From Flavobacteriales bacterium (GTDB taxonomy: Bacteria; Bacteroidota; Bacteroidia; JACJYZ01): a DNA stretch of 41,627 bases. Every line of letters begins with the position of its first letter. Within the stretch, counting starts at the first letter, position 1. The notes beneath the pieces are model-generated. The model saw only the letters and a list, made by a program, of their open reading frames with translations, was not told the origin of the DNA and ran no database searches. The stretch is taken from positions 1 to 41,627 of the forward strand of contig JAGQZQ010000020.1 of assembly GCA_020435415.1 (NCBI GenBank), in the 5' to 3' direction. The position numbers and the translations under genes were made by a program. Shown here in pieces: positions 1 to 41,627 of the stretch.

Positions 1-2
1 GG

Positions 3-2189
3 TCCGCTACCAATAAGTATGATACCACCTTCAACTTTGAAGGATATCAGATTTATCAGGTTAAGAATGCGACGGTGACAGCTGCCGATATTTTCAACCC
101 GGATCTGGCACGACTGGCTTTCCAGTGTGACGTGAAGAATGGTGTGAAACAGTTGGTCAATTATGAGTTTGATCAGGCCATCGGAGGGAACGTGCCAACA
201 GAAATGGTAAATGGAAGTGATGAAGGTATTGTTCACTCTTTCGTTGTGACCAAAGACCTTTTTGCCAGTGGCGATGACCGCCTGGTAAACCATAAACCCT
301 ACTATTTCCTGGCTATTTCCTACGGATATAACATGTTTAAGAAGTATGACCAGCAGGATCCATATCAGTTGGACGGTCAAAAGAAACCTTATAAGGCCGG
401 AAGAAGAAATATAAGGACTTATACGGGTATTCCGCACATCGCTTCGCCTGAAGCGGGAGGAACGTCTAATCCGGCGGACTACGGCGATGGCGTTCAGATC
501 ACACGGATGATCGGTCAGGGAAATGGTGGCCGCGTATTGGCAATTTCACAGGAAACAGAAGATTCTATCTTCGCCAGTCCTAAAAGCAGGGCTTATCGTG
601 TCAAGTATCAGAACGGTGCCGGCCCGGTTGATATTAAGATCATAGATCCGCTAAATGTACCTGCAGGTGACTTCACCATGTACTTCACCGGAGGAAGCAA
701 TTCGGTAACCGGCATCATGGATAAAACCACCAAATGGTATATCATCAATGATGCCAGTCCTTCAGATACCGTATGGTCTGATAAGAACATTTCGATAGCC
801 AACGAACAGATACTTTCCGGTAAGTTCGGAAAGAATAAAGACGGTGGTTCCTATAACTGGGGGATGTCTGTCAGCCTTAAACAGGTTGAAGACCCCGGAA
901 AGAACAAGGATGCAGGTCTTCTGGAAAGTTCCATCCTTACCAGCGGTGAATCATGGTTGCGGTTTGTCGCCGATGCCGACGGAGGTAGCATTTACAACTG
1001 GATCAGGTCCGGTACCATCAACAATAGTGATACCCTTACCGACGATTTCCTCGGAGTGGATGACGGGGAAGATTTTGAGACTGTGCTGGAAGGTACATGG
1101 GCACCCTATCGTCTTGCATCCCATTTGTGGGAATACGGTCCGGCCTGGAAGAATTTCCATGCACAGGTGAAGATGAGCCAACTCGCCAGTGTGGATGTGG
1201 TGTTTACCAGCGATAAATCCAAATGGACCCGATGTCCGGTGATCGAACTCGGACCTAACTCATCCCTTAATGAAGGGGGCACAAGTAAATTCTCGCTCCG
1301 CTCAGGTGCGTCGGTTGATAAGAACGGAAATCCTGATGGTACCGGAACCGGAATGGGATGGTTTCCCGGATATGCGATCAACATTGAAACCGGAGAACGT
1401 CTGAATGTTATGTTCGGGGAGAACTCCTGGCTGTCCGGACACAATGGTCGGGATATGATATTCAATCCCACGAGCATTGCTAGTGTACCACCCTTGCAGA
1501 CGCCTGTTCTTGGAGGAATGCATTACCTGTATATCTTCGGTCATAATGGCAATACAGCAACCGATATGCCCGCATACGATAATGGTGCCTTTGCTTATAA
1601 CAAGCTGTCGACCAACAACAGCATCGACAGACGAAATGTATTTAAGGATTGCATGTGGACGGCTATTCCTATGATGGCTCCAGGCTCTGCTTGGTTGAAT
1701 GGCGATATCAGAATTCAGCTCAGGATTCGGAAACCTTATGTGAGGGATTTTGCCATCGTCGGAGAAACTACGGACACTCTGTACAACACCATGAGTCCTC
1801 AGGCGCCGGTGTATAAATTCAGTACCTATGATGTACAAACGGTAACGGGTGACCTGGAAACAGCCAAGGATGCCATGGAATTGGTAAACGTGGTACCCAA
1901 CCCATACTATGCGTATTCCGCCTACGAAGCCAATCAGATCGATACACGCATTAAGATCACAAACCTTCCTGAGAAATGCACCGTGTCGATCTACACGATC
2001 AGCGGTACGATGATCCGCAAGTTCAAAAAAGATGAACCTGCGACTTCTCTGGAATGGGATCTTAAGAACTCAGCTGGTATTCCTGTGGCAAGTGGTATTT
2101 ATCTGATTCACGTGGATGCGGGAGATGCCGGTGAAAAAGTATTGAAATGGTTTGGTGTCATGAGACCTATCGACCTTGACACTTTTTAA
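3..2189 (+). CDS. large secreted protein with T9SS-like C-terminal domain (5' partial)
   Basis: The reading frame is open from the window edge (first complete codon at base 3) to the TAA at 2187-2189, so the true start and any signal peptide lie upstream. About 728 residues are visible. Most of the protein is Gly/Asn/Asp/Trp-rich and looks like extracellular beta-rich sequence; I recognise no catalytic domain. The last ~95 residues resemble the Bacteroidota type IX secretion (T9SS) C-terminal sorting / FlgD-like fold: a VVPNPYYAY segment, then VSIYTISGTMIRKF and ASGIYLIHVDAG, ending after a Lys-rich strand. A PorV/PorQ-family protein follows 96 bases downstream, a pairing that fits a surface-exported T9SS substrate. 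The GTG at base 75 is internal and not a credible start. Function unknown; it could be a structural surface protein. The C-terminal call is by motif likeness only. Confidence 0.8.
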   Translation, partial: SATNKYDTTFNFEGYQIYQVKNATVTAADIFNPDLARLAFQCDVKNGVKQLVNYEFDQAIGGNVPTEMVNGSDEGIVHSFVVTKDLFASGDDRLVNHKPYYFLAISYGYNMFKKYDQQDPYQLDGQKKPYKAGRRNIRTYTGIPHIASPEAGGTSNPADYGDGVQITRMIGQGNGGRVLAISQETEDSIFASPKSRAYRVKYQNGAGPVDIKIIDPLNVPAGDFTMYFTGGSNSVTGIMDKTTKWYIINDASPSDTVWSDKNISIANEQILSGKFGKNKDGGSYNWGMSVSLKQVEDPGKNKDAGLLESSILTSGESWLRFVADADGGSIYNWIRSGTINNSDTLTDDFLGVDDGEDFETVLEGTWAPYRLASHLWEYGPAWKNFHAQVKMSQLASVDVVFTSDKSKWTRCPVIELGPNSSLNEGGTSKFSLRSGASVDKNGNPDGTGTGMGWFPGYAINIETGERLNVMFGENSWLSGHNGRDMIFNPTSIASVPPLQTPVLGGMHYLYIFGHNGNTATDMPAYDNGAFAYNKLSTNNSIDRRNVFKDCMWTAIPMMAPGSAWLNGDIRIQLRIRKPYVRDFAIVGETTDTLYNTMSPQAPVYKFSTYDVQTVTGDLETAKDAMELVNVVPNPYYAYSAYEANQIDTRIKITNLPEKCTVSIYTISGTMIRKFKKDEPATSLEWDLKNSAGIPVASGIYLIHVDAGDAGEKVLKWFGVMRPIDLDTF

Positions 2190-2285
2190 TGGATTGTGTT
2201 TGAAAACGATGAAACCCTATGCATCATTTCCGGTTTCTCGTGGCTGTTAGTTAGTTAAAATGAATTTCAAGTGAAAGCAAATAAC

Positions 2286-3362
2286 ATGAGAAAGAAGGTT
2301 CTAATCATCACTGCTGTTGCTCTGACAACAAGCCTGGTAAGCCAACAGGTACAGGCAGGTAATGAGGATCGCGCCGGCCAGGCCGGTGCCACAGAATTGC
2401 TGATCAACCCTTTTGCCAGAAGCTCTGGCTGGGCAGGGGCGAATTCGGCTTCCGTGCGTGGCCTTGAGGCTTCATTCCTTAACATAGCAGGATCTGCTTT
2501 TACCAAACGTACGGAGGTATTGTTTGCAAGGTCTGCGTGGTTTGCAGATGCGGACATTTACATCAATACATTTGGATTTACCCAGAAGGTAGGCGCTTCA
2601 GGTGTTCTCGGACTTACCATCATGTCCATGGACTTCGGTGACATCATGATCACCACCACAGACTTGCCTGAAGGTGGATTGGGAACTTTCTCTCCCCAAT
2701 ACCTCAATATCGGTTTGTCTTATGCCAGGGCGTTTTCAAATAGTATCTTCGGTGGCGTAAGTATCCGCACCGTTTCCGAGGCCATCTCCGATGTGAAAGC
2801 ACAAGGTGTTGCCATTGATGCCGGAATCCAATACGTTACGGGAAATGCAGAACACCCGGAGCGTACCAAGTTCGGCATATCCATCCGCAACGTAGGCCCG
2901 CCTATGCAGTTCTCTGGTGATGGAATCTCTTTCCGTACGGATGCGCCTTCCGGAAGTGGTTATGATATGCGTGTTGAGCAGCGTACATCCACTTTTGAAT
3001 TGCCATCACTGCTGAATATCGGTCTGTCATATGACATCGTAAGTACGGGCATCGACAGCACCAAGTCACATCGTTTGACATTCGCAGGTACCTATACTTC
3101 CAATTCCTTCTCGAAAGATGAAGTGAAAGGCGGATTGGAATATGGCTATAAAAAATACCTCATGCTACGCGCCGGTTATCATTATGAAAAAGGAATGTTG
3201 ACTGAGGATGACAAAACAACCTGGTGGGCCGGTCCTACCGCTGGTGTTACCGTGGAAATACCTATGGGTTCCAAAGGCACCACCTTCGGCGTTGATTACT
3301 CTTACCGCGCCCGCGACCCGTTTGCCGGGGTACACACATTCGGTGCAAGAATAAACATGTGA
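2286..3362 (+). CDS. PorV/PorQ family outer-membrane protein
   Basis: Protein of 358 residues from ATG 2286; an in-frame GTG at 2271 would add five residues, but the ATG gives a clean signal peptide (MRKK, hydrophobic core, cleavage near VQAGN). The mature start has the family pattern AGQAGATELLINPFARSSG followed by a conserved Asn/Ala-rich segment (SFLNIAGSAF) seen in PorV/PorQ and UPF0164 proteins. Alternating aromatic/glycine strands run to a C-terminal beta strand, as in outer-membrane barrels. PorV-type proteins are outer-membrane shuttle components that bring T9SS substrates to the attachment machinery. The substrate-like gene directly upstream supports co-transcription. It is probably a paralogue dedicated to its neighbour rather than the housekeeping PorV; I cannot tell which from the sequence. 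Confidence 0.85.
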   Translation: MRKKVLIITAVALTTSLVSQQVQAGNEDRAGQAGATELLINPFARSSGWAGANSASVRGLEASFLNIAGSAFTKRTEVLFARSAWFADADIYINTFGFTQKVGASGVLGLTIMSMDFGDIMITTTDLPEGGLGTFSPQYLNIGLSYARAFSNSIFGGVSIRTVSEAISDVKAQGVAIDAGIQYVTGNAEHPERTKFGISIRNVGPPMQFSGDGISFRTDAPSGSGYDMRVEQRTSTFELPSLLNIGLSYDIVSTGIDSTKSHRLTFAGTYTSNSFSKDEVKGGLEYGYKKYLMLRAGYHYEKGMLTEDDKTTWWAGPTAGVTVEIPMGSKGTTFGVDYSYRARDPFAGVHTFGARINM

Positions 3363-3406
3363 TTTTTTTTCGCCAGCCGAAAAAAATTCCCAACTTTACA
3401 GTTGAG

Positions 3407-3441
3407 AGAAGAGTCCCGCCCATGCGGGATTCTTCTTTTTT
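3407..3441 (+). terminator. Rho-independent terminator after the PorV-like gene
   Basis: A 13-bp stem (arms 3407-3419 and 3424-3436, one G-T wobble) with a CCAT loop is followed by a T run to 3441. It separates the PorV-like gene from greA. Confidence 0.85.
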
Positions 3442-3460
3442 GTAACCACACCAAACAATT

Positions 3461-3934
3461 ATGTCAAAGACCCAATATTTTACCCAGGAAGGCTTGAAAA
3501 AGCTCCGGGATGAACTGGAACACCTCATGACCCATGAAAGGGCTGAGATATCTAAACAAATTGCAGAAGCCCGTGACAAAGGAGATTTGTCAGAGAATGC
3601 AGAATACGATGCGGCAAAGGATGCACAGGGGCTACTTGAAATGAAGATAGCCAAGCTGGAAGAGATTGTAATGAATGCCCGGGTCATCGATGGTTCCAAG
3701 CTGGATCATTCCAAGGTGGTGATCTTATCTACCGTTACCATAAAAAACAATGGCAACGGTTCCACTATGAAATACACCCTGGTTTCAGAAGAAGAAGCAG
3801 ATCTGAAACAAGGTAAGATATCCGTGGATTCTCCCATAGGTAAGGGACTCCTGGGAAAGAAGGTAGGGGAGAAAACATCCATCAAAGTACCTTCCGGTAC
3901 CATGGAACTTGAAGTGGTGGATATATCCATGTAA
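3461..3934 (+). CDS. greA: transcription elongation factor GreA
   Basis: 157 residues, the normal GreA length. GreA binds RNA polymerase through the secondary channel and stimulates cleavage of backtracked transcripts. The N-terminal coiled coil (residues 1-75) carries the diagnostic acidic tip GDLSENAEYDAAKD near residues 40-53. The C-terminal FKBP-like domain ends with SPIGKGLLGKKVGE and a final VVDI strand. The ATG at 3461 begins MSKTQYFTQEGLKKL, the usual Bacteroidota GreA start. The gene lies just after a strong terminator, so it has its own promoter, although I cannot place a convincing -7 box. The HIT gene follows after 5 bases, so the two are likely co-transcribed. Confidence 0.97.
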   Translation: MSKTQYFTQEGLKKLRDELEHLMTHERAEISKQIAEARDKGDLSENAEYDAAKDAQGLLEMKIAKLEEIVMNARVIDGSKLDHSKVVILSTVTIKNNGNGSTMKYTLVSEEEADLKQGKISVDSPIGKGLLGKKVGEKTSIKVPSGTMELEVVDISM

Positions 3935-3939
3935 TCTTT

Positions 3940-4350
3940 ATGCCAAGCATTTTTTCAAAGATCATCGCTAGGGAAATCCCCAGTTTCAGAGTCGCAGAGA
4001 ACGAAGAATTCATTGCCTTTCTCGATATTCAGCCTTTGGCACCCGGACATACATTGGTGGTGCCAAAGATGGAGGTGGATTACATTTTCGACCTGCCTCA
4101 TGAGGTCTATGAACGCTACTGGATATTTGCCCGGAAGGTGGCTTCAGCCATTGAATCGGTGGAAACATGCAAGCGCATCGGTATAGCCGTCATCGGCCTT
4201 GAGGTACCGCATGCGCATATCCACCTGGTACCCATCAACTACGTGGGAGATATCAACTTCTCCAAACCTAAAATGGAAATACCCTCTGAAGAGCAACAGC
4301 AGCGGGCGGAGCGGATCAGAGCTGTCTTTGAGAAGTTACCCGTTTCTTAG
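3940..4350 (+). CDS. HIT family nucleotide-binding protein (Hint-like)
   Basis: 136 residues with the full histidine-triad motif HAHIHLVPI; the three histidines are at about residues 91, 93 and 95. The N-terminal half shows the conserved FLDIQPLAPGHTLVVPK stretch. HIT/Hint proteins are cytosolic nucleotide hydrolases acting on purine nucleoside phosphoramidates or related nucleotides. The start ATG lies 5 bases after the greA stop, suggesting an operon. The last 15 bases overlap the 3' end of the convergent ruvC gene, so the stop codons are interleaved. The physiological substrate cannot be told from sequence. Confidence 0.93.
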   Translation: MPSIFSKIIAREIPSFRVAENEEFIAFLDIQPLAPGHTLVVPKMEVDYIFDLPHEVYERYWIFARKVASAIESVETCKRIGIAVIGLEVPHAHIHLVPINYVGDINFSKPKMEIPSEEQQQRAERIRAVFEKLPVS

Positions 4351-4923
4351 CCGATCCGGATTTTTTTTGAGAAAACCAGCCCATCCGGAACTGCTTTTGG
4401 CCGCGGCTCCCGAGGGGTTATCGCCCTGAAAGTGGTGACATAGCGCCGCCGCCAGACCATCCGTAGCATCCAGGTTATCTGGAAGGGACTTTAAGCTGAA
4501 GATAGACTTCAGCATGGCAGCAACCTGTTCCTTCGAGGCGTTGCCGTTACCTGTAATGGATTGCTTGATCTTCTTCGGACTGTATTCGAAAATCGGAACG
4601 GATTGATACAGGCATGCCGCCATGGCCACCCCCTGCGCACGTCCCAGCTTTAACATTGATTGCACGTTCTTCCCAAAGAACGGCGCTTCAATCGCCAGCT
4701 CATCGGGATGATGCGTGCGTATCAATTCAAGGGTGAATTCAAAGATGGTCTTTAGCCGGTCGGGATGACTTTTTTTTGGAGAAAGATGCAATGCATCCAT
4801 GATCAGAAGGTGTGGCTGAACCCCCTTGATATGGATGATGCCATAGCCCATCACATTGGTTCCGGGGTCTATGCCCAGGATGATCCGGTCCTTAGCTGCC
4901 TTTTTTATCGCATGGTTTGACAT
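4336..4923 (-). CDS. ruvC: Holliday junction resolvase RuvC
   Basis: 195 residues. RuvC cleaves Holliday junctions in the RuvABC recombination pathway. All four expected carboxylates are visible: D19 in LGIDPGTNVMGYG, E79 in LAIEAPFFGKN, and D152 and D155 in LDATDGLAAALCHHF. The C-terminal ~30 residues are a Ser/Lys-rich tail with no recognised domain. The start at 4923 gives a short basic leader before the first strand. It is divergent from the flippase-like gene, with only 45 bases between the starts, and convergent with the HIT gene, with a 15-bp 3' overlap. Confidence 0.96.
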   Translation of the reverse strand: MSNHAIKKAAKDRIILGIDPGTNVMGYGIIHIKGVQPHLLIMDALHLSPKKSHPDRLKTIFEFTLELIRTHHPDELAIEAPFFGKNVQSMLKLGRAQGVAMAACLYQSVPIFEYSPKKIKQSITGNGNASKEQVAAMLKSIFSLKSLPDNLDATDGLAAALCHHFQGDNPSGAAAKSSSGWAGFLKKNPDRLRNG

Positions 4924-4968
4924 CCCGTCGTCCTAATTTTCCTTAATTTCCAGCCATAAAACTTGCCC

Positions 4969-5952
4969 ATGCGAAGAAAGCAACTTCGAAAGGCGGCTGC
5001 CTGGTTGATAAAGATAGCAATTGTTTGTCTGGCCTTCTATTACATTTACCGGCAGGTTTTCCTGAAACATGACCTGGATGAGCTTACCCAGGCTGCGGAA
5101 CATTCCGTGGGCAAACATGAATGGCCTTATCTGATCACGGTACTGTTAATGATGTTACTGAACTGGGGTATTGAGGCTGTTAAGTGGAGGTATCTGGTAA
5201 AGAAGGTAGAGACGATCTCCTTCAAAAGGGCAGTGTCAGCAATCTTTTCGGGCGTGACGGTCAGTGTTTTTACACCCAACAAAATAGGTGAATATGGGGG
5301 AAGGGTGTTTCATCTGAAATCCGAACACCGCCTGGATGCCGTAGTCATCACCCTCATCGGGAGTATGATGCAACTGATGGTCACCCTCCTTGCAGGAGTG
5401 ATCTCATCCGTGTTTTTTTACACCTGTTATTTTGATTCCGACGATTACCTCCAGGATTATTTTTTCTATGCGGCGTTGTTCGTGACGGTCGCCCTGATTG
5501 GCCTGATGGCGGTTGCATTTTTCAGACGAATGCTTCTAAAACGTGCAGCCCACCGTATTGGGCTGATGAACTGGGCCCGAAAGTATCTCCGAGCCTTAAC
5601 GTACTATGAAGGCAGGGAGTTGCTCCGGGTACTGCTGTATTCGGTATCCCGGTACTTTGTGTTCTCGGGTCAGCTATACCTGCTCCTGATCACCTTTGAT
5701 GTACATATTTCTGTGACACAGGCTTTGATCTTGTTGCCCATGATGTTTTTCATGATAACGGTCATTCCCAAGCCGATCGCTTTTGCGGAACTGGGCGTTC
5801 GTGCTTCCACGGCCATCTACTTTATATCCTATGTTTCCCCCAATCAATTGGGGGTACTGCTCGCCATGTTCTTTCTCTGGATCATCAACCTGGCCATACC
5901 CGCATTGCTGGGCAGCATTTTTATACTGCGCATGAAAATCATATCCAGATGA
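4969..5952 (+). CDS. flippase-like integral membrane protein (LPG synthase TM / AglD family)
   Basis: 327 residues from ATG 4969; a TTG two codons upstream is a less likely start. The protein is strongly hydrophobic with several membrane segments, an N-terminal basic stretch (MRRKQLRKAA), and the family-like motif FTPNKIGEYGGRVFHLK around residues 100-115, plus PKPIAFAELGVRAS in the C-terminal third. These fit the lysylphosphatidylglycerol-synthase-TM/AglD-like family, often annotated as flippase-like. The stop codon overlaps the start of the GT2 gene (ATGA), so the two are translationally coupled. A joint role in making or moving a lipid-linked glycan is inferred from that pairing; the substrate is unknown. 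Confidence 0.85.
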   Translation: MRRKQLRKAAAWLIKIAIVCLAFYYIYRQVFLKHDLDELTQAAEHSVGKHEWPYLITVLLMMLLNWGIEAVKWRYLVKKVETISFKRAVSAIFSGVTVSVFTPNKIGEYGGRVFHLKSEHRLDAVVITLIGSMMQLMVTLLAGVISSVFFYTCYFDSDDYLQDYFFYAALFVTVALIGLMAVAFFRRMLLKRAAHRIGLMNWARKYLRALTYYEGRELLRVLLYSVSRYFVFSGQLYLLLITFDVHISVTQALILLPMMFFMITVIPKPIAFAELGVRASTAIYFISYVSPNQLGVLLAMFFLWIINLAIPALLGSIFILRMKIISR

Positions 5953-7094
5953 CGGAATTTCTTCTATCGTGCGTTGTGTTGCTCGTTAATCTTTACGGAG
6001 TGTATTTAGCCTGGATATGGTTCGGATGGCGAAAAGTGAAGGAACCGGATGTACATCGCAATACCAAATTTGAAGTAATGGTCACGGTGGTGGTAGCCGC
6101 ACGTAATGAAGCCGGAAATCTGCCCCGATGTATAAACTCCCTGCTGAAACAGGAGTATCCTTCCGCATTGTTGGAGTGTATTATTGTTGATGATCATTCC
6201 GATGATGAAACGTTACGGGTTGCAAATGAGAAGATCGCGGGACATGATGGTTTCAAAGTGATGATGCTGGACAATGATGGTCAGGGGAAGAAGGCAGCAC
6301 TACAAATGGGCATATCACACGCTTCCGGTCAGCTCATCGTTACGACCGATGCAGATTGCACGCATCCGGCCAGATGGATTCAGATGATGGTGACTACCTA
6401 TCTTTCTGAAAAGGCAAAGATGGTATTGGGGCCGGTGGCATTAACAGGCAAAGGTTTTTTCCGTCAGTGGCAGGCACTGGAGATGAGGGCGTTGATGGGT
6501 CTGACCGGCGGGGCCGTTGGTTGGGGAAAACCTACCATGGCAAACGGAGCGAACCTGGCTTTTGAAAAGGAAGCTTTTTTTGAAGTGGGAGGTTATGAAG
6601 GTAACACACAGAAAGCTTCCGGAGATGATGTTTTCCTGCTGCATAAAATGATGACGAACTATCCCGACAGCATTGCGTTTGCCAAGCATACGGAGGCCGT
6701 CGTGTCAACACCCGCCTTGGGTAATCCCGGCTTGTTTATGGATCAGCGGGTGCGATGGGCATCCAAAATGCTCGGAGGGTATAAAAGCCTTCACATCCAG
6801 TTCGCAGGTGCCCTGGTCTATTTTCTGCATCTTTTCATGCTCATTTGCGTAATACTCTCGATAACCGCTTCGGATTATATGTTCTGGTTCCGACGGGTTT
6901 TCGTATTGAAGTTTCTGATTGATATGATGTTTTTATATTTGGTAGACGTCCAGCAAAACCAGGCAATGGAGTTCAGAAGAGGATTTCCGTTAAAAGTATT
7001 ATTGGGCGAACTGTTGAATCTGCTGTATATTCCTGTATCCGGGCTTCTGGTGTTGAAAGGAAGCTACCGGTGGAAAGGAAGGAAGGTCCGGTAA
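5949..7094 (+). CDS. membrane-anchored family 2 glycosyltransferase
   Basis: 381 residues. One N-terminal membrane segment (about residues 3-25) precedes a GT-A fold: VVVAARNEAGNLPRCI for nucleotide-sugar binding, IIVDDHSDD, the DxD-type metal site TTDADCTHP, and GDDVFLLH as the acceptor/base region. QRVRW matches the QxxRW signature of processive GT2 enzymes. Hydrophobic segments fill the C-terminal ~100 residues. It transfers a sugar from an activated donor at the cytoplasmic face of the inner membrane; donor and acceptor cannot be told. It overlaps the preceding flippase-like gene by four bases, which suggests that both serve the same pathway. Confidence 0.9.
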   Translation: MTEFLLSCVVLLVNLYGVYLAWIWFGWRKVKEPDVHRNTKFEVMVTVVVAARNEAGNLPRCINSLLKQEYPSALLECIIVDDHSDDETLRVANEKIAGHDGFKVMMLDNDGQGKKAALQMGISHASGQLIVTTDADCTHPARWIQMMVTTYLSEKAKMVLGPVALTGKGFFRQWQALEMRALMGLTGGAVGWGKPTMANGANLAFEKEAFFEVGGYEGNTQKASGDDVFLLHKMMTNYPDSIAFAKHTEAVVSTPALGNPGLFMDQRVRWASKMLGGYKSLHIQFAGALVYFLHLFMLICVILSITASDYMFWFRRVFVLKFLIDMMFLYLVDVQQNQAMEFRRGFPLKVLLGELLNLLYIPVSGLLVLKGSYRWKGRKVR

Positions 7095-7107
7095 TCAGGC
7101 TTACGCT

Positions 7108-8349
7108 TTGGCAAAGAATAAAAATAAATCAAAAGAATCCCTTACCCTTCAGGTTTGGCGCAGGATGCGGAAGAACCGGATCGGTATGTTCGGACTGGGT
7201 ATCATATGTCTGGCTGTTTCTGTTGCCATCCTTGGTTATCTGATCATGCCTGACTCCACACCTATGGCGAATGATCAAAAGCCGGAGCTAACGATCAAGA
7301 AGCCTGGTTTTTCCGTGGAAATGCTGCTTGTTACCAAGAATGAACAGATCGAATATTCCAATTTTATCCTAAAACTCATGTTCGGTCAGAAAAGCCGGTA
7401 TCGGGCCATTCCCATCAGTTCTTACCATTTTGAAGGTGCCAATATTTTTGTAAAAGAATATACAGGTATAGATGATGATGAGGACGTGCCTGAGAAGAAG
7501 TATAACCTTGCCGATGTTGTTTACCCGTTGTCTTACGAAAGACCGGATGTAGAGAAGCGGGGAGACCGGCTTTTCTTCATGGGGATAAACGGAAAGATTG
7601 AATCCGCTTCGATCGAAGAGCTTCAGGAAGAAGTGAAAGACAATCATCTGATCACGCGCACCTATTGGTTGGGTACGGACCGCTCCGGACGTGACCTTTT
7701 AAGTCGTTTGATGGCCGGAACGCGCATTTCTCTTTCCGTTGGATTTATTTCAGTGCTCATCTCCCTCGTCATCGGTCTGGCGATGGGTGCCATTGGTGGT
7801 TTCTTCCGTGGCCGGGTGGACAATGTGGTTCAATGGATCATCAATGTGGTGTGGTCGATCCCTACACTTTTGCTGGTGATCGCCATTACCCTTGCATTGG
7901 GAAAAGGATTCTGGCAGGTGTTTGTGGCCGTAGGACTTACTATGTGGGTGGAAGTAGCGCGGGTTGTGCGGGGGCAGGTACTCAGCATCCGCGAAAAAGA
8001 ATTCATTGAGGCCGGAAGGGCGTTGGGTTTTAAAAATGCGCGGTTGATCGCACTACACGTGCTTCCCAATGTGATGGGCCCGGTGATTGTTATATCTGCG
8101 GCCAACTTTGCGGCAGCCATCCTCATTGAGGCCGGGCTGAGTTTTCTGGGGGTAGGTGCACCGCCACCGATGCCTTCCTGGGGTAGCATGATCCGTGACC
8201 ACTATGGATACATTATCGTTGATGCCGCTTACCTTGCCATCCTTCCCGGATTAGCTATCATGACAATGGTCCTGGCCTTTAACCTGGTTGGCAATGCATT
8301 GAGGGATGCCCTGGATAGCAAGACCAGCCAGAGCAGTCACCCTATGTAG
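7108..8349 (+). CDS. ABC transporter permease, DppC/OppC type
   Basis: 413 residues from a TTG start at 7108; the frame contains no ATG before codon 20, and the preceding residues MAKNKNKSKESLTLQVW look like a genuine family N-terminus (SLTLQVWRRMRKNRIGMFGL). One membrane segment (about residues 23-47) is followed by a ~130-residue hydrophilic insert and then the transport core with the EAA loop EAGRALGFKNARLIALHVLPN-like region at about 300-320. Such permeases import peptides or nickel together with a DppB-type partner, ATPases and a binding protein, but none of these is adjacent. The long insert after the first membrane segment makes the protein larger than classical DppC (~300 residues). 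The substrate is unknown. Confidence 0.88.
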   Translation: MAKNKNKSKESLTLQVWRRMRKNRIGMFGLGIICLAVSVAILGYLIMPDSTPMANDQKPELTIKKPGFSVEMLLVTKNEQIEYSNFILKLMFGQKSRYRAIPISSYHFEGANIFVKEYTGIDDDEDVPEKKYNLADVVYPLSYERPDVEKRGDRLFFMGINGKIESASIEELQEEVKDNHLITRTYWLGTDRSGRDLLSRLMAGTRISLSVGFISVLISLVIGLAMGAIGGFFRGRVDNVVQWIINVVWSIPTLLLVIAITLALGKGFWQVFVAVGLTMWVEVARVVRGQVLSIREKEFIEAGRALGFKNARLIALHVLPNVMGPVIVISAANFAAAILIEAGLSFLGVGAPPPMPSWGSMIRDHYGYIIVDAAYLAILPGLAIMTMVLAFNLVGNALRDALDSKTSQSSHPM

Positions 8350-8362
8350 TCAAAACATCTGA

Positions 8363-8725
8363 TCAGAAAGGAAGATCGTCGGTTTCCGGCGGTGGTGTTT
8401 CATCTGCAAAGAAAGTAGACTCTTGCGGTCCGTTCTGACCACCCGCATTTTCCTTTTCAATCTTCCATACATCAAGTGAGTTGAAGTATTTTTTCTCACC
8501 CTCCTTGCTGATCCATTCCCGGCCGCGGATATTAAATGACAGCGTGATCTCATCGCCCGGCTGGATAGAATCCAGTAACTCACATTTATCCTGGGTTAGC
8601 TGAAAGCTGATATGCTGCGGGTATTGTGTGGATTGTTCTGTAACAACGAAATCTCTTTTTCTGAATGAGTCGCTGATCTGTTTGGCTTCGCTTTTTACCC
8701 TGAGGGTTCCTTTGAGTGTATACAT
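8363..8725 (-). CDS. DUF3127 protein with SSB-like acidic tail
   Basis: 120 residues. The first ~90 residues match the DUF3127 pattern known in Bacteroidota: MYTLKGTLRVKSEAKQIS, then FQLTQDKCELLD, GDEITLSFNIRGREW and FNSLDVWKIEKE, an arrangement suggesting a small OB-like beta barrel. A low-complexity Gly/Pro/Glu linker leads to the terminal ETDDLPF, which closely resembles the acidic tip of single-stranded DNA-binding proteins (DDxPF) that recruits repair and replication partners. It lies 3 bases downstream of the flavin reductase gene on the same strand. A single-stranded nucleic-acid-binding role is inference from fold likeness and tail; the family has no established function that I know of. 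Confidence 0.85.
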   Translation of the reverse strand: MYTLKGTLRVKSEAKQISDSFRKRDFVVTEQSTQYPQHISFQLTQDKCELLDSIQPGDEITLSFNIRGREWISKEGEKKYFNSLDVWKIEKENAGGQNGPQESTFFADETPPPETDDLPF

Positions 8726-8728
8726 GAT

Positions 8729-9634
8729 TTAGTTGTTTTGTGTGAGTAAAATGCACCAGGCCTCCGCTACCTGATTATGGGCCAGCTTGTGGGCGGCAAG
8801 GGTGTGCAGGGCTGTGGTAAGGGAAGCCTCATCGCCACCGTGTTGATCAAACAGGCTGGCGACCTCTTCTTGCTGACGACATTGTTGAATAAGTTCGGTA
8901 GCTGGCAACTGCTCTACATTACCAAGCTGGCCCAGGTGATTCCCTGTGAGAATGTGGCTGTGACGAATGGTTTCCGGGATGGCGTCAATACCTATGCCCA
9001 GTGTGGTAAGCGGTTTCTCCACCTCAAAAAGGGCGGATCCGGAAGCACGGCAATACCAATTACCACCAAGGCGCCCGACCAGATCTATCTTATGTTGATC
9101 GATTTTGCCGTTCTCATTCAGAATATCGTTGGCCACATGGATCAGCACCACCTCACAGATGACCAGGTTTCCGGCACCTCCTTCGCTGCCCAGTTCCACG
9201 ACCTCTTTCACCTTGCATTCCAGCTGTACGGGTGATTCCTTCACGCGGAAAGGTTTCACCTTTTCCGATGGAATGGCCGTGAGTCCTGCTTTATCAAATT
9301 CGTTCACCCCTTCCGGATATTCTGTGCTGTACAGCGATGTTTGCTGTACCAGGGCATAATTTACCACGTTGATGACGGTTTCCGGCACCTGCTTTACATT
9401 CTCGTAGGTGTGCTTGGTGGTGTTATCACGCCCCCGTCGTGCCGGAGAGAATATGGCGATGGGTGGATTTGCACTGAATACATTAAAAAAACTGAACGGA
9501 CTCAGGTTAGGTCTTCCGTCCGGGTCGATGGTAGAGGCCAGTGCGATGGGACGTGGACCGATGGCGCCGAGCAGGGTGCCGTGTAACTCCGGTACGGTCA
9601 CCTGAGTGGGGTCTATGGTTGAAAAATGGGACAC
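8729..9634 (-). CDS. flavin reductase family protein (FMN-binding split barrel)
   Basis: About 301 residues from a GTG at 9634 (MSHFSTIDPTQVTVPELHG). The frame stays open to 9709, but that extension is a translation of a TAGTAG-type repeat, so I reject the longer start. The core shows LLGAIGPRPIALASTIDPDG, NLSPFSFFNVFSANPPI and TVINVVNYALV, the signature of the flavin reductase/DIM6-NTAB split-barrel family, which binds FMN. The C-terminal ~90 residues form a helical extension of the kind seen in Bacteroidota members. It is the first gene of a two-gene unit with DUF3127. A role in NAD(P)H-dependent flavin reduction or a related FMN-dependent oxidoreduction is likely; the substrate is unknown. 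Confidence 0.88.
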   Translation of the reverse strand: MSHFSTIDPTQVTVPELHGTLLGAIGPRPIALASTIDPDGRPNLSPFSFFNVFSANPPIAIFSPARRGRDNTTKHTYENVKQVPETVINVVNYALVQQTSLYSTEYPEGVNEFDKAGLTAIPSEKVKPFRVKESPVQLECKVKEVVELGSEGGAGNLVICEVVLIHVANDILNENGKIDQHKIDLVGRLGGNWYCRASGSALFEVEKPLTTLGIGIDAIPETIRHSHILTGNHLGQLGNVEQLPATELIQQCRQQEEVASLFDQHGGDEASLTTALHTLAAHKLAHNQVAEAWCILLTQNN

Positions 9635-9640
9635 TTTTGC

Positions 9641-9671
9641 TAGTAGATAGTAGTTAGTACATAGTCGTAAG
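9641..9671. repeat. TAGTAG-type short intergenic repeat, copy 1
   Basis: A run of TAGTAG/TAGTTAG units (9641-9671) sits in the leader of the flavin reductase gene. It shares the exact 15-mer TAGATAGTAGTTAGT with the copy at 24564-24597, which lies in opposite orientation. Confidence 0.75.
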
Positions 9672-9713
9672 TTCCCGGATATTCGGATGGACTCCGATTC
9701 GGGAATCATCCAG

Positions 9714-9721
9714 CAAAATTA
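9714..9721 (-). promoter_or_regulatory. candidate -7 box for flavin reductase/DUF3127
   Basis: On the minus strand the sequence reads TAATTTTG, matching the Bacteroidota TAnnTTTG box. It implies a ~75-base leader that contains the TAGTAG repeat. No clear -33 TTG is visible. Confidence 0.4.
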
Positions 9722-9870
9722 ACATTCTTCATGGAAATAGTCGGGTGTAATTGGTTTAGGTTGGTATCGGTGCAATCTCCTTAATCCACCAATATACCAA
9801 GATGGTCTGGCGGTATGGAGGGACTTACCGCATTCACTTCGTTACGCGGGATCCCTTTCGATAAGGTATA

Positions 9871-9908
9871 AAAAGAAAACAGAGACTCTCTTACTAGAGA
9901 ATCTCTGT
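9871..9908 (-). terminator. terminator of the tRNA-Leu transcript
   Basis: Arms 9879-9891 and 9896-9908 form a 13-bp stem with one wobble and a TACT loop. On the minus strand it is followed by a T-rich run (TTTTCTTTTT). It lies just 3' of tRNA-Leu. Confidence 0.8.
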
Positions 9909-9916
9909 TCCTTCAG

Positions 9917-9998
9917 TGCGCATGGAGGGACTCGAACCCCCACGTCTTTCGACACCAGATCCTAAGTCTGGCGCGGCTACCAATTACGCCACATGCGC
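9917..9998 (-). tRNA. tRNA-Leu (anticodon UAG)
   Basis: On the minus strand this folds as a class II tRNA. The acceptor stem is GCGCATG paired with CATGCGC plus discriminator A. The anticodon stem CCAGA/TCTGG encloses loop CTTAGGA (anticodon TAG, reading CUN-type Leu codons). A long variable arm (TGTCGAAAGACG) typical of tRNA-Leu precedes the T arm with GGTTCGAGTCC. The CCA end is not encoded. The product is 82 bases. Confidence 0.96.
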
Positions 9999-10019
9999 AG
10001 TAGCACATTTACGTGATTG

Positions 10020-10027
10020 CAAAGATA
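10020..10027 (-). promoter_or_regulatory. -7 box of the tRNA-Leu promoter
   Basis: On the minus strand the sequence is TATCTTTG, a perfect TAnnTTTG box, 21 bases upstream of the mature tRNA 5' end. Confidence 0.65.
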
Positions 10028-10205
10028 GCGCTTTTAGGTGAACTGACATCGCAGAAACAGATGCAGTATGCTGTTCGTCGCTGAAAGATAAAATTGATCC
10101 GAAACTTGCCTGCGCAAGAACCTGCATTCCTTTATCCTAACCAACAACTTATTCTTGTCACATTCGCGTTGCTCATCGTTAGATGGCATTTTCAAATGTA
10201 AACGG

Positions 10206-10237
10206 TTTGATAAAAAGTAAATATTTATTTACTTTTA
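10206..10237 (+). promoter_or_regulatory. hicAB promoter with palindromic operator
   Basis: A TTTG at 10206-10209 (-33 type) and TACTTTTA at 10230-10237 (-7 type) are 20 bases apart. Between and over them lies a perfect inverted repeat with 10-bp arms (AAAAGTAAAT at 10213-10222, ATTTACTTTT at 10227-10236) and a 4-base spacer. The position suggests that the HicB helix-turn-helix domain binds here and represses its own operon. Binding is inferred. Confidence 0.65.
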
Positions 10238-10267
10238 AGCGGGCCACTGATCTCGTTAGGTGACTCC

Positions 10268-10462
10268 ATGAAATGTTCTGAACTGTACCGAATACTCATT
10301 CGAGATGGATGGGTTCCTTACGCACAAAAAGGCTCACATGTCAAGATGAAACATGATAAGAAAAACGGGATCATCGTTTTTCCCAATCACGGTAGTTCGG
10401 AATTGGGAAAAGGACTGGCCTTGAAAATACTGAAGGATGCAGGTTTAAGGAAAGATATATGA
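10268..10462 (+). CDS. hicA: type II toxin HicA (mRNA interferase)
   Basis: 64 residues, normal HicA length, with a double-stranded-RNA-binding-like fold. The catalytic histidine is H24 in AQKGSHVKMKH, and the C-terminal part NHGSSELGKGLALKILKDAGL-like region follows the family pattern. HicA degrades mRNA and is neutralised by HicB. The start ATG at 10268 comes soon after the promoter/operator palindrome. Its stop overlaps the hicB start (ATGA), so toxin and antitoxin are translationally coupled, with the toxin first, as is usual for hicAB. Confidence 0.93.
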   Translation: MKCSELYRILIRDGWVPYAQKGSHVKMKHDKKNGIIVFPNHGSSELGKGLALKILKDAGLRKDI

Positions 10463-10857
10463 TGACTAAGAGAGGTAAAATAACTTTGACCGTGGAAAAA
10501 ACCGATACCGGGTTTTCTGCATATACAAATTCCTATCCGATCTTTACAACCGGCAAAACGGTGCAGGAGCTTATGCGCAATGCTGTGGAAGCCGTAGCAC
10601 TCTATTTTGAGGATAAAGCGACTCCGGTAAGGCAAAGCGACCTGAAGTTCGAGATTGACATCCGCCAATTCTTCCAATACTACAAAGTGCTGAATGCAAA
10701 GTTCCTTGCCGAAAAAATAGGCATGAACGCTACTCTGCTCTCCCAATATGTACAAGGCCATAAAAAACCATCGGAAAGGCAAACAGAAAAGATACTGGCT
10801 GGAATCCATCAGATCGGACTGGAATTGTCACGGATCAATTTGTTTTACAAGGATTAG
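10459..10857 (+). CDS. hicB: HicB antitoxin with C-terminal HTH
   Basis: 132 residues. The N-terminal ~70 residues form the HicB partial RNase-H-like domain (LTVEKTDTGFSAYTNSYPI, then a helix with TVQELMRNAVEAVALYFED). The C-terminal half is a helix-turn-helix of XRE type (FLAEKIGMNATLLSQYVQG), consistent with DNA binding and autoregulation. The gene starts at ATG 10459 or at the next codon, 10462, overlapping the hicA stop. It neutralises HicA and probably represses the operon through the palindrome at 10213-10236. No terminator is visible downstream. Confidence 0.92.
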   Translation: MMTKRGKITLTVEKTDTGFSAYTNSYPIFTTGKTVQELMRNAVEAVALYFEDKATPVRQSDLKFEIDIRQFFQYYKVLNAKFLAEKIGMNATLLSQYVQGHKKPSERQTEKILAGIHQIGLELSRINLFYKD

Positions 10858-10913
10858 GAGTGGCGTTGTGTAATTCGTTTTCCGTAGCTTACCAAATTCC
10901 ACGATATGTTGGG

Positions 10914-10930
10914 CGAAGGTTGCACCTTCG
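10914..10930. repeat. CGAAGGT palindrome, intergenic
   Basis: CGAAGGT-TGC-ACCTTCG is a perfect 7-bp inverted repeat in the 362-base gap after hicB. Near-identical palindromes occur inside both copies of the tandem repeat at 24239-24255 and 24506-24522. The rest of the gap up to 11026 shows no other structure that I can support. Confidence 0.7.
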
Positions 10931-11026
10931 TCTTTCTATCCTGAGCATCAGCTAAGAATGTATAAGCAATGACGACTACAGGTTGCAAATCAGCACTAGT
11001 TGAATATACCTGAATTTTATATCAGT

Positions 11027-11311
11027 ATGATGAGATATACAGCAGTATTATTGTTGTTCGTGCTAATGGGTTGTGGACTAAAAGACAGGTTTGCTCAAGC
11101 CGAGAGAGCTTGGCTGCTGAAGGCTTCCCCTGATTGATGGTAGTTAATAGGAGAACGTCAGTTTGTGAATGCTTCTCTTTATATTTACCCCGTTTATAGG
11201 CTAATACGGATCTTTCCCAATGAATCCTTTCTGGACCCGGCTGATTATACGTACTACACTTCGATCCAAAGACAAGAAGAAGGGAGTCAGAAAAAAGTAT
11301 TCCGATTATAG
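11027..11311 (+). pseudogene. decayed small lipoprotein gene with in-frame stops
   Basis: An ATG at 11027 opens a 36-residue peptide with a lipoprotein signal (hydrophobic core VLLLFVLMGC, lipobox Cys at residue 16), ending at TGA 11135. A TAG follows two codons later. From 11144 the same frame is open for 55 more codons and reads as plausible protein (FVNASLYIYPVYRLIRIFP, then NESFLDPADYTYYTS) until TAG 11309. The simplest reading is a ~94-codon lipoprotein gene broken by two nonsense codons. Alternatives are a genuine 36-residue lipoprotein followed by chance coding-like sequence, or compensating indels. Its 3' half overlaps the YitT start in another frame. Confidence 0.45.
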
Positions 11312-12197
11312 ACTTGCCAAAGGATACAGGGAGTTCACCATACTGTTCAGGCGTAATGTCAAGGATTTTCTGTTGGTTACTTCCGGAATCTTCCTGGCCG
11401 CATTCGGGTTTAAAGGGTTTCTTCTTACGAACAACTTTATCGATGGTGGCGCCACCGGTGTATCATTGTTGCTGGCTGCCCTCACAGACATACCTCTTCA
11501 TTATCTTATTATAGGTGTTAATGCGCCATTTATCCTGCTTGGTGCAAAAGTGGTGAATAAAGCATTCGCCTTCAAAACAGCGCTTGCTATTTCGGGATTG
11601 GCCATTTGCCTTGCTCTTGTTGAATTTCCTAATGTAACCAATGATAACCTCCTGGTGGCTGTGTTTGGAGGCTTCTTCCTTGGCGCCGGTATCGGATTTG
11701 CCATACGAGGTGGTGCAGTGATTGATGGTACCGAGGTACTTGCCATCTTTCTGGGCAGAAAATTCGGGGTGACCATCGGCGATGTAATTATCGTCATCAA
11801 TGCCCTGATCTTTGCCGCTGCAGCTTATCTCCTCGGCGTGGATATCGCCCTGTATTCCATGATCACATACCTGGCTGCATCTAAAACCCTGGATTTCATC
11901 GTCGAAGGAATTGAAGAATATATCGGAGTGACCATAGTTTCCTCACACAGCGAGGATATTCGTCAGATGATCATCCATAAGCTCGGTCGGGGTGTTACAA
12001 TTTATAGCGGGAAAAGGGGATATGGCAAACGCGGCGATACTTCGGAAGTTGAGATTATTTATACGGTCATTACCCGACTGGAGGTGAACAAACTCAATAC
12101 AGAGATCGAGAAGATCGAACCTTCTGCTTTTGTTGTGATGCACGGTGTGAAGGACACCAGGGGTGGGATGATCAAGAAGAGGCCGCTGAAACACTAA
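11220..12197 (+). CDS. YitT family membrane protein (DUF161 + DUF2179)
   Basis: 325 residues. After a basic N-terminus, the first membrane helix starts at about residue 48 (VKDFLLVTSGIFLAAFGFKG), followed by LLTNNFIDGGATGVSLLL, the hallmark of the YitT/DUF161 family, and further helices to residue ~225. The C-terminal ~90 residues form the cytosolic DUF2179 domain (VTIYSGKRGYGKRG, then VMHGVKDTRGGMIKKRPL). The family's transport role is not settled. The first ~40 residues are unusually basic and overlap the remnant of another reading frame; no other ATG, GTG or TTG precedes the first helix, so ATG 11220 is kept with reservation. Confidence 0.9.
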   Translation: MNPFWTRLIIRTTLRSKDKKKGVRKKYSDYRLAKGYREFTILFRRNVKDFLLVTSGIFLAAFGFKGFLLTNNFIDGGATGVSLLLAALTDIPLHYLIIGVNAPFILLGAKVVNKAFAFKTALAISGLAICLALVEFPNVTNDNLLVAVFGGFFLGAGIGFAIRGGAVIDGTEVLAIFLGRKFGVTIGDVIIVINALIFAAAAYLLGVDIALYSMITYLAASKTLDFIVEGIEEYIGVTIVSSHSEDIRQMIIHKLGRGVTIYSGKRGYGKRGDTSEVEIIYTVITRLEVNKLNTEIEKIEPSAFVVMHGVKDTRGGMIKKRPLKH

Positions 12198-12251
12198 AGC
12201 ACGTCCATTCTTTCCCCGGGTTCATCAAATCTCACTTAGCCATATTCACAT

Positions 12252-12283
12252 CTGGCAACCTCGCTACATATTTATTATCTTTG
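12252..12283 (+). promoter_or_regulatory. promoter of the tig-clpPX region
   Basis: TATCTTTG at 12276-12283 is a perfect TAnnTTTG box, 32 bases upstream of the tig ATG. A CTGG at 12252-12255, 20 bases further upstream, is a possible degenerate -33 element. Confidence 0.6.
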
Positions 12284-12315
12284 CACCTCATTTTTCCCGT
12301 ACAGACTAAGAAAAC

Positions 12316-13719
12316 ATGCAAATCACAAAAGAAGAAAAAGGGGACCTCGTAGCGATACTGAAGGTTAAAGTAGAGCCGAACGATTATAGCGAGAAGGTGA
12401 ACAAAGCCATCAAGGATTACCGGAAAAAGGTATCCATGCCGGGCTTTCGTCCGGGGATGGTGCCTCCCGGCCTCATCCGTAAAATGTATGGCAAAAGCAT
12501 TCTCGTTGAAGAAGTAAACCAGGTTGTTTCCCAATCCCTGAACGACTATATCACCACAGAAAAACTCCAGATACTTGGAAATCCCATGCTGGAGAATGAA
12601 CAGGAAGACCTGGAATGGGTGGAAGGTAAAGAATATGAATTCTCCTTCGAACTCGGACTTTCTCCGGATGTGAAAGTGGAAATCGGGGCTGGCGATAAAA
12701 TCAAACATTATAAAGTCACTGCCGACGACGATTTGGTGGGCAAAGAACTGGCAGAGCTCAGAAAACGCTACGGTCAGGTAAAGCCAGCCGATAACATCGC
12801 CGAAGAGGATTTTGTGTACGGTACGTTCACCCAACTTGATGATGCCGGTCAGCCGGTTGAAGGAGGTATATCCAATAGCGCCTCGGTGATGATTCACAAA
12901 ATACCCGATGATGCCACTAAAAAAGCACTTCTTGGAAAATCCAAAGACGATGTGATCAAGGTAGATCCTAAGAAAATGGTTCCGCAGGAGTCAGAAGTGG
13001 CACATATGCTGGGAGTGGATGCACAGTATGTGGATGGGTTGCCAACCACATTCTCATTTACCGTTTCCGGCATCAGCCGTGTGGAAGAAGCTGCTATGGA
13101 CCAGGCGTTTTTCGATAAGCTGTTCGGCGAAGGTGAAGTGAAAGATGAAGCCGGATGTAAACTGAAAATAAAGGAACACCTGGAACAGTCACTCGTTCAC
13201 GACAGTGAAAACAAACTGCGCAATGACATCGTGGAACACCTGCTGTCCAAGGTGAAAGTTCCCCTGCCTGATGATTTCCTGAAACGCTGGATGATCCAGG
13301 CGAGTAAAGATGAGAATGCGGAAGAGGATATTGCTAAGAATTATGACAAGTATGCCAAAGGTCTGAAATGGCAGCTGATCGAAAATAAGATCATCCGCGA
13401 TAACAGCCTGAAGGTGGAACATGACGAAGCACTGGCTTTCTCAAAGGCGTCCCTGCAACAACAGCTTGCGCAATACGGGCAGACGGGCATTTCGGATGAG
13501 GATCTGGAAAAATATGCCCACCAGCTTATGCATAAAGAGGAGGAAGGAAAGAAGATTTACGACCAACTCTATGAACAAAAAGTGTTTGCTACGTTAAGGG
13601 AAAAAGTAACGTTGGTGGAAAAGGAGGTTGACTTCACAGAATTTGTTAATTTGGTCCAAAACAAGAAGGAAGAGAAGAACAGCTTTTTTAACTTTGGATT
13701 CAAACGAAATAAAAAATAA
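12316..13719 (+). CDS. tig: trigger factor (ribosome-associated chaperone)
   Basis: 467 residues. Trigger factor binds the ribosome exit tunnel and shields nascent chains. The N-terminal ribosome-binding domain carries the signature GFRPGMVPPGLIRKMYG at about residues 48-64. The middle FKBP-like peptidyl-prolyl isomerase segment (about 150-250) is weakly conserved, as is common in Bacteroidota. The long helical C-terminal substrate-cradling domain ends in a Lys-rich tail (FNFGFKRNKK). The gene is followed 4 bases later by clpP and then clpX, the classical tig-clpP-clpX order, and has its own TATCTTTG promoter box. Confidence 0.96.
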   Translation: MQITKEEKGDLVAILKVKVEPNDYSEKVNKAIKDYRKKVSMPGFRPGMVPPGLIRKMYGKSILVEEVNQVVSQSLNDYITTEKLQILGNPMLENEQEDLEWVEGKEYEFSFELGLSPDVKVEIGAGDKIKHYKVTADDDLVGKELAELRKRYGQVKPADNIAEEDFVYGTFTQLDDAGQPVEGGISNSASVMIHKIPDDATKKALLGKSKDDVIKVDPKKMVPQESEVAHMLGVDAQYVDGLPTTFSFTVSGISRVEEAAMDQAFFDKLFGEGEVKDEAGCKLKIKEHLEQSLVHDSENKLRNDIVEHLLSKVKVPLPDDFLKRWMIQASKDENAEEDIAKNYDKYAKGLKWQLIENKIIRDNSLKVEHDEALAFSKASLQQQLAQYGQTGISDEDLEKYAHQLMHKEEEGKKIYDQLYEQKVFATLREKVTLVEKEVDFTEFVNLVQNKKEEKNSFFNFGFKRNKK

Positions 13720-13723
13720 CCAC

Positions 13724-14407
13724 ATGAACGAAAGGGACGAGTTCCGGAAATTTGCCATCAAACATATGGGCATCAGCAGCATGACACTTGATAGTTATGC
13801 TTCACAACACAGGGCCAATTATATTTCCCCGACCATCATCGAAGAACGCCAGCTGAACATTGCCACCATGGACGTGTTCTCACGGTTGATGATGGATCGT
13901 ATCATTTTCCTGGGTGTACCCATCAATGATTATGTGGCCAATATTATCCAGGCTCAGCTGCTTTTCCTGGAATCCGTAGACGCCAAAAGGGATATCCAGA
14001 TCTACCTGAACTCTCCTGGCGGTTCTGTATATGCCGGACTGGGTATCTACGATACCATGCAATACATTGCACCTGATGTAGCTACCATCTGCACGGGTAT
14101 GGCCGCTTCCATGGCTGCCGTACTGCTTTGTGCCGGTGTGAAAGGAAAACGTACCAGTCTCAGACATGCACGGGTGATGATCCACCAGCCCATGGGTGGC
14201 GCGGAAGGACAGGCCTCCGACATCGAGATCACTGCCAAGGAGATCGTCAAATTGAAGAAGGAGCTGTACGAGATCATCGCGGAACATTCCAACCAGGATT
14301 ATAAGAAGGTTTATAAAGATGGTGATCGTGACTACTGGATGACGGCCGAAGAAGCCAAAGCATACGGCATGATCGATGAAGTGTTGGTGAAGAACCAGCC
14401 TAAGTAA
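13724..14407 (+). CDS. clpP: ATP-dependent Clp protease proteolytic subunit
   Basis: 227 residues from ATG 13724; the frame is open upstream into tig, but only this start gives a normal length. The catalytic triad is visible: S129 in [12 protein letters not shown]154 in [11 protein letters not shown] and D203 in DRDYWM. ClpP forms the double-heptamer peptidase used by ClpX and other AAA+ unfoldases. The N-terminal ~25 residues form an extension before the conserved region IIEERQ. It sits between tig and clpX with short spacers (4 and 16 bases), so a shared transcript is likely. Confidence 0.97.
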
Positions 14408-14423
14408 AACTAAAACCAGAGAG

Positions 14424-15653
14424 ATGGCGAAAGATCAGACGAAGTGTTCATTTTGTGGCAGAAGCCGTGAGGAAGTGCTCGTTCTGATCTCCGGCATTGA
14501 AGGGCACATCTGCGAGCATTGCGTTGAGCAGGCCCGTTCTATCGTCAGCGAGGAGATCCAGGTTCATGGCAGGGAAGATGTCAAAGGGCAATGGAAACTG
14601 CTGAAACCTGCGGAGATCAAGGCGCACCTCGATGAATATGTGATCGGTCAGGAAGCTGCCAAACGGGTGTTGTCCGTGGCAGTGTACAATCACTTCAAAC
14701 GACTTGGCCAGGTGGCCTCGCAGGAGGATGTGGAGATTGAAAAATCAAACATCATCCTGGTGGGGGAGACCGGTACCGGAAAAACACTGCTTGCACGAAC
14801 CATCGCCCGAATGCTGAAAGTGCCCTTCTGCATTGCTGATGCCACGGTTCTCACCGAGGCCGGTTATGTGGGTGAAGACGTGGAAAGCATCCTCTCAAGA
14901 TTATTGCAGGCGGCAGACTTCAATGTGGGCGCAGCTGAGCATGGCATTGTGTTTATCGATGAGATCGATAAGATCGCACGCAAGGGAGACAATCCTTCCA
15001 TTACCCGTGACGTATCCGGGGAAGGTGTGCAACAGGGTTTGCTGAAACTTCTTGAAGGTACCGTCGTGAACGTTCCACCCCAGGGTGGCCGTAAGCATCC
15101 CGAGCAAAAGCTGATCTCTGTCAATACCAAGGATATTCTGTTTATATGCGGCGGTGCCTTTGATGGTGTAGAACGCATCATTGCCAATCGCATCCAGACC
15201 CAGCGCATCGGTTACGGCAAGTCTGACCGGGGTGCCGAGCGGGATAAGGCCATGATCCAGTATGTGGCCCCGCAGGACCTGAAGTCTTTCGGACTCATCC
15301 CCGAACTCATCGGCAGGTTCCCGGTAACCACCCATCTGTTACCGTTGGATAAAGAATCGTTGCGTAAGATTCTCACGGAGCCTAAGAATGCATTGGTCCG
15401 TCAATACACCAAACTATTTGAGATGGATGGGGTGAAGCTGACGATCACGGATGAGGCCCTGGACTTTATCGTCGAGAAAGCGGTAGAGTTCAAACTGGGT
15501 GCCCGTGGCCTGCGTTCCATCTGCGAAGCCATCATGACGGACATCATGTATGAACTGCCTTCCATGACCGATGCAAAGGAATGGACCCTCACCAGGGAGT
15601 ATGCCACCGAACGGCTGGATAAAACTCCGTTGAGTAAGCTGAAGGCAGCGTAA
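14424..15653 (+). CDS. clpX: ATP-dependent Clp protease ATP-binding subunit ClpX
   Basis: 409 residues, full length. The N-terminal C4 zinc-binding domain is seen as [11 protein letters not shown] and CEHC. The AAA+ core has Walker A GETGTGKT, pore loop GYVGEDVE, Walker [11 protein letters not shown], the family motif [14 protein letters not shown], and sensor 2 [10 protein letters not shown]. ClpX unfolds tagged substrates and feeds them to ClpP. It is last in the tig-clpP-clpX cluster and convergent with the RelE-type toxin gene 10 bases downstream; no terminator hairpin is visible between them. Confidence 0.97.
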
Positions 15654-15663
15654 TCAAGCTCAT

Positions 15664-15918
15664 CTATTCGTAAATATCTTTCCGGTGCCCAAGGTCAATG
15701 ACGTCGACAATAAGCGTTTTGTCAAAGATGTCATAAATGATCCGGTAGTCTGCCACCCTGATGCGGTAAGCACTTCTTCCTTTAAGTTTCTTGCAACCGC
15801 TTGGTCGGGGATTGTCCGCTAAATCGTAGATGGCCGTTTTAATATTCGAGTAATAAGGTTCCTGGATTTTCTCCAGAGATTTGATGGCCCTCTTTCTTAA
15901 AGTGACCTTGTAAGGCAT
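15664..15918 (-). CDS. RelE/ParE family toxin
   Basis: 84 residues, typical of the RelE superfamily. The pattern YKVTLRKRAIKSLEKI, then GCKKLKGRSAYRIRVADYRIIY and a final VDVIDLGHRKDIYE follows RelE toxins, with the basic patch R-x-R-x-x-x-Y-R in the middle and the C-terminal H-R-x-x-Y-E. RelE-type toxins cleave mRNA on the ribosome; some ParE relatives poison gyrase, and sequence alone does not decide. The ATG directly abuts the antitoxin stop codon, so the two form an antitoxin-first operon. Confidence 0.9.
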   Translation of the reverse strand: MPYKVTLRKRAIKSLEKIQEPYYSNIKTAIYDLADNPRPSGCKKLKGRSAYRIRVADYRIIYDIFDKTLIVDVIDLGHRKDIYE

Positions 15919-16131
15919 TTACTTCTTTTTTGAGCGTTTGGCCTCAATGGCTTTGAATGCCTCGTCTATGGGAACAGATGGTTCACCGCTGGCTTTGGCA
16001 TCGTCATACAAGCGGATATCTTCTAATTCTTCCAATTCCTGCATAATATGCTGAAACTCTTTCAATGGTAACACAACGGATATCTTCTTGCCGCTCTTGT
16101 CAGTAATGTATTGTGGATGTACGTTGCGCAT
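15919..16131 (-). CDS. antitoxin of the RelE-type system
   Basis: 70 residues from ATG 16131; the frame extends upstream, but the ATG gives MRNVHPQYITDKSGKKISVV, a typical antitoxin start. The N-terminal strand (PQYITDKSGKKISVVLPLKEF) and following helix resemble Phd/RelB-type DNA-binding antitoxins. The C-terminal half is acidic then Lys-rich (ELEELEDIRLYDDAKASGE), as expected of a flexible toxin-wrapping tail. It is directly upstream of the toxin with no gap. Autoregulation is expected from the family; no clear operator is seen. Confidence 0.85.
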   Translation of the reverse strand: MRNVHPQYITDKSGKKISVVLPLKEFQHIMQELEELEDIRLYDDAKASGEPSVPIDEAFKAIEAKRSKKK

Positions 16132-16159
16132 AACTCTTGCTATAGATACAGTATGATTA

Positions 16160-16167
16160 TAAAGATA
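16160..16167 (-). promoter_or_regulatory. candidate -7 box for the RelE-type toxin-antitoxin pair
   Basis: On the minus strand TATCTTTA, one base from the TAnnTTTG consensus, lies 28 bases upstream of the antitoxin ATG. Confidence 0.35.
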
Positions 16168-16262
16168 CGGATTCCGGTGAATAGTGTTAGGGTACTTGGG
16201 CAACTGAATAGGGTCTTTACGATATTGGAAGAGTTTAACCGAAGACCTGCGCCCACCGTATG

Positions 16263-16748
16263 TCAACGCCTTTTATACACCACAAAACTGTAATCATAAG
16301 GATTTTTCTCATCCGCGGAGCAATCCTCACGTTCGATTTCCTTCCACGTGTTCTTCGTAATCTCAGGAAAATAGCGATCGCCTTGTATGGTATGATGAAT
16401 GTGGGTGATGTAAAGCTTATCAGCCCTGTCCATGGCATGACTATATAATTCCGCACCACCGATCAGGAAGACCTCCTGCTCATCCGAGCAAAGATCCAGG
16501 GCCTCGGCGATGGAAGCGACCACGGTGCATCCGGATGCCTCATAGCCCGTTTGTCTGGTCACAATCACAGAACGACGGTTGGGTAACGGCTTTCCGATAG
16601 ACTCATAGGTCTTTCTGCCCATAATGATCGTATGGCCCGTGGTGATTTTCTTGAAGTATTTAAGGTCTGCCGGAAGGTGCCAGGGCAGTTGGTTGTCCTG
16701 ACCGATCACGTTGTTTTCTGCGACGGCGACGATGAAGGATAATTCCAT
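16263..16748 (-). CDS. folA: dihydrofolate reductase
   Basis: 161 residues. DHFR reduces dihydrofolate, made by the upstream thyA product, to tetrahydrofolate with NADPH. The N-terminus is canonical (LSFIVAVAENNVIGQDNQLPWHLPADLKYF), and the NADPH-binding segments GHTIIMGRKTYESIG and VFLIGGAELYSHAM are present; the acidic active-site residue is the Asp in HLPADLKYF. The gene starts 14 bases after thyA ends and is last of the etfB-etfA-nuclease-thyA-folA series. Confidence 0.96.
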   Translation of the reverse strand: MELSFIVAVAENNVIGQDNQLPWHLPADLKYFKKITTGHTIIMGRKTYESIGKPLPNRRSVIVTRQTGYEASGCTVVASIAEALDLCSDEQEVFLIGGAELYSHAMDRADKLYITHIHHTIQGDRYFPEITKNTWKEIEREDCSADEKNPYDYSFVVYKRR

Positions 16749-16762
16749 GATGAATGATTTTC

Positions 16763-17557
16763 TTAAACCGCTACAGGTGCTTTGATGTGCGGATCCGGTT
16801 CGTAGCCCTTGAGTTCGAAGTCTTCGAATTTGAAGTCCATCAGGTTCTTTACCTCCGGATTCAGGGTAAGTGTAGGAAGGGGCCTTGGTGTACGCGTGAG
16901 TTGCAATCTGGCCTGCTCAAGGTGGTTGCTGTAAAGATGAGCATCGCCGAAAGTATGGATGAATTCATGTGCTTCCAGGCCGGTCACATGGGCGATCATC
17001 ATCGTGAGCAGGGCATACGATGCGATGTTGAAAGGTACACCCAGAAAAATATCGGCACTGCGTTGATAGAGTTGGCAGGACAACTTTCCGTCGTGCACAT
17101 AGAATTGAAACAGCACGTGGCATGGCATGAGGGCCATACGTGGAAGGTCGGCGACATTCCATGCACTGATGATGAGGCGACGGGAATCGGGGTTGTTTCT
17201 GATCTGTTGAAGCAGGTCTTCCATCTGGTCGATCACCTGACCGTTGGAGCCTTCCCAGGCACGCCATTGCTTACCGTAAACAGGTCCCAGTTCCCCGTTT
17301 TCGTTTGCCCATTCGTCCCAGATGGTGACTTTGTTTTCGTGCAGGTAACGAACATTTGTTTCCCCTTTCAGGAACCAGATCAATTCATGGATAATGGAGC
17401 GGAGGTGAAGCTTTTTGGTGGTGAGGAGCGGAAACCCCTGGCGCAGGTCAAAGCGCATCTGGTGTCCGAAAATACTGAGCGTACCCGTCCCGGTCCGGTC
17501 GGATTTGGTGTTGCCTTCTTTCAGCACCAGTTCCATCAGGTCCAGGTACTGCTTCAT
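16763..17557 (-). CDS. thyA: thymidylate synthase
   Basis: 264 residues, the E. coli-type length. It methylates dUMP to dTMP using methylene-tetrahydrofolate. The catalytic cysteine is C146 in [12 protein letters not shown], followed by [20 protein letters not shown], which forms the dUMP-binding loop. [18 protein letters not shown] provides the N-terminal phosphate-binding Arg. Its ATG overlaps the stop of the upstream nuclease gene (ATGA), and folA follows after 14 bases, pairing the enzyme with the one that recycles its dihydrofolate product. A 305-codon antisense open frame covers the gene but is a shadow. Confidence 0.97.
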
Positions 17558-18150
17558 CCGGAAGACTTTTTGCGTTCCTTGATCGCGTCGCGAATCAGGG
17601 TAGCTTTTTCATACGCTTCCTCCGAGATGGCATCATCCAGCAGTTTCTTCAGTTCCTCAAGGTTGTATTGATGATAGTTGCCATCTTCAGCCTCCAGTTT
17701 TCCCACAGCTTCTTCGTCATCGGCTTTTTCATCGGTGCCTTCTTCGAGGATGATGCCTGCGGTGGAGAGAATGAATTCGTATGTATAAATGGGACAGTTA
17801 AAGCGTACGGCAACGGCGATGGCATCTGAAGTCCGGGCATCGATCTCAAATTCTTCCTTTCCCTGGCTACAGATCAGTTTTGAGTAGAAAATGCCTTCCA
17901 CGAGGTTGTAGATAATCACTTCCGTGACGTCCACATCAAAGGTTTCTGCAAAGCTTTTGAAGAGGTCATGGGTGAGTGGCCGGCTGGGCGTCATTTTTTC
18001 AAGCTCAATGGCGATGGCCTGGGCTTCGAAACCGCCTATGATGATAGGAAGCCGTCTTTTCCCTTTGTTTTCACCTAACACGAGGGCATAGGCCCCAGAC
18101 TGCGTCTGACTGTATGACAGCCCGATAATATTAAGCTCTATTTTCTTCAT
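17554..18150 (-). CDS. bifunctional nuclease family protein (DUF151) with UVR-like tail
   Basis: 198 residues if translation begins at ATG 18150 ([15 protein letters not shown]), the usual family start; in-frame ATGs at 18165 and 18180 would add 5 or 10 residues. The DUF151 domain is clear: [33 protein letters not shown], and [14 protein letters not shown]. The family is named for plant and bacterial bifunctional nucleases. After an acidic linker, the last ~35 residues ([20 protein letters not shown] then AIKERKK) form a UvrB/UvrC-type UVR motif, suggesting contact with a partner protein. It overlaps the thyA start by four bases and follows etfA. Confidence 0.9.
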
Positions 18151-18189
18151 CCCTTTTTTAGGCATCCCCGCTGGATTCAAGTACGCCGG

Positions 18190-19137
18190 TTAATTGGCGC
18201 TCAGTTTTTTTGCAGCATCAATCAGTTTGGGAATCACTTCAAAAGCGTCACCTACGATCCCATAGTCGGCCGCCTTAAAGAAGGGCGCTTCGGGATCCTT
18301 GTTGATCACTACGATGCATTTGCTGCCGTTGACACCTGCCAGGTGCTGGATAGCCCCTGAAATGCCAATGGCAATGTATAGGTTCGGGCGGATGGCGATA
18401 CCGGTTTGTCCCACGTGTTCGTGGTGCGGGCGCCATCCCATGTCGGAGACGGGTCTTGAGCAGGCTGTGGCGGCACCGAGTGTGCCGGCCAGCTCTTCAA
18501 CGATATTCCAGTTTTCGGGACCTTTGAGTCCGCGACCACCGGATACCACCAATTCAGCCTCGGGCAGATTGATGGTGCCTTCTGATTTTTTCACTTCCAC
18601 GACCTTGATACGCGGATTGTCGGTAGGAAGTTCCTCAACGGTTGCCTGACCACCTTTTTCCGTTACCGGATAAGAGTTTGGCATCAGACTGATCACTTTC
18701 TTATCGCTTGAAATATTGTAGGAGGCGAAAGCTTTACCGGAGAATGCATTGCACTGAACAACAAATCCGGAGGCGGTATCGGGCAAGGATATGGCACCCG
18801 GGGCCAGACCGGCTTTAAGGCGTGCTGCGACCATGGGACCCACGGCTTTTCCGTTGGCATCGTGTGAAAATACAAGGATATTGACACCGTTGGCATTGGC
18901 CGCTCCCTCAATGGCTTTGGCCATTGAACCGGGGTCGGAAGGGTTTCCGTTCTTCGCCACCAATACCTTGGCAGCGCCGTACTTTCCGAGCCCGGACAAC
19001 ACATCATCGCCGACGGAACCATAGGTTACGGCGATGACATCTCCTGCACCGGGGATGGCAGCCGCATAAGAAAGGGCTTCAAGGGCGGATTTGGCAATTT
19101 TACCTTCAGAGGCATCACAAAAAACAAGTACGGCCAT
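18190..19137 (-). CDS. etfA: electron transfer flavoprotein subunit alpha
   Basis: 315 residues. EtfA with EtfB forms the FAD-containing dimer that accepts electrons from acyl-CoA and other dehydrogenases and passes them to the quinone pool. The C-terminal FAD domain is clear: VVSGGRGLKG, ACSRPVSDMGWRPHHEHVGQTG-type segment, LYIAIGISGAIQHLAG and VVINKDPEAPFF. The N-terminal part is the alpha/beta domain (VLVFCDASEGKIAKSALEAL). The start lies 3 bases after etfB ends, so translation is probably coupled. Confidence 0.96.
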   Translation of the reverse strand: MAVLVFCDASEGKIAKSALEALSYAAAIPGAGDVIAVTYGSVGDDVLSGLGKYGAAKVLVAKNGNPSDPGSMAKAIEGAANANGVNILVFSHDANGKAVGPMVAARLKAGLAPGAISLPDTASGFVVQCNAFSGKAFASYNISSDKKVISLMPNSYPVTEKGGQATVEELPTDNPRIKVVEVKKSEGTINLPEAELVVSGGRGLKGPENWNIVEELAGTLGAATACSRPVSDMGWRPHHEHVGQTGIAIRPNLYIAIGISGAIQHLAGVNGSKCIVVINKDPEAPFFKAADYGIVGDAFEVIPKLIDAAKKLSAN

Positions 19138-19140
19138 TGC

Positions 19141-19884
19141 TTAGATTACTTTAGCTTCGTTATGTAATAGGTTGATAAGTTCACCGGCATTTTCGGCATC
19201 GATCATTTTGCAGGCCGTTTTTTGCGGAGGGGTTGCATATGATTGAACTGTTGCCAGCGGACTGATATCTGCTACCGGAGGGACCACGTTCAGCGGTTTG
19301 CTTCTTGCGGCCATAATCCCTCTCATATTCGGAATGCGCGCTTCAGCCATACCTTTGGCGCAGCTGATGACCATAGGTGTTGCACACTCAAGCACCTCCA
19401 CACCTCCTTTGACATCCCTGGAAATTGTCGCAGAAGTTCCGTTTACATCCAGCTTGGAAGCCAGCGAAACGAAAGGTAGGTCCAGCATAGCGGCGATCAT
19501 TCCACCCACCATGGAGCCGTTAAAATCAATGGTTTCCTTTCCAAGAAGGATGAGATCAAAGTTTTTGTCTTTGGCATATGCGGCAATCTGTCCGGCCACA
19601 TAATAACCGTCCTGGTCGTCACCATCTATCCGAACCGCTTCATGGGCACCGATAGCCAGTGCCTTCCTGATGACGGGATCATTTTCTGCCTTGCCTACGT
19701 TGATGATGGTTACCTGTCCGCCACCGGCTTCAGTAAGTTCAAGGGCACGTACCAGTGCAAACCACTCATCATACGGGTTAACAATATACTGCACATTATT
19801 TCCGTCGAGCCGGGTGTTGTTGTCCACGAACTGAATCTTCGTCGTGGTGTCCGGCGCTTTACTGATGCAAACGAGTATATTCAT
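19141..19884 (-). CDS. etfB: electron transfer flavoprotein subunit beta
   Basis: 247 residues. The N-terminus MNILVCISKAPDTTTKIQF, the segment YIVNPYDEWFALVRALEL and the AMP-binding/recognition loop region (ARIPNMRGIMAARSKPL) are typical of EtfB. It pairs with EtfA encoded 3 bases downstream. It is the first gene of the minus-strand series etfB-etfA-nuclease-thyA-folA and is preceded by a good TAnnTTTG box, so it probably heads the operon. Confidence 0.96.
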   Translation of the reverse strand: MNILVCISKAPDTTTKIQFVDNNTRLDGNNVQYIVNPYDEWFALVRALELTEAGGGQVTIINVGKAENDPVIRKALAIGAHEAVRIDGDDQDGYYVAGQIAAYAKDKNFDLILLGKETIDFNGSMVGGMIAAMLDLPFVSLASKLDVNGTSATISRDVKGGVEVLECATPMVISCAKGMAEARIPNMRGIMAARSKPLNVVPPVADISPLATVQSYATPPQKTACKMIDAENAGELINLLHNEAKVI

Positions 19885-19915
19885 TGGATTGCTTTGCTAG
19901 TCATTTGAAGGAGCG

Positions 19916-19923
19916 CAAATTTA
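19916..19923 (-). promoter_or_regulatory. -7 box of the etfBA operon
   Basis: On the minus strand TAAATTTG matches TAnnTTTG, 31 bases upstream of the etfB ATG. No clear -33 TTG is visible. Confidence 0.55.
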
Positions 19924-19991
19924 ATGAAATGATCCTTAAAAAAAAAATGAAACAGAACGCATGCGAAAAGGGCATAAGTACCCTCTTTTTA

Positions 19992-20025
19992 TTGGTAGGG
20001 AATTGACAGGGAATTTATATTTTTG
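19992..20025 (+). promoter_or_regulatory. promoter of the PDH E1 beta gene
   Basis: TTG at 19992-19994 and TATTTTTG at 20018-20025 (a TAnnTTTG match) are 23 bases apart and end 29 bases before the ATG. The etfB and E1 beta promoters diverge from the same ~170-base gap. Confidence 0.55.
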
Positions 20026-20054
20026 CGCGGACAACATTTTAATTCCAGCAAAGA

Positions 20055-21035
20055 ATGAGGGAAATTCAATTCAGAGAAGCACTTCGCGAAGCACTGACCG
20101 AAGAAATGAGAAGAGACGAGAGCATCTTCCTGATGGGCGAGGAAGTCGCCGAGTACAACGGAGCATATAAAGTGAGTCAGGGCATGCTGGATGAGTTCGG
20201 CGCCAAACGGGTGATCGATACCCCAATCTCCGAACTGGGTTTTGCCGGTATAGGAGTGGGTGCCGCGATGAACGGACTACGCCCGGTGATCGAGTTCATG
20301 ACCTTCAACTTTTCGCTGGTGGCCATCGATCAGGTGATCAACTCGGCTGCGAAGATGATGTCCATGTCCGGTGGTCAGTATAATGTACCCATTGTCTTTC
20401 GTGGTCCTACTGCATCAGCCGGAATGTTGAGTTCACAGCATTCTCAGGCATTTGAGAGCTGGTATGCCAACTGTCCCGGACTGAAGGTGATCGTACCTTC
20501 CAATCCTGCGGATGCAAAAGGGTTGCTGAAATCCGCTATCCGTGATGATGATCCGGTGATCTTTATGGAATCCGAGCAGATGTATGGTGATAAAGGAGAG
20601 GTTCCCGAAGGGGAATACCTGATCCCCATTGGTGTTGCAGAGGTAAAGAAAGAAGGAAAGGATATCACCCTCGTTGGTTTCGGAAAAATCATGAAAGCCG
20701 TACATCAGGCAGCTGCTGAACTGGAAAAAATGAATATCAGCGCCGAGGTCATCGACCTGAGGAGTGTTCGCCCGGTAGATTATCCTACGATCATTGAATC
20801 GGTGAAGAAAACCAACCGACTGGTTGTTATTGAAGAATCCTGGCCATTGGGCAACATTGCTACAGAAGTGGCCTTTAAAGTGCAGAAAGATGCATTCGAT
20901 TACCTGGATGCTCCGGTGCTTCGGGTTACGGGAAGGGATGTTCCGCTGCCGTATGCGCCAACCCTGATCGATGCATACCTGCCCAATGCAGAACGCATCA
21001 TTGAAGCAGCAAAAAGTGTACTTTACGTTGCATAA
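20055..21035 (+). CDS. pdhB: pyruvate dehydrogenase E1 component subunit beta
   Basis: 326 residues, standard for the beta subunit of the two-chain E1. With E1 alpha it uses thiamine diphosphate to decarboxylate pyruvate and pass acetyl groups to E2. Recognisable segments are REALREALTEEMRRDESIF, MGEEVAEYNGAYKVSQG, RVIDTPISELGFAGIGVGAA with the cofactor-activating Glu, and EFMTFNFSLVAIDQVINSAAK. The C-terminal transketolase-like domain has IDLRSVRPVDYPTI and GRDVPLPYAPTL. E1 alpha is not adjacent. A branched-chain 2-oxoacid E1 beta is possible, but the overall pattern fits PDH better. It has its own promoter and terminator. Confidence 0.93.
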   Translation: MREIQFREALREALTEEMRRDESIFLMGEEVAEYNGAYKVSQGMLDEFGAKRVIDTPISELGFAGIGVGAAMNGLRPVIEFMTFNFSLVAIDQVINSAAKMMSMSGGQYNVPIVFRGPTASAGMLSSQHSQAFESWYANCPGLKVIVPSNPADAKGLLKSAIRDDDPVIFMESEQMYGDKGEVPEGEYLIPIGVAEVKKEGKDITLVGFGKIMKAVHQAAAELEKMNISAEVIDLRSVRPVDYPTIIESVKKTNRLVVIEESWPLGNIATEVAFKVQKDAFDYLDAPVLRVTGRDVPLPYAPTLIDAYLPNAERIIEAAKSVLYVA

Positions 21036-21047
21036 GCATTAAGACTG

Positions 21048-21086
21048 AACGGCTTGCATGACCTGCAAGCCGTTTTCTGTTTTTTT
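21048..21086 (+). terminator. terminator after pdhB
   Basis: A perfect 11-bp stem (AACGGCTTGCA at 21048-21058 with TGCAAGCCGTT at 21064-21074) and 5-base loop are followed by a T-rich tract to 21086. Confidence 0.92.
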
Positions 21087-21087
21087 A

Positions 21088-21110
21088 ATCACACGAATGT
21101 GATATCTTTG
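21088..21110 (+). promoter_or_regulatory. hppA promoter with small palindrome
   Basis: TATCTTTG at 21103-21110 is a perfect -7 box. Immediately upstream and touching it is the inverted repeat ATCACA-CGAA-TGTGAT (21088-21103), a possible regulator-binding site. The leader to the ATG is ~65 bases and contains a TAGTAG-type repeat (21143-21160). Confidence 0.5.
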
Positions 21111-21142
21111 CCCGCCTTAATGAGCCGGTTTTCATAACCGGG

Positions 21143-21160
21143 TAGTAGTCAGTAGTCGTA
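21143..21160. repeat. TAGTAG-type short repeat, copy 2
   Basis: TAGTAGTCAGTAGTCGTA in the leader between the hppA promoter box and its ATG. It shares TAGTCGTAA with the end of the copy at 9641-9671. Confidence 0.65.
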
Positions 21161-21177
21161 AAATCAGAAATTAAATT

Positions 21178-23973
21178 ATGGACAAGTTGTCGCTCATTTT
21201 GCCCCTATTCGGTATAGTAGCACTCTTATTTGTTATTTGGAAAAGCGCCTGGGTATCCAAGCAGGAAGTCGGCGGAGAAAGAATGGCTCGAATAGCCGCC
21301 AACATTGCCAAAGGTGCAATGGCATTTTTGAAAGCGGAGTACAAGATACTCAGCATTTTTGTGATAGGTGTTGCCATATTGCTGGCCTTTAAAGGCATGA
21401 GCGAAGGTGAGTCTTCCAACCCTTTGGTGGCATTGTCGTTTGTGGTGGGTGCACTTTGTTCCGCCCTGGCAGGTTACCTGGGTATGCGTGTGGCAACCAA
21501 AGCCAATGTACGTACCACCAATGCAGCACGTACCTCCCTGGGTAAGGCCCTGGAAGTGGCTTTTGCAGGTGGTTCCGTTATGGGCATGGGCGTTGTTGGT
21601 CTGGGTGTGCTTGGTTTGAGCGGCCTCTTCTTATTGTATACAGAGCTTTGGGGTGTTTCTTTCGACTCGATTGGTAAAGTATTGAATGTATTGGCAGGAT
21701 TTTCACTTGGGGCATCTTCCATTGCCCTGTTTGCACGTGTTGGCGGCGGTATTTATACCAAGGCTGCCGATGTTGGTGCGGACCTCGTCGGAAAGGTTGA
21801 AGCCGGTATCCCTGAGGACCATCCGTTGAACCCTGCTACCATTGCCGACAACGTTGGTGACAACGTAGGTGATGTGGCCGGTATGGGTGCTGATCTTTTT
21901 GAATCCTATGTCGGTTCCATTATCGGTACCATGGTATTGGGTGCCGCCTTTGTGGGTATTCCGGAGTTCGCCGGACAGTTTAATGGTCTCGGAGCTGTGT
22001 TGCTGCCAATGGCGCTCGCAGCTGTAGGTATCATCATGTCCATACTCGGAACTTTCTTTGTGAAGGTGAAGGAAGGTGGTAATCCGCATACCGCACTGAA
22101 CATTGGTGAATTCGGATCTGCTATTGCGATGATCATCGCATCCTATTTTATTATCGACAAATTGTTGCCGGAAACCTGGACTACAGGCGGAACGGTATAT
22201 ACTTCCATGGGTGTGTTTCTGAGTACCATTGCAGGTCTGGTGGCCGGACTGGGTATCGGAAAGATCACTGAATATTATACAGGTACCGGTACACCACCCG
22301 TAAAATCCATCGTGCGTCAGTCGGTGACAGGTTCTGCCACCAACATCATCGCCGGATTAGGTGTGGGTATGATGTCTACCGCTATTCCTGTTATTCTTAT
22401 TGCGGCAGCCATCCTGGTGTCATATCAGTTCGCCGGACTTTATGGTATTGCCATTGCTGCCGTGGGTATGTTGGCCAACACTGGTATTCAGCTTGCCGTT
22501 GATGCATACGGACCGATCTCCGATAATGCAGGTGGTATCGCTGAAATGAGTGAACTTCCCAAAGATGTTCGTAAGATCACGGATAAACTGGATGCTGTGG
22601 GTAATACCACCGCTGCCATCGGTAAAGGATTTGCCATCGGTTCGGCTGCGCTTACCGCACTGGCCCTGTTTGCTGCCTTCATGCAACAAGCGAACATCAC
22701 TTCCATTGACATCTCACAACCTACCGTAATGGCAGGTCTTTTCCTCGGAGGAATGTTGCCATTCGTTTTCTCTGCCATGGCGATGAATGCTGTTGGTAGA
22801 GCTGCCATGGCCATGATCGAAGAGGTACGTCGCCAGTTCCGTGATATCCCTGCCCTGAAAGCTGCGCTTAATGTAATGAACAGTCCTGCAAATAAGGATA
22901 AGGAGGTTTCCGAATGGAGTGAAGTGGATCAAAAAACATTCCACGCAGCGGATGGTGTTGCGGAATATGACAAGTGTGTGGCGATCTCTACCAAAGCATC
23001 TATCAAAGAAATGGTGGTGCCCGGATTGCTGGCCATCGCCGCTCCTGTAGCGACCGGTTTCCTGGGTGGTGCTGAAATGCTTGGCGGTCTGTTGGCTGGT
23101 GTAACCGTTTCCGGCGTATTGATGGCCATCTTCCAGTCCAACGCAGGTGGTGCCTGGGACAATGCCAAGAAAATGTTTGAAGAAGGTGTGGACATCAATG
23201 GTGAGAAACACTACAAAGGTTCCGAAGCGCATAAAGCCGCTGTAGTTGGTGACACCGTTGGAGATCCTTTTAAAGACACTTCCGGCCCGTCATTGAATAT
23301 CCTTCTGAAGCTGATGTCCGTGGTGGCCCTCGTTATCGCACCGAGTATCGCATTGGATTTGAAGTCTGTTGATACAAATGAGTCCGCAGCACCCATTGAG
23401 AATAATATGGAGCAAAGCAGCCAGATGCCGGTCCTTCCGGACGGAAGCTATATGTTCTCCACGGAGCAGGCGTCTGTTCAGTGGACGGGAAACAAACCCA
23501 CCGGATCACACCACGGAAATGTACCGCTGGCAGAAGGGACACTTATAGTGAAGGACGGCCTGCCGCATGCAGGCACCTTCACACTGGACATGAAGTCCAT
23601 TACCTGTGAAGACATCACAGACCCCGAAAAAAACAAAGACCTCGTCGATCATCTGAAAGGCGAGGATTTTTTTTATGTGGAAAATTACCCCACGGCAATA
23701 CTTGAAGTCGTAAGCGCAGCCACCAATGATAATCTGAGATTCGGTGTTAATGCAGCTATGACCATCAAGGGCATTCAGCAAAGTGATGTTGAGCTTCCCA
23801 TTACAATCCAGCAGAAAGAAGGTGGTACCATCATCGCAGAAACGGAATTCCAATTCGACCGCACCAAGTTCGACATCAAGTATAAGTCGAAATCTTTCTT
23901 TCCTGATCTTGCAGATAAATTTATCTATGACGGGGTGAAAGTGAGGATCAGGATGATTGGACAGAAGGTTTAG
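21178..23973 (+). CDS. hppA: K+-dependent membrane pyrophosphatase fused to a C-terminal YceI domain
   Basis: 931 residues in one uninterrupted frame. Residues ~1-727 are an ion-pumping membrane pyrophosphatase: many hydrophobic helices, the pyrophosphate site [19 protein letters not shown] (first Asp at 198), [15 protein letters not shown], and [15 protein letters not shown] near the end. [10 protein letters not shown] with Ala at 479 is the K+-dependent signature; K+-independent enzymes have Lys there. Whether it pumps Na+ or H+ cannot be settled by eye. After the last helix ([13 protein letters not shown]) comes a ~27-residue Ser/Asn/Glu linker, then a complete YceI lipid-binding-like domain at ~755-931 ([51 protein letters not shown]). 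Because the C-terminus of these pumps faces the periplasm, the YceI domain should lie there too, where free YceI proteins act. The fusion is discussed under findings. Confidence 0.94.
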
Positions 23974-23974
23974 A

Positions 23975-24269
23975 GTTTCTGGTTTCTAGTTTGCATTGCC
24001 CGCTGAAGCTTTAGCGGAGGTGGGTGGTTTGAGGTTGTTCCGCTGCGTGGTTGGCTTCCGTTTTTCAGAATGACATTTATTGCCAACCGGAACTGGTTAA
24101 AGGTTTAAGGTTTAAAGTTGCCCACTATTAGCCTGATGTGAGCGATGTCTGATGTCCACTGTCTGTATTCTATTAGCTATACACCAAACACTTCCGGGGC
24201 ATTTTCAGGGAGTAGCTGAAAGCTACAGAATAACCCGACGAAGGTTCAACCTTCGCCGAACGCGGGCGG
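23975..24269. repeat. structured tandem repeat, unit 1
   Basis: First of two ~90% identical units in the 620-base gap after hppA. It begins GTTTCTGGTTTCTAGTTTG and carries GGTTGGC...GCCAACC, the hairpin GTAGCT-GAA-AGCTAC (24212-24226) and the palindrome CGAAGGTT-C-AACCTTCG (24239-24255). It contains ~39 extra bases (23994-24032), including CCGCT...AGCGG, that unit 2 lacks. No credible coding sequence. Confidence 0.85.
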
Positions 24270-24279
24270 AAAGTTTAAA

Positions 24280-24536
24280 GTTTCTGGTTTCTAGTTTGTG
24301 GTTGTTCCGTTGCGTGGTTGGCTTCCGTTTTTCAGAATGACATTTGTAGCCAACCGGAACTGGTTAAAGGTTTAAGATTTAAAGTTGCCCACCATTAGCC
24401 TGATGTGAGCGCTGTCTGATGTCCACTGTCCGTTTTCCATTAGCTATGCACCAAACGCTTCCGAGACATTTTCAGGGAGTAGCTGAAAGTTACAGGATAG
24501 CCCGACGAAGGTTCAACCTTCGCCGAACGCGGGCAG
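24280..24536. repeat. structured tandem repeat, unit 2
   Basis: Second unit, about 267-268 bases downstream of unit 1 and in the same orientation. It keeps all three hairpins of unit 1: the GTAGCT stem has a C-to-T change that still allows a G-U pair, and the CGAAGGTT palindrome at 24506-24522 is unchanged. It ends about 60 bases before the stop of the dNK gene on the other strand. Confidence 0.85.
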
Positions 24537-24563
24537 GGGATCTCTTGGAGCCTCTGGGGATGT

Positions 24564-24597
24564 GACTAACTACTATCTACCAGGTACTACCTACTAT
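24564..24597. repeat. TAGTAG-type short repeat, copy 3 (overlaps a stop codon)
   Basis: Read on the minus strand it is TAGTAGGTAGTACC followed by TAGATAGTAGTTAGT, and its first TAG is the stop codon of the deoxynucleoside kinase gene. Confidence 0.75.
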
Positions 24598-25214
24598 TTC
24601 TCAAACAACCCGTGTACTTCCCCATCGATACGCTGGATGATCTTACCCAGGTCTTCCTTTGATTCGGGGAACTTGTTGTCATCTACATCTACCGTGATCA
24701 TTTTGCCACGGTCATAGGATGTGATCCAGGCTTCGTACCTTTCGTTGAGGCGTTTCAGGTAGTCCAGGCGGATGGTTTCTTCGTATGGCCGCCCACGCTT
24801 CTGGATCTGACTTACCAGGGTGGGTACGGACGCGCGAAGGTAAATCAGCAGGTCGGGTGGACTGATCAGTCCGTCGATGAGCTGGAAAAGTTGTCCGTAT
24901 GTTTCAAAATCCCGCGTAGTCATCAGACCCATGGCGTGAAGGTTCGGTGCGAAGATGTGTGCATCTTCATAGATCGTGCGGTCCTGGATCACATTCTTCC
25001 CTGAGGTATGAATGTCGCGGATGTTACTGAACCTGTTGGTGAGGAAGTAAATCTGCAGATTGAATGACCAGCGCTGCATATCATCGTAGAAATTGTTCAG
25101 GTATGGATTTTCATCCGCATCCTCATAATGGGCTTCCCATTTATAGTGTTTGGAGAGGAGAGAGGTGAGTGTGGTTTTTCCGGAACCGATGTTTCCTGCT
25201 ACGGCAATGTGCAT
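24594..25214 (-). CDS. deoxynucleoside kinase
   Basis: 206 residues from ATG 25214; an upstream in-frame TTG at 25223 is unlikely. The P-loop AVAGNIGSGKTTL starts right after the initiator. The family motifs EDADENPYLNNFYDD (substrate-binding Glu region), IQDRTIYEDAHIFA (the DR[ST] motif) and the arginine-rich lid QKRGRPYEE are present. The enzyme phosphorylates deoxynucleosides in salvage; specificity (dA/dG or dC type) cannot be assigned by eye. It is the last of a run of minus-strand genes from sppA, and its TAG stop begins a TAGTAG repeat. Confidence 0.92.
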   Translation of the reverse strand: MHIAVAGNIGSGKTTLTSLLSKHYKWEAHYEDADENPYLNNFYDDMQRWSFNLQIYFLTNRFSNIRDIHTSGKNVIQDRTIYEDAHIFAPNLHAMGLMTTRDFETYGQLFQLIDGLISPPDLLIYLRASVPTLVSQIQKRGRPYEETIRLDYLKRLNERYEAWITSYDRGKMITVDVDDNKFPESKEDLGKIIQRIDGEVHGLFEK

Positions 25215-25296
25215 AAGCGTCAATTAATGATGGTCTAAAATACAAATTATCCCTTAGGTCCGTACACCAAATCAGGCCTATTTCAAGGCATCCTGA

Positions 25297-26106
25297 TTAT
25301 TTTTTAGGTAGCTGAGCACGAAAGGAAAAAATTCCTTTCGGACCAAGTATGTACAACCTGTCACCCGCAATGGTGAAATCGGATATTTCTTCATGGGGAA
25401 GCGCATATTTCACTTCCGTGTTTCTGATCATGTCATGGATGTGCCACATGCCATTCACCACATAATGCAGTTCATCCCCTACCACTTTGAACCGATCGGG
25501 TGCCAGTATCGGAAGGGTGTGAAGCCACGTTCCATAAATATCAAAAACCAGGATACCGTTGTTGTGATCACCCAGATAAACCTTATTGTTGGCTTGTTGT
25601 ATCCAATAAGGTTTCGGGGCTTTTTCCATGAGCTGCAGTAAACTTCCGCTTTGTCCCGTGGGTTTCCAATCGTTGTCCAGTCTGACGATGGCTTGTTTCT
25701 CCGGATCATAGATCCAATATCCGTTGTTGTGGGAGGTACAGATGAGTTGTGTAAGCGGGTAGCCTGCCTGATCCAGTGCAATGGGTGGTCCCATGGCCGC
25801 CAGTTGTCTGTCCAGCAATTGCACCTGCATAAAATCAGGATAGAAAAGCAAAGGTTTGAGTGGGTTGGTCACATCCAGGAATGACGGTGTGCCAGAGTTT
25901 TTTTGGCTGAATGTAGCGACCTGATCCGGTGCATTCATCCGAAAACGTTTTACTTCTTCACCGTGCACCACATAAACAGATCCCATGTGATCTGCGAAAA
26001 TATGTTCGCCCCGGATTTGGGTGACTTGTTGCTCCGCGGTCAGGGAGAGTGTGTCCTGTGACAGGAGTGCCGACAAGGTGAAGACCAGGGTAGAAAAAGA
26101 CATCAT
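25297..26106 (-). CDS. secreted protein, probably beta-propeller-like
   Basis: 269 residues. A hydrophobic N-terminus (MMSFSTLVFTLSALLSQ) looks like a signal peptide. The rest shows recurring units of ~40-45 residues with aromatic and Gly-Asp turns (SVYVVHGEEVKRF, GYWIYDPEKQAIVRLD, KVYLGDHNNGILVFDIYG, LYILGPKGIFSF), suggesting a small propeller like SMP-30/NHL or WD40-type folds. No catalytic motif is seen. The start lies 5 bases after the GH3 stop, so the two are probably co-transcribed. I do not recognise a characterised homologue; a periplasmic role is inferred. Confidence 0.75.
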   Translation of the reverse strand: MMSFSTLVFTLSALLSQDTLSLTAEQQVTQIRGEHIFADHMGSVYVVHGEEVKRFRMNAPDQVATFSQKNSGTPSFLDVTNPLKPLLFYPDFMQVQLLDRQLAAMGPPIALDQAGYPLTQLICTSHNNGYWIYDPEKQAIVRLDNDWKPTGQSGSLLQLMEKAPKPYWIQQANNKVYLGDHNNGILVFDIYGTWLHTLPILAPDRFKVVGDELHYVVNGMWHIHDMIRNTEVKYALPHEEISDFTIAGDRLYILGPKGIFSFRAQLPKK

Positions 26107-26111
26107 GTAGA

Positions 26112-27644
26112 TCAGATCGCCGGTCGCTGTTGGCCGGGTTCATTTTTACTCAGTATGTCATCTATGAACCGGCGGTCGTTGGAAAGCCGGGGAACCTTGT
26201 TTTGACCGCCGAGTTTTCCGCGGCCTTTCATCCAGTTGTAGAATGAGCCGGCCGGCATCGTGTGGACCAATGGTTTTTGCAAGGCAAGATCACCAAACCG
26301 TTTGGCTTCGTAATCGGAATTAAGGCTTTTCAGGGCATTGTCCAATACCTCTGTAAAGTAGGCCAGGCTGTCCGGTGCCTGCTTGAATTCGATCAGCCAT
26401 TCGTGTCCGCCTGCCTGGCCGTTCTCAAAATAAACCGGACCGGCTGTGTATTCCTGAATTTCTGCATTGGTTTTTTCGGATGCGATCGCCAATGCCTGTT
26501 CTGCATTGTCAATGATGAGTTCTTCTCCAAACGCGTTGATGAAACTTTTTGTTCTTCCGGTAATGCGGATGCGGTATGGATTGGTTGATGTAAACACCAC
26601 CGTATCTCCGATCAGGTATCGCCACAGTCCGCCATTGGTGCTGATCACCAGGGCATAGTTTACACCCGTTTCCACTTCATCCAAGCCGATCACCGGAGCG
26701 GACGGATCGTTCACCCGGTTTGCGGGTAAAAACTCATAGTAGATGCCATAGTCCAACATGAGCAACAGGTCATCTGAGCCGGTGGTATCCTGAATGCCGA
26801 AGTAACCTTCGGAAGCGTTATAGGTTTCCATGTAACACAGCTTACCTGAGATCAGTTTTGAAAATTGATCACGATACGGGGTGAAACTCACACCTCCATG
26901 GAAGAAAACTTCCAGATTAGGCCATATGTCACGGATATCTTTTTTTCCGGTCTTCTCCAGGATGTGCTGGATCAGCACAAGTGTCCAGGAAGGCACGCCG
27001 GATATGCTTGTTACATTTTCGTGTATGGTGGCAGTGGCCATCTTCTCGATCTTTTGCTCCCATTGATCCATCAGGGCAATGGCCTTATGCGGGATGCGGG
27101 AGAACTCCGCCCAGAACGGCAAGTTCTGAATGATGATCGCGGAAAGGTCGCCGTAATATGATTCATTGCTGAACTGGTTGATCTGATGACTACCTCCCAG
27201 GGCCAGTGATTTTCCTGTGAACAAACGCGCATCCGGGTGGTTGTTGAAGTAAAGCGACAACATATCCTTGCCACCTTTGAAATGGCACTCTTCCAGCGAC
27301 TCCGTGGTTACCGGAATAAACTTGGATTTGTCTTGTGTCGTTCCTGATGACTTGGCAAACCATTTGATTTCCGTAGGCCATAGAACTTGTTGCTCGCCAT
27401 TCATCACTCGCTTGATGTATGGTTTCAGGCTTTCATAATCCTGGACAGGCACGCGCTGGCGGAATTCTTCGGGGGTCTCTATGCTTCGGTAGTTGTACTT
27501 TTTACCCCATTCGGTGAAGCTGGCGGTGTATATCAGTTTTTTGAAAAGTTCCTTCTGAACTTCGTTCGGATACTTCATGAAAAGTTCGATCTGGTGGATC
27601 CTCTTTTTCATGAGCCAGGATATGAAGGAATTGATCAGCGCCAT
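26112..27644 (-). CDS. GH3 family acyl-adenylate-forming enzyme
   Basis: 510 residues, the usual bacterial GH3 length. Plant GH3 proteins adenylate carboxylic acids such as auxin and conjugate them to amino acids; bacterial substrates are largely unknown. The N-terminal part has VQDYESLKPYIKRVMNGE, and the adenylation P-loop is AKSSGTTQDKSKFIPVT. Later motifs are YNASEGYFGIQ and GLWRYLIGDTVVF, followed by GRTKSFINAFGEE at the C-terminal hinge. It lies between polX and the propeller-like gene on the minus strand, and a weak TATATTAG box sits ~20 bases upstream of the ATG. Confidence 0.92.
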   Translation of the reverse strand: MALINSFISWLMKKRIHQIELFMKYPNEVQKELFKKLIYTASFTEWGKKYNYRSIETPEEFRQRVPVQDYESLKPYIKRVMNGEQQVLWPTEIKWFAKSSGTTQDKSKFIPVTTESLEECHFKGGKDMLSLYFNNHPDARLFTGKSLALGGSHQINQFSNESYYGDLSAIIIQNLPFWAEFSRIPHKAIALMDQWEQKIEKMATATIHENVTSISGVPSWTLVLIQHILEKTGKKDIRDIWPNLEVFFHGGVSFTPYRDQFSKLISGKLCYMETYNASEGYFGIQDTTGSDDLLLMLDYGIYYEFLPANRVNDPSAPVIGLDEVETGVNYALVISTNGGLWRYLIGDTVVFTSTNPYRIRITGRTKSFINAFGEELIIDNAEQALAIASEKTNAEIQEYTAGPVYFENGQAGGHEWLIEFKQAPDSLAYFTEVLDNALKSLNSDYEAKRFGDLALQKPLVHTMPAGSFYNWMKGRGKLGGQNKVPRLSNDRRFIDDILSKNEPGQQRPAI

Positions 27645-27713
27645 GTTGTGCGGTGTGGTTCGCTAATATAGAAAAGAAAAAGGGGATAGTCCAGTCTGCC
27701 GGAATGAATGCCC

Positions 27714-29348
27714 TCAATGACGGCCTTTAAAAAAAGCACCTACCTCCTCTGCAGATTGTGTGTTGAAGGTCATGCTTCTGAGTAGTCCACCTTTGCGTCC
27801 GGCCAGGCAACCATATCGCACGTCGGTGAGGCCATCCATCTGGTGTGCATCCGGATTCACGGATATTTTAACCCCTGCTTCGATGCACCGTGGAATCCAT
27901 CGCCAATCGATGTCCAGCCGGTATGGGTGTGCATTCAGTTCAATAACCACACCATGATCGCGGCATGCTTCTATGATCTGTTCGTGGTCCAGCGGGTATC
28001 CTTCGCGCGATAGCAACAAGCGACCGGTCATGTGTCCCAGTATGGTGGTGTGTGGATTGCATACGGCATTCAGTACTCGCCGTGTTGCTTTTTCCTTATC
28101 CATTTTCAGATTGGAATGCACGCTGGCCACGATAAAGTCAAAGCTTTCCAATACGGCATCTTCATAGTCCAGCGAACCATCGTTCAGGATGTCGGATTCT
28201 ATGCCTTTGAAAATAACAAACGGTGAGAGTTTTTCATTCAACCGTTCGATCTCTTCGTGTTGCTTTTTAATGCGGTCGGCCTTGAGGCCATTGGCATAAA
28301 ATGCAGACTGTGAATGGTCGCATATGCCCAGGTATTCATAGCCCAGTTCTTTGCACCTGGTGGCCATTTCCTCCAGGGTATGAAGACCGTCGCTGTAAGT
28401 GGAATGTACGTGCAGGATGCCCTTCAGGTCTTTAACTTTAAGCAGGTCATCCGGTGCTGGAGGGAACTGTGGATCCAGGTCTCTCAGTTCCGGCACCACG
28501 TATGGACTTCCGGCAATCGTATAAATGTCTTCCTCCGATGGAACGTTTTTGTCGGGGGTGAACTTAGCGGTGTGTTCATCCGGACCGGTGGAGATAAATA
28601 ATTCATGCACCCAATCTTCGGATGAAGCAAGATGCAGTTGAACGGGAACACCACCCGGTCCGGTAAATGAAAACGGACTTTCCGTAGAAATGTCAGGAAA
28701 TAATGTGAGAAGGCGACTGCGCAATGTACCTTCATCATCTGTTGAAACCAGAAGGTCAACTGCTGTGACCACTTCACACCTTCGTCTCAGCGGTCCGGTC
28801 ATATCTATCTTCTGGGTGAGTCCGGTTTGCTCCAGCTGTTCTTTTACCAATTCAAATACGGCCTCGGCGGTGGCATAGTGGAACTTGTTCCTGTTCTGTT
28901 GCATGAACTCGATGGAGCGGATCACCTGGTCCTGTGTCTTTGCTCCGAAGCCCTTCAGGCTTGTAAGTCTGTTTTCATAACATGCATACAGTAATTCTCC
29001 AACACTTTCTATGTTGAGATCATGCCAGATTGTACGCACTTTTTTTGGTCCCAGACCCTTGATCTGCATGATATCCAGTATTCCTTCCGGAGTTTTTTCG
29101 AGCAACTTTGTCAGGGCGGGAATCTCTTCACCTTTCAGCACCACGGCGATCTTTTCCGCAATGGCCGGTCCGATACCATCAATGGATGAAATACGTTCCG
29201 GCGTCAGCGCATCGAGTGGTTGTTCCAATCGTTCGATGCGGAAGGCGGCGTTGGCGTATGATTTACCTTTGAATGGATTTTCTCCGTGCAGGTCCGACAG
29301 TTTACCCAGCAGGTGAAAATCCGCAGCGATCTCTTTGTTTGAAGGCAT
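27714..29348 (-). CDS. polX: PolX-type HhH/PHP nuclease with degenerate polymerase domain
   Basis: 544 residues with PolX architecture: N-terminal 8-kDa-like region with helix-hairpin-helix motifs (ISSIDGIGPAIAEKI, IKGLGPKKV at ~55-105), a polymerase-beta-like region (~155-290), and a C-terminal PHP phosphoesterase (~310-540). The PHP metal ligands look complete: HVHS (H313, H315), D320, H345 in ICDHSQ, E384 in GIESD, H411 in ASVHSN, H439 in GHMTGR, and D500/H502 in NPDAH. The polymerase site is altered: the usual GDID reads TAVD (only D198 kept), and the third Asp is replaced by Gln in PVQLHLA (Q237). The region before EEDIYTIAG is also shortened. It probably acts as a 3'-5' exonuclease or AP-site enzyme, not a polymerase. 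Its ATG is 4 bases after the sppA stop. Confidence 0.9.
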   Translation of the reverse strand: MPSNKEIAADFHLLGKLSDLHGENPFKGKSYANAAFRIERLEQPLDALTPERISSIDGIGPAIAEKIAVVLKGEEIPALTKLLEKTPEGILDIMQIKGLGPKKVRTIWHDLNIESVGELLYACYENRLTSLKGFGAKTQDQVIRSIEFMQQNRNKFHYATAEAVFELVKEQLEQTGLTQKIDMTGPLRRRCEVVTAVDLLVSTDDEGTLRSRLLTLFPDISTESPFSFTGPGGVPVQLHLASSEDWVHELFISTGPDEHTAKFTPDKNVPSEEDIYTIAGSPYVVPELRDLDPQFPPAPDDLLKVKDLKGILHVHSTYSDGLHTLEEMATRCKELGYEYLGICDHSQSAFYANGLKADRIKKQHEEIERLNEKLSPFVIFKGIESDILNDGSLDYEDAVLESFDFIVASVHSNLKMDKEKATRRVLNAVCNPHTTILGHMTGRLLLSREGYPLDHEQIIEACRDHGVVIELNAHPYRLDIDWRWIPRCIEAGVKISVNPDAHQMDGLTDVRYGCLAGRKGGLLRSMTFNTQSAEEVGAFFKGRH

Positions 29349-29352
29349 AGGT

Positions 29353-31116
29353 TTACTCGATGTCGATGTTGTAAGGGATCAATGCTTGCACACCTTTGGT
29401 GTTTTTCAGAAAATCAATGGTCTTTACATGTTTGCTGAGCGGGCCTAGCTGTTGTTCCAGGGAGTATTGGGTCATACTTCCCGACCAGTCTTCCATCAGT
29501 TTTTCCAAAAACTCTTTTTGTTCCGGAAGATCCACGATGCGATATGACTCCAGCTTGGCCATATCCGCAGCGACCTCGACGGCCATGTCCAGGTCTCCGA
29601 ACATATCCACCAGGCCTATCTTCCTTGCGCTTGAACCACTCCAAACACGACCCTGTCCGATGCTGTCCACCAGTGCTTTTTTAATGCCTCTTCCGTCCGA
29701 CACTTTTTCAAGGAAATCATCATAAATGAACTCAACCATATCCTGTATGGCTTGTCGTTCACGGTAGTACAACGGTCGGGAAATATTGCCGAAATCCGCA
29801 TACGGATTGGTGTTCACCGTGTCAAAGTCGATACCGAGTTTCTCCTCCATCAACTGGCGAAGGTTGGGCAGGATGCCGAATACACCGATGGAACCTGTGA
29901 TGGTAAACGGACTGGCAACGATCGTATCGGCGGCACATGCGATATAGTACCCTCCTGAAGCGGCCACGTCTCCCATGGAAACCACAAGGGGTTTCTCAAT
30001 GCGTGCCAGCACGAGTTCACGCCATATGACATCTGATGCCAGGGCGCTTCCTCCTGGTGAGTTGATGCGCAGCACAATTGCTTTGACCGATGGGTCTTTG
30101 CGCGCGCTTCGAATGGTTGAAGCCATCTTGGCTGATCCCATGGTCTCAGCGTCGTAAGCCTTCCCTCCCTGAATGGTGCCCATGGCATAGATCACCGCGA
30201 TCTTATCTTTCGGGCGTGGTGTTTGTATATGTCCCGGCGCTTTCAGGAAACGATCGAGGGAAACGAGATATAGTGTGCCGTCTTCATCCAGTCCGCAGTT
30301 TTCCTTGAGTACATCCATCACCTGATCTTCATACAGCAGATCATCCACAAGGTGGTGTTTGAGTGCATCGTCAGGGCGACGGATCAATATGGAGTCTGCA
30401 ATATTATTAAGCGTACCGGCGGGGATGTCGCGGCTCATAGAAATATCACCGGTGAGCTGTTCCCAGATGGAGTGTACGAGCACATAATTCTGCTCCCGGT
30501 TGGCGGGGCTCATGCTGTCCAGCATGAACGGTTCAACAGCACTTTTGAACTGTCCATGGCGGATCACCTGAATATCCACGCCCAACTTTTCAAGCGCTCT
30601 TTTGTAGAATTGCACCTGCGCACTCAGCCCTTTGAACTCGATGACACCGGCGGGATTCAGAAACAGGTCATTGGCCACTGAAGCCAGGTAATAAGATTTC
30701 TGCGTATAGATCTCACTATAACCTACAATGAATTTGCCGGTGGCCTTGAAATTGATCAGGGCATTCCGGAGTTCTTCCACAGATGCCATCCCGGCTTGCA
30801 GCAATGAAACATCCAGGTAAATTCCTTTGATCTTCTCATCTTCTCCGGCATACTTGATAGCGCGAATGATATCATGTAAACCATATATCTCTCCCTGGGG
30901 AAGTCCGTTTATTCCGATCCTGTCGAAGGGATTATTTGAACCCCGGTCATGGATGGGATATGGAAGGGTGAGGTGCAGGACTGACGGATCTTCCAGGTGT
31001 ACCGCTTCTTTCTGACCTAAGGTGGCAACAATGCCAATAAACACGAGGAACATCAAGCCTATGACAATAGAGATTCCCACTACGGACGCCAATGTGAATT
31101 TCAGAAATTGCTTCAT
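29353..31116 (-). CDS. sppA: signal peptide peptidase SppA, 67K type
   Basis: 587 residues from ATG 31116 (MKQFLKFTLASVVGIS), which gives an N-terminal membrane anchor; the frame extends 11 codons upstream without a better start. The two-domain architecture of the long SppA is present. The predicted catalytic dyad is K140 in YTQKSYYLASVAND in the first half and S387 in DVAASGGYYIACAAD in the second. It is a membrane-bound serine protease that digests cleaved signal peptides. A weak TAATATTG box lies ~30 bases upstream. polX follows after 4 bases, so the two are likely in one transcript. Confidence 0.95.
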   Translation of the reverse strand: MKQFLKFTLASVVGISIVIGLMFLVFIGIVATLGQKEAVHLEDPSVLHLTLPYPIHDRGSNNPFDRIGINGLPQGEIYGLHDIIRAIKYAGEDEKIKGIYLDVSLLQAGMASVEELRNALINFKATGKFIVGYSEIYTQKSYYLASVANDLFLNPAGVIEFKGLSAQVQFYKRALEKLGVDIQVIRHGQFKSAVEPFMLDSMSPANREQNYVLVHSIWEQLTGDISMSRDIPAGTLNNIADSILIRRPDDALKHHLVDDLLYEDQVMDVLKENCGLDEDGTLYLVSLDRFLKAPGHIQTPRPKDKIAVIYAMGTIQGGKAYDAETMGSAKMASTIRSARKDPSVKAIVLRINSPGGSALASDVIWRELVLARIEKPLVVSMGDVAASGGYYIACAADTIVASPFTITGSIGVFGILPNLRQLMEEKLGIDFDTVNTNPYADFGNISRPLYYRERQAIQDMVEFIYDDFLEKVSDGRGIKKALVDSIGQGRVWSGSSARKIGLVDMFGDLDMAVEVAADMAKLESYRIVDLPEQKEFLEKLMEDWSGSMTQYSLEQQLGPLSKHVKTIDFLKNTKGVQALIPYNIDIE

Positions 31117-31271
31117 CCTCTTTATTTGGTTTGACTGTTCATGGCACAATATTAGTGATTAAGCGTCGAAAACCCATTCCCTTATGGCTGTTCTGTTCTT
31201 CAGAATTGCATTGTAAATAAGGTCAGAAATGCTTGGTTATGAAGAAAGATTTCACGCCTCATCCACATTTG

Positions 31272-31279
31272 TATCTTTG
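31272..31279 (+). promoter_or_regulatory. -7 box of the LptF/G gene
   Basis: TATCTTTG, a perfect TAnnTTTG box, ends only 4 bases before the GTG start at 31284, so the transcript could be leaderless or nearly so. Confidence 0.55.
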
Positions 31280-31283
31280 ATCC

Positions 31284-32360
31284 GTGAAGATCATTGACAG
31301 ATATATTATCGGTAAGTTTCTGGGGACGTTCATTTTCTCGATCACCCTGATCATTCTTATTGCCGTTGTTTTTGATATCACTGAAAAGGTGGATGACTTT
31401 ATTGAAAAGCAAGCCCCGATCGATGAGATCATACTGGATTACTACCTCAACTTCATCCCTTATTTTGCCAATCTGTTCAGTCCGCTTTTCACATTCATTG
31501 CCGTCATCTATTTCACATCACGCATGGCCAGTAACACGGAGATCGTGGCCATTTTGAGTAGCGGGGTAGGTTTTGGTCGCCTTCTTTATCCGTACATGCT
31601 GGCCAGTCTGGTCATCGCATCCACGTCTTTTGTATTGAATAACTGGGTGATCCCACCGTCCAATGCCAAGCGCCTGGCGTTTGAAGACCGGTACATCCTG
31701 AACCCTTACCGATTTAATTACCGCAACATTCACCGGCAGATTGAGCCAGGACATTTCGTGTTTTTTGAGAGTTACAATAACCAGGTAGATGTGGGCTATA
31801 AGTTCTCCCTGGAGGTGATTGAGGATGGTCGGCTGGAATATAAACTCCTGGCTGATTTTGCCCGGTGGGATTCGATCGGGAAATTCTGGAGCCTTGAGAA
31901 TTACCGGTTACGGCAGTTCACTGAAAACGGGGAGGTGCTCTCACGTGGACACAAGATGGATACGGTATTGAATTTGTATCCGGTTGATTTCAAGAGGCGC
32001 GAGAACAACGTGGAGACCATGGACTATGAGGCGCTTGATCTCTATATCAAGGAAGAAAAGATGCGGGGTTCAACGCTCATAGAGTATTCCCTTGTGGAGA
32101 AATACAAGCGTGAGGTATTTCCCTTCGCCACCTTTATTCTCACGGTGATCGCCGTGGCCATTGCAAGCCGGAAAACCCGGGGAGGCCTGGGTCTGCATAT
32201 CCTGCTCGGATTGGTGATCAGCTTCGCTTATATCTTATTCATGCAGGTCTTCACAACCTTTGCCATTCAGGGCGGTATGCCTCCCTTTATTGCTGTATGG
32301 ATTCCTAACCTTCTTTTCGGGATTTTCGCCATGTTCCTGTTGAGGATAGCGCCGAAGTAG
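31284..32360 (+). CDS. LptF/LptG family permease
   Basis: 358 residues from a GTG start. The N-terminus MKIIDRYIIGKFLGTF followed by a membrane helix is the standard LptF/G beginning, and no other start fits. Further features are the segment EIVAILSSGVGFGRLLYPY (coupling-helix region), a ~150-residue periplasmic domain in the middle (about 120-260), and three C-terminal membrane helices ending in FLLRIAPK. LptF and LptG with the LptB ATPase extract lipopolysaccharide from the inner membrane toward LptC/A/D. Which of the two this is cannot be decided with confidence; the family partner is not adjacent. Its TAG stop begins a TAGTAG-type repeat. Confidence 0.93.
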   Translation: MKIIDRYIIGKFLGTFIFSITLIILIAVVFDITEKVDDFIEKQAPIDEIILDYYLNFIPYFANLFSPLFTFIAVIYFTSRMASNTEIVAILSSGVGFGRLLYPYMLASLVIASTSFVLNNWVIPPSNAKRLAFEDRYILNPYRFNYRNIHRQIEPGHFVFFESYNNQVDVGYKFSLEVIEDGRLEYKLLADFARWDSIGKFWSLENYRLRQFTENGEVLSRGHKMDTVLNLYPVDFKRRENNVETMDYEALDLYIKEEKMRGSTLIEYSLVEKYKREVFPFATFILTVIAVAIASRKTRGGLGLHILLGLVISFAYILFMQVFTTFAIQGGMPPFIAVWIPNLLFGIFAMFLLRIAPK

Positions 32361-32393
32361 TTAGTAGTTAGTAGGCAGTAGGCAGTAGGCAGG
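32358..32393. repeat. TAGTAG-type short repeat, copy 4 (starts at a stop codon)
   Basis: TAGTTAGTAGTTAGTAGG followed by three CAGTAGG-type units; the first TAG is the LptF/G stop codon. The orientation relative to the gene is the same as at the dNK stop. Confidence 0.8.
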
Positions 32394-32449
32394 ACTGCTG
32401 GAGCCGCTGTTACTTTGGGGAGTGGGGATCGTTATGTTGACGGATGTTT

Positions 32450-32509
32450 AACCCAGATTATGCATTAGGAAGCGCTTTTCGCGCTGAACTATATGTATTA
32501 GCTGGGGTT
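32450..32509. repeat. 60-base imperfect inverted repeat
   Basis: AACCCAG at 32450 pairs with CTGGGGTT at 32502-32509, continuing with mismatches through a TTATGCAT/ATGTATTA region to a perfect inner hairpin AGCGC-TTTTC-GCGCT (32471-32485). It lies between the LptF/G and OmpA genes and could be a structured RNA or a remnant of a small repeat element. No T tract follows, so it is not a standard terminator. Confidence 0.5.
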
Positions 32510-32625
32510 ATCCCGCACTAGAAAATCAAGAACCTATTCCAAAGCAAACAATCGGTATCTTATGATTTTCTTATGCGTCATGCAATAGTTTTTTTTATTG
32601 AATGATTTGGATTAAATCGGAATGT

Positions 32626-33462
32626 ATGATGAAATGGATGATGGTGTGGATGCTGCTATGCTCTGTTGGTATGATGTTCGGCCAATCCCCAGATCTTACG
32701 CTATACTTTGAATCGGGAGATGCAAATCCTGGAGCGGAAGCCAGGCATCGTGTGGAGGTGGCATGGGGGAAGGCCGATCCAGCGGATATTGTTACTGTGA
32801 AGATCGTCGGATATTGTGATAGCATAGGCAGTATGAATTCAAACATGGAGTTGTCCATAAGAAGGGCAACATCTATTAGCCAGGTATTGAAGGACCTTGG
32901 TGTCACTGTTCCAATCATGACCGATGGAAAAGGGGAGCTTATGCCTGTTGCCGATAATGGAACGGATCAGGGGAAAGCGCAGAACCGAAGGGCAGAAGTC
33001 ATCTTTATCCGGCGACCACCGGTTGTGGTGACAACGCCGCCTGATACGGTGAAAGAGGTTCTGGAAGAAGTGCCCGAGCCCGAAACGACCGGACCCCTGG
33101 TGTTTTCCGAAGATGCAGAGGTAAAGGCAGGCCAACGCCTGAAACTGAAGAATGTGAATTTTGTCGGTGGACAGGCCATTCCGCTGCCCGAGTCCGAACC
33201 TACCCTCAAAGAATTGGTGCGGTTCATGAAGAAACACCCCACCGTGAAGATACTTATCGAAGGACACGTATGCTGCGCCAACGATTATAACTTGTCTGTT
33301 GCGCGCGCAAAGATGGTCTTTAAATATCTTTCAAAACACGGTATAAATGAAGATCGGATGTACTGCAAGGGCTATGGGAATACACGGCCTTTGGTCAGGG
33401 GATTCACAGAAGCGGCCAACATCATGAACCGCCGTGTGGAAGTGGTGGTGATGGAAGAGTGA
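32626..33462 (+). CDS. secreted protein with two OmpA-like domains
   Basis: 278 residues from ATG 32626, which gives a signal peptide (MMKWMMVWMLLCSVGMMFGQ); an in-frame ATG at 32602 would add eight residues. Two OmpA-like modules are seen: the first (~15-130) has IVGYCDSIGSMNSNMELSIRRA and KAQNRRAEVIF; the second (~170-275) has ILIEGHVCCANDYNLSVARA and NIMNRRVEVVVMEE. A Pro/Glu linker (TTPPDTVKEVLEEVPEPE) joins them. OmpA-like domains bind peptidoglycan and tether the outer membrane to the wall. The second copy has a Cys pair where many have Asp-x-x-Gly, and the first lacks parts of the consensus, so binding may differ. It abuts convergent purL with no gap. Confidence 0.88.
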   Translation: MMKWMMVWMLLCSVGMMFGQSPDLTLYFESGDANPGAEARHRVEVAWGKADPADIVTVKIVGYCDSIGSMNSNMELSIRRATSISQVLKDLGVTVPIMTDGKGELMPVADNGTDQGKAQNRRAEVIFIRRPPVVVTTPPDTVKEVLEEVPEPETTGPLVFSEDAEVKAGQRLKLKNVNFVGGQAIPLPESEPTLKELVRFMKKHPTVKILIEGHVCCANDYNLSVARAKMVFKYLSKHGINEDRMYCKGYGNTRPLVRGFTEAANIMNRRVEVVVMEE

Positions 33463-35718
33463 CTAATTACCTGCAGCGCCTTTCAACAGGTTGCCCAGGG
33501 CATTGTCATACTTCTCACGAATGGCATCAACCGAACCGTATGATTCACCGTCGATCAACAGAGCTTTGCCTGTTACTACACCCAGTTTCCTGAAGTTTAG
33601 TCCGGCTTCTTTCCAGTGATCCGTTGCTTTTTGCTCCTGACCTGGGTCTATGCTAACCACTGCCCGGCTTTGTGCTTCACCGAAGAGGCAGGCATCCTTA
33701 CGAATGGCGTCGTTGGTGCTGATCTCCGCTCCAAGGCCGTTTACCATGGCGCATTCTGCCAGCGTAACATACAGTCCACCATCCGAGCAATCGTGGGCAG
33801 ACCTGATGTGCCCTTTCCGAATACTGCTGATCAGGGTTTGCTGAAGCAGGTATTCTTCATCCAGGTTGAAATAGGGGGTGGGAGATAGCTTTACTTTATG
33901 CCAGGAGTACAAATATTCCGATGAGTTGATGTCGTTCTTTTCATGACCAAGCAGGTAAATGACATCCCCCTCATTCTGGAATCCCATAGGGGTTTGATGT
34001 GCTTTGCTTTTCACAATGCCCAGCATGCCAATGGTGGGTGTGGGGAACACGGGCTCCACCTTTCCCTGGATGTTGGACTGATTATAGAAGCTGACATTCC
34101 CGCCGGTCACCGGTGTCTGGAATTTCAAACAGGCTTTGCCCATGCCCTTGATCGCATGGACAAATTGCCAGTATACTTCCGGAACATATGGATTGCCAAA
34201 GTTCAGGCAGTTGGTGATGGCACTGGGTTCTCCTCCGGAGCATACGATGTTTCTGGCGGCCTCTGCCACCGCAATGGCACATCCTTCTTCGGGATCGGCG
34301 TGTACATAACGACTGTTGCAGTCCACCGTCAGGGCCAGGGCTTTATCTTTTCCTTTGATGTTTACGATAGCCGCATCTGATGGATGGTTGGTGCTCATGT
34401 TCACGGTACCCACCATGCTGTCGTATTGCTTATACACCCACTTCCTGGAAGCGATATTCGGATGGGAGATGAGGGAATCCGCAACAGATTTAAGATCTGA
34501 AGGTGTTTCTATCTGTGAGATATTGAATTTCTTTGTTTCGCTGTAGTAAGCCGGCTCTTTGTATTCACGTTCATAGACGGGTGCGCCGCCGCCGAGTACC
34601 AGGTCATGAGCAGGCACGTCCGCCACCAGTTCGCCTTCCATATAATATTGCAGACGACCACCCTCGGTGACTTCTCCGATCTGTGTACAGTTCAGATCCC
34701 ATTTATCGAACACAGCCTGTACATCAGCTTCACGGCCCTTCTTTACAACGATCAGCATACGTTCCTGGGATTCGGAAAGCAGAATCTCAAACGGCTTCAT
34801 GTGGTCTTGTCGCGTAGGTACTTTGTCGAGATAGATGACCATGCCGTGCTCTCCTTTGGCAGACATTTCTGAAGTAGAGCATGTGATGCCGGCGGCACCC
34901 ATGTCCTGCATACCTACAACAGCACCGGTTTGGATCACTTCCATACTGGCCTCCAGCAGTAACTTTTCCTGGAAGGGGTCACCTACCTGTACAGCGGGAA
35001 TTTTCTCAGTGGATGCTTCGGTAATATCCTCGGAAGCGAATGTGGCACCATGGATACCATCCTTTCCTGTGGCGGAACCTACAATGAAAACCGGGTTGCC
35101 CACGCCCTCCGATGTTGCCGAAACCGTTTCATTGACATTGACGATTCCTGCAGACATGGCATTAACCAGCGGGTTGGTATTGTAACATTCATCAAAATAA
35201 ACCTCTCCGCCAACGGTAGGGATACCGAAAGAGTTGCCGTAGTCACCGATGCCTTTCACCACACCTTTCACCAACCATTTTGTGCGGTCCAGTTCGGGGT
35301 TACCGAAGCGCAATGAGTTCAGTTGTGCAATGGGGCGTGCACCCATCGTAAAGATATCCCGGTTGATGCCACCCACGCCGGTTGCCGCTCCCTGGTATGG
35401 TTCGATGGCGGAAGGGTGGTTATGGGATTCGATCTTGAAGGCACATGCTTGTCCGTCTCCGATATCAACAAGTCCCGCATTTTCCTCACCGGCTTCCGCA
35501 AGCATATGCGGTCCTTTTTTCGGCAGGGTCTTCAACCAGGTGATGGAATTCTTATACGAACAGTGTTCTGACCACATCACGGAAAATATGCTCAATTCGG
35601 TAAAATTCGGACTGCGGCCCAGGATTTCACAGATGCGATCATATTCTTCGGGCAGGAGGCCAAGTTTTTTGGCAATCTCCAGGTTTGCTTCCGTCTGCTG
35701 TTCGGTGGTGTGTTCCAT
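33463..35718 (-). CDS. purL: phosphoribosylformylglycinamidine synthase subunit PurL
   Basis: 751 residues from ATG 35718 ([20 protein letters not shown]); the frame extends seven codons upstream. The length fits the small PurL that works with separate PurQ and PurS, as no glutaminase domain is present. It converts FGAR to FGAM with ATP in purine synthesis. Motifs include [65 protein letters not shown] and, in the second half, [18 protein letters not shown]. The stop codon directly abuts the end of the convergent OmpA-like gene. A TATCTTTG box lies just upstream of the start. Confidence 0.97.
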
Positions 35719-35736
35719 ATCTGTTTGAATGAAGCG

Positions 35737-35744
35737 CAAAGATA
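35737..35744 (-). promoter_or_regulatory. -7 box of purL
   Basis: On the minus strand TATCTTTG, a perfect TAnnTTTG match, lies 18 bases upstream of the purL ATG. Confidence 0.6.
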
Positions 35745-35748
35745 GAGA

Positions 35749-35793
35749 AAGTTTGAGGTTTGGGGTTTAAAGTTTGAGGTTTAAAGTTTGAGG
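35749..35793. repeat. GTTTGAGG/GTTTAAA tandem repeat
   Basis: Alternating GTTTGAGG, GTTTGGG and GTTTAAA units fill 45 bases directly upstream of the purL promoter box. The same words occur at 24104-24120 and 24271-24284, so this is a dispersed short repeat. The remaining bases to 35995 show nothing else that I can support. Confidence 0.7.
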
Positions 35794-35995
35794 CTGTATG
35801 TCGTTAGCTTCGGGGCAACCGATGACTTATCCGGGAGTTGATTAATGTCTATTGTCTTCCGTCCAACATCTACCCTCTGCCTCCCGGTGTACGGACCAGC
35901 GTGTGAGCCATGCGAATCAACTTAATCTGTATTACAGGATATTTTCTAATTTGCAAAGACCGAAACGCGGAGACACTAATTCGAATGGACCACAA

Positions 35996-37588
35996 ATGAA
36001 CCGCATCTCTTGCTTCGCCTGCACCCATTGGCCCTTTGTCGTGGGTCTGTTGGCCGGTTTTTATTTTTTGGGACTTCCGGTTACAGGGAGGGACTTTGCC
36101 TATTTTCCGGGAGACTTTGGCGATGCACGTTTCAACATGTACCTGGTTGAACATGCGACACTTTTTTTTCGCGGCTGGGTCAAAGATTATTGGGATGCGC
36201 CATTTATGTATCCTGAGCCGCACGTTATCGCCTATGCCGACAATCTTTTGGGTGCCTCTCCTTTTTATGGTCTCTTCAGAATGTTGGGGCTGGATCGGCA
36301 TACATCTTTTCAGTGTTGGTTTCATTTATTATCGGCACTGAATTTTACCGCATGTTACCTCTTCCTGTTCTATTGGACCCGTAATGCAAAGGCAGCGGTG
36401 TTGGGTGCATTGGTGTTTGCCTACTCCATTGCGCTACAATCTCAAATGAGCCACATCCAGACTTTCTCCCGGTTCCCCATTCCATTAGCCTTTTGGATGT
36501 CTATGCTCTTTATGAGAAGATATCAGCCCGTCTATTTTGCATTGGCACTTGGGTTTGTAGTTTATGAGTTTTATTGTGGCATGTATCTGGGCTTGCTATT
36601 GATCATTCCCATGACGATTTTATACCTGTGGATGATTATCAAATACCGACGTGTTCTGCTGGAAAAAGCGCACAGTAAAAATTGGATGAAGCAGATGGTA
36701 TTGGCTTTGCTCATCAATGTGTTGATGCTGTATCCGCTTCTAAATATTTATGCCAGACAGATGGATTTAGCCAGTTTGCCTTCACATGAAACAATCCTTA
36801 GCACGGTTCCAACGATCACATCGCATTTCTTTGCCCATTCAGGCAGTATATGGAAAGTGCTTACCGAATTCGGTGTTGATCGGGAAGAAGCATGGTGGCA
36901 CCATCAGATATTTGCCGGCGGTATTGCCACTATGTGCATTTTGGTAATGATAATAGTGGTCCTTGTAAGAAAATGGCGCTGCACCTGGCTAACTGACGAT
37001 GCCAATGATCCGCTATTGCTAATGGTGTTCGGGTCAGGAATTCTGATGATGGTGTTATTTGTTAAAATAAGGTCGGCTTCCCTTTACATGTACCTGTCAC
37101 GTCTGGATGGATTTGCCTCTATAAGACAGGTGGCAAGGATCATCAATGTTGAGCTTTTGTTTTTTGCCATCGCAACCTCCTTTGTACTGCGGCCTTTGTT
37201 TCGCAGATATTCAAAATGGTCCGGGCTGATTTTTATCGGATGCTTGGGACTGCTGGTCTTAGACAACAGTTACCGGTCTGAACAGTCGTACCGCCAATCC
37301 AAGATAAAATCTCAGGAAGCCATAGCTTATGTAGAACAAAAACTAAAAGATTTACCGCCCGGAGCGCTGTTCTCATATGAGCCGACTGATACAGGTACAG
37401 TTAAGGTTTTTTACCATATTGATGCCATGCTGGCTGCCCAAACATATGGTTTGAAAACAGTTAACGGCTACTCCGGTTATTTCCCATACGGTTATGGCGA
37501 TTATTGGAAAAATATGAATGAGGAATCCCGCAAATATTGGTTTTACGTTAAGGAATTCGCACCAAATAAGATCTACATTCTGAAGTAG
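35996..37588 (+). CDS. polytopic membrane protein, GT-C glycosyltransferase-like
   Basis: 530 residues from ATG 35996; the frame extends 48 codons upstream but without membrane-protein character. A first membrane helix (about 9-27) is followed by a periplasmic loop with GDFGDARFNMYLVEH, reminiscent of the acidic loop of GT-C glycosyltransferases, then some ten further hydrophobic segments to residue ~440 and a ~95-residue soluble tail with an aromatic-rich end (VNGYSGYFPYGYGDYW). GT-C enzymes use lipid-linked sugars at the outer face of the inner membrane. No characterised homologue is recognised, and the activity is inference from topology and loop pattern. A second polytopic gene follows after 43 bases. 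Confidence 0.72.
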   Translation: MNRISCFACTHWPFVVGLLAGFYFLGLPVTGRDFAYFPGDFGDARFNMYLVEHATLFFRGWVKDYWDAPFMYPEPHVIAYADNLLGASPFYGLFRMLGLDRHTSFQCWFHLLSALNFTACYLFLFYWTRNAKAAVLGALVFAYSIALQSQMSHIQTFSRFPIPLAFWMSMLFMRRYQPVYFALALGFVVYEFYCGMYLGLLLIIPMTILYLWMIIKYRRVLLEKAHSKNWMKQMVLALLINVLMLYPLLNIYARQMDLASLPSHETILSTVPTITSHFFAHSGSIWKVLTEFGVDREEAWWHHQIFAGGIATMCILVMIIVVLVRKWRCTWLTDDANDPLLLMVFGSGILMMVLFVKIRSASLYMYLSRLDGFASIRQVARIINVELLFFAIATSFVLRPLFRRYSKWSGLIFIGCLGLLVLDNSYRSEQSYRQSKIKSQEAIAYVEQKLKDLPPGALFSYEPTDTGTVKVFYHIDAMLAAQTYGLKTVNGYSGYFPYGYGDYWKNMNEESRKYWFYVKEFAPNKIYILK

Positions 37589-37631
37589 AACCCGCCTTCC
37601 TCGTCATCTATTCTTTCTATACCTTTAGCAC

Positions 37632-38936
37632 ATGGGCATTGTCCTCACCATAACATGGCTTTTTGCACTGACATGGCTGTTACCACGAATACCATTGTTT
37701 CGCGACAGCGGCTTGACACCGCGCATATGGCAGGGGTTGTTTTTGCTGAAGGTATGTGCCGGTATAGCGTTGTGGGCCCTATACACCTGGTACTACACCG
37801 ACCGATGTACCAGTGACATATTTCGGTATTTCGATGATGCCCTGGTGGTCTTTCAAGCCATACCCGATCATCCCCTTCATTATTTGAAGATCATCACGGG
37901 AATCGGAAATGACGGGCCGGTGTTTGACATCTACTACAACACCATGAATAACTGGTACAAGGATTTCAACCACAATTTATATAACGACAACCGCACCATG
38001 ATCCGGTTGAATGCCCTGATGATGCTGGTGTCACAAGGACATTATCACGTGCACAATGTGCTGATGAATTTTATGACCCTTTCCGGGCTTGCCGCCTTGT
38101 TCGCTTCATTTAAATCCTTTTTTGCGGGGAGGGAGAAACTTCTCGCAGGTGTGCTGGTATTGATACCTTCCGTGCTGTTCTGGTCGTCGGGTGTGTTAAA
38201 GGAAGGCCTGGTCATGTTTGCCATGGGCTTTCTTTTTTATGGTCTGCATTCTTATCGCGCAGGTAAGCGTCCTGTAGCAAGTGTTCTCACCATACTGGTC
38301 ATGTTGGGCTTGATGGTGATCACCAAGGTCTATGTGTTGATCGCATTGTTGCCAGGTTTGATTTCTTATGCCATTTGCCTGTGGTTGCCGCGTGTCCGGA
38401 CCGGATGGGTTTACCTGATGGTGCATGTGGTCATGATCAGTGTGATGGCCAACATGGGGAGATGGTCTGACAACTATAATCTTATTGCCACCATCCATGG
38501 CAAGCAAAAGGATTTTATTCAGATGCTGGAATACTGGGATGCGGGAAGTGCCATCTCTGCAGAAGAATTGGAGCCCTCATTTACCGGCCTCCTGAAGGCG
38601 GCTCCCGCTGCTTTGTTCACGACCCTTTTTCGTCCTTTTCCATGGAGTGCGGATGGGGCATTGACCCTCCTGGCTGCAATGGAAAATATTCTGTTGTTAC
38701 TGATCATCCTATATGCCTGCCGGTATGCCACATGGCCTGGTCGCGAGGGTTGGAATATGCTGTTGCTATGCTTGTCTTTCTCTCTGATATTCTTCACGGT
38801 TATAGGTTTGACCACGCCGGTGATCGGGGCGTTGGTGCGATATAAAATTCCTGCCCTCCCCTTTTGGGTGATGATATTTTTACTTATCATTGATCAGCGG
38901 AAAATAGTGGCAAAGTTCCGCAAATCTGTTTCTTAA
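37632..38936 (+). CDS. polytopic membrane protein of unknown function
   Basis: 434 residues. A first helix (MGIVLTITWLFALTWLL) and about ten further hydrophobic stretches make up most of the chain. The loop after the second helix has TSDIFRYFDDALVVF, and WSSGVLKEGLVMFAMGFLFY in the middle is strongly conserved-looking. The pattern is like Bacteroidota membrane proteins annotated as hypothetical or as polysaccharide polymerase/GT-C-like. A TACCTTTA sequence ends 4 bases before the ATG and could be a weak promoter box. Being next to another polytopic protein suggests a shared envelope-glycan role, which is inference. Confidence 0.7.
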   Translation: MGIVLTITWLFALTWLLPRIPLFRDSGLTPRIWQGLFLLKVCAGIALWALYTWYYTDRCTSDIFRYFDDALVVFQAIPDHPLHYLKIITGIGNDGPVFDIYYNTMNNWYKDFNHNLYNDNRTMIRLNALMMLVSQGHYHVHNVLMNFMTLSGLAALFASFKSFFAGREKLLAGVLVLIPSVLFWSSGVLKEGLVMFAMGFLFYGLHSYRAGKRPVASVLTILVMLGLMVITKVYVLIALLPGLISYAICLWLPRVRTGWVYLMVHVVMISVMANMGRWSDNYNLIATIHGKQKDFIQMLEYWDAGSAISAEELEPSFTGLLKAAPAALFTTLFRPFPWSADGALTLLAAMENILLLLIILYACRYATWPGREGWNMLLLCLSFSLIFFTVIGLTTPVIGALVRYKIPALPFWVMIFLLIIDQRKIVAKFRKSVS

Positions 38937-38949
38937 ATCGATTTTAATT

Positions 38950-39708
38950 ATGACCAGGATCGCTCTGATAACCGGTGCGACGTCAGGCATCGGTATGGGT
39001 GCTGCGCATTGCTTTGCAAAAAACGGATACAACCTCATCATCACCGGGCGCAGGGAGGATCGGCTGCGCACGCTCTGCGATGACCTTGAGAAGGCATATG
39101 ATTTGAAAGTACTCCCCCTCACTTTTGATGTTCGCGATCAAAAGGAGGTGGAAAACGCCATCAGCAGTTTACCGGATATATGGCGCAACATAGATGTGCT
39201 TGTGAACAACGCCGGACTTGCAGTAGGACTGAATACCATTCAGGAAGGGGTGGTGGATGACTGGGAGCGGATGATTGATACCAACATCAAAGGATTGCTT
39301 TACGTTTCCCGGAACGTACTGCCATTGATGATAGAAAATGGCAAAGGACACGTGATCAATATTGGTTCCATCGCTGGCAAGGAAGTCTACCCCAATGGCA
39401 ACGTATACTGCGGCACAAAACATGCCGTCGATGCTATCAGTCAGGGCATGCGCATCGATACGGTGAAGCATGGCATTCGCGTGACTGCCATTCATCCCGG
39501 AGCTGTGGAGACGGAGTTCTCCGTGGTCCGGTTCAAAGGGGATCAGGCCAAAGCAGATCAGGTTTATAATGGTTTCAAGCCCTTGACAGCAGAAGATGTT
39601 GCCGAAAGCATTTATTACGTAACCACGCTGCCTCCGCACGCAAATATCAACGACCTGATCCTCATGCCTACCGCTCAGGCCAACGCTGTAACCATCCATC
39701 GTACATAG
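38950..39708 (+). CDS. SDR family oxidoreductase, YdfG-like
   Basis: 252 residues, classical short-chain dehydrogenase. The cofactor site is TGATSGIGMGAA, with TGRREDRL after the second strand (the Arg-Arg suggests NADP). NNAG follows in DVLVNNAGLAVGL, and the catalytic Ser-Tyr-Lys is in NIGSIAGKEVYPNGNVYCGT plus K (YxxxK pattern). The C-terminal ending NINDLILMPTAQAN closely follows YdfG/3-hydroxy acid dehydrogenases, which oxidise serine or 3-hydroxy acids. The amidohydrolase gene starts 7 bases after the stop, so co-transcription is likely; a metabolic link is not evident. Confidence 0.92.
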   Translation: MTRIALITGATSGIGMGAAHCFAKNGYNLIITGRREDRLRTLCDDLEKAYDLKVLPLTFDVRDQKEVENAISSLPDIWRNIDVLVNNAGLAVGLNTIQEGVVDDWERMIDTNIKGLLYVSRNVLPLMIENGKGHVINIGSIAGKEVYPNGNVYCGTKHAVDAISQGMRIDTVKHGIRVTAIHPGAVETEFSVVRFKGDQAKADQVYNGFKPLTAEDVAESIYYVTTLPPHANINDLILMPTAQANAVTIHRT

Positions 39709-39715
39709 ATCGCCT

Positions 39716-41302
39716 GTGAACATTCATCCTCATAAAACCCGCGCCGACCCGCTGGTATACCATGCCGTAATCTATACGGTGGATCAGCGCTTTTCTAAGG
39801 CCGGGGCCATGGTTGTGAAGGATGGACATGTGGTGTTTACTGGAGTTGAAGACGAGGCACGCCGATTGTTCGAATGCCAGGATGAACTGGATGTCGGAGG
39901 CCGGCCGGTCTATCCGGGCTTTATAGATCCACATTGTCATTTTCTTCCCTATGGACTTCAACTTGATCAGGTAGACCTCACCGGCGCCGATGCGATGGAG
40001 ACCTGTGTTCAACGGTTGCGGGAACAAGCCAATGGCCAGCCGTGGATATTAGGCCACGGCTGGGATCACCAGAAGTGGAGCCATCCGGTGTTGCCGCATA
40101 AGCGCATGCTTGATGCGCATTTTCCTAATCGTCCCGTACTGATGATGCGCATCGACAGGCATTGTGCTGTGGTGAATTCCGCCGCACTTCAGCTTGCCGG
40201 AATTTCCAGAGACACCGTTATTGAAGGCGGTGTGGTGGATGTTGCCGATGGTGATACCACCGGAATTTTATTGGATGCGGCAATAGACAGGGTGCTGGAT
40301 GCCAAGCCGGAAAATACACCAGGTGATCATGCAAGTGCGTTGCTGCGGGCACAAGCACAAACCCATGCGGTGGGACTGACCTCCGTGGGTGATGCACTCA
40401 CCCACCTGGACGAGTTGTTGCTGGTGGATGAGCTTCAACGGGAAGGTAAACTGAAAACGAACTTTTATGCCATGGTCGTACCTGACCGTGAAAGCCGGGA
40501 GTATTTCAAAAGAAAAGGACCCTGGACGACAGACCTGCTGACCGCCACATCCTTTAAATATTTTACAGACGGTGCGCTCGGTTCCGGTGGTGCCGCCATG
40601 CTGGAAGACTACTGCGATGCCCCCGGACAGCGTGGCCAGCTTATTCATACGACCGATGCACTCCTCAAAGAAGCGCAACTGAACCTTGAAGGTGGCTTTC
40701 AAATGAACACCCATGCCATCGGTGATGCGGCCAATCGTCAGGTGTTGGACGTGTACCAACAGATCCTGAAATCAACCAACAAAAGGCGGTGGCGCATCGA
40801 ACATGCACAAGTATTACATCCGGATGATTTGCCCCGGTTCGCTGCATTGTCGGTGATCCCGTCCGTGCAAACCACCCATGCCACTTCGGATATGGGATGG
40901 GTAGAAAATAAACTTGGCACCGGGCGACTGGAATGCGCCTACGCCTACAAACGACTGTTGGATACCTGCGGCCTGATCGCCAATGGAAGCGATTTTCCTG
41001 TGGAAGACATCAATCCATTGCTGGGTTTTTATGCCGGTGTTTCAAGAAAAGATGTGAACGGATGGCCGGCGGATGGATTTCTGGCTCACGATGCCATTTC
41101 CCGCGAAGAGGCACTGCGGGCCATGACCTGCTGGGCTGCCTACGCCAATTTTAATGATGACCGCCTCGGAAGTCTGGAGGCCGGAAAGTGTGCAGACTTT
41201 GTGATTCTGGAAGAGGATATCATGACCGTACCTGAACTCCGGATACCATCGGTAAAGGTTCACACCACCTATGTGCGCGGAGAAAAGGTGTACGGAAAGT
41301 AG
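39716..41302 (+). CDS. YtcJ-type amidohydrolase, cytosolic
   Basis: 528 residues from GTG 39716, 7 bases after the SDR stop; no ATG gives a complete N-terminus. It has no signal peptide. Metal-site motifs of the amidohydrolase_3/YtcJ family are present: HCH (H73, H75) in GFIDPHCHFLPYG, GHGWDHQKW, the probable carboxylated Lys in FKYFTDGALGSGGA, NTHAIGD, RIEHAQVL and NGSDFPV. The family hydrolyses amide or related bonds, and the substrate is usually unknown. A second member with a lipoprotein signal follows 40 bases downstream. Confidence 0.92.
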   Translation: MNIHPHKTRADPLVYHAVIYTVDQRFSKAGAMVVKDGHVVFTGVEDEARRLFECQDELDVGGRPVYPGFIDPHCHFLPYGLQLDQVDLTGADAMETCVQRLREQANGQPWILGHGWDHQKWSHPVLPHKRMLDAHFPNRPVLMMRIDRHCAVVNSAALQLAGISRDTVIEGGVVDVADGDTTGILLDAAIDRVLDAKPENTPGDHASALLRAQAQTHAVGLTSVGDALTHLDELLLVDELQREGKLKTNFYAMVVPDRESREYFKRKGPWTTDLLTATSFKYFTDGALGSGGAAMLEDYCDAPGQRGQLIHTTDALLKEAQLNLEGGFQMNTHAIGDAANRQVLDVYQQILKSTNKRRWRIEHAQVLHPDDLPRFAALSVIPSVQTTHATSDMGWVENKLGTGRLECAYAYKRLLDTCGLIANGSDFPVEDINPLLGFYAGVSRKDVNGWPADGFLAHDAISREEALRAMTCWAAYANFNDDRLGSLEAGKCADFVILEEDIMTVPELRIPSVKVHTTYVRGEKVYGK

Positions 41303-41342
41303 CCGTATTTGATGTCATATTTAATTTAATCCTGATCAGATA

Positions 41343-41627
41343 ATGAAAAAACTAATGTCGTTTTCTTTGATGCTGCTCGTTCTGGCAGGGTGTAACAATC
41401 ATTCAGATGCACCGGGTGAGAGAACGATGGCGGATATGGTCATGTTCAATGGGAACATCTATACGGTAGACAAAGAACAACCCGTTGCATCTGCCGTAGC
41501 CATATATCAAGGGAAAATACTTTATGTTGGAGCGAATGACACCGCAAAGGCGTTCATAGGAGATAGTACCCGTGTGATCGATCTTCAGGGAAAAACCATG
41601 ACACCGGGTTTTATCGAAGGTCACGGT
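41343..41627 (+). CDS. YtcJ-type amidohydrolase lipoprotein (3' partial)
   Basis: An ATG at 41343 opens a frame that runs off the window; 95 residues are visible. The start is a lipoprotein signal: MKKLMSFSLMLLVLAGC with the lipobox Cys at residue 17. Then comes the amidohydrolase N-terminal beta-sandwich: MADMVMFNGNIYTVDKEQPV, AIYQGKILYVGAND, and the metal-site lead-in GKTMTPGFIEGHG. It is a paralogue of the preceding gene but exported and membrane-anchored, so the pair would act on both sides of the membrane. The catalytic part lies beyond the window. Confidence 0.88.
   Translation, partial: MKKLMSFSLMLLVLAGCNNHSDAPGERTMADMVMFNGNIYTVDKEQPVASAVAIYQGKILYVGANDTAKAFIGDSTRVIDLQGKTMTPGFIEGHG

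Follow-up and report, generated by a model that had tools for sequence, protein, structure and literature searches.

The described systems closest to this locus are the REP sequences and the REP-associated tyrosine transposases (RAYTs). The accessible part of PMC3733652 defines GTAG and CGTC REPs and describes some RAYT-like genes that have inverted repeats of a double palindromic kind; the CGTC REP is given there as an unpaired CGTC at one end, a stem starting with AT and a CCA tail, and such repeats are reported from Bacteroidetes among other phyla, and the paper found no transposase that is linked to them. As described in the available sections of PMC6006769, RAYT subclass 2.6 (group 5) is found mostly in Bacteroidetes and is defined, besides this phylum, by the motifs NH[LIV]H, WQ and YIH[QN]NP, an HUH-Y spacing near 82 and a C-terminal SS. 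These sections further state that the genes are flanked by 'atypical secondary structures' without GT[AG]G, copies of which occur elsewhere in the genome, and that the subclass shows no conservation of the region which reads GTAG in E. coli TnpA-REP. TnpA-REP processes single-stranded REP in vitro according to the available text of PMC8266576.

Here we studied a window of 41,627 nt (the whole stretch of DNA analysed) from a Flavobacteriales bacterium, in which a first-pass annotation had pointed to a tandem duplication of a ~270-base structured, non-coding element. Very probably, each duplicated unit ends in a REP-type repeat, composed of two hairpins (H1 and H2) and an outer end AAC, which belongs to one RAYT of this genome (C30) and was caught in a separate local duplication.

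A tandem duplication between convergent genes

The duplication was borne out by alignment, as 24027-24267 and 24294-24534 on the plus strand match over 241 bp without gaps at 93% identity and a start-to-start distance of 267 bp, and TRF gave a period of 267, 1.9 copies and a score of 897. It sits between the 3′ ends of two convergent genes, a membrane H+ pyrophosphatase that carries a YceI domain at its C-terminus (21178-23973, plus strand, 931 aa; PF03030 881 bits, PF04264 65 bits) and a deoxynucleoside kinase (24594-25223, minus strand; PF01712 185 bits). The pyrophosphatase ORF runs in frame into the YceI-like domain, either an unusual fusion or a run-on. A 35-bp repeat (D2, 89% identity) is present before unit 1 (23959-23993) and again between the units (24264-24298), and the direct repeat TTTCTGGTTTCTAGTTTG within it (23976-23993 at the left border and 24281-24298 between the units, both plus strand) is identical in both. 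Recombination of short direct repeats at the borders is the most likely origin of the duplication, in the simplest case through slippage or an unequal exchange involving the two copies of TTTCTGGTTTCTAGTTTG; the ~267-bp duplication would be a local event of its own that carried the REP along. Low-complexity DNA of the same kind as around the duplication also forms a short array of a GTTTGAGGTTTAAA unit at 35748-35793.

The two units differ at 17 of 241 positions, and 13 of these differences are transitions. An unchanged palindrome and a stem substitution that keeps a G-U pair had been taken as a hint of selection on structure, but this hint is weak: 3 of 55 bases differ between the units in the dispersed part and 14 of 186 in the rest, and the REP bases are thus not clearly kept better than the remainder of the unit. 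The three hairpins named by the first-pass annotation are all present, and in unit 1 they are GGTTGGC/GCCAACC (24049-24055/24082-24088), GTAGCT/AGCTAC (24212-24217/24221-24226) and the palindrome CGAAGGTT/AACCTTCG (24239-24255). The first of them (24049-24088, plus strand) is not a dispersed repeat according to the own-genome and local searches.

Three hairpins per unit would agree with a duplicated ~270-b structured non-coding RNA or riboswitch-like element, which the first-pass annotation had also considered, and the REP part of unit 1 does fold well as DNA (z = −3.57). Nevertheless we regard such an RNA as most unlikely, because the complete units, folded as RNA, do not differ from dinucleotide shuffles (z = −0.03 and −0.22, with +0.24 over the full 620 b), an Rfam scan of the window returned only a tRNA and no match in the duplication region, the non-REP part is not repeated elsewhere, and the location is between the 3′ ends of convergent genes. 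Among single REP copies folded as DNA and compared with shuffles, unit 2 gave z = −1.55 and six others −2.7 to −5.3. In unit 2 the G-T change leaves H1 absent from the predicted DNA fold, which further weakens the hint of selection on structure.

An additional stretch had been noted in unit 1 alone. It measures 38 b from the spacing (305 minus 267), contains CCGCT/AGCGG and corresponds to a second dispersed palindrome, CCCNCCGAAGCTTTAGCGAAGGNGGG, which has 18 own-genome sites with up to two mismatches and none for the reversed control; in the window the palindrome, CCCGCTGAAGCTTTAGCGGAGGTGGG, lies at 23999-24024 on the plus strand. One of its sites (L225) looks like part of a tRNA gene and may be a chance match. 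Over the sites L208-L225 this palindrome is often embedded in GTTTCTGGTTTCTAG-like low-complexity DNA, and its outer stem reads CCCTCC/GGAGGG or CCCGCC/GGCGGG, an exchange that looks compensatory.

Only the 3′ end of each unit is dispersed

With 23960-24600 as query, the own genome yielded 54 matches at E ≤ 0.001, self included, and with one exception on C5 these fall on few modules: the last ~55 b of the units, the 'insertion' of unit 1, and low-complexity stretches such as TTTCTGGTTTCTAGTTTG, GGTTTAAGGTTTAAAG and ACTACTACC. The stretches 24037-24093 and 24123-24207 have no second place in the own genome at E ≤ 0.001 apart from one match on C5, which is 70% identical to the unit-2 counterpart of 24037-24093 and the best part of which is low-complexity. 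A local search of the fetched pieces showed one further match, 33 b long and TGTCTGATGTC-like, on C62. The duplicated unit is not the element, and only its last ~50 b (24212-24261 and 24479-24528) are dispersed. That the whole 267-b unit is a mobile element (MITE) inserted twice would fit its two copies and the dispersed repeat at its 3′ end; it is scarcely credible, however, because no other genomic place carries the unit, the matches being the REP, the second palindrome, low-complexity DNA and the single 70% match on C5, and because the other REP copies have different neighbours with a sharp boundary at AAC. Hence the earlier suggestion of a non-autonomous mobile repeat stands for the ~50-b two-hairpin 3′ piece and falls for the ~270-b unit.

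The 3′ module alone gave at least 46 own-genome matches at E ≤ 0.01, with 40 of 43 first-look candidates scored. For the alignment three of the 46 copies were dropped and a pair of identical ones was entered as a single row, and a covariance model (R1) was built from the resulting 42. In the own 3.5-Mb genome R1 detects at least 65 places at E ≤ 1, 60 of them at E ≤ 0.001, and the number is a lower bound because 150 of 1397 candidates were scored; the check for other genomic copies, which had been proposed with the original observation, was thus positive for the 50-b piece. BLAST of the 3′ module against 59 other genomes of the class, all outside the host's family, gave no match, nor did a plasmid search with the repeat, and an exact 26-mer of the repeat had no match in the genome contigs searched.

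The consensus reads GTAGCT-loop-AGCTAC (H1), a linker of ~10 b with a nearly invariant ATA, CGAAGGTGCAACCTTCG (H2) and CC[TGC]AAC. Over the 42 copies the information content drops from 2 bits at AAC to noise at the next base, and while the H2 core is the search pattern itself, the AAC and ATA positions lie outside that pattern. By this boundary the copy in unit 1 occupies 24212-24261 (plus strand, 69.8 bits), with H1 at 24212-24226, the linker, H2 at 24239-24255 and the end ..CCGAAC. The copy in unit 2, in which H1 is weakened by a G-T pair, occupies 24479-24528 (plus strand, 68.8 bits), and a third copy of the window lies at 10905-10960 (minus strand, 52.3 bits) between the ORFs 10459-10857 and 11220-12197. 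Sub-types of the repeat exist: in many pairs one arm has AAAGCGGAACGCTTT as its H1, a further sub-type is GTAGCAAATGCTAC, and H2 reads CGTAGGCGCAGCCTACG on C137. Fifteen of the 65 matches span more than 70 b, and those examined do so because their H2 loop holds a ~28-b insert that has a TCCCGG..CCGGGA stem of its own. This inserted stem is conserved across different sub-types (L037:893-978, L037:1972-2057, L030:1653-1737 and others).

Repeat copies flank one RAYT gene of the genome

Four Y1 transposases were found in the genome with PF01797, and NCBIfam NF047646 (cut-off 80) names three of them as REP-associated tyrosine transposase: C30 (111.2 bits), C55 (99.2 bits) and C140 (96.2 bits). The C30 RAYT (ORF at 29379-29987) has the HUH motif NHIH and the tyrosine motif YIHNNP 84 residues apart, YSSARC, and WT where WQ is expected, and is apparently of 'subclass 2.6'; the C55 and C140 RAYTs have SHLH with YIHANP and YIHMNP, respectively, at a spacing of 85. 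A PDB sequence search with the RAYT returned only TnpA-REP 4er8, at E = 0.095.

Two repeat copies stand on each side of the C30 RAYT, symmetric and facing outward. The copies at this locus (L034:1691-2744) are doubled in direct orientation, 120 b apart on either side, perhaps by nested insertion. The C55 RAYT has different inverted ends, AGCCCGGACGRGACGTCCGCGCCAGC, with a score of 48 where none of 50 shuffles exceeds 34, and one R1 copy is located farther off in the opposite orientation. The flanks of this gene (L057) carry another type of REP, in which CGCCAGC comes after CGGACGRGACGTCCG, and therefore different RAYTs of the genome have different repeats. The C140 RAYT, at a contig end, has no adjoining R1 copy, the nearest match being at 2540-2598. 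Because R1 copies flank C30, C55 has other ends and C140 has none adjoining, we assign the repeat of the window to the C30 enzyme.

Inverted pairs and intergenic placement

Neighbouring matches less than 200 b apart occur 21 times, and 18 of these are inverted ('-+'), with one each of '--', '++' and '+-'; altogether 40 of the 65 matches belong to such close pairs, and the gap between matches is 51-52 b in 9 of the 18 inverted pairs. In the inverted pairs H1 is inside and AAC outside, and the pairs therefore read GTTAGGCGAAGG..CCTTCGCCTAAC. The outer ends of inverted pairs, GTTAGGC..GCCTAAC, can be read as GTTRRRY and RYYYAAC and thus recall integron attC sites, but it is hardly conceivable that the repeats are attC sites, because the motifs stand in the reverse of the attC order, RYYYAAC is not matched by the GCCGAAC of the window subtype, and RAYT genes are flanked by copies. 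With the full model and filters off, no inverted partner was found for the window copies of units 1 and 2, which are probably singletons that lost, or never had, such a partner.

A crude ORF call places 51 of the 56 matches for which sequence was available in intergenic DNA (the remaining 9 of the 65 were left out of this count), whereas 2092 of 2800 random positions fall inside ORFs. Where an intergenic copy has ORFs to its left and right (47 cases), these are convergent in 18, divergent in 11 and tandem in 18. The convergent cases, the location of the window copies and one terminator-like match that overlaps H2 on the minus strand would be in line with a repeat that serves mainly to terminate transcription or to stabilise mRNA 3′ ends where genes converge, and whose link to a transposase is of no present importance. 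We consider this function as the main one very unlikely: terminators are as frequent as in shuffles (1 against a mean of 1.1), the divergent and tandem placements do not fit, and the inverted pairs and RAYT flanks are left unexplained. No promoters were found.

Two-hairpin ends at RAYT genes of other Bacteroidota

Of 295 genomes drawn from the class, own included, 114 match the C30 RAYT at E ≤ 1e-15. When 29 loci were searched for flanking R1 matches at E ≤ 1, four other loci had matches on both sides of the RAYT, namely L089 (71% identical RAYT), L090 (67%), L098 and, weakly, L109. At E ≤ 0.001, R1 is present in 3 of 20 other genomes (G233 with 4, G102 with 5 and G116 with 1), and all three are among the 9 picked for a close RAYT, with none among the 11 picked without one.

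Flanks were further compared at 80 named RAYT loci, 77 of which had usable flanks (three were short) and which come, by their record titles, from many Bacteroidota, e.g. Bacteroidales, Flavobacterium, Chryseobacterium and Algoriphagus; among 30 unnamed loci, three lacked an ORF carrying both motifs. Inverted repeats in the RAYT flanks exceeded all 50 dinucleotide shuffles at 60 of the 77 loci. Two adjacent hairpins are present in 93 of 154 proximal flanks, compared with 20 of 133 distal flanks and a mean of 7.2 of 154 in shuffles, and both flanks carry a double hairpin at 36 of 77 loci as against 0 of 77 when shuffled. Mismatched flanks from other species, used as a control for the inverted ends, were beaten at only 35 of 77 loci; we think that this control is poor because flanks of different species resemble each other, and it was supplemented by the dinucleotide shuffles and the distal flanks, in which double hairpins still occur at the above rate. 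A[AG]C follows H2 within 4 b in 51 of 93 flanks (background 523 of 3080), and the arms are diverse, with 77 different H1 and 74 different H2 sequences over the 93 flanks.

Covariation was counted in an R1-fitted alignment of 77 matches (72 distinct), in which, for 11 of 12 base pairs, one or more sequences have both partners changed, 80 cells in all; none of 500 shuffles reached 80 cells and slid versions gave 0-11, a strong count that rests on an alignment fitted to the model. In a MAFFT alignment of the own-genome copies, which misplaces the AAAGC variant of H1, covariation is weak, as three pairs changed on both sides, a number reached by 99 of 500 shuffles, and the score was reached by 27 of 500. 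The covariation check suggested by the first-pass annotation thus came out positive for the 50-b piece on the model-fitted alignment and weak on the other. Taking the relatives together, we incline, with some reserve, to the view that RAYTs of the group that occurs across Bacteroidota recognise a composite end, made up of two hairpins in succession whose stems covary freely and of a conserved A[AG]C on the outside, unlike the GTAG plus one hairpin of E. coli and Pseudomonas, and that REPIN populations on this basis are widespread and were overlooked since almost no sequence is common between species.

Comparison with described REP systems

We assign the repeat to the REP/REPIN type of a Bacteroidota RAYT because it is dispersed and intergenic, forms inverted pairs, flanks a RAYT gene and shows compensatory changes in both of its stems. 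Cleavage and mobility are likely by analogy with E. coli TnpA-REP and IS200/IS605 enzymes. The HUH/Tyr transposase would bind the hairpins in single-stranded DNA, would cut beside the conserved outer AAC end, and may mobilise, or may once have mobilised, inverted pairs (REPINs, ~160-190 b, GTTNGGC..GCCNAAC) into intergenic DNA. An odd intergenic duplication is thereby accounted for by a known, selfish-DNA-like system, and the more interesting part is that ends across Bacteroidota are built from two hairpins.

Canonical GTAG REPs and REPINs, as presented in the accessible parts of PMC3733652 and PMC3116915, are likewise short intergenic palindromes that form inverted pairs and flank RAYT genes; however, the present repeat has two hairpins instead of one, and its GTAG is inside the paired H1 stem and is missing from other copies and from relatives. 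The GTAG/GTGG foot that marks the GTAG super-family is neither conserved nor unpaired here, the first two positions being G in 24 and T in 26 of 42 copies (ungapped register), and it is not conserved in the relatives. Like the CGTC REPs of PMC3733652, the repeat has an H2 that on the other strand ends in CGTC, but, compared with what the available text gives for that super-family, the CG is paired within a CGAAGGT stem that has no AT start, the tag is 3′-terminal and a transposase gene is flanked. TIRtrons with double palindromic TIRs also have a RAYT-like gene between inverted, doubly palindromic repeats, a likeness that is drawn from the legend of figure 9 of PMC3733652 and not from sequences. 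In the main text of the openly accessible literature searched we found no described family with the sequence of this repeat.

The subclass 2.6 (Bertels group 5) REPtrons share with the present system the phylum (judged here from named relatives), RAYT motifs apart from the WT noted above for C30, flanking hairpins without a conserved GT[AG]G foot, and genomic copies, as far as the available part of PMC6006769 describes them. Their structures are called 'atypical' there, are weaker and were found by manual inspection, whereas here the two-hairpin design, covariation and inverted pairs were measured. The result is a model, two hairpins followed by A[AG]C, with which one can search for REPs that belong to Bacteroidota RAYTs and that the consulted text of this 2018 survey terms only atypical; because the region that reads GTAG is, according to the same text, not conserved in subclass 2.6, the two-hairpin model makes target choice testable. 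The REP/REPIN/RAYT framework, into which the repeat fits, was known, and what is new relative to the available text of PMC3733652, PMC6006769 and PMC8266576 is the two-hairpin rule.
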